Shown: positions 1 to 41,131 of the stretch, piece by piece
Layout of the letters: every line of letters starts with the position of its first letter
Position numbering within the stretch: position 1 is the stretch's first letter
Origin: Gammaproteobacteria bacterium
GTDB lineage: Bacteria; Pseudomonadota; Gammaproteobacteria; Ga0077536
Assembly (NCBI GenBank): GCA_019747795.1
Contig: JAIEQK010000060.1
Location: 1-41,131, forward strand
Reading direction: 5' to 3'
DNA: 41,131 nucleotides
Made by a program: the position numbers and the translations under genes
The notes under the pieces: generated by a model
Seen by the model: only the letters and a program-made list of their open reading frames with translations
Told to the model about the DNA's origin: nothing
Database searches by the model: none

Positions 1-1
1 C

Positions 2-838
2 ACCGCGCTCAAGCCGCCGTCCCCGCCGCCCGCGCCCGCCCCAGCGCCCGCGCCGGCGGCCTTCGCGTTCGACGATGACGACGAGGAAGACATCACCGCC
101 ATGCCGGACAGCGACAAGACCTCGCTTCTCGCGCCGGTGTCGATGACGGAAGAAGCGCCGGACGTGTTCGACCCCTTCGGTGACGCGCCGCCGCCCGCCG
201 CCGTGGAGGACAGCGACTTCATCGCGCTGGACGGCGAGAGCGCCGCGGCCGCGGAGGAAGAGACCTACGTGCCGAGCATCGAACGCGCGGGTCTGTTGTC
301 CGGCACGGTGGCGCGCGCCGAGGCGGAATTCGACGCGGAGGCCTCGGCCTTCTTCGACGAAGAGGATCTCGGTATCACGTCCTCGCCGCTCCCTGGCGGC
401 GTCGCGTCCGTCGAGCAGGGTCCGGAACTGCGTCTCGACGACGACTTCGAAGACGAGCCGACCATGAAGATCCCGGCGCAGGGCGCGCGCTTCGATCCGC
501 CGCTGCGCGACCATGTGCCGCTGGTGGACGACGAGTTCACCGAGTCCGAGACCATGCTGCCCGTGCATCCCGCGTCCGCCGCCAGCGACGACTACGAGCC
601 GCCGGAAGAGGCCACCGCCGACATCAGCATCGACGACTTCATGCGCACCGACTCCTTCGAGGCCCCGGTGCCCGGCCTGGCCGACGACGACGAGGACGCG
701 ACGCTGATGCCGCACCAGGTGCCGAACCGCCCGGTGGCCATCGACGACGTGTTCGACGTCACCGCCGAGGGCACCATTGCGCCGGTGAACCCCGGCGGCG
801 ACGACGACGACGACGCGCCGACGCGCATTCTGCGCTGA
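2..838 (+). CDS. Acidic low-complexity protein, 5' truncated
   Basis: The reading frame is open from the window edge to a TGA at 836-838, so the N-terminus lies outside. The visible 278 residues start with a Pro/Ala-rich linker, then become very rich in Asp and Glu with no predicted fold. Short motifs with Thr in an acidic setting recur: DEPTMKI, ESETMLP, EDATLMP and, at the extreme C-terminus, DAPTRIL, each a Thr followed two residues later by Ile, Leu or Pro. Codon positions show strong GC3 bias, so the frame is real. I do not recognise the family. The missing N-terminal part may carry the defining domain (for example a zinc ribbon, FHA or kinase-related module). birA follows 37 bp downstream. 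Confidence 0.6.
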   Translation, partial: TALKPPSPPPAPAPAPAPAAFAFDDDDEEDITAMPDSDKTSLLAPVSMTEEAPDVFDPFGDAPPPAAVEDSDFIALDGESAAAAEEETYVPSIERAGLLSGTVARAEAEFDAEASAFFDEEDLGITSSPLPGGVASVEQGPELRLDDDFEDEPTMKIPAQGARFDPPLRDHVPLVDDEFTESETMLPVHPASAASDDYEPPEEATADISIDDFMRTDSFEAPVPGLADDDEDATLMPHQVPNRPVAIDDVFDVTAEGTIAPVNPGGDDDDDAPTRILR

Positions 839-875
839 GGCGCGCGACACCGCCCCACGCTGGACGCAGCCCGCG

Positions 876-1841
876 ATGCGCCGCGCCTTTGAACTGCTCG
901 CGCTGCTCGCCGACGGGGAGGAGCACTCGGGCGCGGACCTCGCCTTGCGCATGGGCGTGACCCGTGCCGCAGTGTGGCACCAGGTCGCGCAGCTCCGCGA
1001 GCAGGGGCTCGAGATCGACGCCGCGCGCGGCCACGGCTATCGCCTGGCCGGTGGCTTCGAGGCGCTGGATGCGGCGCGCATCCGTGAGCAACTGGCCCCC
1101 GCCGCGCGCGAAGCGCTGGCGCTGGACGTGCTGACCGTCACCGATTCCACCAACGAACGCCTGCTGGTCGCGCTGAACGCGGGCGATATCCACGGCCACG
1201 CGCTGCTCGCCGAACACCAGACCGCGGGTCGCGGCCGGCGCGGCGATCGCTGGATCTCGCCGCCGGGCTCGGGGCTGTGTCTCTCCCTCGGCTGGCGCTT
1301 CGATCAGCCGCCGACGACCTTCTCGGCGCTGAGCCTGGTAGTCGGGCTCGCTATCGCCGTTTCCCTACGCGAACTCGGCGTGAGCGCGGCCATGTTGAAG
1401 TGGCCGAACGACATCCTGTGCGACGCCGGCAAGCTCGCCGGGATCCTTATCGAAATGCGCGCCGAAGCCGGCGGCCCGTGCCGCACCGTGATCGGCATCG
1501 GCATCAACGTGCACATGTCCGAAGAGTCGCGCCGCCTCATCGACCAGCCGGTCACTGACATCGAGCGCGCGAGCGGCAGCAGCATCTCGCGCAATCGCCT
1601 GGCCGCCGTGCTGCTCTCGGCGCTGGTCGACGCCCTGCCGCGCTTCGGGCGCGAGGGCTTCGCCGCGTTTCGCGCCGAGTGGTCGCGCTACGACGCCTGC
1701 GTCAATCGCCCCGTGCGCTTGGAGATGCCCCATCGCACCGTCGCCGGCATTGCGCGCGGCGTGGACGACCACGGCGCGCTGCTCATCGAACACGAAGGCC
1801 GCCTGGAGGCCTTCGTCTCAGGACACCTGCTGCGTGTCTGA
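876..1841 (+). CDS. birA: Biotin--[acetyl-CoA-carboxylase] ligase / biotin operon repressor
   Basis: 321 residues, the usual length for bifunctional BirA. Residues 1-60 form a winged helix-turn-helix (GVTRAAVWHQVAQL recognition region, then the HGYRL wing). The catalytic domain follows, with the biotinyl-AMP loop GRGRRGD at 118-124, KWPNDI at 175-180 and the GILIEMR strand; a small C-terminal domain ends at VSGHLLRV. The family makes biotinyl-5'-AMP, transfers biotin to the carboxyl carrier protein of acetyl-CoA carboxylase, and the DNA-binding form represses biotin synthesis. The stop overlaps the GTG start of coaX by 8 bp, so the genes are translationally coupled, as in many gammaproteobacteria. 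Confidence 0.96.
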   Translation: MRRAFELLALLADGEEHSGADLALRMGVTRAAVWHQVAQLREQGLEIDAARGHGYRLAGGFEALDAARIREQLAPAAREALALDVLTVTDSTNERLLVALNAGDIHGHALLAEHQTAGRGRRGDRWISPPGSGLCLSLGWRFDQPPTTFSALSLVVGLAIAVSLRELGVSAAMLKWPNDILCDAGKLAGILIEMRAEAGGPCRTVIGIGINVHMSEESRRLIDQPVTDIERASGSSISRNRLAAVLLSALVDALPRFGREGFAAFRAEWSRYDACVNRPVRLEMPHRTVAGIARGVDDHGALLIEHEGRLEAFVSGHLLRV

Positions 1842-2583
1842 ACTGCTCCTCATCGACATCGGCAACACGCGGGTGAAGGCCGCGTTGCTGGACGACGACA
1901 GCATGATGCTGCTGCCGCCGGCCGCCACGCGCAGCGATGAGGCCTTCAGCGCCTGGGCGCCCCATGTCGAACGCGCGCCGGCGCGGGTGGTGGTGTCGAA
2001 CGTGGCCGGCGCCGAGGTCGCCATGCATCTCGTGCGCTTCGCGCGTGAGCGCTGGCAAGTCGAACCCGAGTTCGCGCTGCCGACCCGCAGCCGCGCCGGC
2101 ATGACCACCCGCTACCGCGAGCCCGAGCGCCTGGGTGTCGACCGCTGGCTGGCCGCGCTCGCCGCGTGGCGCGAGATGCGCGGGCCGGTGTGCGTGATCG
2201 ATGTCGGTACCGCGCTCACCGTGGACGTGGTGCTGGCCGACGGCACCCACCTCGGCGGACTCATCGCCCCCGGCCCGGAACTCCTGCGTACGAGTCTGAC
2301 CCGCGGCACCGCGCAGCTCGAGAGCGACGGCATCAGCCTGGTGGAGGGCTTCGCCGACAATACCCGCGATGCGATCTCGCTCGGCTGCACCGATGCCTTG
2401 GGCGGACTCTTCCTGCGCGTCGCCGACAGGCTCGCGCGCTTCGCGCCCGGCGTCGACTTCGAGTGGTATCTCACCGGCGGCGCCGCGCCCCTGGTCGAGG
2501 CGCTGATGCCCGCGCCCGTGCGCTTCGTGCCGGAGCTCGTGCTGCGCGGGCTCGCCGTGCTCGCCGCGACCAGCGCGTCGTGA
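1834..2583 (+). CDS. coaX: Type III pantothenate kinase
   Basis: 249 residues from a GTG start inside the end of birA. Although the frame stays open further upstream, the protein clearly begins at VSELLLIDIGNT: the family's ATP-binding DIGNT motif sits at residues 8-12. GVDRW (101-105) and the second phosphate-binding motif IDVGT (122-126) follow, with GGLIAPG at 141-147. The enzyme phosphorylates pantothenate in the first step of coenzyme A synthesis; type III enzymes belong to the ASKHA fold, need a monovalent cation and are not inhibited by CoA. Its TGA overlaps the GTG of the next gene (GTGA), completing a three-gene coupled operon. Confidence 0.95.
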   Translation: MSELLLIDIGNTRVKAALLDDDSMMLLPPAATRSDEAFSAWAPHVERAPARVVVSNVAGAEVAMHLVRFARERWQVEPEFALPTRSRAGMTTRYREPERLGVDRWLAALAAWREMRGPVCVIDVGTALTVDVVLADGTHLGGLIAPGPELLRTSLTRGTAQLESDGISLVEGFADNTRDAISLGCTDALGGLFLRVADRLARFAPGVDFEWYLTGGAAPLVEALMPAPVRFVPELVLRGLAVLAATSAS

Positions 2584-3347
2584 GAACGCTCGCCGTCCTG
2601 CTGCTGGTGGTGAACGTCGGCCTCATCACCTGGCAGTATCGCGAACACATTCGCACGCTCGCGAGCGAGTACCGCGTGCAGCCGCCGCCGCCCCAGAACG
2701 CGGCCACGCTGAAGCTCCTCGCCGAACTCGAGACCCTGCCCGCGTCGCGTGACAAGCAGGAGGCGGAAGTGCCCGCCGCACCCGTCGCCGCCGAAGTGCA
2801 GGCCGACGTCGCGCCCGCGGACGTGTGCCTGGACGTCGGCCCCTTCGGCGACGCCGCCAGCCGCGACCAGGTGCGCGACTGGCTGCGCGACTACGTCGCG
2901 GCGAGCTACGCCAGGCGCGAGACCGTGCGCAAGAAGCAGTTCTTCTGGGTGTACATGGAACCGAGCACCGACGCCATCGCCCAGCAGAGCCTGGCGGAAC
3001 TGAAGGAGCGCGGTATCACCGATACGCTGCTCATACGTCGCGGCGAGATGAAGAATTCCATCTCCTTGGGCTTCTTCCGCTCCCAGGACTCCGTCAACCG
3101 CCGCCTGGCCGAGCTGAACGAAAAGGGCTACAAGCCCGTGGTCGTGCCACGCTTCGAGACCAGCGAACTCTACTGGCTCGCCGTGCGCTTAAGCCAGGAC
3201 ACCCCTGAAGCCCCCACCATCCCCGACACCCTGCTCGGCGCGAGCGCCAAGCAGAAGCCCATCGACTGCGCCGACCTCGTCACCGACACCGTCGCCGACG
3301 GCCCCGCCACCCCCACCGGCCCCCTGGTCGAAGGCCTCACGAACTAG
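2580..3347 (+). CDS. SPOR-domain membrane protein downstream of coaX
   Basis: 255 residues from a GTG overlapping the coaX stop by 4 bp; the open frame upstream is the coaX shadow. One N-terminal transmembrane helix (LAVLLLVVNVGLI, about residues 4-16) is followed by a Pro/Ala linker. A C-terminal SPOR-like domain starts at CLDVGPF (83-89) and repeats the pattern at ISLGFFRS (161-168), typical of the two halves of the SPOR RNP-like fold, which binds denuded septal peptidoglycan. The topology suggests an inner-membrane anchor with the SPOR domain in the periplasm. The pairing with birA/coaX is conserved in pseudomonads and relatives; its exact role there is not known to me. Confidence 0.82.
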   Translation: MRTLAVLLLVVNVGLITWQYREHIRTLASEYRVQPPPPQNAATLKLLAELETLPASRDKQEAEVPAAPVAAEVQADVAPADVCLDVGPFGDAASRDQVRDWLRDYVAASYARRETVRKKQFFWVYMEPSTDAIAQQSLAELKERGITDTLLIRRGEMKNSISLGFFRSQDSVNRRLAELNEKGYKPVVVPRFETSELYWLAVRLSQDTPEAPTIPDTLLGASAKQKPIDCADLVTDTVADGPATPTGPLVEGLTN

Positions 3348-3403
3348 TCCGCCGTGGCCAAGCGCCGCCGCGCTTGCGACAATAGCCACGCCCCTCAAGC
3401 CAT

Positions 3404-3476
<73 letters not shown>

Positions 3477-3793
3477 TCAATTCGCCTGGAACGTTCACAG
3501 CCGCGCCGCGGCACCCTCGTCGTTGTCCCTGTCCCTGCTTGATTGACGGCGATGCTCCAAGCTGTCATTTACACACTTCCGGCGCCGATCAGGTGCTGGT
3601 GCGACGCCTGCGACCGCGGTGTAATTCGCGGCGCGACCTTGCGTTAGGGTCTTGACGGGACAGATGGGGGGATAAGTGGGCATCTGACGATCAAGGTTCG
3701 GGAGCTGCTGATGACTACGCAGCGGTAACCGATTCGTTGTTTTTCGCTCTTCGACAACCGGCCCCAATGTGCCACGGACACGAGAGTCACCAC
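3477..3793. other. Gene-free low-GC segment after tRNA-Thr
   Basis: About 315 bp without a convincing gene. Base composition falls below that of the neighbours immediately after the tRNA. A short frame ending in HLTIKVRELLMTTQR and a TAA near 3728 reads like protein but has a stop just upstream and no start, so it may be a remnant. I see no hairpin terminator, no transposase piece and no copy of the tRNA 3' end on the far side of the patch. Confidence 0.4.
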
Positions 3794-4288
3794 ATGCTTG
3801 ATATACATGACAGCGCGGCCGTACCTGCTGCGCTCCTGCGGCAAGAAAACGACCTTCCGATGGTTGAGATAGGCCCCGGCGTTGCAATCCAACTTCTCCA
3901 GGTGGACTTCGACCACAACATTCGGGTCACCCGGGCAAAGCTCGCGCCAGGGGTGAAGCTACGCACACACAAACACACGGGCCATGTCTTCGCATGGACA
4001 CTCGCCGGGACGTGGCGCTACTTGGAATACCCGGAGAGCAGTCAAGCGAACTCTTACTTGTACGAACCCGCAGGATCGACCCACACTTTGGCTGTGCCGG
4101 AGGACAGCACGGAGCCTGCCGATGTGATCTTCATCGTTCACGGTTCCAACATCGAACTCGGCCCTTCAGGACAGATTGAAGGCGCGACGAGCGCCATGGA
4201 CATAGCACGCGCGTACCTCCGGGCGTGTAAGGAGAAAGGGGTGGCTCGACCGAATGTGATGGGGCTTCCGGCGGATTGGCAGGGTTGA
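3794..4288 (+). CDS. 2,4'-dihydroxyacetophenone dioxygenase-like cupin
   Basis: 164 residues from ATG 3794 (ATG 3737 would add 19 residues with no extra match). A single cupin domain shows RTHKHTGHVFAWTL at 57-70, WRYLEY at 74-79 and GSTHTLAVPED at 94-104. H59, H61, E78 and H97 fall where this dioxygenase family places its three-His-one-Glu metal ligands. The C-terminal pattern IDIARAYLRAC...VMGLPADW is also family-like. Characterised members cleave the C-C bond of 2,4'-dihydroxyacetophenone; related cupins are often misnamed, so the substrate is open. The gene lies in the low-GC patch behind tRNA-Thr, and codon use is visibly less GC-biased than in the neighbours, suggesting transfer. Confidence 0.75.
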   Translation: MLDIHDSAAVPAALLRQENDLPMVEIGPGVAIQLLQVDFDHNIRVTRAKLAPGVKLRTHKHTGHVFAWTLAGTWRYLEYPESSQANSYLYEPAGSTHTLAVPEDSTEPADVIFIVHGSNIELGPSGQIEGATSAMDIARAYLRACKEKGVARPNVMGLPADWQG

Positions 4289-4431
4289 GCAAGATTGCTG
4301 GGAGCCCGCGCATTGACCGTGATCCGGCGTCAAGTCCGACTCGCCATCGAACCAGATATGCGTGGGCAACTCAGTCCCATGGTCCCTGTATGAAAGGAGT
4401 ATAGGTCCGAAGCCGATTCCACTCTGCGTCG

Positions 4432-4917
4432 ATGCCGCAATCCAACAACGTGCGCCTCGCCGCGTTGACAACACAAGCTATCGCCTGCGAGGGGGTCAAT
4501 TTGAATCCGAACAACTCGATAGAACTCGTTCTCCGCTTCTGGCGAGAGCTGTGGAATCCTCCCTACAATCTCGCAATGATAGACGAGATCCTGTCAGAGG
4601 ATTTCGTGCTCGTAAGCGCCGGAACGGAAATCGTCTCCCGTGCGGCGTTCAAGGAATGGGTGATGCGGCTGAATTCTGTCTTCCACGACGGTCGCTTCTA
4701 CGTCGCCGACACCCTGGTCAACTCGGACGGAACAAAAGTGGTCGCACGCTGGAGAACCACTGGAATAAACAACGGGATGTTCGGTCTGCCTCCTGACCGT
4801 CGAGCTGTCGAATTCACCGGCATCTCAATCCTGCAGATCCGCGGCGACCGTATAGTGCAGCAGTGGGCGGAGCGAAGCGCATTGGAATGCTATCAACGGC
4901 TTTCTGTAGCGACCTAA
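4432..4917 (+). CDS. SnoaL-like / NTF2-fold protein
   Basis: 161 residues from ATG 4432. TTG 4501, preceded by GAGGGGG at the usual distance, would give 138 residues beginning LNPNNSIELVLRFW and may be the true start, since the first 23 residues do not look conserved. The core has the SnoaL/ester-cyclase pattern: an N-terminal helix with FWRELWNPPYNLAMIDEILSEDFV, then VVARWRTTGIN, VEFTGISILQIRGDRIVQQW and a C-terminal strand. Such proteins are small alpha+beta cones that may isomerise or cyclise polyketides, but many have no known activity. It shares the low-GC composition of the cupin gene upstream. Confidence 0.72.
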   Translation: MPQSNNVRLAALTTQAIACEGVNLNPNNSIELVLRFWRELWNPPYNLAMIDEILSEDFVLVSAGTEIVSRAAFKEWVMRLNSVFHDGRFYVADTLVNSDGTKVVARWRTTGINNGMFGLPPDRRAVEFTGISILQIRGDRIVQQWAERSALECYQRLSVAT

Positions 4918-4965
4918 TCCTAAAGCCGCTACCAAGGAACTGGCACCGAAGAGTTTCCGTACCGC

Positions 4966-5391
4966 TTGCGTTACCCGCGACCGGAATACACCCCTCTTCA
5001 GACTCGGGCCGACGATTCCTTGCTGCGGGCCACCACGCTGACCGCGCGCGAGCGCCTGCCAGAGTTCGCCGTGTTACTGGCAGGGCCGTGCGAGGGCGCG
5101 CTCGCGAAGCTGCGTTTCGCCAGCAGTACCGAGCAGGTGGAGCAGCTGTGGGCGGAGGTCGCAGAAGTGCCAGGCGCCGAGGAACTCGGCGTGCGGTTGG
5201 TGACGCCGCCGGCCACGCATCACGATGTGATCGATCGCCTGCGTCATTGCCGCTTCGATGATGTCGAGGACTGGCAGGTGCGCGCCGCGGGCGGCAAGCT
5301 GCACGATTGCTTCACGCAGCGGGCGATGTCAGCCCTCGCGCGGCGTGTCGGGGTGACCTTGCCTGAGGAACTCGCGGCGCAGGAGGCGTAG
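4966..5391 (+). CDS. Hypothetical protein, possibly 5' truncated at island edge
   Basis: 141 residues from TTG 4966; the frame is open back to a TAA at 4921 and offers no ATG upstream. High-GC codon use resumes within this gene, from about 4985. The protein is mostly helical and charged, with VLLAGPCEGALAKLRF and HCRFDDVEDWQVRAAGGKLHDCF as its most distinctive stretches. I do not recognise a family. The lack of a good start and ribosome site, together with the composition change at its 5' end, suggests the remaining part of a native gene cut by whatever placed the low-GC patch upstream. Confidence 0.45.
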   Translation: MRYPRPEYTPLQTRADDSLLRATTLTARERLPEFAVLLAGPCEGALAKLRFASSTEQVEQLWAEVAEVPGAEELGVRLVTPPATHHDVIDRLRHCRFDDVEDWQVRAAGGKLHDCFTQRAMSALARRVGVTLPEELAAQEA

Positions 5392-5444
5392 TACGAGGAC
5401 CTTTGAGCGCGTCACATGCGCTGCGTAAGTTCACCTCGCGAGCC

Positions 5445-5478
5445 TTGCAATGCCCGTAGCCTCCACCTAGGGTGACGG
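5445..5478 (+). promoter_or_regulatory. Possible promoter with overlapping inverted repeat
   Basis: TTGCAA (5445-5450) and TAGGGT (5468-5473) are 17 bp apart. An imperfect palindrome CCTCCACC-TAG-GGTGACGG (5460-5478, six of eight half-site bases symmetric) covers the -10 side. The layout resembles MerR-family sites lying between promoter elements, but no MerR gene is nearby. Weak evidence. Confidence 0.25.
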
Positions 5479-5572
5479 TGAACCATCGCCGCGCCTTCGC
5501 CGGTCGCAGGCGCGAGCGCGGCATCATCACCATTCCCTCGGGACAGGACCGCCCTTGTTCGAGGATCCTGTC

Positions 5573-6232
5573 ATGTCGAAAGTCCGCGTCGAGAGTTTCA
5601 CCATTTCCCTGGACGGCTTCGGCGCCGGCCCGGGCCAGGATCTGAACAATCCCCTGGGCGTCGGCGGTACGGCGCTGCACGCCTGGGCGATGACCACGCG
5701 CACCTTTCAGCGCGCGGTGTTCGGCAAGGAGGAAGGCACGACCGCGGGCATCGACGAGGCCTATGCCGCGCGCGGCTTCGCCAACGTCGGCGCCTGGATC
5801 ATGGGGCGCAACATGTTCGGCCCGGTGCGCGGCCCTTGGCCGGACGAGTCCTGGCGCGGCTGGTGGGGCGAGGACCCGGTGTACCACGCACCGGTGTTCG
5901 TGCTCACCTCGCACTCACGCGCGCCGCTGGTGATGGCGGGCGGCACGACATTCCATTTCGTCACCACCGGCATCGTCGCGGCCCTCGAGCAGGCGCGCGA
6001 GGCGGCGCAGGGGCGCGACGTGCGCATCGGTGGCGGGGTCAACGTCATCCAGCAGTACCTGCGCGCGCGGCTGATCGACGAGTTGCACATCGCCGTCTCA
6101 CCAGTCCTGCTCGGCGCCGGCGAGCGCCTGTTCGACGGCGTGGACCTGCCCGCGCTCGGCTACGCCTGCACGCGCCACGAATCCTCGCCCAACGCGACCC
6201 ACGTGCTGCTCACGCGCCTGGACCCGCCCTGA
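5573..6232 (+). CDS. Dihydrofolate reductase family protein (RibD C-terminal fold)
   Basis: 219 residues from ATG 5573, eight bases after GAGG; the open frame begins six codons earlier at a TTG without a better site. The sequence opens with VRVESFTISLDGFGAG, typical of the RibD_C/DHFR-like family. It continues with NVGAWIMGRNMFGPVRG (nucleotide-binding strand and loop), FVLTSHSRAPL, and DVRIGGGVNVIQQYLRARLIDELHI, the conserved GGxxxxxxxLxxxLxDELxL signature, ending with SPVLLGAGERLF. Members bind NADPH; outside riboflavin synthesis most have no known substrate. It stands alone and is not in a rib operon, so it is better described as a stand-alone reductase than as RibD. Confidence 0.85.
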   Translation: MSKVRVESFTISLDGFGAGPGQDLNNPLGVGGTALHAWAMTTRTFQRAVFGKEEGTTAGIDEAYAARGFANVGAWIMGRNMFGPVRGPWPDESWRGWWGEDPVYHAPVFVLTSHSRAPLVMAGGTTFHFVTTGIVAALEQAREAAQGRDVRIGGGVNVIQQYLRARLIDELHIAVSPVLLGAGERLFDGVDLPALGYACTRHESSPNATHVLLTRLDPP

Positions 6233-6339
6233 GCCTCACGCGAGCGGGCGCGAATCCCGCCGCCGGGCTGTCGATCCTGCGTCGGCCCGTTCGACCAGTA
6301 GCGAGAGCGAGGTCGAATCACGCAGGAGGAACGAACACC

Positions 6340-6741
6340 ATGCACACCGGAGGCTGTCACTGCGGCCAGGTCCGCTACGAGTCGCGCGGAACGCCGCGCT
6401 TCGCGCTCATCTGTTACTGCCGCGACTGCCAGAGGGCCTCGGGCACCGCCGGCGTGCCGGTGCTGGGCGTGTCCATGGCGGAATTCATCGTGACCGGCGC
6501 GACGCGTACGACGGAAAGCCTGGGCAGCAGCGGCAAGCGCGGCATTCGGCATTTCTGCGCCACTTGCGGCAGCCTGTTGTTCGGCACGCCGGAGGTCGCG
6601 CCGGATCTCGTCACCGTTTACGCAGGCAGTCTCGATACGCTCGAAGCCTTCACGCCGACGATGGCGATCTTCACGCGCTCGCGCCCGGCCTGGGCGGCGC
6701 TCGCGCAGCCACTCACCGAATACGAGGGCGCACCGACGTGA
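6340..6741 (+). CDS. GFA family protein (CENP-V fold), copy 1
   Basis: 133 residues from ATG 6340, with GGAGGA (6325-6330) nine bases upstream. The cysteine layout is that of the glutathione-dependent formaldehyde-activating (GFA/Mss4-like) fold: C6xC8G, C25xC27xxC30 and FC73xxC76G, a two-zinc arrangement. Gfa itself adds glutathione to formaldehyde, but most paralogues are uncharacterised and may act on other glutathione or thiol adducts. The C-terminal half carries the usual VYAGSLD and W/P-rich tail. The other two complete GFA genes in this window have the same length (402 bp). Confidence 0.86.
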   Translation: MHTGGCHCGQVRYESRGTPRFALICYCRDCQRASGTAGVPVLGVSMAEFIVTGATRTTESLGSSGKRGIRHFCATCGSLLFGTPEVAPDLVTVYAGSLDTLEAFTPTMAIFTRSRPAWAALAQPLTEYEGAPT

Positions 6742-6772
6742 GGCAGGACGCCGCCTCTTTGGCGCGCGCGCC

Positions 6773-8377
6773 TCAGCCGAAGGATTCGCTGTGAATGTTC
6801 TCCGGCGCGACACCGGCTGCGACGAGCCATGCGCTGACGTCCGTCACGAAGGCCGTCGGCCCGCACAGGTAGACCGCGCACTCCCGGCTCGGGATGAGCG
6901 TCGCGAGCAGCGCCGCGTTCAAGCGGCCGGTGTGCTCGTCATGACCTGAAGCACGCGCATTCGTCCTCGGCTGGCTGAACACGCGAGTGAGACGCGCCTG
7001 CGAGCCCGCCGCCAGCGCTGCGATCTCCGCGGCCAGCGGCGCTTCATCGCGATTGCGCGCGGCCAGGATGAAGCTGACCGCGCGCCCCTCGGCCACCGCC
7101 GCGGCCAGCATGCTCACCAGCGGCGTGACGCCGACGCCCGCGCCGATCAGGAGCAGCGGTGCGTCGCCGGCCTCGAGGCAAAAGTCACCGGCGGGCGGCG
7201 CGGCGCGCAGCTGTCCGCCCGCTGCCAGGTGATCGTGCAGGACGCGCGAGACGCGACCCTCAGCGTGACGCTTCACGCTTATTCGCCAGCGGCTGTCCTG
7301 CGGTGACGATGACAGCGAATAGCTGCGCACCTCCGGTCGGCCGTCGACCGGCACCGTCACGCTCACATGCTGGCCGGCGATAAAGGGCGGCAGCGGCGCG
7401 CCGTCCGCGCGCTGGAACCAGAAGGACTTCACGTCGCGGCTCTCGTCTTCTACCGCCACGACTTCGAGCGTCAGCGGCGCCGGCGCGCGCCAGCGCAGCG
7501 GCAGCGCGGCGGGCAGTTCCACCACCGCCTCGATGCTCACCATCACCACGCGCTGCGCGCCCGGCCAACGCGCCTCGTCCGGCGTCCAGTCGATGCGCGC
7601 GGTACCGTTCAGTTGCAGCAGGCTGCCGGTGGCGAAGTCGACGAACAGCAGTCCGATGCGCGCGTCCATGACCAGGTTGCCGAGCGTGTTGTAGTGGTTG
7701 TTGCCCGCGTAGTCGGGCCAGGCGAGGGTCGTCGCGTCCAGCACCTGCACGAAGCCGGCGGCGCCGCCGCGATGCGAGGCGTCCATGCCGTAGGCGGCCT
7801 GCTCGCCGCTCGCGCGGTAACCGGTGGCGACGAAGAAGGTGTCGGCGCCGCCGATCCACGCCTGCTGTCGCGGGTCGAGCTTCTCGCTGCGCCGCGCGGG
7901 CGACGCGGTGCCCGTTGCCTGCGTCTCCCAGTCACGCGCATGGATGAACTGCGGGCAGTTGCCGAAGCTCTGGTCCACGCGCAGGCGCGCGCCGCGGGAG
8001 TCGCGGTTCACGATGCGGCCGTTCACGCGGTTGCGACGGCGCGTGTGGAACTCGATACCGAGTATCCCTAGGTCCGCGCCTGGCGCGAAGCTCTCTTCCA
8101 ACGCATCGCCCGGTAACGGCAGGGCGTGGAGGTCCAAGGAGTGGGGATCGGGCGAGTCGGCGACACCCGACGGCGCGGCCAGCACGGTCGCCCACGGACG
8201 CGCCGCGCCGTCGCGCCCAGCGACCACCAGGAACGGCAGCTGCGCGTAGAACGCCCGATGCTGCTCGGGCAGGTAATCGCGCACCACGCGGCGCGCGAAG
8301 GGTTCGATGGCCTCGCGCACACCCATGCGGGTCTGCACCTCGGTCTCGCCGCTGTGAAACGGTGACGGCGTGGCCAA
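6773..8377 (-). CDS. PNPOx-like / ferredoxin-NADP reductase-type fusion flavoprotein
   Basis: 534 residues. Residues about 7-290 are a pyridoxamine-5'-phosphate-oxidase-like split barrel; the opening FHSGETEVQTRMGVRE and QFIHARDW are family hallmarks and support the TTG start at 8377 over ATG 8326. Residues about 300-534 form a flavodoxin-reductase domain with the FAD motif RSYSLSSSP (351-359), NAD(P) motif GAGVGVTPL (412-420) and YLCGP near the end. It stops after the reductase domain and lacks the C-terminal 2Fe-2S ferredoxin found in some homologues, so electrons must go to a separate acceptor or directly to the split-barrel flavin. The start is one base past the VOC stop, indicating translational coupling. 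Confidence 0.86.
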   Translation of the reverse strand: MATPSPFHSGETEVQTRMGVREAIEPFARRVVRDYLPEQHRAFYAQLPFLVVAGRDGAARPWATVLAAPSGVADSPDPHSLDLHALPLPGDALEESFAPGADLGILGIEFHTRRRNRVNGRIVNRDSRGARLRVDQSFGNCPQFIHARDWETQATGTASPARRSEKLDPRQQAWIGGADTFFVATGYRASGEQAAYGMDASHRGGAAGFVQVLDATTLAWPDYAGNNHYNTLGNLVMDARIGLLFVDFATGSLLQLNGTARIDWTPDEARWPGAQRVVMVSIEAVVELPAALPLRWRAPAPLTLEVVAVEDESRDVKSFWFQRADGAPLPPFIAGQHVSVTVPVDGRPEVRSYSLSSSPQDSRWRISVKRHAEGRVSRVLHDHLAAGGQLRAAPPAGDFCLEAGDAPLLLIGAGVGVTPLVSMLAAAVAEGRAVSFILAARNRDEAPLAAEIAALAAGSQARLTRVFSQPRTNARASGHDEHTGRLNAALLATLIPSRECAVYLCGPTAFVTDVSAWLVAAGVAPENIHSESFG

Positions 8378-8378
8378 C

Positions 8379-8795
8379 TCAATTCACCGCCGCGGGCGCG
8401 ATCAGTTCCAGGCGCGGGCCGCCCGGGAGCAGGCACATCATGTGGCGCGTGCCGGCGGCGCCGAGCGGCTCGGGCGGGAACTCGACCTCCACGCCGACAT
8501 GCGCCGCCACTCGTGCGGCGACTTCGTCCAGGTCGCGCACGCGCAGCGCCAAGTGGTGCAGGCCCACGTGATGATGGCGGTCGAACGGCGCGGCGCCGGG
8601 CGCGGCCTGCCACAGGGTGACGAGCACCGTGCCGTCGCTCACGAAGGTCGCCGGGTAGTCGGGCTTGCCGCCCACCACGCGGTGGCCGAGGGTGTCGGTG
8701 AAGAAGGCCACCGCGATGGCGAGATCGCTCACGGTCAGACCCACGTGGTGCACGCCTTCGGTCGCGGGCCGCGGAGTGGTGGGCGTGTCGGTCAT
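8379..8795 (-). CDS. VOC family protein (glyoxalase/dioxygenase fold)
   Basis: 138 residues with an AGGAGG site before the ATG. It has the paired beta-alpha-beta-beta-beta modules of the vicinal oxygen chelate fold: HHVGLTVSDLAIAVAFFTDTLG at 16-37 begins module one; HHVGLHHLALRVRDLDEVAARV begins module two; GPRLELIAPAAVN closes it. Metal ligands are likely H17, H81 (HHLAL region) and E131 (LELI). Members include lactoylglutathione lyases, extradiol dioxygenases and resistance proteins, so the substrate cannot be read from sequence. It is first in an operon with the flavin reductase fusion and divergent from a LysR gene, suggesting both are LysR-controlled. Confidence 0.83.
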   Translation of the reverse strand: MTDTPTTPRPATEGVHHVGLTVSDLAIAVAFFTDTLGHRVVGGKPDYPATFVSDGTVLVTLWQAAPGAAPFDRHHHVGLHHLALRVRDLDEVAARVAAHVGVEVEFPPEPLGAAGTRHMMCLLPGGPRLELIAPAAVN

Positions 8796-8920
8796 GGTGA
8801 AAGCCTCCTGTCTGCCCGGCCCACGCCAATCGCGAGCCGTGGCGACAGAGTGGATTGTTCATCTCGCCTGATAAATACTCCGGATTCGATTGCACTCATC
8901 AGCTTTCAGGATCAAATCCC

Positions 8921-9814
8921 ATGGACAAGCTGGCGGCCATGGCGACCTTCGTCGCGATCGTCGAGCACGGCAGCCTGACCGCCGCGGCGCAGGCGCTGGG
9001 CAAAGCGCAGCCGACCATGGTGCGCAGCCTCGCCACGCTCGAGGCGCATCTCGGCGTGCGGCTGCTGCGCAGGACCACCCGCCGCCTGGCGCTCACCGCC
9101 GAAGGGCGCGACTACCTGGACCGCTGCCGGCGCATCCTGGCCGACGTCGACGAGGCCGAGCGCGCGATGGACTCGAGCACGGTGGCCGCGCGTGGCGCGC
9201 TGCGCGTGACGGCGCCGGTGACCTTCGGGCAGCTGCACGTGATGCCGGTGGTGAACGACTTCCTGCAGCGCTGGCCAGAGGTGAACATCGATCTGCTGCT
9301 GCTCGATCGCCCCGTGGACCTGCTCGAGGAGGGCATCGATCTCGCGGTGCGCATCGGCCCGTTGGCGGACTCGTCGCTGGTCGCGGTGCCGGCGGGCGCG
9401 ATGCGCCAAGTGGTGGTCGCGAGTCCCGCCCTGCTGGCGCGGACCGGCGAGCCGCGTACGCCCGCTGCGCTGTCGTCGCTGCCCTGCGTGCGCTTCCTGG
9501 GCGGCACGGCCGCGACACACTGGGTCTTCAGCGTCGACGGCAAGACCGTGCAGGTGCCCATCGCGCCTCGGCTCACCGTCAACCAGGCTTTGCCGGCGGT
9601 GTCGGCCTGCGTCGCGGGTCTCGGCTTCGGCCGTTTCCTCGCCTACCAGGTCCGCGCGCCGCTCGCGGACGGCACGCTGCGCTGCGTGCTCGAGCGCCAC
9701 GAACTGCCGCCGCTGCCGGTCAGCCTGCTCACCTCCGAGCGTCGCGCGATGTCGCACCGCCTGCGCCTGCTGCGCGACGCGCTCAAGGAAGCCTTGCTCG
9801 AGCAGAGCGCATGA
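8921..9814 (+). CDS. LysR family transcriptional regulator
   Basis: 297 residues from ATG 8921; the frame extends 22 codons upstream but LysR proteins begin at MDKLAAMATFVAIVEHGSL as here. N-terminal winged helix-turn-helix (SLTAAAQALGKAQPTMVRSLATLE), then the linker helix RRTTRRLALTAEGRDYLDRCR, then a periplasmic-binding-protein-like effector domain (LRVTAPVTFGQLHV...WPEVNIDLLLLDRPVDLLEEGIDLAVRIG) of the CrgA/aaeR-like subgroup. It is transcribed divergently from the VOC-flavoprotein operon with a 125-bp gap that contains ATC-N6-GAT at 8860-8871, a reasonable LysR half-site pair. It probably regulates that operon. Confidence 0.92.
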   Translation: MDKLAAMATFVAIVEHGSLTAAAQALGKAQPTMVRSLATLEAHLGVRLLRRTTRRLALTAEGRDYLDRCRRILADVDEAERAMDSSTVAARGALRVTAPVTFGQLHVMPVVNDFLQRWPEVNIDLLLLDRPVDLLEEGIDLAVRIGPLADSSLVAVPAGAMRQVVVASPALLARTGEPRTPAALSSLPCVRFLGGTAATHWVFSVDGKTVQVPIAPRLTVNQALPAVSACVAGLGFGRFLAYQVRAPLADGTLRCVLERHELPPLPVSLLTSERRAMSHRLRLLRDALKEALLEQSA

Positions 9815-9917
9815 GAGGTACGTGACTGGCGACACCGGGTGAATGTGACGTATGGTGGGCGCGCGCAGGACCGGCGCCACCTTACAGCACGACAGGGAAC
9901 GTCCGGAGACTCGCGCG

Positions 9918-10430
9918 ATGGAAGATCACCTGCCCTATTCGACCGCCGTGCTGGGCATCCTGTTTACCGCCGTCAACCTGCTGCTGACCGTGTTGAACTA
10001 CCTGCTCGGCCGGGGCACGCAGCTCAGGAACCTGGCCGCCAAGTACAAGGACCGGCTCTACGAGTTGAACAAGCTGTCGCTGCAGTACCCGGAAGTCGCC
10101 GCGGCCTTTCAGGCGGCGGAGCGCGCGGCGGCATTGGGCGCCGCGCCAACGGCAGAGCCGACACCCGCTGACCCGGCCGCGGCGCGGCTCGCTGTCGCGG
10201 CGGCCGAGAAGCTGGCCGCGCAGATGCATGCCTACGTGCGCTTCCGCATCAATTTCTACGAAGAGATCTTCTACGCCACGCGGGGTGGTCGCATGAAGGC
10301 GCTGGAGGACTCCAAGGTGTGGCGCGACTACATTGACTCGCGGCTCGGCCATCCGCTGATCCAGAAGGCGCTGCGCAACGAGCCTGGCATCTACGGCACG
10401 GCCTTCGTCGAATACGCGCTCGAACCTTGA
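9918..10430 (+). CDS. Hypothetical membrane-anchored protein
   Basis: 170 residues from ATG 9918 (the frame opens earlier at 9852 but without signal). One N-terminal transmembrane helix (TAVLGILFTAVNLLLTVLNYLL, about 9-30) is followed by a basic stretch and an alanine-rich, probably coiled-coil region (residues about 38-105). A conserved-looking C-terminus follows with YVRFRINFYEEIFYATRGG and KVWRDYIDSRLGHPLIQKALR. I do not recognise the family; the C-terminal pattern suggests a soluble helical domain on the cytoplasmic side. It stands alone, 104 bp after the LysR gene. Confidence 0.7.
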   Translation: MEDHLPYSTAVLGILFTAVNLLLTVLNYLLGRGTQLRNLAAKYKDRLYELNKLSLQYPEVAAAFQAAERAAALGAAPTAEPTPADPAAARLAVAAAEKLAAQMHAYVRFRINFYEEIFYATRGGRMKALEDSKVWRDYIDSRLGHPLIQKALRNEPGIYGTAFVEYALEP

Positions 10431-10598
10431 ACCGTGGCCTTCGATGTTCGACCAGGTGCGCGATGTCGCCCCACGTGCAACTGCCGCACGCGGCACTGAG
10501 CGAGAGCGTGCCGGCGGAAGCGAGCCCATGAGCGTCAAAGGATGCAGCGCCCGCGGCGACACCATCGGCCGTGTTGGCGAGGAGGTCCAACGTCGTCC

Positions 10599-11351
10599 AT
10601 GTCGGTGATCCAAGGTTCGATGCGATTGAAGTGCGCCGCGCTGCTCGTGTGCCTCGCGCTGCCGGGCGTGGTGGCCATGGCCTGGCTGGCCTTGCCGCGC
10701 CTGGTGGCGGCGCGAACGCTGCCCGTGTCGCTTGAGACGTTGCAACTTGCCACGGCGCTGCAGAACGCCGTCCTGGTCCTGGCGGCCACGATGGTCGGGC
10801 TGTGGACGGCGCCGAAAGTGGGCCTGTCCTCGCCCGTCGTCCTCGCTCTTGTGGGCGGCGGCCGGGTACGCGAAGCCTTGCGTGCCGGTGCGGTACCCGC
10901 CCTCTTGGGCGGATGTGGTGGCGCGCTCGTCATCCTCGGCTTTCACGCCTTCGCGCCCGCGGCGCTGGTCGATGCCTTGGCGGAAACGCGTCTGCCGCTG
11001 GTGGTGCGCGTGCTCTACGGTGGTCTCACGGAGGAGGTGCTCCTCAGGTGGGGGCTGATGAGCGCCATCGCCTGGGCCGCATGGCGACTCTGCCAGCCGC
11101 GCGCGCCCGGTCCTTCAGTCGCTGTCCTGTGGACGGCCATCATTCTGAGCGGGCTGATGTTCGGCCTGTCGCACCTGCCGGCAGTGGCGCATGCGCTTCA
11201 GCCGATGCCCATGTCCGTGGTCGTGTACGTGACCTTCGGCAATACGCTGTTCGGTCTCATCGCCGGCTACCTGTTCTGGCGTCACGGCCTGGAGGCTGCG
11301 ATGGGCGCGCACGTTCTGGCCCACGTGCTCGCCTACCTGGCGCAGGCTTAG
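10599..11351 (+). CDS. CPBP family intramembrane metalloprotease
   Basis: 250 residues from ATG 10599, with AGGAGG at 10580-10585 (ATG 10620 is an alternative). About six to eight hydrophobic segments. The three CPBP/Abi motifs are present in order: EEVLLRWG (paired Glu then Arg), FGLSHLP (F-x-x-x-H) and a late HVLAHV. This is the fold of Rce1 and bacteriocin self-immunity proteases, whose Glu/His residues form the active site within the membrane. Typical bacterial roles include maturing peptides or conferring immunity; no bacteriocin gene is nearby, so the target is unknown. The next gene also encodes a small membrane protein. Confidence 0.85.
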   Translation: MSVIQGSMRLKCAALLVCLALPGVVAMAWLALPRLVAARTLPVSLETLQLATALQNAVLVLAATMVGLWTAPKVGLSSPVVLALVGGGRVREALRAGAVPALLGGCGGALVILGFHAFAPAALVDALAETRLPLVVRVLYGGLTEEVLLRWGLMSAIAWAAWRLCQPRAPGPSVAVLWTAIILSGLMFGLSHLPAVAHALQPMPMSVVVYVTFGNTLFGLIAGYLFWRHGLEAAMGAHVLAHVLAYLAQA

Positions 11352-11443
11352 GGCGGCCAGCCTCCGACGCATTACCAGCGGGGTCATCGCATCCCGGTCA
11401 CTCGCCGATCGACACTGCGCCAAAGCGTGATGCAGGTGTGGAC

Positions 11444-11878
11444 ATGTCGATGGCGGTGGGTCAGACACGGATTTGGTTCAACGGACTGCGTATCACTTCG
11501 GCAGGAGTGGTGGCCTTCGGGCTCGTGCTGGTGTGTTGCCCTGGCTTCACCCGGCGCGCGTTCTCGCTGCTGGTCTACGCGTCTCCTGACCGCCTGGATG
11601 GCTTCGGCGCGGAAGCCGCGCGCTACATCGCCCTCGTTCACGCGGTGCTGGGCGGCGTGATGGTGGGCTGGGGTTGCCTGCTCTACTTAGTCACGACGCG
11701 CGCGCTTTCGCGCGGCGAGCCGTCCGCCTGGTCGTGGGTGACGCTGTCGCTGCTCGCCTGGTTCGTGCCCGATACAGCCTACTCGCTGCTGTCGGGTTAC
11801 TGGCAGAACGCGGTGTTGAACGTGAGCTTTCTTGCGCTGTTCGCGGTGCCGCTGTGGAAACTGCGGCAGCGACGCTGA
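11444..11878 (+). CDS. Small four-helix membrane protein, unknown
   Basis: 144 residues from ATG 11444 (ATG 11450 and GTG 11438 are close alternatives). Four hydrophobic segments: [63 protein letters not shown] and [17 protein letters not shown]. The short polar loops fit a compact inner-membrane protein of the DoxX/DUF-like size class, but I cannot assign a family. It follows the CPBP protease by 92 bp on the same strand. Confidence 0.66.
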
Positions 11879-11955
11879 CCGCGCGACTATGCGCCCCGGC
11901 GGCGATCCTTGAGGCACAATTGCTTCGACGAACGACCGGCAGAGGCGCACCTCCG

Positions 11956-12429
11956 ATGTCCGAAGCACCCAGACCACCGTGCCCGCCCTTCGACGCCGTC
12001 GCGGCCCGCACCAAGGTGCGGCTGGCCGAGGACGCGTGGAATTCGCGCGATCCGGCCCGCGTGGCGCTCGCCTATACGCACGACAGCGTGTGGCGCAACC
12101 GCGCGGAGTTCCTCGAGGGGCGCGAGGCCATCGTCGCGTTCCTCACGCGCAAGTGGGCGCGTGAACTGGACTATCGCCTGATCAAGGAGCTGTGGGCCCA
12201 CGACGGCAATCGCATCGCGGTGCGTTTCGCCTACGAGTGGCGCGACGACAGCGGCCACTGGTTCCGGTCCTACGGCAACGAGAACTGGGCGTTCGATGAC
12301 GACGGGCGCATGTGTCGGCGTCTCGCCAGTATCAACGACCTCCCCATCGGTGACGGCGAGCGGCTGTTTCACTGGCCGCTGGGGCGCCGACCGGATGAGC
12401 ATCCGGGCCTGTCCGATCTGGGACTCTAG
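11956..12429 (+). CDS. DUF1348 family NTF2-like protein
   Basis: 157 residues from ATG 11956. The sequence is almost entirely the DUF1348 pattern: [97 protein letters not shown] and a C-terminal [19 protein letters not shown]. The fold is an NTF2-like cone. Members are widespread, often near oxidoreductases, but no activity is established to my knowledge. A CACAAT at 11915-11920 could serve as a -10 element. The downstream neighbour is a sulfite-oxidase-type molybdoprotein, 59 bp away on the same strand. Confidence 0.88.
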
Positions 12430-12488
12430 TCGCCCGCGCTTGTCGTGCGCGACGCGCCTCGCAAAGATTCACGCGGCAAGACCGGGCA

Positions 12489-13529
12489 ATGACGCAGGAC
12501 AGCGACGGCGAGGCGCGGGAGGGTTCGCGGCGCGTCGCACCCGCGCCCGACATGGCGGTGGCTACGCCGGTGCTGGAGTTTCCCCTGGCGCCCGCGCAGA
12601 ACACCGCGTTCGTCACGCCGAGCGACAAGCTCTTCGTGCTCGCGCATCTCGGTGTGCCGCGGCTCGATGTGGAAACGTGGCGGGTTGACGTGCTCGGCCA
12701 AGTGGCGACGCCACTGTCGATGGACTACGCGGAACTCGCAGGCTTGCCGCAGACCGTCGTGACTACGGTCTTCCAATGCGCCGGCAATCCCCAGGTGCCG
12801 ACGCAAGCCTTCCGGGTGGTGGCCAATGCCGAGTGGCGCGGCGTGCTGCTGCGCGAGCTGCTCGCGCGGGCCGGCGTCGCGCCGTCCTGCACGCATGTCT
12901 GGCTCTACGGGCAGGACCACGGCAGCTACCCTGGCGCGCCATACCAGGAACACTACGTGAAGGACCTGCCGCTCGATTACGTCCTGCTGCACGATGTGAT
13001 CGTCGCCACGCATCTGAATGGTGAGCCGCTGACCGCGGCGCACGGCTTTCCCGCGCGCATCGTCGCGCCGGGCTTCTACGGCACCAACTCGGTCAAGTGG
13101 CTGTGCCGCATCGAGGCGGCGGATCGTCGCGCTAACGGGCTCTTCACCCGCGAGCTCTACAACGACGCGAGCGTCGACGCCGACGCGCCGGCGCCCGTGT
13201 GGCACATCGCGCCGGAGTCGCTCATCGTGACACCGGGCGACGCCGCGGTGCTCTCCGCTGAAGACGTGACGATCGCAGGCTGGGCCTGGGCCTTCGACGA
13301 GATCGTGGCCGTGGCGGTGAGCACCGACGACGGCGCGACCTGGACGCCGGCGCAGGTGACGCCAAGACAGGCAGGTGCGTGGCAGCGCTTCACCTGCCGT
13401 TGGTTACCGACGCTCGCCGGGCGGCACGCGCTGCTCTGTCGCGCGACCGACAGCCAAGGCCACACCCAGCCCTTGGCGGGCGCGCGGAACGCAGTGCATC
13501 GCATCGAGGTGACGGTCGAGTCCGCCTGA
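12489..13529 (+). CDS. Sulfite oxidase-type molybdopterin oxidoreductase (two-domain)
   Basis: 346 residues. The N-terminal molybdopterin domain has DVLGQVATPLSMDYAELAGL, the molybdenum-ligating cysteine in FQCAGN (C97), EWRGVLLRELLARAGV, DHGSYPGAPY and the cofactor pocket RIVAPGFYGTNSVKWL. A C-terminal Mo-co dimerisation domain (immunoglobulin-like, about 220-346) has VTIAGWAWAFDEIVAVAVSTDDG and ends CRATDSQGHTQPLAGARN. There is no haem domain, no twin-arginine signal and no hydrophobic leader, so it appears cytoplasmic, unlike most bacterial sulfite dehydrogenases. The gene is monocistronic or coupled to the DUF1348 gene. Substrate could be sulfite or another small oxyanion. Confidence 0.88.
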   Translation: MTQDSDGEAREGSRRVAPAPDMAVATPVLEFPLAPAQNTAFVTPSDKLFVLAHLGVPRLDVETWRVDVLGQVATPLSMDYAELAGLPQTVVTTVFQCAGNPQVPTQAFRVVANAEWRGVLLRELLARAGVAPSCTHVWLYGQDHGSYPGAPYQEHYVKDLPLDYVLLHDVIVATHLNGEPLTAAHGFPARIVAPGFYGTNSVKWLCRIEAADRRANGLFTRELYNDASVDADAPAPVWHIAPESLIVTPGDAAVLSAEDVTIAGWAWAFDEIVAVAVSTDDGATWTPAQVTPRQAGAWQRFTCRWLPTLAGRHALLCRATDSQGHTQPLAGARNAVHRIEVTVESA

Positions 13530-13710
13530 CAGCGCGCGCTGTGCGCCAGCGCCGCATTTGACGTCGAGTGGTCGAGATGAACAAAGACAAGGCGAGCAGC
13601 TGGTCCGGCAGCTTGGGCTGAGCGAGAAGTGCCAGAGATGCCGACGCCGCCCGATGACACGTCGGGTGTGATGGGCAAGAATCCGCTCTCCATCCTGCGG
13701 GAGCAACGCC

Positions 13711-14022
13711 ATGGCCGTCATCGCCGTCTTCACCTACGAAGTTCGCCCTGGCCGCTTCGCCGACTTCATGGCCAAGCTGCGGAAGGCCGCGAGCCCCGAG
13801 TTCGACAGCCCGGTGATGCCGAAGGCCGTGCGCCTGCTGCGCAATGCCGTGCCGGGTCCGGACACCACCTCCCTCATCCTGCATATCGAATACGAGGACA
13901 TGGCGGCCTACGGCGCGCGCACCGCGTTCGAGAACCAGAACGAGGCGTGGCGCGAACTCTTCGCGGCCCAGCCGGAATCGCCGGAGCGGCTGGTGTCGGT
14001 GCAGCTGCTGACGGAGATCTGA
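13711..14022 (+). CDS. Small ferredoxin-like-fold (antibiotic biosynthesis monooxygenase-like) protein
   Basis: 103 residues from ATG 13711, with GGGAGC upstream. The pattern VIAVFTYEVRPGRFADFMAKL, then VRLLRNAVPGPDTTSLILHIEYEDMAAYGARTAFENQNEAWRELF, is that of dimeric alpha-beta-barrel proteins (ABM-like or related DUFs): a beta strand, a helix after PGR, then strand-loop-strand and a helix near EAW. Members range from quinol monooxygenases to proteins of unknown use. No conserved catalytic residue can be named here. The 180 bp between the molybdoprotein and this gene hold nothing I can identify. Confidence 0.65.
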   Translation: MAVIAVFTYEVRPGRFADFMAKLRKAASPEFDSPVMPKAVRLLRNAVPGPDTTSLILHIEYEDMAAYGARTAFENQNEAWRELFAAQPESPERLVSVQLLTEI

Positions 14023-14207
14023 GCGGCCGTATCAGCGCGCCGCAGCGGGCCGCCAGCGGCAGAACATCCCTTCGAGGACGTCGGACGTAGCGCGTGCGCT
14101 GGCCGTGGCGCGCCCGGGAAGATCCGTGGGGCGCGGATGCCGGCGCGGAGTACAATCGCCCGCAACGCGCCCGGTCGCGCAACCTTGAGAGCCCTCGAGC
14201 CCACACC

Positions 14208-14633
14208 ATGATGCAAATCGACACCGCCCTCTACGAATCCGTCAACCAACTCGCCGAAACGCTGATGGACGCGGCGGAGAAGGACCAGCACAACCGCTAC
14301 TTCGACCTGTACGCCGAACTCGAGGCGCTGGCCGAGGAAATCAAGGAGACCGACAAGGATCATCCCTACGTGCTGGAGACCCTCGGCGACTTCACCCTGG
14401 ACGACGAGGACGCCATCGACGTCTACGAACGCGCGCTCGAGCTGGCGGATACGCTGAACCTGCCCGAATGCCGCGCTTCGATCCAACTCGCCATCGCAGA
14501 CCGCTATCTCGAGATCGGCGATCACGAAGCGGCGCGCACCTACGCCGATGAGACCGAGCGCAGCCTGGACAACGTGCAGAACGAAGGCCTGCGGCAGGAG
14601 CTGGCGGAGCTGCGGCGGGATCTCGGGCAGTGA
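14208..14633 (+). CDS. Tetratricopeptide-like protein
   Basis: 141 residues from the first of two adjacent ATGs (14208, 14211). Acidic and all-helical; residues about 35-130 show two to three TPR-like helix pairs: YVLETLGDFTLDDEDAIDVYERALELAD and ASIQLAIADRYLEIGDHEAARTYADE have the TPR spacing of small and large residues. No signal peptide or membrane segment. A TACAAT at 14151-14156 fits a -10 element. TPR folds bind partner proteins; the partner is not evident. It precedes the HD-domain gene by 41 bp and is probably co-transcribed with it. Confidence 0.75.
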   Translation: MMQIDTALYESVNQLAETLMDAAEKDQHNRYFDLYAELEALAEEIKETDKDHPYVLETLGDFTLDDEDAIDVYERALELADTLNLPECRASIQLAIADRYLEIGDHEAARTYADETERSLDNVQNEGLRQELAELRRDLGQ

Positions 14634-14674
14634 GTGATGGCGCGCGCCGAGACGCGCGCTGAGTTCCAGCCCCC

Positions 14675-15100
14675 ATGAGCACCCTTGAACGGGCCATCGA
14701 GATCGCCGCGCAGGCCCACGCGGGCCAGGTCGACAAGGCCGGTGCGCCCTACATCCTGCATCCCCTGCGCGTGATGCTGCGCATGGAAGACACGGAGGCG
14801 CGCATCGCGGCGGTGCTGCACGACGTCGTCGAGGATTCCGACTGGACGCTCGAGGACCTCGCACGCGAGGGCTTCAGCGAGGCGGTGCTGCGCGCGGTGG
14901 ACGCGCTGACGAAACGTCCTGGGGAGGATCGACTGGACGCGGCGCGTCGCGCCGCGCGCGACCCCCTGGCGCGGGCGGTCAAGCTCGCCGACAACGCTGA
15001 GAACTCGGACCTGGGCCGTATCGCCGCGCCCACCGCCAAGGACTACGCGCGGCTCGCCCAGTACCAGGAAGTGCGGCACATCCTCGAACGGGGCGGCTGA
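14675..15100 (+). CDS. HD-domain hydrolase related to RelA/SpoT (Mesh1-like size)
   Basis: 141 residues, only the hydrolase portion. Motifs: AIEIAAQAHAGQVDKAGAPYILHPLRVM (first His and surrounding RelA/SpoT-like signature), AAVLHDVVEDSDWT (metal-binding HD pair), and VKLADNAENSDLG, where the stringent-response enzymes have VKLADRLHNM. There is no synthetase or regulatory TGS/ACT domain, so it cannot make (p)ppGpp; small single-domain members may hydrolyse (p)ppGpp or related nucleotides. The change of the LADRxHN motif to LADNAEN makes the substrate uncertain. Confidence 0.83.
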   Translation: MSTLERAIEIAAQAHAGQVDKAGAPYILHPLRVMLRMEDTEARIAAVLHDVVEDSDWTLEDLAREGFSEAVLRAVDALTKRPGEDRLDAARRAARDPLARAVKLADNAENSDLGRIAAPTAKDYARLAQYQEVRHILERGG

Positions 15101-15114
15101 ACGTCGGGCGAGTG

Positions 15115-15867
15115 CTAGCGCGCGGTGTAGCCGCCGTCGATCACCAGTTCCGCGCCGGTCATGTAGCGCGATTCGTCGCTCGCGAGATAGAGCGCGGCAT
15201 AGGCCACGTCTTCCGGCTGACCGAGCCCGAAAGGTGTGCTGTCGGCAAATCCCTGGATCACTTCCGGCGTGATGCTGTCCGCCATCTGCGTCACGATCAC
15301 CCCTGGGTGGATCGAGTTCACGCGGATGCGATCGCGCGCGCAGTGCATGGCCGCATTCTTGCTGAGCAGCCGCACCGCGCCCTTGCTCGCCTGGTAGGCA
15401 GCCGCCGGGCCGAAGCCCACCAGGCCGCCGATGGACGAGAAATTGATGATCGAGCCACCTGCGCTCAGGCGCAGCAGCGGCAGCGCGTGCTTCATGCCCA
15501 GGAACACGCCGGTCTGGTTGACGGCGAAGATGCGTTGCCAGGCTGCGAGCGATGTGGACTCGACGTCTTCGATGGCGAACACACCGGCATTGTTGGAAAG
15601 CACGTCGAGTCGACCATGGCGCGCCAGGATCCCCACCATCGCGGCTTCCCAGGCCGCTTCGTCCGTCACATCGAGAGGCAGGTACTCGGCGCTGCCGCCG
15701 GCGGCGCAGATCTCGCGCACGCGAGCCTCACCCTGCGCGTCGTCGATATCGCTCACGATGACGTGCGCGCCCTCGGCGGCGAACAGCCTGGCCTGGGCGG
15801 CGCCGAGGCCGCGCGCCGCGGCGGCGCCGGTGATGAGGACTATCTTGTTCGCGAGTCTGCCGGTCAT
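15115..15867 (-). CDS. SDR family oxidoreductase
   Basis: 250 residues, classical short-chain dehydrogenase. The dinucleotide motif reads ITGAAAARGLGAAQ, with two extra residues relative to the usual TGxxxGxG, which is seen in some classical SDRs. SNNAGVF (NNAG motif), INFSSIGG (catalytic Ser), YQASKGA (catalytic YxxxK) and NSIHPGVI follow. Acidic residues after strand two (SDIDD) favour NAD over NADP. The C-terminus has the tetramer-type LVIDGGYTAR ending. It is transcribed divergently from an HxlR regulator, with a 79-bp gap containing a symmetrical site, so it is probably the HxlR target. Confidence 0.92.
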   Translation of the reverse strand: MTGRLANKIVLITGAAAARGLGAAQARLFAAEGAHVIVSDIDDAQGEARVREICAAGGSAEYLPLDVTDEAAWEAAMVGILARHGRLDVLSNNAGVFAIEDVESTSLAAWQRIFAVNQTGVFLGMKHALPLLRLSAGGSIINFSSIGGLVGFGPAAAYQASKGAVRLLSKNAAMHCARDRIRVNSIHPGVIVTQMADSITPEVIQGFADSTPFGLGQPEDVAYAALYLASDESRYMTGAELVIDGGYTAR

Positions 15868-15926
15868 GTCGATCTCCCTTGCGCGTCTGGCGTGGCATGA
15901 TGGCTACCCGCGACGACCGGCAACAA

Positions 15927-15942
15927 TACCTACGAATCGGTA
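15927..15942. promoter_or_regulatory. Possible HxlR operator (TACC-N8-GGTA)
   Basis: TACCTACGAATCGGTA is an inverted repeat with 4-bp half-sites spaced by eight, ending five bases before the HxlR start codon and 60 bp upstream of the divergent SDR gene. HxlR-family regulators often bind short TAxx/xxTA-type palindromes between themselves and an adjacent redox gene. The base pattern is suggestive only. Confidence 0.35.
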
Positions 15943-15946
15943 AGCC

Positions 15947-16348
15947 ATGCGCAAGACGACATCCATCAACTACCGTAACGAGGCCGAACTCATCGCCCAC
16001 TGCCCGCTGGCCGCGGCAATGAAGTTGTTGGGCGGACGTTGGAAGCTCATGCTCCTGTGGTACATCGGGCACGGACAGAATCGCTACGGACGCCTGCGTG
16101 CGATCATTCCGCACATCAGCGAAAAGATGCTCTATCAGCAGCTGCGCGAACTGGAGCGCGACGGCCTGCTCGAGCGCAGGCAGGAAGGCACGGCAGTGAT
16201 CTACTCGCTGACCGCGCTGGCAGCGAGCGTGCAGCCAACCCTCGCGGCGCTCGCTGAATGGAGCGCCGAGCATCGCGTCGCGGACCGCTTAGCCGACTAC
16301 GACGTGCCTGCGGCCAAAGTCGCGCGGCGACGCGCGACGGGAACGTGA
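15947..16348 (+). CDS. HxlR family transcriptional regulator
   Basis: 133 residues. The family signature is complete: CPLAAAMKLLGGRWKLMLLWYIG (C25 and the GGKW-like helix), NRYGRLRAIIPHISEKMLYQQLRELERDGLLER (helix-turn-helix and wing) and VIYSLTALAASVQPTLAALAEW. C25 precedes the DNA-binding domain at the position of the redox-sensing cysteine in YodB/HypR-type members, so thiol or quinone sensing is possible. It is divergent from the SDR gene. Confidence 0.93.
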   Translation: MRKTTSINYRNEAELIAHCPLAAAMKLLGGRWKLMLLWYIGHGQNRYGRLRAIIPHISEKMLYQQLRELERDGLLERRQEGTAVIYSLTALAASVQPTLAALAEWSAEHRVADRLADYDVPAAKVARRRATGT

Positions 16349-16388
16349 TCGCAAACGCTCATTTGCCCTGACACGGAGGATGCACCGC

Positions 16389-16790
16389 ATGTTCGAGTTG
16401 CTTGAAGGGGGCTGTCTATGCGGTGCGGTGAGCGCGCCGCCGCTGGACGCCGGGTACTGCCATTGCCGCCTCTGCCAGAGATCGAGCGGCGCGCCGGTTC
16501 TGGCCTGGATGACGGTGCAGGCCGCCGACTTTGCCTACACGCGCGGAACGGCGGCCGTGTTCTTCTCCAGTGCGCAGAGCCAGCGCGAGTTCTGTGGCGC
16601 CTGCGGAACCCAACTCGCCTTTCGCCGGCGCGTCGACGCAGGCACGGTCGACGTCACGCTCGCCAGTCTCGACACCCCCACGCGCGTGCTGCCGGAATAC
16701 CACATCTGGCGACAGAGCCGGCTGCCGTGGTTCGAGACGGCAGACGACCTGCCGCGCCATGCGGATAGTGGGCCGGATACGCACGTGTAA
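16389..16790 (+). CDS. GFA family protein (CENP-V fold), copy 2
   Basis: 133 residues from ATG 16389; an in-frame ATG nine bases earlier overlaps the GGAGG ribosome site (16375-16379) and is unlikely to be used. Zinc cysteines: C9xC11G, C24HC26xxC29 and FC69xxC72G. The tail RVLPEYHIWRQSRLPWFETADDLP is the xHIWxxS.LPWF signature found in most GFA proteins. It lies 40 bp after hxlR and 61 bp before the next GFA gene, so the three may be one transcript. Substrate unknown. Confidence 0.88.
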   Translation: MFELLEGGCLCGAVSAPPLDAGYCHCRLCQRSSGAPVLAWMTVQAADFAYTRGTAAVFFSSAQSQREFCGACGTQLAFRRRVDAGTVDVTLASLDTPTRVLPEYHIWRQSRLPWFETADDLPRHADSGPDTHV

Positions 16791-16851
16791 TCGGTGCGCG
16801 GCGCCGTCCGTTGTCCACCCTGCCAGTTCAATCAATGCGCGGAGAATGTCC

Positions 16852-17253
16852 ATGAAGCACACGGGTGGTTGTCATTGTGGGGCGGTTCGTTACGAGTTGG
16901 CGGGCGAGCCGCGGGTGGTGGCGCTCTGTCACTGCGCCGACTGCCGACGCAGCGCCGGCGCGCCCTGTGTCGCATGGGCGATGTACGACGAGGCGGCGCT
17001 GACCATCACGCGGGGCGATGTCCGCAATTTCAACTCCTCGGGCGCGGTACAGCGGGCTTTCTGCGCGACCTGCGGCACCGGCCTGTTCTACCGCAACGAG
17101 CCCGTACTGCCGGGTGTCGTCGACGTGCAGGCCGCGACCCTGGACGATCCCGAGGCCCTGCCGCCCGCCATCCAGATCCAGACCGCCGAGCGGCTCGCCT
17201 GGGTGGCGCACATGCACACATTGCCGGGGTTCGAGAGGTTTCCGGGCGTGTGA
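16852..17253 (+). CDS. GFA family protein (CENP-V fold), copy 3
   Basis: 133 residues from ATG 16852, with GGAGA upstream. Zinc cysteines: C7HC9G, C26HC28xxC31R and FC71xxC74G. Although adjacent, copies 2 and 3 differ in most positions: this one resembles copy 1 more at the N-terminus (HTGGCHCGxVRYE) than copy 2. They therefore look like separate acquisitions or an old duplication, not a recent tandem one. The C-terminus keeps the IQIQTAERLAWVAHMHTLPGFERFP tail. Confidence 0.88.
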   Translation: MKHTGGCHCGAVRYELAGEPRVVALCHCADCRRSAGAPCVAWAMYDEAALTITRGDVRNFNSSGAVQRAFCATCGTGLFYRNEPVLPGVVDVQAATLDDPEALPPAIQIQTAERLAWVAHMHTLPGFERFPGV

Positions 17254-17275
17254 GGCCTGGGGGCGTTGCCAAGTC

Positions 17276-17352
17276 CCGTCATTCCTGCGGAAGCAGGAAT
17301 CCATGGGCTTCGCCGGCTGCCGATGGACCCTCGCTTTCGCGATGAGTGACGG
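17276..17352 (+). repeat. Composite palindromic repeat, unit A1
   Basis: About 77 bp between genes. Left hairpin ATTCCTGC-GGAA-GCAGGAAT (17281-17300); then CCATGGGCTTCG; then CGATGGACC and a weaker second hairpin TCGC-TTTC-GCGA; ends in GTGACGG, the complement of the opening CCGTCA. The whole unit therefore has dyad symmetry, as in REP/BIME elements moved by RAYT transposases. Five related units occur in this window. Confidence 0.8.
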
Positions 17353-17401
17353 TGTGGCAGGAGACGGCGAAGACCGTCAGGCGCCCAAGGCCCGGTACAA
17401 C

Positions 17402-17477
17402 CCGTCATTCCCGCGCGAGCGGGAATCCATGGGCTTCGCCTTTCGCCGATGGACTCTCGCCTCAGCGACGCGTGACC
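17402..17477 (+). repeat. Composite palindromic repeat, unit A2
   Basis: Same orientation as A1 and 50 bp after it. Left hairpin ATTCCCGC-GCGA-GCGGGAAT (17407-17426), so the stem pair that is T-A in A1 is C-G here. The right half (CGATGGACTCTCGCC...GTGACCG) has lost most of its second stem. Confidence 0.78.
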
Positions 17478-17490
17478 GTGCAGCGCGCCG

Positions 17491-17640
17491 TCACATGGAT
17501 CGCTGAAGCGTGCCCGGCAGGCGGAAGCTGCCGATGCCGTGGTCCGGGTTACCGGGTTGGAAGCTGTTGCCTAGGGCGAACAGCCGGTAGCCGCCATTCA
17601 GCGTCGGCCCTGACAAGGAGAGGGTGAGTCGCGAAGCGGA
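17491..17640 (-). pseudogene. Possible orphan C-terminal coding tail
   Basis: Within the 514-bp gap between the third GFA gene and the nucleotidyltransferase-like gene, one minus-strand frame reads as plausible protein (LSGPTLNGGYRLFALGNSF, then DHGIGSFRLPGTLQRSM) and ends at a TGA at 17491-17493. Upstream the frame turns to low-quality sequence and no start is evident. It may be the remains of a larger secreted protein. I do not recognise the family and the call is weak. Confidence 0.25.
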
Positions 17641-17767
17641 GCCGGCGACCGCTGGCCCGCATCGTCCAGATGGGCGATGTCGCCTGCGATCCGTGACGCG
17701 CCGCTGGGCTGCGTCCCGCCCCCGGCTGGTCGATAATCGCCCCTCATCCCACATACCGAACGGCGCC

Positions 17768-18253
17768 ATGTCTCCCTTGACCCCGGCCCATGACGAAGCA
17801 CTCACCATACTGCTCGATCTGTTCGAATCGCGCGGGCTCTGGTATCGCGCCACCGGCGGCCTGGCGGGCAATGTCCACGGCTCGGTCTGGCCGCTGCATG
17901 ACATCGACCTCGACTATCGCCGCGAGGACTGGCCGGACATCGCCGCAGGGCTCGGCGCCGCGCTGGTATCGCCACCCACGCGCTACGAGGACGAGGAGTT
18001 CCGCCTGGTCATGGCCGTCGCGCACATCGCGGGCGTGCAGGTGGAATTCTGCCAACTCGAGGACTGCGCGGTGGCCGGGCCCCATGGCTGGGTGGCGCAG
18101 GATACGGATCTCGCCCGCCGCGAGCGTCGCGCCTTCCAGGGCCGCGCGCTGTGGGCCCTGCCGCTCGCAGATCTCATCGCCTACAAGACTCTCCTTGGTC
18201 GCGAGGCGGATCTCCGCGATTTGCGTCGGCTTAAGGCGCACGGCGCGGTGTAG
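17768..18253 (+). CDS. Nucleotidyltransferase-fold protein, unknown substrate
   Basis: 161 residues from ATG 17768. The N-terminal half shows GLWYRATGGLAGNVHGSVWPLHDIDLDYR. The ATGGLA...HDIDLD arrangement is the GS...DxD core of pol-beta-type nucleotidyltransferases (the acidic pair would bind magnesium). VEFCQLEDCAV and ADLIAYKTLLGREADLRDLRRL near the C-terminus match stand-alone nucleotidyltransferases of the MazE/AbiEii-like or aminoglycoside-adenylyl type. GATAAT at 17732-17737 could be a -10 element. No toxin-antitoxin partner is next to it. Confidence 0.72.
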   Translation: MSPLTPAHDEALTILLDLFESRGLWYRATGGLAGNVHGSVWPLHDIDLDYRREDWPDIAAGLGAALVSPPTRYEDEEFRLVMAVAHIAGVQVEFCQLEDCAVAGPHGWVAQDTDLARRERRAFQGRALWALPLADLIAYKTLLGREADLRDLRRLKAHGAV

Positions 18254-18423
18254 TCGCCAGGCCCGCGCGGCGGGCACGTCGCGCGCGATGCGAAGATTCG
18301 CTTGGCGCGTCGAAGTGGGGCCCTCGTGCGACTCCCGACAACAGAGGGGCGTCGTCAAGCGACTGATTTGTCGATAAAAAAGACCGCCTTATTCGCGCCG
18401 TTCAACGGGCTGCACTAGCATCC

Positions 18424-18876
18424 ATGCCGGTGCGGAAGCGAGGAAGCGACCCGATGGCGACGCGTAGACCCCGAAAGACCTGGAAGGAGAAACTCGCGAT
18501 CGAGAAGGCGCCCAAGCGCGTGCGACTCGAGGCGGACTTCGCCGGCGTGCCGGCGGGCGCATGGCTCTTCGTCGGCACCCCGCGCCTCATCGATGATTAC
18601 GTGCGCGGCATTCCCGCCGGCCAGACGCGCAGCATCGAACGACTGCGTCGCGAACTCGCGCGTCGGCATCGCTGCGACGCGACCTGTCCAGTCAGCACCG
18701 CCATCTTCCTGCGCCTGGTGGCGGAGGCGGCCTGGGAAGACATCGTCGCGGGCGCGCCGCTGGACACTGTCACGCCGTTCTGGCGGGTGGTCGAGCCGGG
18801 CTCGTCCCTCGCGCGCAAGCTGCCGATGGACGACCACTGGCTGTTGGCGCAGCGCGAAGGCGAACGAAGCGGATGA
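18424..18876 (+). CDS. MGMT-like (alkyltransferase-fold) protein
   Basis: 150 residues; ATG 18454 would also fit. A region resembling MGMT-family proteins of the type lacking a PCHR active site runs from GTPRLIDDYVRGIPAGQTRSI to CPVSTAIFLRLVAEAAWEDI and TPFWRVV. The cysteine in CPVST and the TPFWRVV segment follow the pattern of a family annotated as MGMT or methylated-DNA-cysteine methyltransferase-like. The function is unproven; it may act on or bind alkylated DNA. The basic N-terminus (RRPRKTWKEKLAIEKAPKR) could bind nucleic acid. It is followed by a promoter and the molybdoprotein gene. Confidence 0.66.
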   Translation: MPVRKRGSDPMATRRPRKTWKEKLAIEKAPKRVRLEADFAGVPAGAWLFVGTPRLIDDYVRGIPAGQTRSIERLRRELARRHRCDATCPVSTAIFLRLVAEAAWEDIVAGAPLDTVTPFWRVVEPGSSLARKLPMDDHWLLAQREGERSG

Positions 18877-18895
18877 ACGCGGTCGCGCGTCGCAC

Positions 18896-18924
18896 CTGAC
18901 GTGAGGCACGACGCTCGCTATAGT
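18896..18924 (+). promoter_or_regulatory. Promoter of the 18984 molybdoprotein gene
   Basis: CTGACG (18896-18901, four of six to consensus) and TATAGT (18919-18924, five of six) are separated by exactly 17 bp, 60 bp upstream of the ATG. It is the best sigma-70-type promoter I can find in the window by eye. Confidence 0.5.
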
Positions 18925-18983
18925 CGCCACGGCGCCCACGCTCTTCGTCCGCGTCTCCTCCATACGCATCGCCGAGCAAAGTC

Positions 18984-19691
18984 ATGACGTCCGACTCACC
19001 CTTGCCACCCGGGCAGCAGCTGCGCAGCAGCTTCGAGCGATTCGGTCTCGGCCGCTTCGCGAACAAGTTTCCGGCCGATGCGCGGCACGCGAGGTTTCAG
19101 CTCGGCGGAGATGTCGCCACGTCCCTCGTGGTGGACGAGCAGCTGCGTGCGCTGCCGCGCGTGAGCCAGCGCTCGGATTTCCACTGCGTGACGACCTGGT
19201 CGGTGCAGGGTCTCGAGTGGCAGGGCTTTCGCTTCGCCGACTTCTATGCGCGCATCGTCGAGCCCCTCGCGAGGCCGAAGCCGGGCGCCGACTTCGTGGT
19301 GCTGAAAGGGCAGGACGGGTATCGCACGTGCATGTACCTGCCCGACCTGCTGCATGACGATGTGCTGCTGGCCGACACGCTGAACGGCGCGCCGCTCGAC
19401 ATCGCCCATGGGGCGCCGCTCCGCCTGGTCGCGCCGGCTCACTACGGCTACAAGAACATGAAGCACCTGGCTGCCATCGAGTTCCGCGTCGGTCGGGGTG
19501 ACTACCGGTTTCCCTTTCCGTACCCGGGGCTGATGGACCATCCGCGCGCGCGGGTCGCGTTGGAAGAGCGCGTGCGCTACCTGCCGGCGGCCTGGGTGCG
19601 GCCGCTCTATCGCATGCTGATCCCGGTGGTGATTGGCAAGTCGCGGCGCGCGCTCGCGCGCCATCTCGCGCAAGACAACGCCGCGCGCTGA
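18984..19691 (+). CDS. Molybdopterin-dependent oxidoreductase, single-domain YedY/MsrP-like
   Basis: 235 residues, a sulfite-oxidase fold without the dimerisation domain. Molybdenum-ligand cysteine in FHCVTTWSVQGLEWQGF (C68), then VVLKGQDGYRTCMYLPDL, LNGAPLDIAHGAPLRLVAP and HYGYKNMKHLAAIEF, the cofactor-binding block. This arrangement is that of the short cytoplasmic or periplasmic SOX-fold proteins such as YedY/MsrP, which reduce oxidised methionine, but no twin-arginine signal is present. A conserved C-terminal tail PYPGLMDHPRARVALEERVRYLPAAW suggests membrane or partner contact. It is the second such gene in this window. Confidence 0.86.
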   Translation: MTSDSPLPPGQQLRSSFERFGLGRFANKFPADARHARFQLGGDVATSLVVDEQLRALPRVSQRSDFHCVTTWSVQGLEWQGFRFADFYARIVEPLARPKPGADFVVLKGQDGYRTCMYLPDLLHDDVLLADTLNGAPLDIAHGAPLRLVAPAHYGYKNMKHLAAIEFRVGRGDYRFPFPYPGLMDHPRARVALEERVRYLPAAWVRPLYRMLIPVVIGKSRRALARHLAQDNAAR

Positions 19692-19775
19692 TCCAGATTA
19701 CCTGTATGGCACGCTGACATCGGCGCGCGGCGGTGCGGTGTATGCTGGCCATCCGCTTTCGGAGTGGAACCCGCC

Positions 19776-20297
19776 ATGACTGCCAGTCTGCTCGTCGCCG
19801 CCGTGCAAACCTTCGACAGTCGTCTCGCGACGCTCGCGCACCTGCTGGACATGGGCGCCGCGCACTGCGCGGCCGAAGGCGATGCGCTGCTCGCGCGACG
19901 GCTCGCGCCGGACATGCTGCCGCTCGGCACCCAGGTAGCCTTCACCTGCAACCAGCCGCACAACTTCTGTCGCTGGCTGGCGGGCGAGGCGCCGCGCGAT
20001 CTCGACCCCGCGCTGCAGACGCTCGCCGCGGCGCGCGCCTGCCTCGACGCCACCCGCGCCGCGCTCGGCGCCGCGCGACTCGACGAGTCGTTGCTGGACG
20101 CGCCGTTCACGCTCGAACTCGGCAACGGTCTCTTCGCCGAACTGAGCGGTCGCCAGTACCTGGACGACTTCCTCTCGCCGAACTTCTATTTCCACCTCGT
20201 CACCGCCTACGCCGTGCTGCGCGCGGCCGGCGTGCCGCTTGGCAAGCGCGACTACATGTCGCACCTGCTGCCGTTGGTGCGCCAGCGCAGCGACTGA
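19776..20297 (+). CDS. DUF1993 family protein
   Basis: 173 residues from ATG 19776. The DUF1993 pattern is complete: LLDMGAAHCAAEGDALLARRLAPDMLPL, QVAFTCNQPHNFCRWLAG, LYARLDATRAAL-like helix, and YLDDFLSPNFYFHLVTAYAVLRAAGVPLGKRDYMSH near the end. The fold is related to DinB four-helix bundles, several of which use His residues to bind metal (here HNFCRW and HLVTAY). Function unknown; DinB-type proteins often act with thiols. It precedes the DUF3806 gene by only 11 bp. Confidence 0.88.
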   Translation: MTASLLVAAVQTFDSRLATLAHLLDMGAAHCAAEGDALLARRLAPDMLPLGTQVAFTCNQPHNFCRWLAGEAPRDLDPALQTLAAARACLDATRAALGAARLDESLLDAPFTLELGNGLFAELSGRQYLDDFLSPNFYFHLVTAYAVLRAAGVPLGKRDYMSHLLPLVRQRSD

Positions 20298-20308
20298 GCA
20301 TCGACGCC

Positions 20309-20743
20309 GTGCCGCAGCTCATCGAAGCGCCTGACGCCGCAGACATCGACCGCATCGCGCGCCTGCTGCTGCATGCCGAGCAGCTCACGCGCGAGATCGC
20401 CGGTGAGCCGCTCACCGGGGGGCTTTCCGATCTGCCGCTGCTGCAGCGCCTGCTGGCCGACGCGCGCCTGGCGAGGGATCAGACCGTGGCGCTGCAGGCG
20501 CTCGGCCTAGCCTTAGGCAAAGTGTTCGTGCAGAACGAGACAGGCTACGACTGGTGGATGGTGGAGGACGAGCACGGCCGCGATCCCGCCGTGCGTTTCG
20601 GCCAGACTTCGCTGCTGTTCTTCCCGCAGACCATGATCTCCAAGCGCGTGGAACAAGGACACCGGGTCGACGTCGCGGAGATGTATACGGGCTTGCGCGC
20701 GCAACTCGAGGCGCTGCGCGCCGAACTCTTTCCGGAAACCTGA
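20309..20743 (+). CDS. DUF3806 family protein
   Basis: 144 residues from GTG 20309. The DUF3806 block is clear: ALGLALGKVFVQNETGYDWWMVEDEHGRDPAVRFGQTSLLFFPQTMISKRVEQGHRVDVAEM. The WMVEDEHGRDPA core is diagnostic. It seems cytoplasmic and is helical at both ends. The function is not known to me; members often neighbour other small hypothetical proteins. The upstream DUF1993 gene ends 11 bp away, so the two may be coupled. Confidence 0.83.
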   Translation: MPQLIEAPDAADIDRIARLLLHAEQLTREIAGEPLTGGLSDLPLLQRLLADARLARDQTVALQALGLALGKVFVQNETGYDWWMVEDEHGRDPAVRFGQTSLLFFPQTMISKRVEQGHRVDVAEMYTGLRAQLEALRAELFPET

Positions 20744-20764
20744 GCAGCGCGCCCTCTGCGACAC

Positions 20765-21391
20765 TCAGCGCTCGCCGAAGTACGCCGCGGCTTCCTCGTC
20801 CGACAGCTCTTCGACTTCGATGCCGTCCACCTTGATCGGCGGCGCCGGCCGGTCCGGCGCGGGCCCGCTACCCATGAGTTTCCTCAACAGGTCGCCGTAG
20901 TGTCGCGCGGCGCGCGGGCTCGCGAACTCCACCAGCATCACCGGCAGGCTGTTCGGCATACGCGGCAAGGGCATCAGCAGCACGAAGGGCACCGCGCCGG
21001 TCTTGGCGAGGATGCTGCGAAAAATCGCGTAGTAGCTGCCCGTCAGCGCGTAGTCCTCGTCGCGTCCGAGCTGCTCGAGATTGCGCGCCAGGGGCGCGGC
21101 GGCGATGCGCCGCCGCAGCCGCCAGTCGGGATCGCTCGGACCGTAGTCATCGAAGCGCTTCCCGTAAAAGGTCAGGCTCTTCTGCCAGCGGGCGTCGAGG
21201 CGCACGTCCGGCGGGCCGACGCGGCCGATCGCCCGCGCGCGGCTTGGTCCGACGACGCCCAGCGGACTCAAGGAGGGGTGGTTGGGCTCGTCGTTCACCT
21301 GGGCGATGAGAAAGCCCTGGTCCTTAGGCGAGAGCAGCAAGGTCCGTGCAAGTCCCAGGGGAAGCAGCGAGCGCGTGACCTGGTGCAGCAT
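20765..21391 (-). CDS. Hypothetical protein
   Basis: 208 residues from ATG 21391 (an earlier ATG at 21460 adds an unlikely basic stretch). Predicted mixed alpha/beta. PKDQGFLIAQVNDEPNHPSLSPLGVVGPSRARAIGR begins a globular region, then YYAIFRSILAKTGAVPFVLLMPLPRMPNSLPVMLVEFASPRAARHY, and an acidic C-terminus VDGIEVEELSDEEAAAYFGER. No signal peptide is evident. I cannot assign a family. It converges on the DUF3806 gene and is divergent from the 6-oxocamphor-hydrolase-like gene. Confidence 0.66.
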   Translation of the reverse strand: MLHQVTRSLLPLGLARTLLLSPKDQGFLIAQVNDEPNHPSLSPLGVVGPSRARAIGRVGPPDVRLDARWQKSLTFYGKRFDDYGPSDPDWRLRRRIAAAPLARNLEQLGRDEDYALTGSYYAIFRSILAKTGAVPFVLLMPLPRMPNSLPVMLVEFASPRAARHYGDLLRKLMGSGPAPDRPAPPIKVDGIEVEELSDEEAAAYFGER

Positions 21392-21534
21392 GGGCGCGCG
21401 TCTCGGTTCTGTGGATGCCGGGCTTAGCGGCCAGCACCGCGCGCGCTTGAGCCCGGGCATGCGCTTGCCGACGGCTCGGCGCGCATGTCACGGTGGTGTC
21501 GCGCGCGCCGCGCACCAGCCCTTCGGAGGTTCCC

Positions 21535-22308
21535 ATGACTCGCTTCGACGACTATGCGAACAAGTATCGCCACCTGCGCATGACGCGCGAGAACGGCATT
21601 CTCGAGGTCACCATGCACAGCGACGGCCGGACGCTGCGCTGGGGCGGTGGACCCCACGGCGAGTTCGGCAACGCCTTTCGCGACATCGCCGCCGACCGCG
21701 ACAACCGCGTGGTGATCCTGACCGGCACCGGCGAGGCCTTCATCGAGCCGGTGGACACCAGCAACGTCGGGCGCCGGCTGCCCACCACCAGCATGTCGCC
21801 GCAGACCTGGGACGAGATCTACTGGAACGCGAAACAGCTGCTGATGAACCTGCTGGAGATCGAAGTGCCGATGATCGCGGCGATCAACGGCCCGGTGAAC
21901 ATCCACGCCGAGCTCGGTGTGCTGTGCGACATCGTGCTGGCCGCCGAGCATGCCTCCTTCCAGGACGCACCGCATTTTCCCAACGGCCTCGTGCCGGGCG
22001 ACGGCGTGCACGTGATCTGGCCGCTGGTGCTCGGCATCAACCGCGGGCGCTACTTCCTGCTCACCGGCCAGACGCTCTCCGCGCGGCAGGCGCAGGACAT
22101 GGGCGTGGTGAACGAGGTCCTGCCACGCGACGCGCTGCTGCCGCGCGCGCGGGAACTCGCCGCGCAGCTCGTCACCCAGCCGCCCCTGACGCTGCGCTAC
22201 GCGCGCGTGCTGCTCACCCAGCGATTGAAGCAGCTGATGCTCGATCAGCTCGGGCCGGGACTCGCGTTGCAGGGCCTGGGCGCGAACGCCTACTGGCCGC
22301 CCGCCTGA
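21535..22308 (+). CDS. 6-oxocamphor hydrolase-like beta-diketone hydrolase (crotonase fold)
   Basis: 257 residues, the same length as Rhodococcus 6-oxocamphor hydrolase (OCH), with GGAGGT (21525-21530) before the ATG. The match is family-level across the whole chain: VVILTGTGEAFIEPVD, IEVPMIAAINGPVNIHAELGVLCDIVLAAEHASF and QDAPHFPNGLVPGDGVHV. H147 and D156, nine residues apart in PHFPNGLVPGD, align with OCH His145 and Asp154, its catalytic pair. Ordinary enoyl-CoA hydratases have different residues there. OCH cleaves the C-C bond of a bicyclic 1,3-diketone in camphor degradation. No other camphor gene is nearby, so the natural substrate may be another cyclic diketone. Confidence 0.86.
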   Translation: MTRFDDYANKYRHLRMTRENGILEVTMHSDGRTLRWGGGPHGEFGNAFRDIAADRDNRVVILTGTGEAFIEPVDTSNVGRRLPTTSMSPQTWDEIYWNAKQLLMNLLEIEVPMIAAINGPVNIHAELGVLCDIVLAAEHASFQDAPHFPNGLVPGDGVHVIWPLVLGINRGRYFLLTGQTLSARQAQDMGVVNEVLPRDALLPRARELAAQLVTQPPLTLRYARVLLTQRLKQLMLDQLGPGLALQGLGANAYWPPA

Positions 22309-22333
22309 GGGCCTACCGGGCGCGACCTCGGGC

Positions 22334-22603
22334 TCAGGCCGAGGCCGCCCACCACAGGCCGAAGATCGCGGCTGAGCAGACCAGCGTCCAGCCGTAGAGA
22401 TAACGGCGGATGCCGGCCGGCGCGCGATCGATGTCCATGAAGCGCACCAGGATCACCACTATCTTGGCCGCCGCGATGCCGACGATGGCAGCGATCGCGA
22501 TGTGACGTTCCGCGGAGAACTCCGCCGCCACGAAGCTCAAGCCAGAAATGAGCAGGAGCAGCAGCCACGCGTTCCGCGGCGCGGCGGAGTCGTTTCCGAT
22601 CAT
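22334..22603 (-). CDS. Cytochrome c oxidase subunit IV-like small membrane protein
   Basis: 89 residues from ATG 22603, whose ATGA overlaps the stop of the upstream subunit III-like gene. Three hydrophobic segments (AWLLLLLISGLSFVAAEF, HIAIAAIVGIAAAKIVVILVRFM, YGWTLVCSAAIFGLWW) match prokaryotic heme-copper oxidase subunit IV. The typical AKxxLVxxxFM-like central helix is visible as AAKIVVILVRFMDI. A longer open frame upstream is a shadow of the neighbouring gene. It is last in a three-gene operon without subunits I and II. NorF-like accessory use is an alternative. Confidence 0.75.
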   Translation of the reverse strand: MIGNDSAAPRNAWLLLLLISGLSFVAAEFSAERHIAIAAIVGIAAAKIVVILVRFMDIDRAPAGIRRYLYGWTLVCSAAIFGLWWAASA

Positions 22604-23199
22604 CGGGCACCAACGAGGTAGAGCAGGGAGAAGATGAAGATCCAGAGCAGGTCCACCATGTGCCAGTACAGGCTGCCGCCCTCCAGCCACTTGCGGTAGC
22701 TGGCGTGGGCCTGGTCCGGCGGGGCGTAGGGATGTGGACCCTGCGCCAGCACGCCGAGGATCACCATGCCCACCAGGTAGTGCACGAAGTGTATGCCCGT
22801 CAGCGCGTAGTAGAAGGTGAAGAACTCGTTGGTCGAGACCGTGACGCCGGACGAGAGCTTCTCGTAGTACTCGTAGCCCTTCACCAGGCCGAAGCAGGCC
22901 GCCACCGCCATGCCCCAGGCGATGAGCTTCTTCGCCTGCGCGAAGTCGCCCTGGCGCCCGACCACGTTCGCCCACGCCACCAGCCAGCTCGAGGTGATGA
23001 GGATGCAGGCGTTCAGGAAGCCGAGCGCGGTATAGAGCTGCTGGGAGGAATGGTCGAACAGCGCCGGCTGGCCCAGTCTCTGGGCCATGAAGACCACGAA
23101 GAACAGGCCGAAGCTGCTGCAGTCGAGCGCAATGAAGATCCAGATGGCGGGCGCGCGCTCCCGGGGCGCGCCCGCCGCGGCGAGCTCAGCGGCTGGCAT
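22600..23199 (-). CDS. Cytochrome c oxidase subunit III / NorE-like protein
   Basis: 199 residues with five membrane segments, as in short bacterial subunit III and NorE. Diagnostic segments: ERAPAIWIFIALDCSSFGLFFVVFM at the N-terminus, LNACILITSSWLVAWA, FTFYYALTGIHFVHYLVGMVIL (with the conserved TGIHxxH motif) and SLYWHMVDLLWIFIFSLLYL (the YWHxVDxxWxxIFxxxYL signature). These are full family hallmarks, yet no subunit I or II is present. Its start lies inside the upstream gene and its stop inside the next, so the three products are made together. Confidence 0.85.
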   Translation of the reverse strand: MPAAELAAAGAPRERAPAIWIFIALDCSSFGLFFVVFMAQRLGQPALFDHSSQQLYTALGFLNACILITSSWLVAWANVVGRQGDFAQAKKLIAWGMAVAACFGLVKGYEYYEKLSSGVTVSTNEFFTFYYALTGIHFVHYLVGMVILGVLAQGPHPYAPPDQAHASYRKWLEGGSLYWHMVDLLWIFIFSLLYLVGAR

Positions 23200-23914
23200 G
23201 ACCGGTGTAGTGCTCCTGCTCCAGTCGACCGATGGCCTTCAGGATGAAGATGTCTAGGACCAGCCACATCACGAAGAAGAGCGAGAACTCGACGAAGTAG
23301 TTGATGAGCCCGCTGCGCGAGAACGGCCCGCCGAACACCAGCGGCATCATGGTCAGCACCGCGAAGCTGACCACCACGAACATCGAGAACCACGCGGCCC
23401 AGGCCGGAATGAGCGGTCGCTCGCGCTTGTCCTGCAAGACGCAGATGCCGAAGGCGACCAGCTGCATGGTGGTCAAGGAGTAGGCCATGTCGAAGAACAT
23501 CCAGCCGAAGTCGTACATGATCTGGAGCGTCTTCGGCTCCATCACCTCCGGCCGGTAGGCGACCGCGAGCCACACCGAGCAGGGCAGCACGAACACAATC
23601 GTGGTGAACGCCGCGCCGACCAGCTGCAGCAGGGACAGGATGGAGTTCGAGCCGTTCTCCTTCTCGATGGCGCGCATCACCACCCAGATGGCCACGCCCC
23701 AGGTGAACCACATTACCGAAATAGGCATCTGCACGATCATGCCGATGCGGATGAGGCTTGCGTGTTCGCGGATCTGCGCTGCGAACTCGTCCGCGCTCAA
23801 TTCCGCCGAATAGGGCGGCACGTTCTGCCCGAGAATGGCCCAGAAGATGATGGTGCCGGCGAGCATGAACACGCCGGTCCACGCCAGCGCCTTGGCGTAG
23901 CGATATGGATTCAT
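23186..23914 (-). CDS. Six-helix membrane protein upstream of subunit III, unknown
   Basis: 242 residues from ATG 23914 (ATG 23962 would add 16 residues). Six hydrophobic segments: WTGVFMLAGTIIFWAILG; MIVQMPISVMWFTWGVAIWVV; ILSLLQLVGAAFTTIVFVLP; WMFFDMAYSLTTMQLVAFGICV; AAWFSMFVVVSFAVLTMMPL; YFVEFSLFFVMWLVLDIFIL. Only two histidines are present (EHAS in a loop and one near the C-terminus), so it is unlikely to bind haem through transmembrane His pairs. It is the first gene of the operon and overlaps subunit III by 14 bp. I cannot assign a family. Confidence 0.7.
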   Translation of the reverse strand: MNPYRYAKALAWTGVFMLAGTIIFWAILGQNVPPYSAELSADEFAAQIREHASLIRIGMIVQMPISVMWFTWGVAIWVVMRAIEKENGSNSILSLLQLVGAAFTTIVFVLPCSVWLAVAYRPEVMEPKTLQIMYDFGWMFFDMAYSLTTMQLVAFGICVLQDKRERPLIPAWAAWFSMFVVVSFAVLTMMPLVFGGPFSRSGLINYFVEFSLFFVMWLVLDIFILKAIGRLEQEHYTGHASR

Positions 23915-24088
23915 GATTTTTCCCTCCCCAGGGAACGGGGCAGGCGTCCCGCGTGGCGGCACTGTAGCGAAGTCGTTGGGCGGTGCCTACCCGGTCATTT
24001 CGGGGAGGGTAAGGCCACGCCGCGCGATTGCCCCGGGCGCGGGGCGCGTGCCAGCATGCGGCGCCAGTTCCCAAGCGAGCGCGCCGCC

Positions 24089-24757
24089 ATGCAGACACCC
24101 ACGGCCACGCTGTCCTGCCGCTGCGGTGCGTGCCGCATCGCGCTGGTCGATCCTCGGCCCCGCGCGCGGAGCGAATGCTATTGCCACGACTGCCGCCAGC
24201 GCGGGCTCATCGCCGCCGGCCGCGATCCGGCCAATGCGCTCCCGGCCGCGGTGCGGCGCTTCGAGCGCGGCATAGACCTCTACTACTTCGCCAACGCGCT
24301 CGTGGTGGACGACGACGCGTGCGCCCTGCTCGCGTTCTCCAAGCTGCGCGCGGACGCCAACAACACCACCGCCATGGCGGCATGCTGCGGCACGCTGATG
24401 TGCGGCGTGCACCCGGCCTACCTCGGGCATTCGATCTCGGTCAACGCGGACAGCTGCCGACTCCAGGGCGTGCCGCCGCTTGCGAACCAGGTGGTGCTGT
24501 TCGGCTGCGACATTCCCGCGGCGGCCTGGCAGGCGCGCTGCGCGCGCGCCGATGTGCCGATGATCTACTCGGTGGCCGCCGAGGCGGGCGCGCCGGCCAT
24601 GGTCGCGCTACTGACCGCGCTGACCACGCCGGTCGACGCGGCGCTGCTACGGGCGCCGCGCGTGACGACCTTCGAGGCGCTCGCAACGGCGGCCGGGGTG
24701 CGGTTGGATGACAGCTGCTTCGAGGAGAGTCGGGCGATGGCTGCGTCGGGGGACTGA
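24089..24757 (+). CDS. Diverged GFA/CENP-V-like zinc protein (DUF6151-like)
   Basis: 222 residues. The N-terminus has the GFA start C10xC12GxC and C30YC32HDC35R, the same pattern as the three 133-residue GFA genes. The last zinc pair is recast as AACCGTLMCG, and a C-terminal helical extension (residues about 130-222) replaces the usual GFA tail. The resemblance is to a family I believe is labelled DUF6151. The extra region suggests a different substrate or partner. It is divergent from the oxidase-like operon, with repeat cluster B downstream. Confidence 0.68.
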   Translation: MQTPTATLSCRCGACRIALVDPRPRARSECYCHDCRQRGLIAAGRDPANALPAAVRRFERGIDLYYFANALVVDDDACALLAFSKLRADANNTTAMAACCGTLMCGVHPAYLGHSISVNADSCRLQGVPPLANQVVLFGCDIPAAAWQARCARADVPMIYSVAAEAGAPAMVALLTALTTPVDAALLRAPRVTTFEALATAAGVRLDDSCFEESRAMAASGD

Positions 24758-24782
24758 CGCTTCCTGGGCGGTCCGTGAAGCC

Positions 24783-24813
24783 GATGGATTCCCGCTTTCG
24801 CGGGAATGACAGA
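24783..24813 (-). repeat. Palindromic repeat, partial unit B1
   Basis: Only one hairpin of the composite element remains: GATGG then ATTCCCGC-TTTC-GCGGGAAT (24788-24807) then GAC. The orientation is opposite to cluster A. The 208 bp between the diverged GFA-like gene and the next gene consist mainly of B1 and B2. Confidence 0.72.
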
Positions 24814-24852
24814 GTGTTCGGCGTGAACGGCAAGGACCCTCACTCGCCGCAT

Positions 24853-24928
24853 CGTCACCTTCACGAAAGCGAGGGTCCATGGGCGGTGGGCGAAGTCGAT
24901 GGATTCCCGCTTTCGCGGGAATGACGGG
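24853..24928 (-). repeat. Composite palindromic repeat, unit B2
   Basis: Full unit of about 76 bp in the reverse orientation: GTCACC, weak hairpin around GAAA-GCGAGGG, TCCATGGGC, linker, CGATGG, then hairpin ATTCCCGC-TTTC-GCGGGAAT (24903-24922) and GACGGG. Confidence 0.78.
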
Positions 24929-24965
24929 TGAATGGGCTGGTGGAAGCGTGACGGCTATCACCCCC

Positions 24966-25451
24966 TCAATACAGCAGCACCACCTTGTCCTTCACGAAGG
25001 TGTAACGCGGGTGCTTGTACCAGCCGTAGAGCAGCGAATGGCGCGGCTCCTTGTGCACCTTTTCGTCGTAGACCTGCAGGCGATCACCGTCCGGGCGTAG
25101 CCAGAAGTCGAGGTCGTAGAGCTTCTCGGGCGAGCCGACCACTTCGAAGTCGGTGCAGGCGAAGTAGGTGTGGGCGTCGATGCGTCGCACCGGGTCGTGG
25201 ATCTTGACGAAGCGCAGCGCCAGCGTCTCGCCACTCTTCTCATCCTGCATGCGGAACACGCCGTCGGCATCGACGCGCGCGGCGATGTGCGCCTGCATCG
25301 CGGCCTTGATGTCTTCGACGTAGTACTTGCGTGGTGCCGGCGCCGGATTTTCCGCGACGGGCTCCGCGCCGGCGGCGGCCAGCAGGCTCGCCAACGCGAG
25401 CGCCGTCAGCCACCGCGCGGCGCGGGCGCCGCGGGTCAGCAGCGTGTCCAT
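24966..25451 (-). CDS. Secreted hypothetical protein in sterol-desaturase operon
   Basis: 161 residues from ATG 25451; longer frames upstream are low-quality. An N-terminal hydrophobic leader (WLTALALASLLAAAGA) ends at an Ala-rich cleavage site, so it is likely exported. The mature part has YYVEDIKAAMQAHIAARVDADGVFRMQDEKSGETLALRFVKIHDPVRRI, then DFEVVGSPEKLYDLDFWLRPDGDRLQVYDEKVHKEPRHSLLYGWYKHPRYTF. The family is unknown to me. It is third in an operon after the sterol-desaturase-type gene and the His-rich small protein. Confidence 0.72.
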   Translation of the reverse strand: MDTLLTRGARAARWLTALALASLLAAAGAEPVAENPAPAPRKYYVEDIKAAMQAHIAARVDADGVFRMQDEKSGETLALRFVKIHDPVRRIDAHTYFACTDFEVVGSPEKLYDLDFWLRPDGDRLQVYDEKVHKEPRHSLLYGWYKHPRYTFVKDKVVLLY

Positions 25452-25470
25452 CCGCCCTGACCCGCCTGGC

Positions 25471-25704
25471 TTACTTCTTGTCTTCGACCGTGTGACCGGC
25501 GTGCTCCGCGGCCGCGCCGCCATGCTCGCTCGCGCCTGCCGCGGCGCCTGCGGCCTCGGTGGCCGGCGCGCCGGACGCCGCCGGGGCGGTGCTCTCGGCC
25601 TTCGACTCGGCGGCCTGGCCACCATGTTCGGCGGCAGCGCCGCCGTGTTCATCGGCCCAGGCGGTGAAGGACAGGCACAACAGCAGCGCGAAGATGATCT
25701 TCAT
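25471..25704 (-). CDS. Small secreted Ala/His-rich protein
   Basis: 77 residues. A signal peptide MKIIFALLLCLSFTAWA is followed by two copies of an EHGGAAAEH motif (EHGGAAAEHGG near the N-terminus, EHGGAAAEHAG near the C-terminus) flanking an Ala/Ser/Glu-rich linker. The even spacing of six histidines suggests metal binding in the periplasm, but no family is known to me. It sits between the hydroxylase-type gene and the 161-residue exported protein, 19 bp before the latter, and is probably co-expressed with both. Confidence 0.7.
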   Translation of the reverse strand: MKIIFALLLCLSFTAWADEHGGAAAEHGGQAAESKAESTAPAASGAPATEAAGAAAGASEHGGAAAEHAGHTVEDKK

Positions 25705-25761
25705 GTGGGGACTCCTCGGTGGCGACTACGTGTCGCGGCCGTGCCGCGACTCCAGTAGATA

Positions 25762-26613
25762 CTACTGCGAAGCGTCGGCGGGCCGCATCACGTCATCGGC
25801 GCGCGGCAGATCGAGATTGCGCGGGCTGAACGGCTCGTCCACCCAGGCGCGCCAGGACAGCGCCAGCTCGCGTCCCTCGGGCAGGCCCAGCGCGGCGGGA
25901 TCGCGGGTGGTCGCGCCCCCCGCGGCCGGCTGGGCGTAGGTGCCGAACAGCCGATCCCAGATGCTCAGGATGGTGGAGAAATTCGCGTCGCCGTAATGGC
26001 GGTCCACCGCGTGGTGCGCGGCGTGGAAGCGCGGCGTGACGATGATCCAGGAGAGGAAGCGTTCCACGGGCTCGGGAAAATCGATGTTGCTGTGGTGGAA
26101 CTGCGCGCAGAGGCTCACCAGCGCCTCGAACAGGAACCAGGCGACCATGGTCGGGCCCCAGGCCGCCACCCACAGCGCCTTCACCAGGCCGGAGTAGACC
26201 AGCTCGCCGGGGTGGAAGCGCAGCGCCGTGCTGACGTCCATGCCGGTGTCGGCGTGATGCGCCTTGTGCATGCGCCACAGCGGACGGAAGCGGTGGTTGG
26301 CGCGATGCCAGAGGTAGTCGAAGAAATCGAGCACCACGATGGACAGCACGATCTCGCCCCAACCGTCGAAACCGAGCCAACGGATGAGGCCGTAGCCTTC
26401 TTCCTCGGTGTACACCAGCCACAGCAGGAAGGGCACGAACACCAGCTGGCGTACGACCACGGTGTTGAACAACGCCACGCTGCCGTGAAAGGCCCAGCGC
26501 CGCCAGCGCCCGGGCGCCCAGGCGCGTGCCGGGAACAACTGCTCGGCGAGGGCGAACAGCGCGAGGCCGGCGAGGAAGACGTAGAGCTTGCCGGTGTCGA
26601 GGTCGAGGTCCAT
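25762..26613 (-). CDS. Sterol desaturase / fatty acid hydroxylase family protein
   Basis: 283 residues. The three histidine clusters of the di-iron membrane hydroxylase superfamily are in order: HRANH (103-107), HKAHH (116-120) and HAAHH (197-201), with FHHSN (172-175) before the last. Membrane helices are at about 10-24, 50-68, 88-102 and 145-170. Members hydroxylate sterols, fatty acids, carotenoids or alkylglycerol ethers; the acceptor cannot be told. It is the first gene of an operon with the His-rich small protein and the 161-residue exported protein. A second, fused member of this family begins at 39453. Confidence 0.92.
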   Translation of the reverse strand: MDLDLDTGKLYVFLAGLALFALAEQLFPARAWAPGRWRRWAFHGSVALFNTVVVRQLVFVPFLLWLVYTEEEGYGLIRWLGFDGWGEIVLSIVVLDFFDYLWHRANHRFRPLWRMHKAHHADTGMDVSTALRFHPGELVYSGLVKALWVAAWGPTMVAWFLFEALVSLCAQFHHSNIDFPEPVERFLSWIIVTPRFHAAHHAVDRHYGDANFSTILSIWDRLFGTYAQPAAGGATTRDPAALGLPEGRELALSWRAWVDEPFSPRNLDLPRADDVMRPADASQ

Positions 26614-26686
26614 GGGCGTAGGCTGGCACGGAGAACCATGCGCAGCATAGGGCCGGGCGGTCGCGGGCCGAATGACCCGCGACAGT

Positions 26687-26864
26687 TCAGCTGATGGTGG
26701 TGGTGACCTCGGTATCCACCAGCAGGGTCACGCTGCCGTGCACCCAGGCATCGAAGGTCACGCCGCCGAGGGTCTGGTCGCCGATCTGCGTTCAGCCGCT
26801 GGTCGTCATCTCGACCGTGTCGCCCGCATCGCCGAGCACCCGCAGCGCGCTCTTGTTTGTGAAC
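26687..26864 (-). pseudogene. Remnant of RTX/adhesin-type C-terminal repeat, UGA at a Trp position
   Basis: The minus strand reads FTNKSALRVLGDAGDTVEM, then TTSG, a stop (26792-26794), then TQIGDQTLGGVTF, DAWVHGSVTLLVDTE and VTTTIS with a final stop at 26687-26689. The AGDTV ... QTxGGVTFDxW ... SxTLLVDTxV pattern is a characteristic C-terminal repeat of RTX-type and large adhesin proteins, which usually carry Trp at the position of the stop (TGG to TGA). About 59 residues remain and no gene precedes them, so this is a decayed end of a large gene. It is not part of the downstream peroxiredoxin. Confidence 0.55.
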
Positions 26865-26886
26865 GGGCGGCGCCAATGCGCCGCCC
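26865..26886 (-). terminator. GC hairpin after the peroxiredoxin gene
   Basis: GGGCGGCGC-CAAT-GCGCCGCCC is a perfect 9-bp stem with a 4-nt loop, 24 bp past the stop of the peroxiredoxin-like gene. No T-tract follows in the direction of that gene, so it may slow or protect transcripts and is not a classical intrinsic terminator. Confidence 0.35.
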
Positions 26887-26910
26887 ACTGGGCGTGTGTC
26901 CTGGAACCGC

Positions 26911-27564
26911 TCAGCCGGCGGTCAGCGCGCGCACCTTGGCGAGTGTCTCTTCGGGCTCGGGCCTGACGGTGTAGTCCGGGTCGGCGTCCACCGCGCGGAT
27001 CACGCCGCCCTGATCGATCACGAAGCGCGCCGGCACGGGCAGCGTCCAGCTGTCCTCACCGTTGCAGGCCGGCAGGTCGATGCCGAATCCCTTGTAGATC
27101 GGAATCAACTCATCGGGCAGGCGGAAGCGCAGCCCGAGACTGGCGGTGTAGCCATTGCCGGCGTCGCGCAGGATGTCGAAGCCGAGCCCCTGCTTGGTGA
27201 TGACTTGTTCACCGAACTTCGCCAGCTGCGGTGAGACGGCGACCAAGGACGCGCCGAGGTCGGTCAGCGCGGGAAGAATCGCTTGCAGAGCTGACAGCTC
27301 CGCTACGCAGTAGGGTCACCAGTGGCCGCGGAATACCGTGAGCACCACCGGCCCGCGACCGAGCAGGTCGCCCGAACTGAGGGTCTCGCCGCGCGTATTG
27401 GGCAGGCTGAAGGCCGGCAGGCGCGCACCGACGCCCAGCACGCTGTCCAGGATGCCGGTGGCGCGCAGCGTGGCGGTGGCGCGTTGCATGGTCGCGTACT
27501 TGTCCGGCGGGATCATCTTCTCCGCGCCGGCGCGGATGGTGTCGAGCTGGGATTTCAGACTCAT
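26911..27564 (-). CDS. Peroxiredoxin-like protein with in-frame UGA (probable selenocysteine)
   Basis: Read through one UGA, this is 217 residues from ATG 27564 to the stop at 26911. The UGA (27316-27318, codon 83) stands at the first cysteine of the family's RGxWCPYC motif: here RGHW-U83-PYC86-VAELSALQ. Both sides are intact and conserved: SLKSQLDTIRAG, GVGARLPAFSLPNTRGE and GPVVLTVFRGHW before; LVAVSPQ, LPDELIPIYKGFGIDLPA and SWTLPVPARFVIDQGG after. A hairpin resembling a bacterial SECIS begins 12 nt after the UGA. Standard gene calling would split it in two (26911-27246 and a frame ending at 27316). The alternative is a nonsense mutation, but an intact frame, the exact Cys site and the hairpin argue against decay. 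The AhpC/TSA family reduces peroxides. Confidence 0.75.
27285..27303 (-). promoter_or_regulatory. Candidate bacterial SECIS element
   Basis: On the mRNA, 12 nt after the UGA: stem GCGGAGCU, loop GUC, stem AGCUCUGC (8 bp with one G-U pair). The loop begins 20 nt past the UGA, inside the 16-37 nt window described for bacterial SECIS elements, and its first base is G, as required for SelB binding. It is coding sequence as well. Confidence 0.6.
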
Positions 27565-27591
27565 GGCTTGGGCTCCGATGCGTCGTTTGGT

Positions 27592-27673
27592 TGTAGGTCG
27601 GACTTGCACCCGACATTCAATTTCCTTCGTTCGATGCCCTGGGAAGGAATGTCGGACTAAAGTCCGACCTACA
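27592..27673. repeat. Second palindromic repeat family (TGTAGGTCGGACTT type)
   Basis: TGTAGGTCGGACTT (27592-27605) and its inverse AAGTCCGACCTACA (27660-27673) enclose a nested pair CCGACATTC (27610-27618) and GAATGTCGG (27647-27655). Such elements are common REP-type repeats in gammaproteobacteria. It fills most of the 119-bp gap between the M48 stop and the peroxiredoxin start, so it lies in the leader of the peroxiredoxin transcript or between the two genes' mRNAs. Confidence 0.7.
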
Positions 27674-27683
27674 GGGTGGCCTG

Positions 27684-28490
27684 TCAGCGCTTCGCCGCAT
27701 CGTACAGCGGCGTCACCACCGGCAACAGCTCCTCGATGGCGCGCACGCGGTTGGCGTCGGCCGGATGGCTGCTCAGGAATTCGGGCGGGCGCTGACCCTG
27801 TTGCGTGGCCATCATCTTGCGCCACAGGCTGACGCCCGCGCGCGGGTCGTAGCCGGCGCGCGCCGCGAGTTCCAGGCCCATGCGATCGGCTTCCGCCTCG
27901 TCGTCGCGGCTGAAGCGCGTGGCGATGAAGGACTGGTAGCCGGCGCTCGCGAGGTCGGTCGCGCCCTGGGTCAGACCGAGCAGCGCCGCGCCGATGCCGA
28001 TGGTCGCCTGCGCGGCGAGCGCCTGCGATACCTGCTCGCGGGAATGTTCGCGCAGCGCGTGGGCGATCTCGTGGCCCATCACCACCGCGATCTCCGCGTC
28101 GCTCAGTTTCAGCTGTTCGATGAGTCCGGAGTTGAACGCGATCTTGCCGCCCGGCATGCAGAACGCGTTCAGCGCCTTGCTCTCCAGCACGTTCACCTGC
28201 CAGTTCCAGGCCGGCGCATCGGCGCGAAACACGGCGGTCTGGGGCGCGATGCGCTGTGCCACCGCGCGCACGCGCTTGACCAGCGCGGCATTGGTGTTGA
28301 GCGCGCCGGCCTCGGTGGCGTCGGCCAGCAGCTTGGTGTAGCTGTTCGCCGCGCTGCGCTCCAATTGCTCGGAGGACACCAGCATGAGCTGCGGACGCGC
28401 GACGCCGGTGGCGCCACCGGAGGTCGTGGTCTGGCAACCGGCCAGCGCGAGCAGCGCGCCGAGAAGCGAAATGAGTAGCAGGCGGCTCAT
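27684..28490 (-). CDS. M48 family metallopeptidase, lipoprotein
   Basis: 268 residues from ATG 28490, eight bases after AAGGAG; ATG 28496 is too close to that site. A lipoprotein signal ends LLALAGC (C19), so the mature protein is tethered, with Q20 at +2 favouring the outer membrane. The zinc protease motif HEIAH is at 140-144, with the third ligand in DDEAEADRMG (about 196-205). The C-terminal SLWRKMM...SSHPADANRV segment matches the Loiw/YcaL/BepA-like group. Such proteases clear or assemble outer-membrane proteins. Confidence 0.93.
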   Translation of the reverse strand: MSRLLLISLLGALLALAGCQTTTSGGATGVARPQLMLVSSEQLERSAANSYTKLLADATEAGALNTNAALVKRVRAVAQRIAPQTAVFRADAPAWNWQVNVLESKALNAFCMPGGKIAFNSGLIEQLKLSDAEIAVVMGHEIAHALREHSREQVSQALAAQATIGIGAALLGLTQGATDLASAGYQSFIATRFSRDDEAEADRMGLELAARAGYDPRAGVSLWRKMMATQQGQRPPEFLSSHPADANRVRAIEELLPVVTPLYDAAKR

Positions 28491-28636
28491 GGTCATGACT
28501 CCTTCTTCGGGGCCGAAAGTGCGCGGCTCGTGGCCGTGCCCAAGCGTCGCGCCCCCGCAAGCAACTTCACCCGAGCTTAAACCCGCTCGCGCGGCCGGCG
28601 AAGCCAACGCCGTCGCAGCTTGGCCGCGCGACCGAC

Positions 28637-29479
28637 TCAGGGTTTGAAGGCGGCGTAGGCCGCCTGCCAGGCCGGGTCCCAGCGCGACAGTGGGCTGCGA
28701 TCTTCGACCATGTCGCCCGCCGCCCACAGCATGCGCCGCGCGTCGTCCGCGCTGCTGACTTCGTTGTCGGGGCAGATCACGTAGAAGCTGCCGCGCGCGA
28801 GCGCCGCGAGCAGGTAGTCCACCACCTGCGCGGGCCACCAGGCGCCCGCCGGCTTCTCCGCGGCGCGGGTGAGGCCGGTGTAGGTGTAGCCCGGCACCAG
28901 CAGGTGCGCGCTGATGTGACAGTCGGGCGTGTTGCGCAAGCTGTGCTGCAGACTCTCCGTCGCGCTCTTCACCGCCGCCTTGGTGGCGTTGTAGGCCGGG
29001 TTGCCGGGCGGATTGGTGATGCCCTGCTTGGAGCCGGTGTTGACGATCACACCCGGTGTGCCCTGCGCGATCATCGCCGCGGTGAAGGCCTGCACGCCGT
29101 GGAGGATGCCCCACAGGTTCACTTCGAAGGTGCGCCGCCAGTCCTCGATGCCGCGCCAGTCGCTGGTCGGCACGCTCATGCCGGCGTTGTTCATGAGCAC
29201 GTCCACCTGGCCGAAGCGCGCGTAGGCGCGCGCCTGCAGGCCCTGCACCTGCTCGAAGTTCGCGACGTCGATCGCGAGCGCTTCGACCTCCGCGCCGCGC
29301 GGAGTCGCGAGCGCGCGCACCGCGTCGGTGGCCGCCGCGAGCTTGTCGCCCGGCAAATCGGCCAGCAGCACGTGCATGCCAAGGTCCGCGTACTTCTCGG
29401 CGGCGGCGCGGCCGATGCCGCTCGCCGCGCCGGTGATGACAGCGACCTTGCCGCGGGTAAAGGCGGGATGCAGATTCAT
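28637..29479 (-). CDS. SDR family NAD(P)-dependent oxidoreductase
   Basis: 280 residues. GKVAVITGAASGIGRAAAEKYADLG (cofactor motif), NNAGMSV, VNTGSKQG (catalytic Ser region), YNATKAAVKSATESL (YxxxK) and HLLVPGYTYTGLTR. The C-terminus is longer than in the minimal SDR, with YVICPDNEVSSADDARRMLWAAGDMVEDRSPLSRW. The acidic residue after strand two (LADLPGD) favours NAD. It is divergent from the CaiB-type gene (108-bp gap). The substrate may be a steroid or hydroxyacyl compound, judged only from the neighbours. Confidence 0.9.
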   Translation of the reverse strand: MNLHPAFTRGKVAVITGAASGIGRAAAEKYADLGMHVLLADLPGDKLAAATDAVRALATPRGAEVEALAIDVANFEQVQGLQARAYARFGQVDVLMNNAGMSVPTSDWRGIEDWRRTFEVNLWGILHGVQAFTAAMIAQGTPGVIVNTGSKQGITNPPGNPAYNATKAAVKSATESLQHSLRNTPDCHISAHLLVPGYTYTGLTRAAEKPAGAWWPAQVVDYLLAALARGSFYVICPDNEVSSADDARRMLWAAGDMVEDRSPLSRWDPAWQAAYAAFKP

Positions 29480-29586
29480 GGAGCGGCTCCCTCAGACGGC
29501 GCGTGGGTCCCCGCATTGTGCACGATGGTCGGCGCGTTCGGCGCTATCATCGCCGCGCAGTCCACATCGAGAGCGAGCCGAGCATC

Positions 29587-30732
29587 ATGACCAGCAGCAC
29601 TACCGGCGGGCCGCTCAGCGGCATTCGCGTCATCGAATTCCAGGGCATCGGGCCGGGGCCGCTGTGCGGCACCTTTCTTGGCGACATGGGCGCCGATGTC
29701 ATTCGCATCGATCGCGCCCAGGGCGCGGCCGACACGGACTACGGCGCGCTGGGACGCAATCGGCGTTCGGTCGGCGTGAACTTGAAGCATCCCGACGGCA
29801 TCGCCACCACGCTGAAACTCATCGCGAGCGCCGATGCGCTGATCGATCCGCTGCGCCCCGGCGTGATGGAGCGCTTGGGGCTGGGGCCCGAGGTGTGTCT
29901 CGCCGCCAATCCACGCCTGGTCTACGGCCGCATGACCGGCTGGGGCCAGGACGGCCCGCTCGCCCAGGCCGCCGGCCACGACATCAACTACATCGCGCTG
30001 ACCGGCGCGCTCGACGCCATCGGCGAGGCCGGGCGGCGCCCGGTGCCGCCGCTCAACCTCGTCGGCGACTTCGGCGGCGGCGCGCTGTTCCTCGCCTTCG
30101 GCATCGCCTGCGGCATTCTCGAGGCGCGGCGCTCGGGCAAGGGCCAGGTGGTCGACGCCGCCATGGTCGATGGCGCATCGCTGCTGATGGGCTTGCTCTA
30201 CAGCCTGCGCCAGGGCGGGCAGTGGTCCGGCGGCCGCGGCGGCAACATGCTGGACGGCGGCGCGCACTTCTATGGCTGCTACCAGTGCGCCGATGGCAAG
30301 TGGATCTCGCTCGGCTCGATCGAACCGCAGTTCTACGCGCTGCTGCGCGAGAAGGCGGGCCTTACCGATCCGGCCTTCGACGCGCAGCACGATCGCAGCC
30401 AGTGGCCCGTCCTGCGCGAGAAACTCGAAGCCGTGTTCCGCACGCGCAGCAGCGCGGAGTGGTGCGCGCTCATGGAAGGTTCGGACGTGTGCTTCGCGCC
30501 GGTGCTCACCATGGACGAGGTGCCTCACCATCCGCACAACGTCGCGCGCAAGGCCTTCATCGAACTCGACGGCGAGTTCCAGCCGGCGCCCGGCCCGCGC
30601 TTCAGCCGCACGCCGGGTGAGATCCGTCGCGGTCGACCCCAGCCCTTTGCGCATACCGGTGAAGTGCTGGCCGAGGCTGGTCTCGACGACGCGGCCATCG
30701 CCGCGCTGCGCGCCAGCGGCGCGATCGCCTGA
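29587..30732 (+). CDS. CaiB/BaiF CoA-transferase family protein, alpha-methylacyl-CoA racemase type
   Basis: 381 residues from ATG 29587. GIRVIEFQGIGPGPLCGTFLGDMGADVIRIDR is the family N-terminus. H131 (AGHDINYI) and D161 (VGDFGGG) match the catalytic His126/Asp156 of the mycobacterial alpha-methylacyl-CoA racemase with the same spacing of 30. The transferase members of the family instead carry a catalytic Asp elsewhere. It should therefore invert the alpha centre of 2-methylacyl-CoA esters, as in side-chain degradation of sterols or branched fatty acids. The SDR gene follows after 10 bp. Confidence 0.9.
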   Translation: MTSSTTGGPLSGIRVIEFQGIGPGPLCGTFLGDMGADVIRIDRAQGAADTDYGALGRNRRSVGVNLKHPDGIATTLKLIASADALIDPLRPGVMERLGLGPEVCLAANPRLVYGRMTGWGQDGPLAQAAGHDINYIALTGALDAIGEAGRRPVPPLNLVGDFGGGALFLAFGIACGILEARRSGKGQVVDAAMVDGASLLMGLLYSLRQGGQWSGGRGGNMLDGGAHFYGCYQCADGKWISLGSIEPQFYALLREKAGLTDPAFDAQHDRSQWPVLREKLEAVFRTRSSAEWCALMEGSDVCFAPVLTMDEVPHHPHNVARKAFIELDGEFQPAPGPRFSRTPGEIRRGRPQPFAHTGEVLAEAGLDDAAIAALRASGAIA

Positions 30733-30742
30733 GCGGGTCGAC

Positions 30743-31528
30743 ATGGAACTCGGCCTGCGCGACCAGGTGGTCATCGTCACCGGCGGTGCATCGAACATCG
30801 GCCGCGCCATCGCGCGGCAGTTCGCGGGTGAGGGTGCGCGCGTCGCGATTCTCGATCGCGATCTCGCCATGGGAGAGCGCACCTGCGAGGCAATCCGCGC
30901 CGCCGGCGGCAGCGCGGTGCTGCTCGGCGTCGACCTGACCGACACCGACGGCACCGCGGACGCCATCGCCGCGGTCGAGCGTGAGCAGGGACCTGTTGCG
31001 GTGCTGGTCAACAACGTCGGCTGGAACGGTCCGGCGAAGTTTTTCCTGGACCTCGAACCCGCGCGCTGGGAGCAGGCCTGGCGCCTGAACCTCCTGCCTA
31101 CGCTGAACGCCACCAAGGCGGCCTTGCCGGCGATGGTCGAGCGCCGCGGCGGCGCCATCGTCTCCATCGCGAGTGACGCCGCCTTCGGCGAGTTCCGCAT
31201 GAGCGACTACGGCGCGATGAAGGCCGGCGTGCTGGCCTTCATGCGCACCATCGCCAAGGAATACGGCCGTTACGGTATTCGCGCCAACAGCGTGTGTCCC
31301 GGGCTCGTCATCCCGGCCGCCGAGGACATCGGCAGCGAGAGCCTGTGGCAGCAGGACATCGGCTTCGGTGAGCGGGAGATCGCGAACATCGAGGCCGGCA
31401 TTCCGCTGCGACGCCGATCGACCGCGGACGACATCGCTGCGAGCGTGCTGTTCCTCGCCTCCGCGCCGGCGCGGCAGCTCACGGGGCAGGTGCTGAGCGT
31501 GTCGGGCGGGTTCGCAATGCCGCGGTGA
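30743..31528 (+). CDS. SDR family oxidoreductase in the racemase operon
   Basis: 261 residues from ATG 30743. VIVTGGASNIGRAIARQFAGEG, VLVNNVGWNGP (NNxG motif), AIVSIASDAAFGE (catalytic Ser), SDYGAMKAGVLAF (YxxxK), NSVCPGLVIPA and LTGQVLSVSGGF. AILDRD after strand two indicates NAD. It resembles 2-hydroxycyclohexanecarbonyl-CoA and related hydroxyacyl-CoA dehydrogenases, and lies 10 bp after the racemase-type gene, so the two probably act on the same acyl-CoA. That is an inference from position. Confidence 0.9.
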   Translation: MELGLRDQVVIVTGGASNIGRAIARQFAGEGARVAILDRDLAMGERTCEAIRAAGGSAVLLGVDLTDTDGTADAIAAVEREQGPVAVLVNNVGWNGPAKFFLDLEPARWEQAWRLNLLPTLNATKAALPAMVERRGGAIVSIASDAAFGEFRMSDYGAMKAGVLAFMRTIAKEYGRYGIRANSVCPGLVIPAAEDIGSESLWQQDIGFGEREIANIEAGIPLRRRSTADDIAASVLFLASAPARQLTGQVLSVSGGFAMPR

Positions 31529-31574
31529 GGGGCGGGGGGGCGGTTGAGCTTCACGCCGACTCTTTTCGACCAGA

Positions 31575-31650
31575 CCCGCCATGCCTGCGAAAGCAGGCAT
31601 CCATGGGCTTCGATGAACGCCGATGGCCCCTCGCTTTCGCGAGGGTGACG
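31575..31650 (+). repeat. Composite palindromic repeat, unit C1
   Basis: The best-preserved unit. Left hairpin ATGCCTGC-GAAA-GCAGGCAT (31581-31600), then CCATGGGCTTCG, CGATGGC, and a strong right hairpin CCCTCGC-TTTC-GCGAGGG (31628-31645) ending in GTGACGG. In the 336 bp between the SDR and aldolase genes I see only C1, C2 and spacer. Confidence 0.82.
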
Positions 31651-31743
31651 GAGTGGTGCGTGCGTCTGGCAGACGTTTGTCCACGGTGAGTGACGGCGTC
31701 GAATCGAAGGCACTGACCGTTCTGGCGGCACTCATCCACCAGA

Positions 31744-31830
31744 CCCGTCATGCCTGCGAAAGCAGGCATCCATCTGCGTTCCCGAACGCCGATGAGTCTT
31801 CGTCCGCGCGATGCGTGAGCGAGTAGTGAC
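31744..31830 (+). repeat. Composite palindromic repeat, unit C2 (right half eroded)
   Basis: Left hairpin ATGCCTGC-GAAA-GCAGGCAT (31750-31769) identical to C1, then CCATC and a longer eroded right arm ending near GTGACG. Confidence 0.74.
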
Positions 31831-31864
31831 GAAGCGCTCACGCCTCAGCGGTCACATCACGGCC

Positions 31865-32695
31865 TCACGCGCGCCGTGCGATGTCGATCGCTTCGTCCAC
31901 CGTCACGCGGCCGTGCACGAGGTCGCACAGGGCGCGGGTCATGCGTGTGGGGTGTTCGGCCCACAGCACGTTGCGGCCATAGGCGATGCCGCGGGCGCCG
32001 GCCTCCAGGAGCTCGGCGGTGCGGGTCAGCACTTCGGCATCGGGCGCCTTGATGCCGCCGCTCGCGATCACCGGCACGCCGGCCGCGACCTCGACCAGGC
32101 GCGCGAAGTCGGTGCTCGGCACGGTCGGGTCGGCTTTGATCACGTCCGCGCCGAGTTCCATCGCCTGGCGGACCAGCGGCGCGATGATGGCCTCGCCGGT
32201 CTCTACCAGCGGCACACCGGCGTTGTCGGTCATGGCGAGCAGTTCAACCATCAGCGGCATGGCATAGCGATCGCACTCGGCGCGCAGGCGATCGACGTTG
32301 GCGATGCAGTCGCGGGTGAGCGCCGCCTGGCCGGGGAAGGTCAGGAAGGATTGCACCACGCACACGGCGTCCAGCCGTAGCGCCCGCTCGACGACGTCGC
32401 GCAGCCCCAGGTCGTATTGCGCGTCAGGATGGCTGGCGAGATAGGCATTGCTCGTATCCGCACGCAGCAGCAGCGCGGGCTTGCGTCGGCCGGGCAGCGA
32501 CTGCAGCAGGCGCGCGCCGCCCGTCGGCAGGGTCATGCCGTCCGGCATCTCGGCCGCATGCGTGCGCAGGATGTCGGGCAGCGCGCGCAGGCCGTCCAGC
32601 CACGAGCCTTCGCCGAACAGGCCGTGATCGAACGACAGGATCATGCAGCGCCCGTCATCGTCGAACAGGCGCTGGAGGCGCGCGAGGGTGCTCAT
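31865..32695 (-). CDS. DhnA/LsrF-type class I aldolase family protein
   Basis: 276 residues from ATG 32695. TIM-barrel signature of class I fructose-bisphosphate/DeoC-like aldolases: MILSFDHGLFG (D23 near the phosphate pocket), LLRADTSNAY, VIKADPT with the Schiff-base lysine K187, PVIASGGIKAPDAEVL, and GARGIAYGRNV for phosphate binding. Members include archaeal fructose-bisphosphate aldolase, aminodeoxyheptulosonate synthase and LsrF thiolase. The ATG overlaps the stop of the upstream phosphotransferase-like gene (ATGA), so the two are strictly co-translated. A kinase-then-aldolase sequence on one small substrate is a natural reading, but the substrate is unknown. Confidence 0.86.
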   Translation of the reverse strand: MSTLARLQRLFDDDGRCMILSFDHGLFGEGSWLDGLRALPDILRTHAAEMPDGMTLPTGGARLLQSLPGRRKPALLLRADTSNAYLASHPDAQYDLGLRDVVERALRLDAVCVVQSFLTFPGQAALTRDCIANVDRLRAECDRYAMPLMVELLAMTDNAGVPLVETGEAIIAPLVRQAMELGADVIKADPTVPSTDFARLVEVAAGVPVIASGGIKAPDAEVLTRTAELLEAGARGIAYGRNVLWAEHPTRMTRALCDLVHGRVTVDEAIDIARRA

Positions 32696-35409
32696 GCCGC
32701 GGCCTCGGTCACCGGGTAGACGCGTGCGTTGTTGCCGTCGACCGTGATCTCGACGGCGTCCGGCACCAGGCGCATGGCGTCGCGGATCTGCACGGCGGGA
32801 ATGCCGTACTCGCGCGACAGGCAGGCGCCGTGGGCGAGCATGCCGCCGGTCTCCAGCACCAGCCCGCGGATCTTGGGAAACACCGACATCCAGCCGGGGT
32901 CGGTGCTGTTGCACACCAGGATGTCACCGGTCTGCACGCGGCCGATCTGATCGAGCTGCGGCACGATGCGCGCCATGCCGGTCGCCAGCCCATGGCTGGT
33001 CGCGATGCCGGTCAGGGTGCCGTCCGGCAGATCCGCGCTCGGCGCCGGTGCGCCCGAGAGATCGATGGGCCGATCGTGGCGAATCCAGGTGGGCGTCGCC
33101 TCCAGCCGCGCGTTGCGGCGTTGGAAGACCTTCTTGCGCGCCGCCATCTTCGCGCGACACAGCGCCGGCGGCGCCTCGCCGTTGAAATGGGCGTACAGCT
33201 CGTGGCGCGCGAGGAACCAGAAGTCGTCCGGCGCCGCGAGCAGGCCGCGGGCGTGCATGCGCCGGCCGATCTCCTGGAACACGCGCTTCTTGCCGAAGGT
33301 CAGGCGATCGAGATAGTGGCGCTCGTCGTCGCGATACTTCAGGAAACGCAGGCAGTAGGCCGCGAGGAAGCGGAACAGCTTCTCGCGCAGTCTTCCGAGC
33401 GGCTGCCGACGCAGATGAGCGGCCACTTCCTCGGTGACGGTCTCGCGACGGCGCACCAGGCGTTCCATGAGACTTGCAGGATGCACCGGCTGCTCGATGT
33501 CCAGCAGGTGCCTGAGCGCGTCGTGATCGAGCGCCGGATTCTCCACCCGCCGGTCGTAGTAGAAGTCGCGGTCCTGGTGGCCACGGTGGCCGTGATCGTG
33601 GATGAAGCGCGCATAGGCCGCGGCGAAGGCCCGCGCTTCGGGCAAGGGGCTGTTCTTCACTGCGTGGAAGAAGGTCTCGCGCGACTGGGTCTCGAACAGT
33701 TCGCGCAGGGCCGCCGAGGCGCGGATCTGCTCGGAGAGTTCGAACAGCGCCTCGGCCTCGATGGCGGCCTTGTTGCCCGGAATGCCGCAGATCAGGTCCT
33801 GGTAGGTGCTGGGCGGCGCCTCGGGATACCAGTGCTCCAGCAGCTTGACGAGACCGATCAGCGCGCCGGTGGCATAGAAGAAGAACGGCGGCCATAGCGT
33901 CTCGTACCACTCGTCGACGAAGGCAACGCGCGTCTCGGCGGCGCGCACCAGCTCGGCGTCGGACAACGCGGCCAAGGTTGCGTCGTTTGGCCCGTTGGCG
34001 TCCTCGATGCGATGGTCGAGGTAGTCGTAGGTGGTGGCCACCCAGCGCATCAGGCCGAACTCGGGCTTCAAGAGGTGCACCCGCGCCCACATGCTGAGCA
34101 GTCCCCATGTCGACGCGGGCTTGGCGAGGAAGTCCTCGCGCCAGGCCGGCGGGATGTTGGTCACGTCGCGCAGCTGGCCCGGCCATTGCTGGGTCAGCCA
34201 GGACCGCTCGGCGTCGGCATTGAAATAGGCGGTGGCGCGGCGGTACTTGAACCAGCGCGCGCGCACGATGTCGTCGAAACCGAACAGGGATGCGAAGCGC
34301 GAGTAGTTCTGCTGACACTCATAGGCACGGCAGGAGTAGAAGAGCGGCGAGATGCCGCCCGTCCAGTACATCTCGGACCAAGTGTAGGTCCAAGTGGTGT
34401 CGGCCGCGTCGGGCGCGCTCTGCCAGCCGTCGACCTCTTCGTCCCAGGTGAATTCGACGCCGGTGACCGGGCGCGCCTGCAGGATGAAGAACTGCTCGCC
34501 GTCGCGCGCCCATTCGATGTCCTGCGGCAGGCCGCCGTAGCGCTGCATGATGTCGCGGCCGATCGCGGCGAGACGTCGTACCTGCGCATCGTTGAGCGAA
34601 GGCGCGGCGCGCTCTTCGGCGCTGGTCGTGAGTTCGACCGTGCCCTGGCCGCTCGCGGGGTCGCGCACGACCTTCTTCTCCTTGCCGCCAACTTCGCGTG
34701 ATTTCAGCGCCAGGGTGTCACGTGCGAGCACGAAGGTGTCCGGATTGAGAATGCCGGAGACCACGCCTTCGCCGAGACCCCAGCTCGAGTTGATCACGAT
34801 CTCGTCGGTGCGTGCCGTCAGCGGGTTGGCGGTGAACATCACGCCGGCCGCGTGCGGTTCGACCATGCGTTGCACCACCACCGCGAGCCGTTCCGCTTCG
34901 CCGTCGAAGCCGAGCTGATGGCGATAGGCCGCGACGCGCGCGGTCCACATCGACGCCCAGCAGCGGCGCACGGCATCGAGCAGCGCATCCGCCCCGCGCA
35001 CGTCGAGATAGGTGTCGTACATGCCGGCGAAGGAAGCCAGGGCAAGATCCTCGGCCGTGCCCGAGGAACGCACGGCGACGTAGCCATCGGCGCAGAGGCG
35101 CTCGTAGGCGGCGCGCAGGTCCGCGGCGATGGCGGCTGGGATCTCCGCCCGTTCGATCGCCGCGCGTACCGCGGCCGTGCGGCGCTCGAGCGCCGCCGCA
35201 TCATCGAAGGGCAGGTCGGCGAGGAGCGTGTGCAGCCGCGCGGCGAGCCCCTGGTGGGCGAGGAATTCGTCGTGGGCCGCGGTGCTGACCGTGAATCCCG
35301 CGGGCACGTCGAAACCGCAGGCGACCAGTCGCCCGAGGCTCGCCGCCTTGCCGCCTACTCGGGCCGGCTCCGTGGCGCCTGCTGCATCGAACGAGATCAC
35401 GAAAGCCAT
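32692..35409 (-). CDS. PEP/pyruvate-binding domain phosphotransferase (rifampin phosphotransferase-like)
   Basis: 905 residues from ATG 35409, eight bases after GGGGAG (ATG 35415 lies too close). Domains: ATP-grasp, residues about 1-325 (GGKAASLGRLVACGFDVPAGF, VRSSGTAEDL, FMYDTYL-type loop, MVEPHAAGVMFTANP, EWARDGEQFFILQARPV); a large helical acceptor domain, about 330-790, beginning WSEMYWTGGISPLFYS as in rifampin phosphotransferase; a swivelling domain, about 800-905, with GGMLAHGACLSREYGIPAV, whose His (H860) is the phosphohistidine. The PEP-utilising barrel is absent, so it is not PEP synthase. It should split ATP and phosphorylate an unknown acceptor. Confidence 0.88.
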   Translation of the reverse strand: MAFVISFDAAGATEPARVGGKAASLGRLVACGFDVPAGFTVSTAAHDEFLAHQGLAARLHTLLADLPFDDAAALERRTAAVRAAIERAEIPAAIAADLRAAYERLCADGYVAVRSSGTAEDLALASFAGMYDTYLDVRGADALLDAVRRCWASMWTARVAAYRHQLGFDGEAERLAVVVQRMVEPHAAGVMFTANPLTARTDEIVINSSWGLGEGVVSGILNPDTFVLARDTLALKSREVGGKEKKVVRDPASGQGTVELTTSAEERAAPSLNDAQVRRLAAIGRDIMQRYGGLPQDIEWARDGEQFFILQARPVTGVEFTWDEEVDGWQSAPDAADTTWTYTWSEMYWTGGISPLFYSCRAYECQQNYSRFASLFGFDDIVRARWFKYRRATAYFNADAERSWLTQQWPGQLRDVTNIPPAWREDFLAKPASTWGLLSMWARVHLLKPEFGLMRWVATTYDYLDHRIEDANGPNDATLAALSDAELVRAAETRVAFVDEWYETLWPPFFFYATGALIGLVKLLEHWYPEAPPSTYQDLICGIPGNKAAIEAEALFELSEQIRASAALRELFETQSRETFFHAVKNSPLPEARAFAAAYARFIHDHGHRGHQDRDFYYDRRVENPALDHDALRHLLDIEQPVHPASLMERLVRRRETVTEEVAAHLRRQPLGRLREKLFRFLAAYCLRFLKYRDDERHYLDRLTFGKKRVFQEIGRRMHARGLLAAPDDFWFLARHELYAHFNGEAPPALCRAKMAARKKVFQRRNARLEATPTWIRHDRPIDLSGAPAPSADLPDGTLTGIATSHGLATGMARIVPQLDQIGRVQTGDILVCNSTDPGWMSVFPKIRGLVLETGGMLAHGACLSREYGIPAVQIRDAMRLVPDAVEITVDGNNARVYPVTEAAA

Positions 35410-35546
35410 GCGCATGTCTCCCCGCCCTGCGACGCGAGGCGCGTCAGCCGGCGCCTGTGGTGGGGCGCTCGCTGACGCTAGCCCGCGTCGCGATGCAAGG
35501 TCAATGCGCTAAAGGTGAGGAAGAAACCCGACCAGGCGATACGCGC

Positions 35547-37970
35547 TCACGCTCGCCGACGGCGCCGCATGGCCAGCGCGAGGAGCGTGAGCCCGCTCGC
35601 GAGCGCCGCGCCGCTCGGTGGCAGCGGCACCGGCGCGGGCGTGCCGCCGGTGCGCGTCACGACCTGCAGAACAAGGCGCTGCGCGTCGGGCGCGCGCAGC
35701 TGGAAGGTCTTGTCCTTCCAGGCGGGGAGCACGACGCTCGCGAAGGCGCCGAGGATGCCGCCGTCGGCGGCCAGGAACTCGTACTCGCGACCGAGCGCGG
35801 CGTCGAAGCCGTCCACCAGCTGCACGACCAGACGGCCGCCCAGGCTCGCGGTACCGCCCTCGACACGCAGCACGTCGAAGTCCTCCGCGCTGCCGAACTC
35901 GATGACGAGCGTCGCGTCAGCGCCCTGCACGTAGTCGCCAACGATGGTGGTGGTGCCTGGCGAGTGGCCGGGCGCGAGGGTGCCGCCGAGGTTGGTCAGC
36001 GTGCCTTCGAAGCGGTCCACCTGCAGCTGGCCGCCGGTGAAGGCGAAGGCGCCGCCCAGCAGCGTGATGCGCGCCGCGTCGAGCAGCCCGTCCTGCAGCT
36101 CTAAGCGCCCGTCACGCTGCACCGACAGCGCGCCGTGCACCACCAGCTTCGCCTTGTCGCCGGTCAGTGCCAGCGTGCCGGCGCGCACGCGCAGATCGCC
36201 CGCGAGATCGCTCGCGCCGTTCAGACCGAGCGTCCTGCGGCCCAGCTTGGTGACGCGCCCCGCGCCCTCCAGGCGACCGCCGAAGCTGCCGTCGGCGACG
36301 TCGCTGCCGATGCCGAGCGCGGCATCGGCGCGCACGCGCCCGCGACCGGTGAGCGTCGCGAGATCCTCGCCGTCGCCCGCGATGCGCAGCGTGGCGCCCT
36401 GGTCCACCTGTACCGGTGTGTCGTTGCCGAGATTGTCACCGTTGCCGCCGACTTCGAGCGTGCCGGTGGCCACGCGCAGCGGCCCGCGAAACGCGTTGCG
36501 CCCATTCAGCGTCTGGGTGCCGAGCCCCGCCTTGGTGAGCCCGCCGTCGCCGATCAGGTTGCCGCTGAAGGTGTCGTCCTGGTTGCCGAGCCCGAGGGTG
36601 AGCGAGTGCTTGAGGGCCACGACGCCCGCGCCGCGCAGTCCGCCCACGACCTCGCCGTCACCTTCGACCGCCAGTTGGCCGTTGCTGCCGACTTCGAGCG
36701 TAGCGGTGTCAAGCAGGTTGTCGCCGCTGCCCAGCGTCACCGTGCCGCGCGTGACCCGCAGGCCACCGGCGAAGCTGTTCGTGCCGTCCAGGCGCAGGCT
36801 GCCTGCGCCTGTCTTCTCCAGGCGGCCGCTGCCGCTGATCGCACCGCCGAGCACGGCATTGCCGCCGTTGCCGCCGATGACCGCGTCCGCGTTCAGCACC
36901 ACGTCGCCGGCGCCGTCCAGCAGGCCGAGCGTCTCGCCGTTGCCGCCGATCACGAGGCGCGCGCCCGCCGCGACCTCGACTCGAGCGGCGTCGTTCAGCG
37001 CGTCGCTGTCGCCGGCTATTTCGAGCGTACCGGCGGTGACCTTGGTCAGACCGATGAAGGCCGCGTTGTTGCCGGTCAGGCGCATGAGGCCGCTGCCGCG
37101 CTTCTCGAAGGTGCCGCTGCCGACCAGCGCGCCGGTGAACTCGTCCAGCGCATTGTTGGCGTCGCCGGTCTGCAGCAGCCCGAGGCCGATGCGCATCTGG
37201 CCCCCGCCCGCCAGGCCACCGATGGCCTCAGTGGTGTTGAAGAGATCGACGACAGCGGAGTTGGACACGATCCTGATGGTGGTGGCGGAGCTGACCGCAT
37301 CGACGTCGCCGAACATGAGCGTGCCGCCGTGCACGACCAGGTCGCCGGTCTGCTGCGAGCCGTCGCCGCCAAGGAAGACCAGTCCGCCACCTTCGCCGTT
37401 GATGCAGCCCGGCACCTTGCAGCCGCCGGTGTTGGGCGGGAAGTCATTGATGCGCAGGTCGAAGTCACCGCTGCGCCGTCCGAGCACCACCAGTGTGCGG
37501 CTGGTACGCCAGGACTGCTCGGCCGTGAGCCGAATCTTCATGCGCAAGGTGAGCGTCTCGTGGGTGTTGGTGAAAATGCCCTCAGCGCCGACCGAGAGCG
37601 TCGAGTCGCTGCTGCTGAAGATGTCGTAGGCCTCGGTGTTGCCATCCGTGGAGTAGAAGCCGAGGCCGGCGACGCTCCAGTCCTCGTTCATGTCCGGATT
37701 GGGTTCGGACAGCGCGAACGCGTTGGCGCTGAACAGCACCTGGGTCTCGACCAGGTCCTTGGGCGGGCGCTCGCCGTCTTTCCAGTTGTCGCGGTTGGTC
37801 CAGTTGTCGGTCAGCCCGAGACCGCTCCACTCGTACTTGGTGACCGCATGTGCGTCGAGGGCGGCGAGGCTCAGGCCCAGGAGCCACGCGCCGCCCACCG
37901 CCCGCGCGGAGGCGCGCCCCCTGCCTGTTGTGCGTGCATGCCGAACGGCCATTTCGATCAACTTCTCCAT
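35547..37970 (-). CDS. PEP-CTERM-type protein with autotransporter beta-strand repeats
   Basis: 807 residues from ATG 37970; ATG 37952, with GGAGA ahead, is a credible alternative. A signal peptide ends near LAALDAHA. The body is glycine-rich parallel beta-helix sequence with at least four autotransporter-associated repeats of the GSGxLxKxGxGxLxLxGxNxFxGxLxVxxGTLxVG form (for example GSGRLEKTGAGSLRLDGTN, GDGGLTKAGLGTQTLNGRN, GAGRVTKLGRRTLGLNGAS). No outer-membrane barrel is present. The C-terminus is VPLPPSGAALASGLTLLALAMRRRRRA-like: a VPxP motif, a transmembrane stretch and an Arg cluster, the PEP-CTERM/exosortase signal. It is therefore likely sorted by exosortase to the surface matrix. Confidence 0.85.
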   Translation of the reverse strand: MEKLIEMAVRHARTTGRGRASARAVGGAWLLGLSLAALDAHAVTKYEWSGLGLTDNWTNRDNWKDGERPPKDLVETQVLFSANAFALSEPNPDMNEDWSVAGLGFYSTDGNTEAYDIFSSSDSTLSVGAEGIFTNTHETLTLRMKIRLTAEQSWRTSRTLVVLGRRSGDFDLRINDFPPNTGGCKVPGCINGEGGGLVFLGGDGSQQTGDLVVHGGTLMFGDVDAVSSATTIRIVSNSAVVDLFNTTEAIGGLAGGGQMRIGLGLLQTGDANNALDEFTGALVGSGTFEKRGSGLMRLTGNNAAFIGLTKVTAGTLEIAGDSDALNDAARVEVAAGARLVIGGNGETLGLLDGAGDVVLNADAVIGGNGGNAVLGGAISGSGRLEKTGAGSLRLDGTNSFAGGLRVTRGTVTLGSGDNLLDTATLEVGSNGQLAVEGDGEVVGGLRGAGVVALKHSLTLGLGNQDDTFSGNLIGDGGLTKAGLGTQTLNGRNAFRGPLRVATGTLEVGGNGDNLGNDTPVQVDQGATLRIAGDGEDLATLTGRGRVRADAALGIGSDVADGSFGGRLEGAGRVTKLGRRTLGLNGASDLAGDLRVRAGTLALTGDKAKLVVHGALSVQRDGRLELQDGLLDAARITLLGGAFAFTGGQLQVDRFEGTLTNLGGTLAPGHSPGTTTIVGDYVQGADATLVIEFGSAEDFDVLRVEGGTASLGGRLVVQLVDGFDAALGREYEFLAADGGILGAFASVVLPAWKDKTFQLRAPDAQRLVLQVVTRTGGTPAPVPLPPSGAALASGLTLLALAMRRRRRA

Positions 37971-38038
37971 TGCGCCACGACCACCGTGCGCGAGGGCGTG
38001 ATCCTTGGCGTTCGCACGCGCGGACACAATCCGCTAAA

Positions 38039-38071
38039 GGTCCTAGGACCTCGCCCCAGGGTCTTAGGACC
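38039..38071. promoter_or_regulatory. Paired 12-bp palindromes upstream of the PEP-CTERM gene
   Basis: GGTCCTAGGACC (38039-38050), a perfect palindrome, and GGTCTTAGGACC (38060-38071), with one change, have centres 21 bp apart, two helical turns. They lie 69 bp upstream of the PEP-CTERM start and the second overlaps the stop of the XRE regulator. Same-face spacing suggests cooperative binding of a dimeric regulator, perhaps that XRE protein. Confidence 0.45.
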
Positions 38072-38843
38072 GCGGCGGCTGACGGAGCGCGCGGCTCGGC
38101 GCGCGCGGACCGCGGCGGCGAATGTCGTCGTAGATCGAGAAGTTCCATGGCCGAAATGCGATCAGGAAGCCGACATGCTGACGCTGCGCGGCCGGCACGC
38201 CGCGATCGCGTTTCAGCAGGTCGCGAAACGTCACCGCGACGCGCTCGACGGCCGCCACCAGGTCGTCGCGGCCGCGTTCGCTCAGGAAGCCATGCAGGAA
38301 CACGCGGCTGCGGCCGGCGTCGCGAAAGTCGCCGGCGAGGAATTCGTCGGCGATCAGGTTCTCGAAGAAGCGCTCTATGGGTCCACCAGGACGCCAGCGA
38401 AAGCTGTCCGAGACCTTGATGCGGTAGCGGTTGCCGGGCAGGAGTTCGATGAAGCGGATCTTGTCCAGCGCGGCAAGGTGGCGAATGCAGTCGGTGGGGG
38501 CCAGCGCGTAGATGTCTAGGATCTCCTCGAAGGACCAGCGGTTCAGCACGCAGGCCGCGACCAGCAGGCGCTTCGGGTCCTGCACCAGCTGGCGCTCCTG
38601 CGCCTCGGTGAGCTGATCGAGACGCTGCTCCTCGCGCGCGTGCTTCTCCACCAGTTCGGCGAGATCGACCTTCAGGATGTCGCAGATCGCGTCGACCCGG
38701 CCCAGCGTCATGCGGTTCAGCGCGAACATGCGCTTCACCGCGCCTTCGGACAGGCCGAGCTTGGTCGCGAGGTCACGGTAGGTGATGCGGCGCGCGCGCA
38801 TCTCGCGCTTCAAGGCGTCCACCAGCTCCACGGCCTTGGGCAT
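38064..38843 (-). CDS. XRE-type helix-turn-helix regulator
   Basis: 259 residues, with GGAGGGG before the ATG. The N-terminal lambda-repressor-like domain has ITYRDLATKLGLSEGAVKRMFALNRMTLGRVDAICDIL (about 20-58). The C-terminal half is a helical domain of unknown type with SFEEILDIYALAPTDCIRHLAALDKIRFIELLPGNRYRIKVSDSFRWRPGGPIERFFENLIADEF, a pattern common in XRE-family regulators near membrane or lipid genes. It reads towards the PEP-CTERM gene and diverges from the small membrane protein and hydroxylase-GH3 genes. It may control either. Confidence 0.82.
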   Translation of the reverse strand: MPKAVELVDALKREMRARRITYRDLATKLGLSEGAVKRMFALNRMTLGRVDAICDILKVDLAELVEKHAREEQRLDQLTEAQERQLVQDPKRLLVAACVLNRWSFEEILDIYALAPTDCIRHLAALDKIRFIELLPGNRYRIKVSDSFRWRPGGPIERFFENLIADEFLAGDFRDAGRSRVFLHGFLSERGRDDLVAAVERVAVTFRDLLKRDRGVPAAQRQHVGFLIAFRPWNFSIYDDIRRRGPRAPSRALRQPPRS

Positions 38844-38909
38844 GGGTCCCCTCCAGGGTCATAAAAACTAGACTCATGGACGATTCTATTCCGACTTTGT
38901 CTAGCAAGC

Positions 38910-38937
38910 TTGTCCTTGTCGGTGGCCTGACTAGCAT
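38910..38937 (+). promoter_or_regulatory. Possible promoter for the 38969 operon, with flanking inverted repeats
   Basis: TTGTCC (38910-38915) and TAGCAT (38932-38937) are 16 bp apart, 31 bp before the ATG. Just upstream lie an 8-bp palindrome CAAGCTTG (38905-38912) and a distant pair CTAGAC (38868-38873) / GTCTAG (38899-38904), about three turns apart, which could serve as regulator sites for the divergent XRE gene. Confidence 0.35.
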
Positions 38938-38968
38938 TCGGCGCGTGATCGATGGAGTCGCCGCCACC

Positions 38969-39430
38969 ATGCCAACCACCCTGTCCCCGTCCCTTGCCCC
39001 GTCGGCGGGCCGTCGCGCCCGGCCGCACGCCGTCCTGCTCGCCGCCTGCACCGTGCTGTTCGGCCTGCGGGTCTTCGCGCAGGCCGTGCAGTACGTGCAG
39101 CCCTCGCCCTACCTGCCGCCGTTCGAGGCGTTCCAGGGCAGCGCTCTGCCCTACGCGCTGCTGCTGCCGGCCCAGGTGCTGATCCTGAGCGTGATGATCC
39201 GCGCCACCGTGTCGGTGGCGCAGGCGCGTCAAGGCCCTCGACCGGCACGCGGCCGCCTGCTCGCCAGGCTCGGCGCGCTGTATCTAGCCGCGGCGCTGCT
39301 GCGCATCGCGCTCGGGCTCGCGCTGCCGGAGCTCGGCGCTTGGTTCCGCGCCTGGATCCCGGCCGTCCTGCACGTGGTGCTCGCCGCCTTCGTCCTGCTG
39401 CTCGCCGACCGTCATCTGCGGTCTGCCTGA
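38969..39430 (+). CDS. Small membrane protein before the hydroxylase-GH3 gene
   Basis: 153 residues from ATG 38969; the frame extends upstream into the promoter region. Four hydrophobic segments: AVLLAACTVLFGLRVFAQAV, LPYALLLPAQVLILSVMI, LARLGALYLAAALLRIALGLALP and WIPAVLHVVLAAFVLLLAD. No family recognised. It ends 22 bp before the fused hydroxylase-GH3 gene, so the two are probably one operon, and it may be its membrane partner. Confidence 0.72.
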   Translation: MPTTLSPSLAPSAGRRARPHAVLLAACTVLFGLRVFAQAVQYVQPSPYLPPFEAFQGSALPYALLLPAQVLILSVMIRATVSVAQARQGPRPARGRLLARLGALYLAAALLRIALGLALPELGAWFRAWIPAVLHVVLAAFVLLLADRHLRSA

Positions 39431-39452
39431 ACTCATCACCGGAGACTTCGCC

Positions 39453-41131
39453 ATGCTGAAGCTCACGCACTATCTCTGGTACCCGTTCCTGCTCGCCAAT
39501 GCCGTGCTGTTGTTCGTGGCGCTGCGCGCTTCGAACGCGACGCTGGTGCCGGCGACCTATGCGCCGATCCTGCTGACCGGACTCGCGCTGGCGGCGCTCG
39601 AGCGCGCGCGACCGGCGCGCCTTGCCTGGCGGCCGCCGACCATCGAACTCAAGCGCGACCTGCTCTACATGCTGCTGGTGCAGGTACTGCTGCCGCGCGC
39701 GCTGATGCTCGCCACCGTCATGCTGCTCACGCGTGGCGGCGTGGGCCTCGGTGATGCCGGGCCTTGGCCCCGGCACTGGCCCTACGTCACGCAGGTCTTG
39801 ATCCTGCTGGTGGTGGCGGACTTCCTGCGCTACTGGCTGCACCGCGCGTCGCACCGCTGGGCGCCGCTGTGGCGCCTGCACGAGGCACACCACGCGCCCG
39901 ATAGGCTGTATGCGCTCAACGTCGGCCGCTTCCATCCCCTGGAGAAGATCCTGCAGTTCGGCGTCGATTCCCTGCCCTTCGTGCTGCTCGGTGCGACGCC
40001 CGAAGTGATTGCGGGTTACTACCTGCTGTACGCGGTCAACGGCCAGTGCCAGCACGCCAACGTGCGCCTGCGCTACGGCTGGATGAACTACCTGGTCGGG
40101 AGCGCTGAGACCCATCGCTGGCATCACGTCAGGGACGAGGCCTGCGGTCCGTGCAACTTCGGCGCGACGCTCATCGTGTGGGACCTGCTGTTCGGCACGT
40201 TCCACCTGCCTCGCCGTCAGCCGCGCGCGGTGGGCATCCTCGATTCTTCCTATCCGCCGGGCTTCGTCATGCAATTGCTAAGGCCCTTTCTCGCGACCCT
40301 GACGCAGGGCGCGACCGGCGCCGCGCTGCTCAAGCTGAGCTTGCGCGCCGCCTTCTATCGCGAGGTCCTGCGGCTCGGCCGGCATACGGCCGATCCCATG
40401 GCGCGGCAGCGCGCACTGTTGGCGCGCGTCCTGCGCGACAACCGCGACACCGTCTACGGGCGCGCCCATGGTTTCGCCGACATCCGCGACTACCAGGACT
40501 TCGTCGGGCGTGTGCCGATCAACGACTACGAGGCCCTGCGTCCCTATGTCGAGCGCGAGATGGCGAGCGGCGAGGCGACCCTCACCGCCGAGCGTCCGCT
40601 GCGCTTCGTCGCGACCAGCGGCACCACCGGCGCGCCCAAGCACATTCCGGTCACCCGCGCCGTGGAACGACACCTGGCGCGCATGCAGCGCCTGGCCGCG
40701 GCGCTGCAGTTCCGCGCCTGTCCGCACGCCTTCGATGGCGCGATCCTCGCCATCGCCGGGAGCGCGGAGGAAACCCGCAGCGCGGACGGGCGCAGTATCG
40801 GCGCGGCGTCCGGGCTGCTCGCCGGCCAGGTGCCGGCCCTGCTGCGCGAGCGCTTCGTGCTGCCGCCGGGCGTGGCAAGCGTCCCTGACGCAACCCTCAA
40901 GTACCTGCTGGTGTTGCGCCTCGCCCTCGCGCGCCCGGACATCAGCCTGTGCGCGACCGCCAATGTCAGCACCTTGCTGACGCTGCTTCGTCTCCATGCC
41001 GTACACCACGACGCGCTGGTCGAGGATCTGCGCGTGGGCGGCTTTCATCGCGCGGCCGAACTGCCGGCGGCGCTGCGCGCCGAACTCGCGCCGCGGCTGG
41101 TGGCGATGCCGGCGCGCGCGGCGGCGCTCGC
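39453..41131 (+). CDS. Fatty acid hydroxylase - GH3 acyl-adenylase fusion, 3' truncated
   Basis: The frame is open from ATG 39453 (GGAGA upstream) to the window edge, 559 residues so far. Residues about 1-265 are a sterol-desaturase/fatty-acid-hydroxylase domain with HRASH (130-134), HEAHH (143-147) and HRWHH (221-225), plus two to four membrane helices. After a short linker, residues from about 290 form a GH3-type adenylating domain: HTADPMARQRALLARVLRDN, VPINDYEALRPYVEREMAS and the ATP loop ATSGTTGAPKHIPVT (T388 to K396). I checked the join codon by codon; no stop or frame change separates the halves. GH3 enzymes adenylate and conjugate carboxylic acids. The C-terminal end is outside the window. 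Confidence 0.85.
   Translation, partial: MLKLTHYLWYPFLLANAVLLFVALRASNATLVPATYAPILLTGLALAALERARPARLAWRPPTIELKRDLLYMLLVQVLLPRALMLATVMLLTRGGVGLGDAGPWPRHWPYVTQVLILLVVADFLRYWLHRASHRWAPLWRLHEAHHAPDRLYALNVGRFHPLEKILQFGVDSLPFVLLGATPEVIAGYYLLYAVNGQCQHANVRLRYGWMNYLVGSAETHRWHHVRDEACGPCNFGATLIVWDLLFGTFHLPRRQPRAVGILDSSYPPGFVMQLLRPFLATLTQGATGAALLKLSLRAAFYREVLRLGRHTADPMARQRALLARVLRDNRDTVYGRAHGFADIRDYQDFVGRVPINDYEALRPYVEREMASGEATLTAERPLRFVATSGTTGAPKHIPVTRAVERHLARMQRLAAALQFRACPHAFDGAILAIAGSAEETRSADGRSIGAASGLLAGQVPALLRERFVLPPGVASVPDATLKYLLVLRLALARPDISLCATANVSTLLTLLRLHAVHHDALVEDLRVGGFHRAAELPAALRAELAPRLVAMPARAAAL

Follow-up and report, generated by a model that had tools for sequence, protein, structure and literature searches.

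A membrane hydroxylase fused to a GH3 domain in a recurrent bacterial operon with a possible role in amino-lipid synthesis

OlsE hydroxylates the ornithine moiety of the finished ornithine lipid (PMC3972451). OlsH forms N-acyl-ornithine from a free fatty acid and ornithine with ATP and Mg2+, and only a very weak signal was obtained when hydroxypalmitate was offered (PMC12493201). Its ATP motif I reads T114SGTTQGATK, in which S115 is essential, as seen from the S115A result; the authors expect other amino acids to be the substrates of other bacterial GH3s, and note that jasmonate is among the oxidised acids conjugated by the plant GH3s (PMC12493201). A GH3 role in bacterial lipid synthesis was assigned only in 2025 with the characterization of OlsH, so that the original prediction, which called bacterial GH3 proteins poorly studied, now holds only in part. 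In the locus described here, a GH3 domain is physically joined to a hydroxylase of the type that decorates amino lipids, and the fusion is accompanied by a third enzyme with an active site unlike those of its known relatives.

Frame, domains and motifs of the fusion

The window, which is the whole stretch of DNA analysed (41,131 nucleotides), is the entire contig C302 of a 5.9-Mb draft gammaproteobacterial genome. The features of its 3' part are as follows.

38064-38843, minus strand: HTH_26 regulator (Pfam PF13443, 43.1 bits), transcribed away from the operon
38969-39430, plus strand: membrane protein of 153 residues, matching no family in the Pfam scan, with homologues upstream of the fusion at other loci
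39453-41131, plus strand: 5' part of the fusion gene, an open frame aligning over its full length with six other fused proteins
39798-40199, plus strand: FA_hydroxylase domain (PF04116, residues 116-249; 107 bits, cut-off 31)
40300-40376, plus strand: approximate interdomain join, a variable and gapped region when fused and split homologues are aligned
40377-41129, plus strand: GH3 N-terminal domain (PF03321, residues 309-559; 147.5 bits, cut-off 23.6)
40614-40640, plus strand: GH3 ATP motif I, TSGTTGAPK (T388-K396), located by alignment

The frame from 39453 to 41129 comprises 559 codons and is open at the contig end, with about 850 codons expected. It had been predicted that a single frame joins a complete three-His-cluster hydroxylase to a GH3 domain with an intact ATP loop, and each part of this was borne out. 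Both Pfam domains scored above their cut-offs, no stop interrupts the frame at the join, all three His boxes are present (H130/H134, H143/H146/H147 and H221/H224/H225), and TSGTTGAPK was read within the window, with ATP motifs II and III falling past the contig end. The GH3 match is incomplete at the contig end and spans model positions 6-258 of 304. In the alignment, S389 of the fusion corresponds to the essential S115 of OlsH. Third-position GC across the join stayed at 0.85-0.90 throughout (overlapping 60-codon windows). AlphaFold2 applied to the window protein alone gave no usable model (mean pLDDT 38).

The nearest NCBIfam models with a real match were OlsE for the hydroxylase half and OlsH for the GH3 half. 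With the OlsE model (NF052566, cut-off 475), the window protein scored 147.6 bits and the fused homologues scanned scored 160-206 bits. With the OlsH model (NF052613, cut-off 620), the incomplete window protein scored 62.5 bits and the complete fused homologues scored 97, 110 and 136 bits. These values are far below the curated cut-offs, ruling out membership in OlsE or OlsH proper and suggesting that the chemistry or the substrate may differ.

Two further genes of the window are recorded here. A second, unfused FA_hydroxylase protein (L011; 25762-26613, minus strand, 99.7 bits) is placed far from the hydroxylase of the fusion in the tree, and an 826-residue protein with autotransporter-type PATR repeats (35547-38027, minus strand) has a C-terminus resembling a PEP-CTERM sorting signal.

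Recurrence, gene order and the missing 3' end

A search for the same two-domain chain in other genomes had been proposed as a check. In about 1,270 genome searches, with some genomes repeated and all from one phylum, the fusion was found in six other genomes: G337 (locus L038), G714 (L087), G971 (L110), G854 (L111), G849 (L112) and G1092 (L113), whose proteins share 39-54% identity with the window protein. G355 (L039) and G817 (L114) have the two halves as adjacent genes with a 4-base overlap, and G867 (L115) retains a decayed remnant with stops. The fused protein of L110 (8024-10540), otherwise intact, has Asn in place of the first His of the third box (NRWHH). The two loci with separate halves could be taken to favour a frameshift, a chimeric assembly or the chance joining of neighbouring genes in the window. 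However, the fused frame occurs in six other genomes from six other families, and the codon composition is continuous across the join. The chance of such an artefact is negligible, and in practice the six further fused genes rule it out; the hydroxylase-GH3 fusion is genuine and belongs to a conserved operon.

The ten carrier genomes, including that of the window, represent ten different families of one class. In the family of the window, only its own genome among 36 had a GH3 match above the cut-off, and in the order of G337 the fusion was present in one of 20 genomes. This patchy distribution suggests horizontal transfer. In trees of each half, the nine intact sequences grouped together to the exclusion of all others (support 0.87), and the split pairs branched from within the fused sequences, suggesting either that a fused ancestral gene was split or that fusion occurred more than once. 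A stand-alone hydroxylase from another class of the same phylum (G701; L088:9107-10240, minus strand) is sister to the hydroxylase of the fusion, with 45-46% identity and no GH3 neighbour in the stretch read, and may show the pre-fusion state.

The order of membrane protein, hydroxylase plus GH3 and enolase-superfamily protein was found at L038, L110, L111, L112 and L114. At these five loci, homologues of the 153-residue membrane protein (33-53% identity) are encoded immediately upstream of the fusion or of its split halves. At L087 the homologue lies one gene further upstream, with an extra S15-type hydrolase inserted in the operon; at L113, where the contig begins, only the end of the gene is present; and in the L039 stretch no homologue was found. 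The inserted gene at L087 (10105-11886, minus strand), between the membrane-protein and fusion genes at that locus only, encodes an S15/PepX_C protein with an apparent signal peptide. In the window, 22 bases separate the end of the membrane-protein gene from the start of the fusion gene; the start of the former was chosen by us, and a longer frame of 184 residues begins at 38876. About four transmembrane segments are predicted by a hydropathy estimate. The original prediction took this protein for a partner of the fusion, which agrees with the position of its homologues, and its picture is extended by a third partner, the enolase-superfamily protein, which lies beyond the window and hence was not visible there. 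The HTH_26 gene is a possible local regulator of the operon; none was seen beside the other loci.

To find the missing 3' end, we used the C-terminal portion of a complete homologue as the query against this genome. It matched the minus strand of contig C194 at its very end (positions 16027-16155 of 16159), with 44% identity and E = 3.9e-5. Read in reverse, C194 opens with the final 53 codons of a gene for a GH3 protein, ending ...GQREAQFKLVCLDYRARFDFDLDACVAPEVGA-stop, and there follow two enolase-superfamily genes, with 46% and 43% identity to the L038 protein; the start of the first of them overlaps this stop (ATGA). From the gene content and the same gene order in relatives, we infer that C302 and C194 adjoin, with a gap of about 233 codons (roughly 700 bp) by homologue length. 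The middle and C-terminal domains of GH3 (PF03321/PF23571/PF23572), together with motifs II and III, were found in the fused protein of L038 and could be recognised in the other complete homologues, as a motif-II-like G-Y-(L/I/V)-(A/S)-S-E and a motif-III-like GLYRYF(M/I)ND; L113 departs slightly (GFLASE and GLYRYDIND).

Other searches gave the following results. A pattern scan of the genome contigs with the window protein found nothing, and a scan with alignment A2 returned five GH3s, the best of which (L050) has no hydroxylase frame beside it. No match was obtained in the plasmid DNA search, and in the plasmid protein search no record had one place covering 80% of the fused query, each of the matches listed being to either half alone. 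Other bacterial GH3 genes reside in different operons: those of L040, L041 and L043 have a GNAT-like protein and a large transporter-like membrane protein alongside, and that of L092 adjoins a pair of radical-SAM-like proteins (both by eye).

The enolase-superfamily protein

The protein encoded downstream of the fusion matches MR_MLE_C, and its best matches among solved structures are dipeptide epimerases. Besides matching the dipeptide epimerase/N-acylamino acid racemase branch (3jva, 1jpm) in sequence, it shares with that branch KxK and the D/E/D ligands of the metal. The racemases of this group work with two lysines as a pair (PMC8142540). When ten enolase-like sequences were aligned, two of them from the genome of the window, nine retained KxK and all ten retained the residues that match D191, E219 and D244, the metal ligands of 1jpm, with changed neighbours in the second copy of this genome. 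All ten have Arg at the position of K268 of 1jpm, which was located by counting residues in the printed 1jpm alignment. The DxD motif of dipeptide epimerases (D321-F-D323 in 1jpm), which we take to be the motif for the dipeptide ammonium, is likewise absent from all ten, being aligned with QEG, or with SEG in L110.

Since the lysine pair is incomplete and DxD is lost, the downstream protein is probably not a racemase, and both changes speak against its identity as a racemase or dipeptide epimerase. The missing DxD, expected for a charged dipeptide, suits an N-acyl substrate. We infer from the alignment a one-base enzyme whose substrate would be a carboxylate with an uncharged N-acyl group.

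The second copy on C194 (L049:13554-14660, minus strand) no longer has the second of the two KxK lysines, and residues near its DAN, DES and SKMGG motifs are changed as well. It is possibly a catalytically dead partner of the first.

Proposed pathway and comparison with known systems

We put at about even (a probability near 0.5) the reading in which the product of the operon is a modified N-acyl amino acid (a lyso-amino lipid or something related), arising by amide formation followed by hydroxylation, on predicted substrates. The GH3 half would use ATP to adenylate a carboxylic acid, fatty or similar, and transfer the activated acid to the amine of an amino acid or a similar compound, giving an amide. 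The hydroxylase half, of the di-iron membrane type and in the same chain, would then hydroxylate this product at the membrane, most likely in the amino-acid part as OlsE does and less likely in the acyl chain. The enolase-superfamily protein would take the alpha-proton beside the free carboxylate of the conjugate by means of one lysine (of KxK) and a metal; as Arg occupies the position of the second lysine, racemisation would be less likely than a one-base reaction, for example an elimination. The small membrane protein probably serves as an accessory subunit.

This reading is supported by the nearest named models, OlsE and OlsH, both amino-lipid enzymes, and by the resemblance of the downstream protein to enzymes with amide-linked amino acid substrates. 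The conservation of the fusion in seven genomes of seven families, with adjacent split genes in two more and exclusive clades, is consistent with it, as are the intact motifs, the alignment of plant amido synthetases over the whole GH3 region, and C194, which gives the end of the gene and two enolase-superfamily genes in the genome of the window. Counted against it are the low scores of both halves with the OlsE and OlsH models, the OlsF-like/OlsE-like locus of the same genome, the Asn in box 3 of L110, the join of C302 and C194, which is deduced, and the role of the enolase-like protein, which is read from alignment.

Members of the FA_hydroxylase family act on varied lipid substrates, and the fusion runs from hydroxylase to GH3; both would suit a route in which the hydroxylase half first makes a hydroxylated fatty or terpenoid acid and the GH3 half then activates and conjugates it. 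The conjugation of oxidised acids such as jasmonate by plant GH3s would also fit (PMC12493201). However, domain order is uninformative on the order of reactions, the target of OlsE is the ornithine part of an already made lipid (PMC3972451), and hydroxypalmitate is a very poor substrate of OlsH (PMC12493201). We therefore regard this route as unlikely, if still worth serious consideration, and the original prediction, which had a lipid or terpenoid acid hydroxylated and then activated, finds no support in these two enzymes. An ester, a thioester or another conjugate lacking an amino acid, or a non-fatty acid activated for a specialised metabolite, with the enolase-like protein acting on an unrelated carboxylate, would accord with the low OlsE and OlsH scores, with a patchy distribution typical of accessory metabolism and with the S15-type hydrolase of one cluster. 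Such products seem rather improbable, since the GH3s of known activity (the plant GH3s and OlsH) form amides and the enolase-like protein most closely resembles enzymes acting on amide-linked amino acids.

OlsE and OlsH as the nearest named families might also point to a second ornithine-lipid synthase and hydroxylase, redundant with an OlsF-like route. Contig C301 of the same genome, however, already carries, close together, genes for an OlsF-like protein (386 bits, cut-off 620) and an OlsE-like protein (295 bits, cut-off 475), through which ordinary ornithine lipid is probably made, and this OlsE-like gene belongs to a different clade from the hydroxylase of the fusion. The pair suggests that ornithine itself may not be the amine used by the fusion. 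The scores far below the cut-offs and the conserved third enzyme, which is not found in known ornithine-lipid pathways, also argue against redundancy, which we consider very unlikely. Ornithine-lipid synthesis is unlikely as the sole role of the fusion, which likely serves a different product.

Returning to amide formation followed by hydroxylation, we hold as a tentative proposal, somewhat short of even odds, that the operon represents a new amino-lipid or N-acyl-amino-acid pathway, in which one membrane polypeptide forms the amide and oxidises the product and a dedicated Arg-variant enolase-superfamily enzyme with one lysine acts at the alpha-carbon, giving an undescribed hydroxylated or dehydro lipid. 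Such a compact route of three genes, carried in ten bacterial families, would lead to a predicted lipid or conjugate that is as yet undescribed. In full-text searches of a collection with a minority of the subscription journals and no bioRxiv preprints, neither a hydroxylase-GH3 fusion nor such an operon was found described, and the OlsH paper alone was relevant to the architecture. This agrees with the original statement that no described enzyme of this architecture was known to its author. The component families are known. What appears to be new is their combination, the conservation of that combination and the enolase partner with its Arg variant.

Among the known systems, the plant GH3 acyl-acid amido synthetases (JAR1, 4epl; GH3.15, 6avh) align with the fusion profile across the whole GH3 region (E = 2e-37 for 4epl), but they are single-function, soluble, hormone-acting enzymes without a hydroxylase domain. 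OlsE shares the FA_hydroxylase family and the three His boxes, and its model is matched over nearly its whole length by the hydroxylase half of the fusion, although this half scores far under the cut-off and is joined to GH3. OlsH (Singulisphaera acidiphila Sinac_1599, a lyso-ornithine lipid synthetase) resembles the fusion in the GH3 fold family, in the TSGTT motif I with the essential Ser, in the motif-II-like and motif-III-like stretches of the complete homologues and in its lipid context, whereas only the fusion is joined to a hydroxylase. In S. acidiphila, the operon includes the O-acyltransferase OlsI, an alpha/beta hydrolase; no gene of this kind was seen in the conserved core of the fusion operon, the S15-type alpha/beta hydrolase being confined to L087, and an enolase-superfamily protein is the neighbour there.
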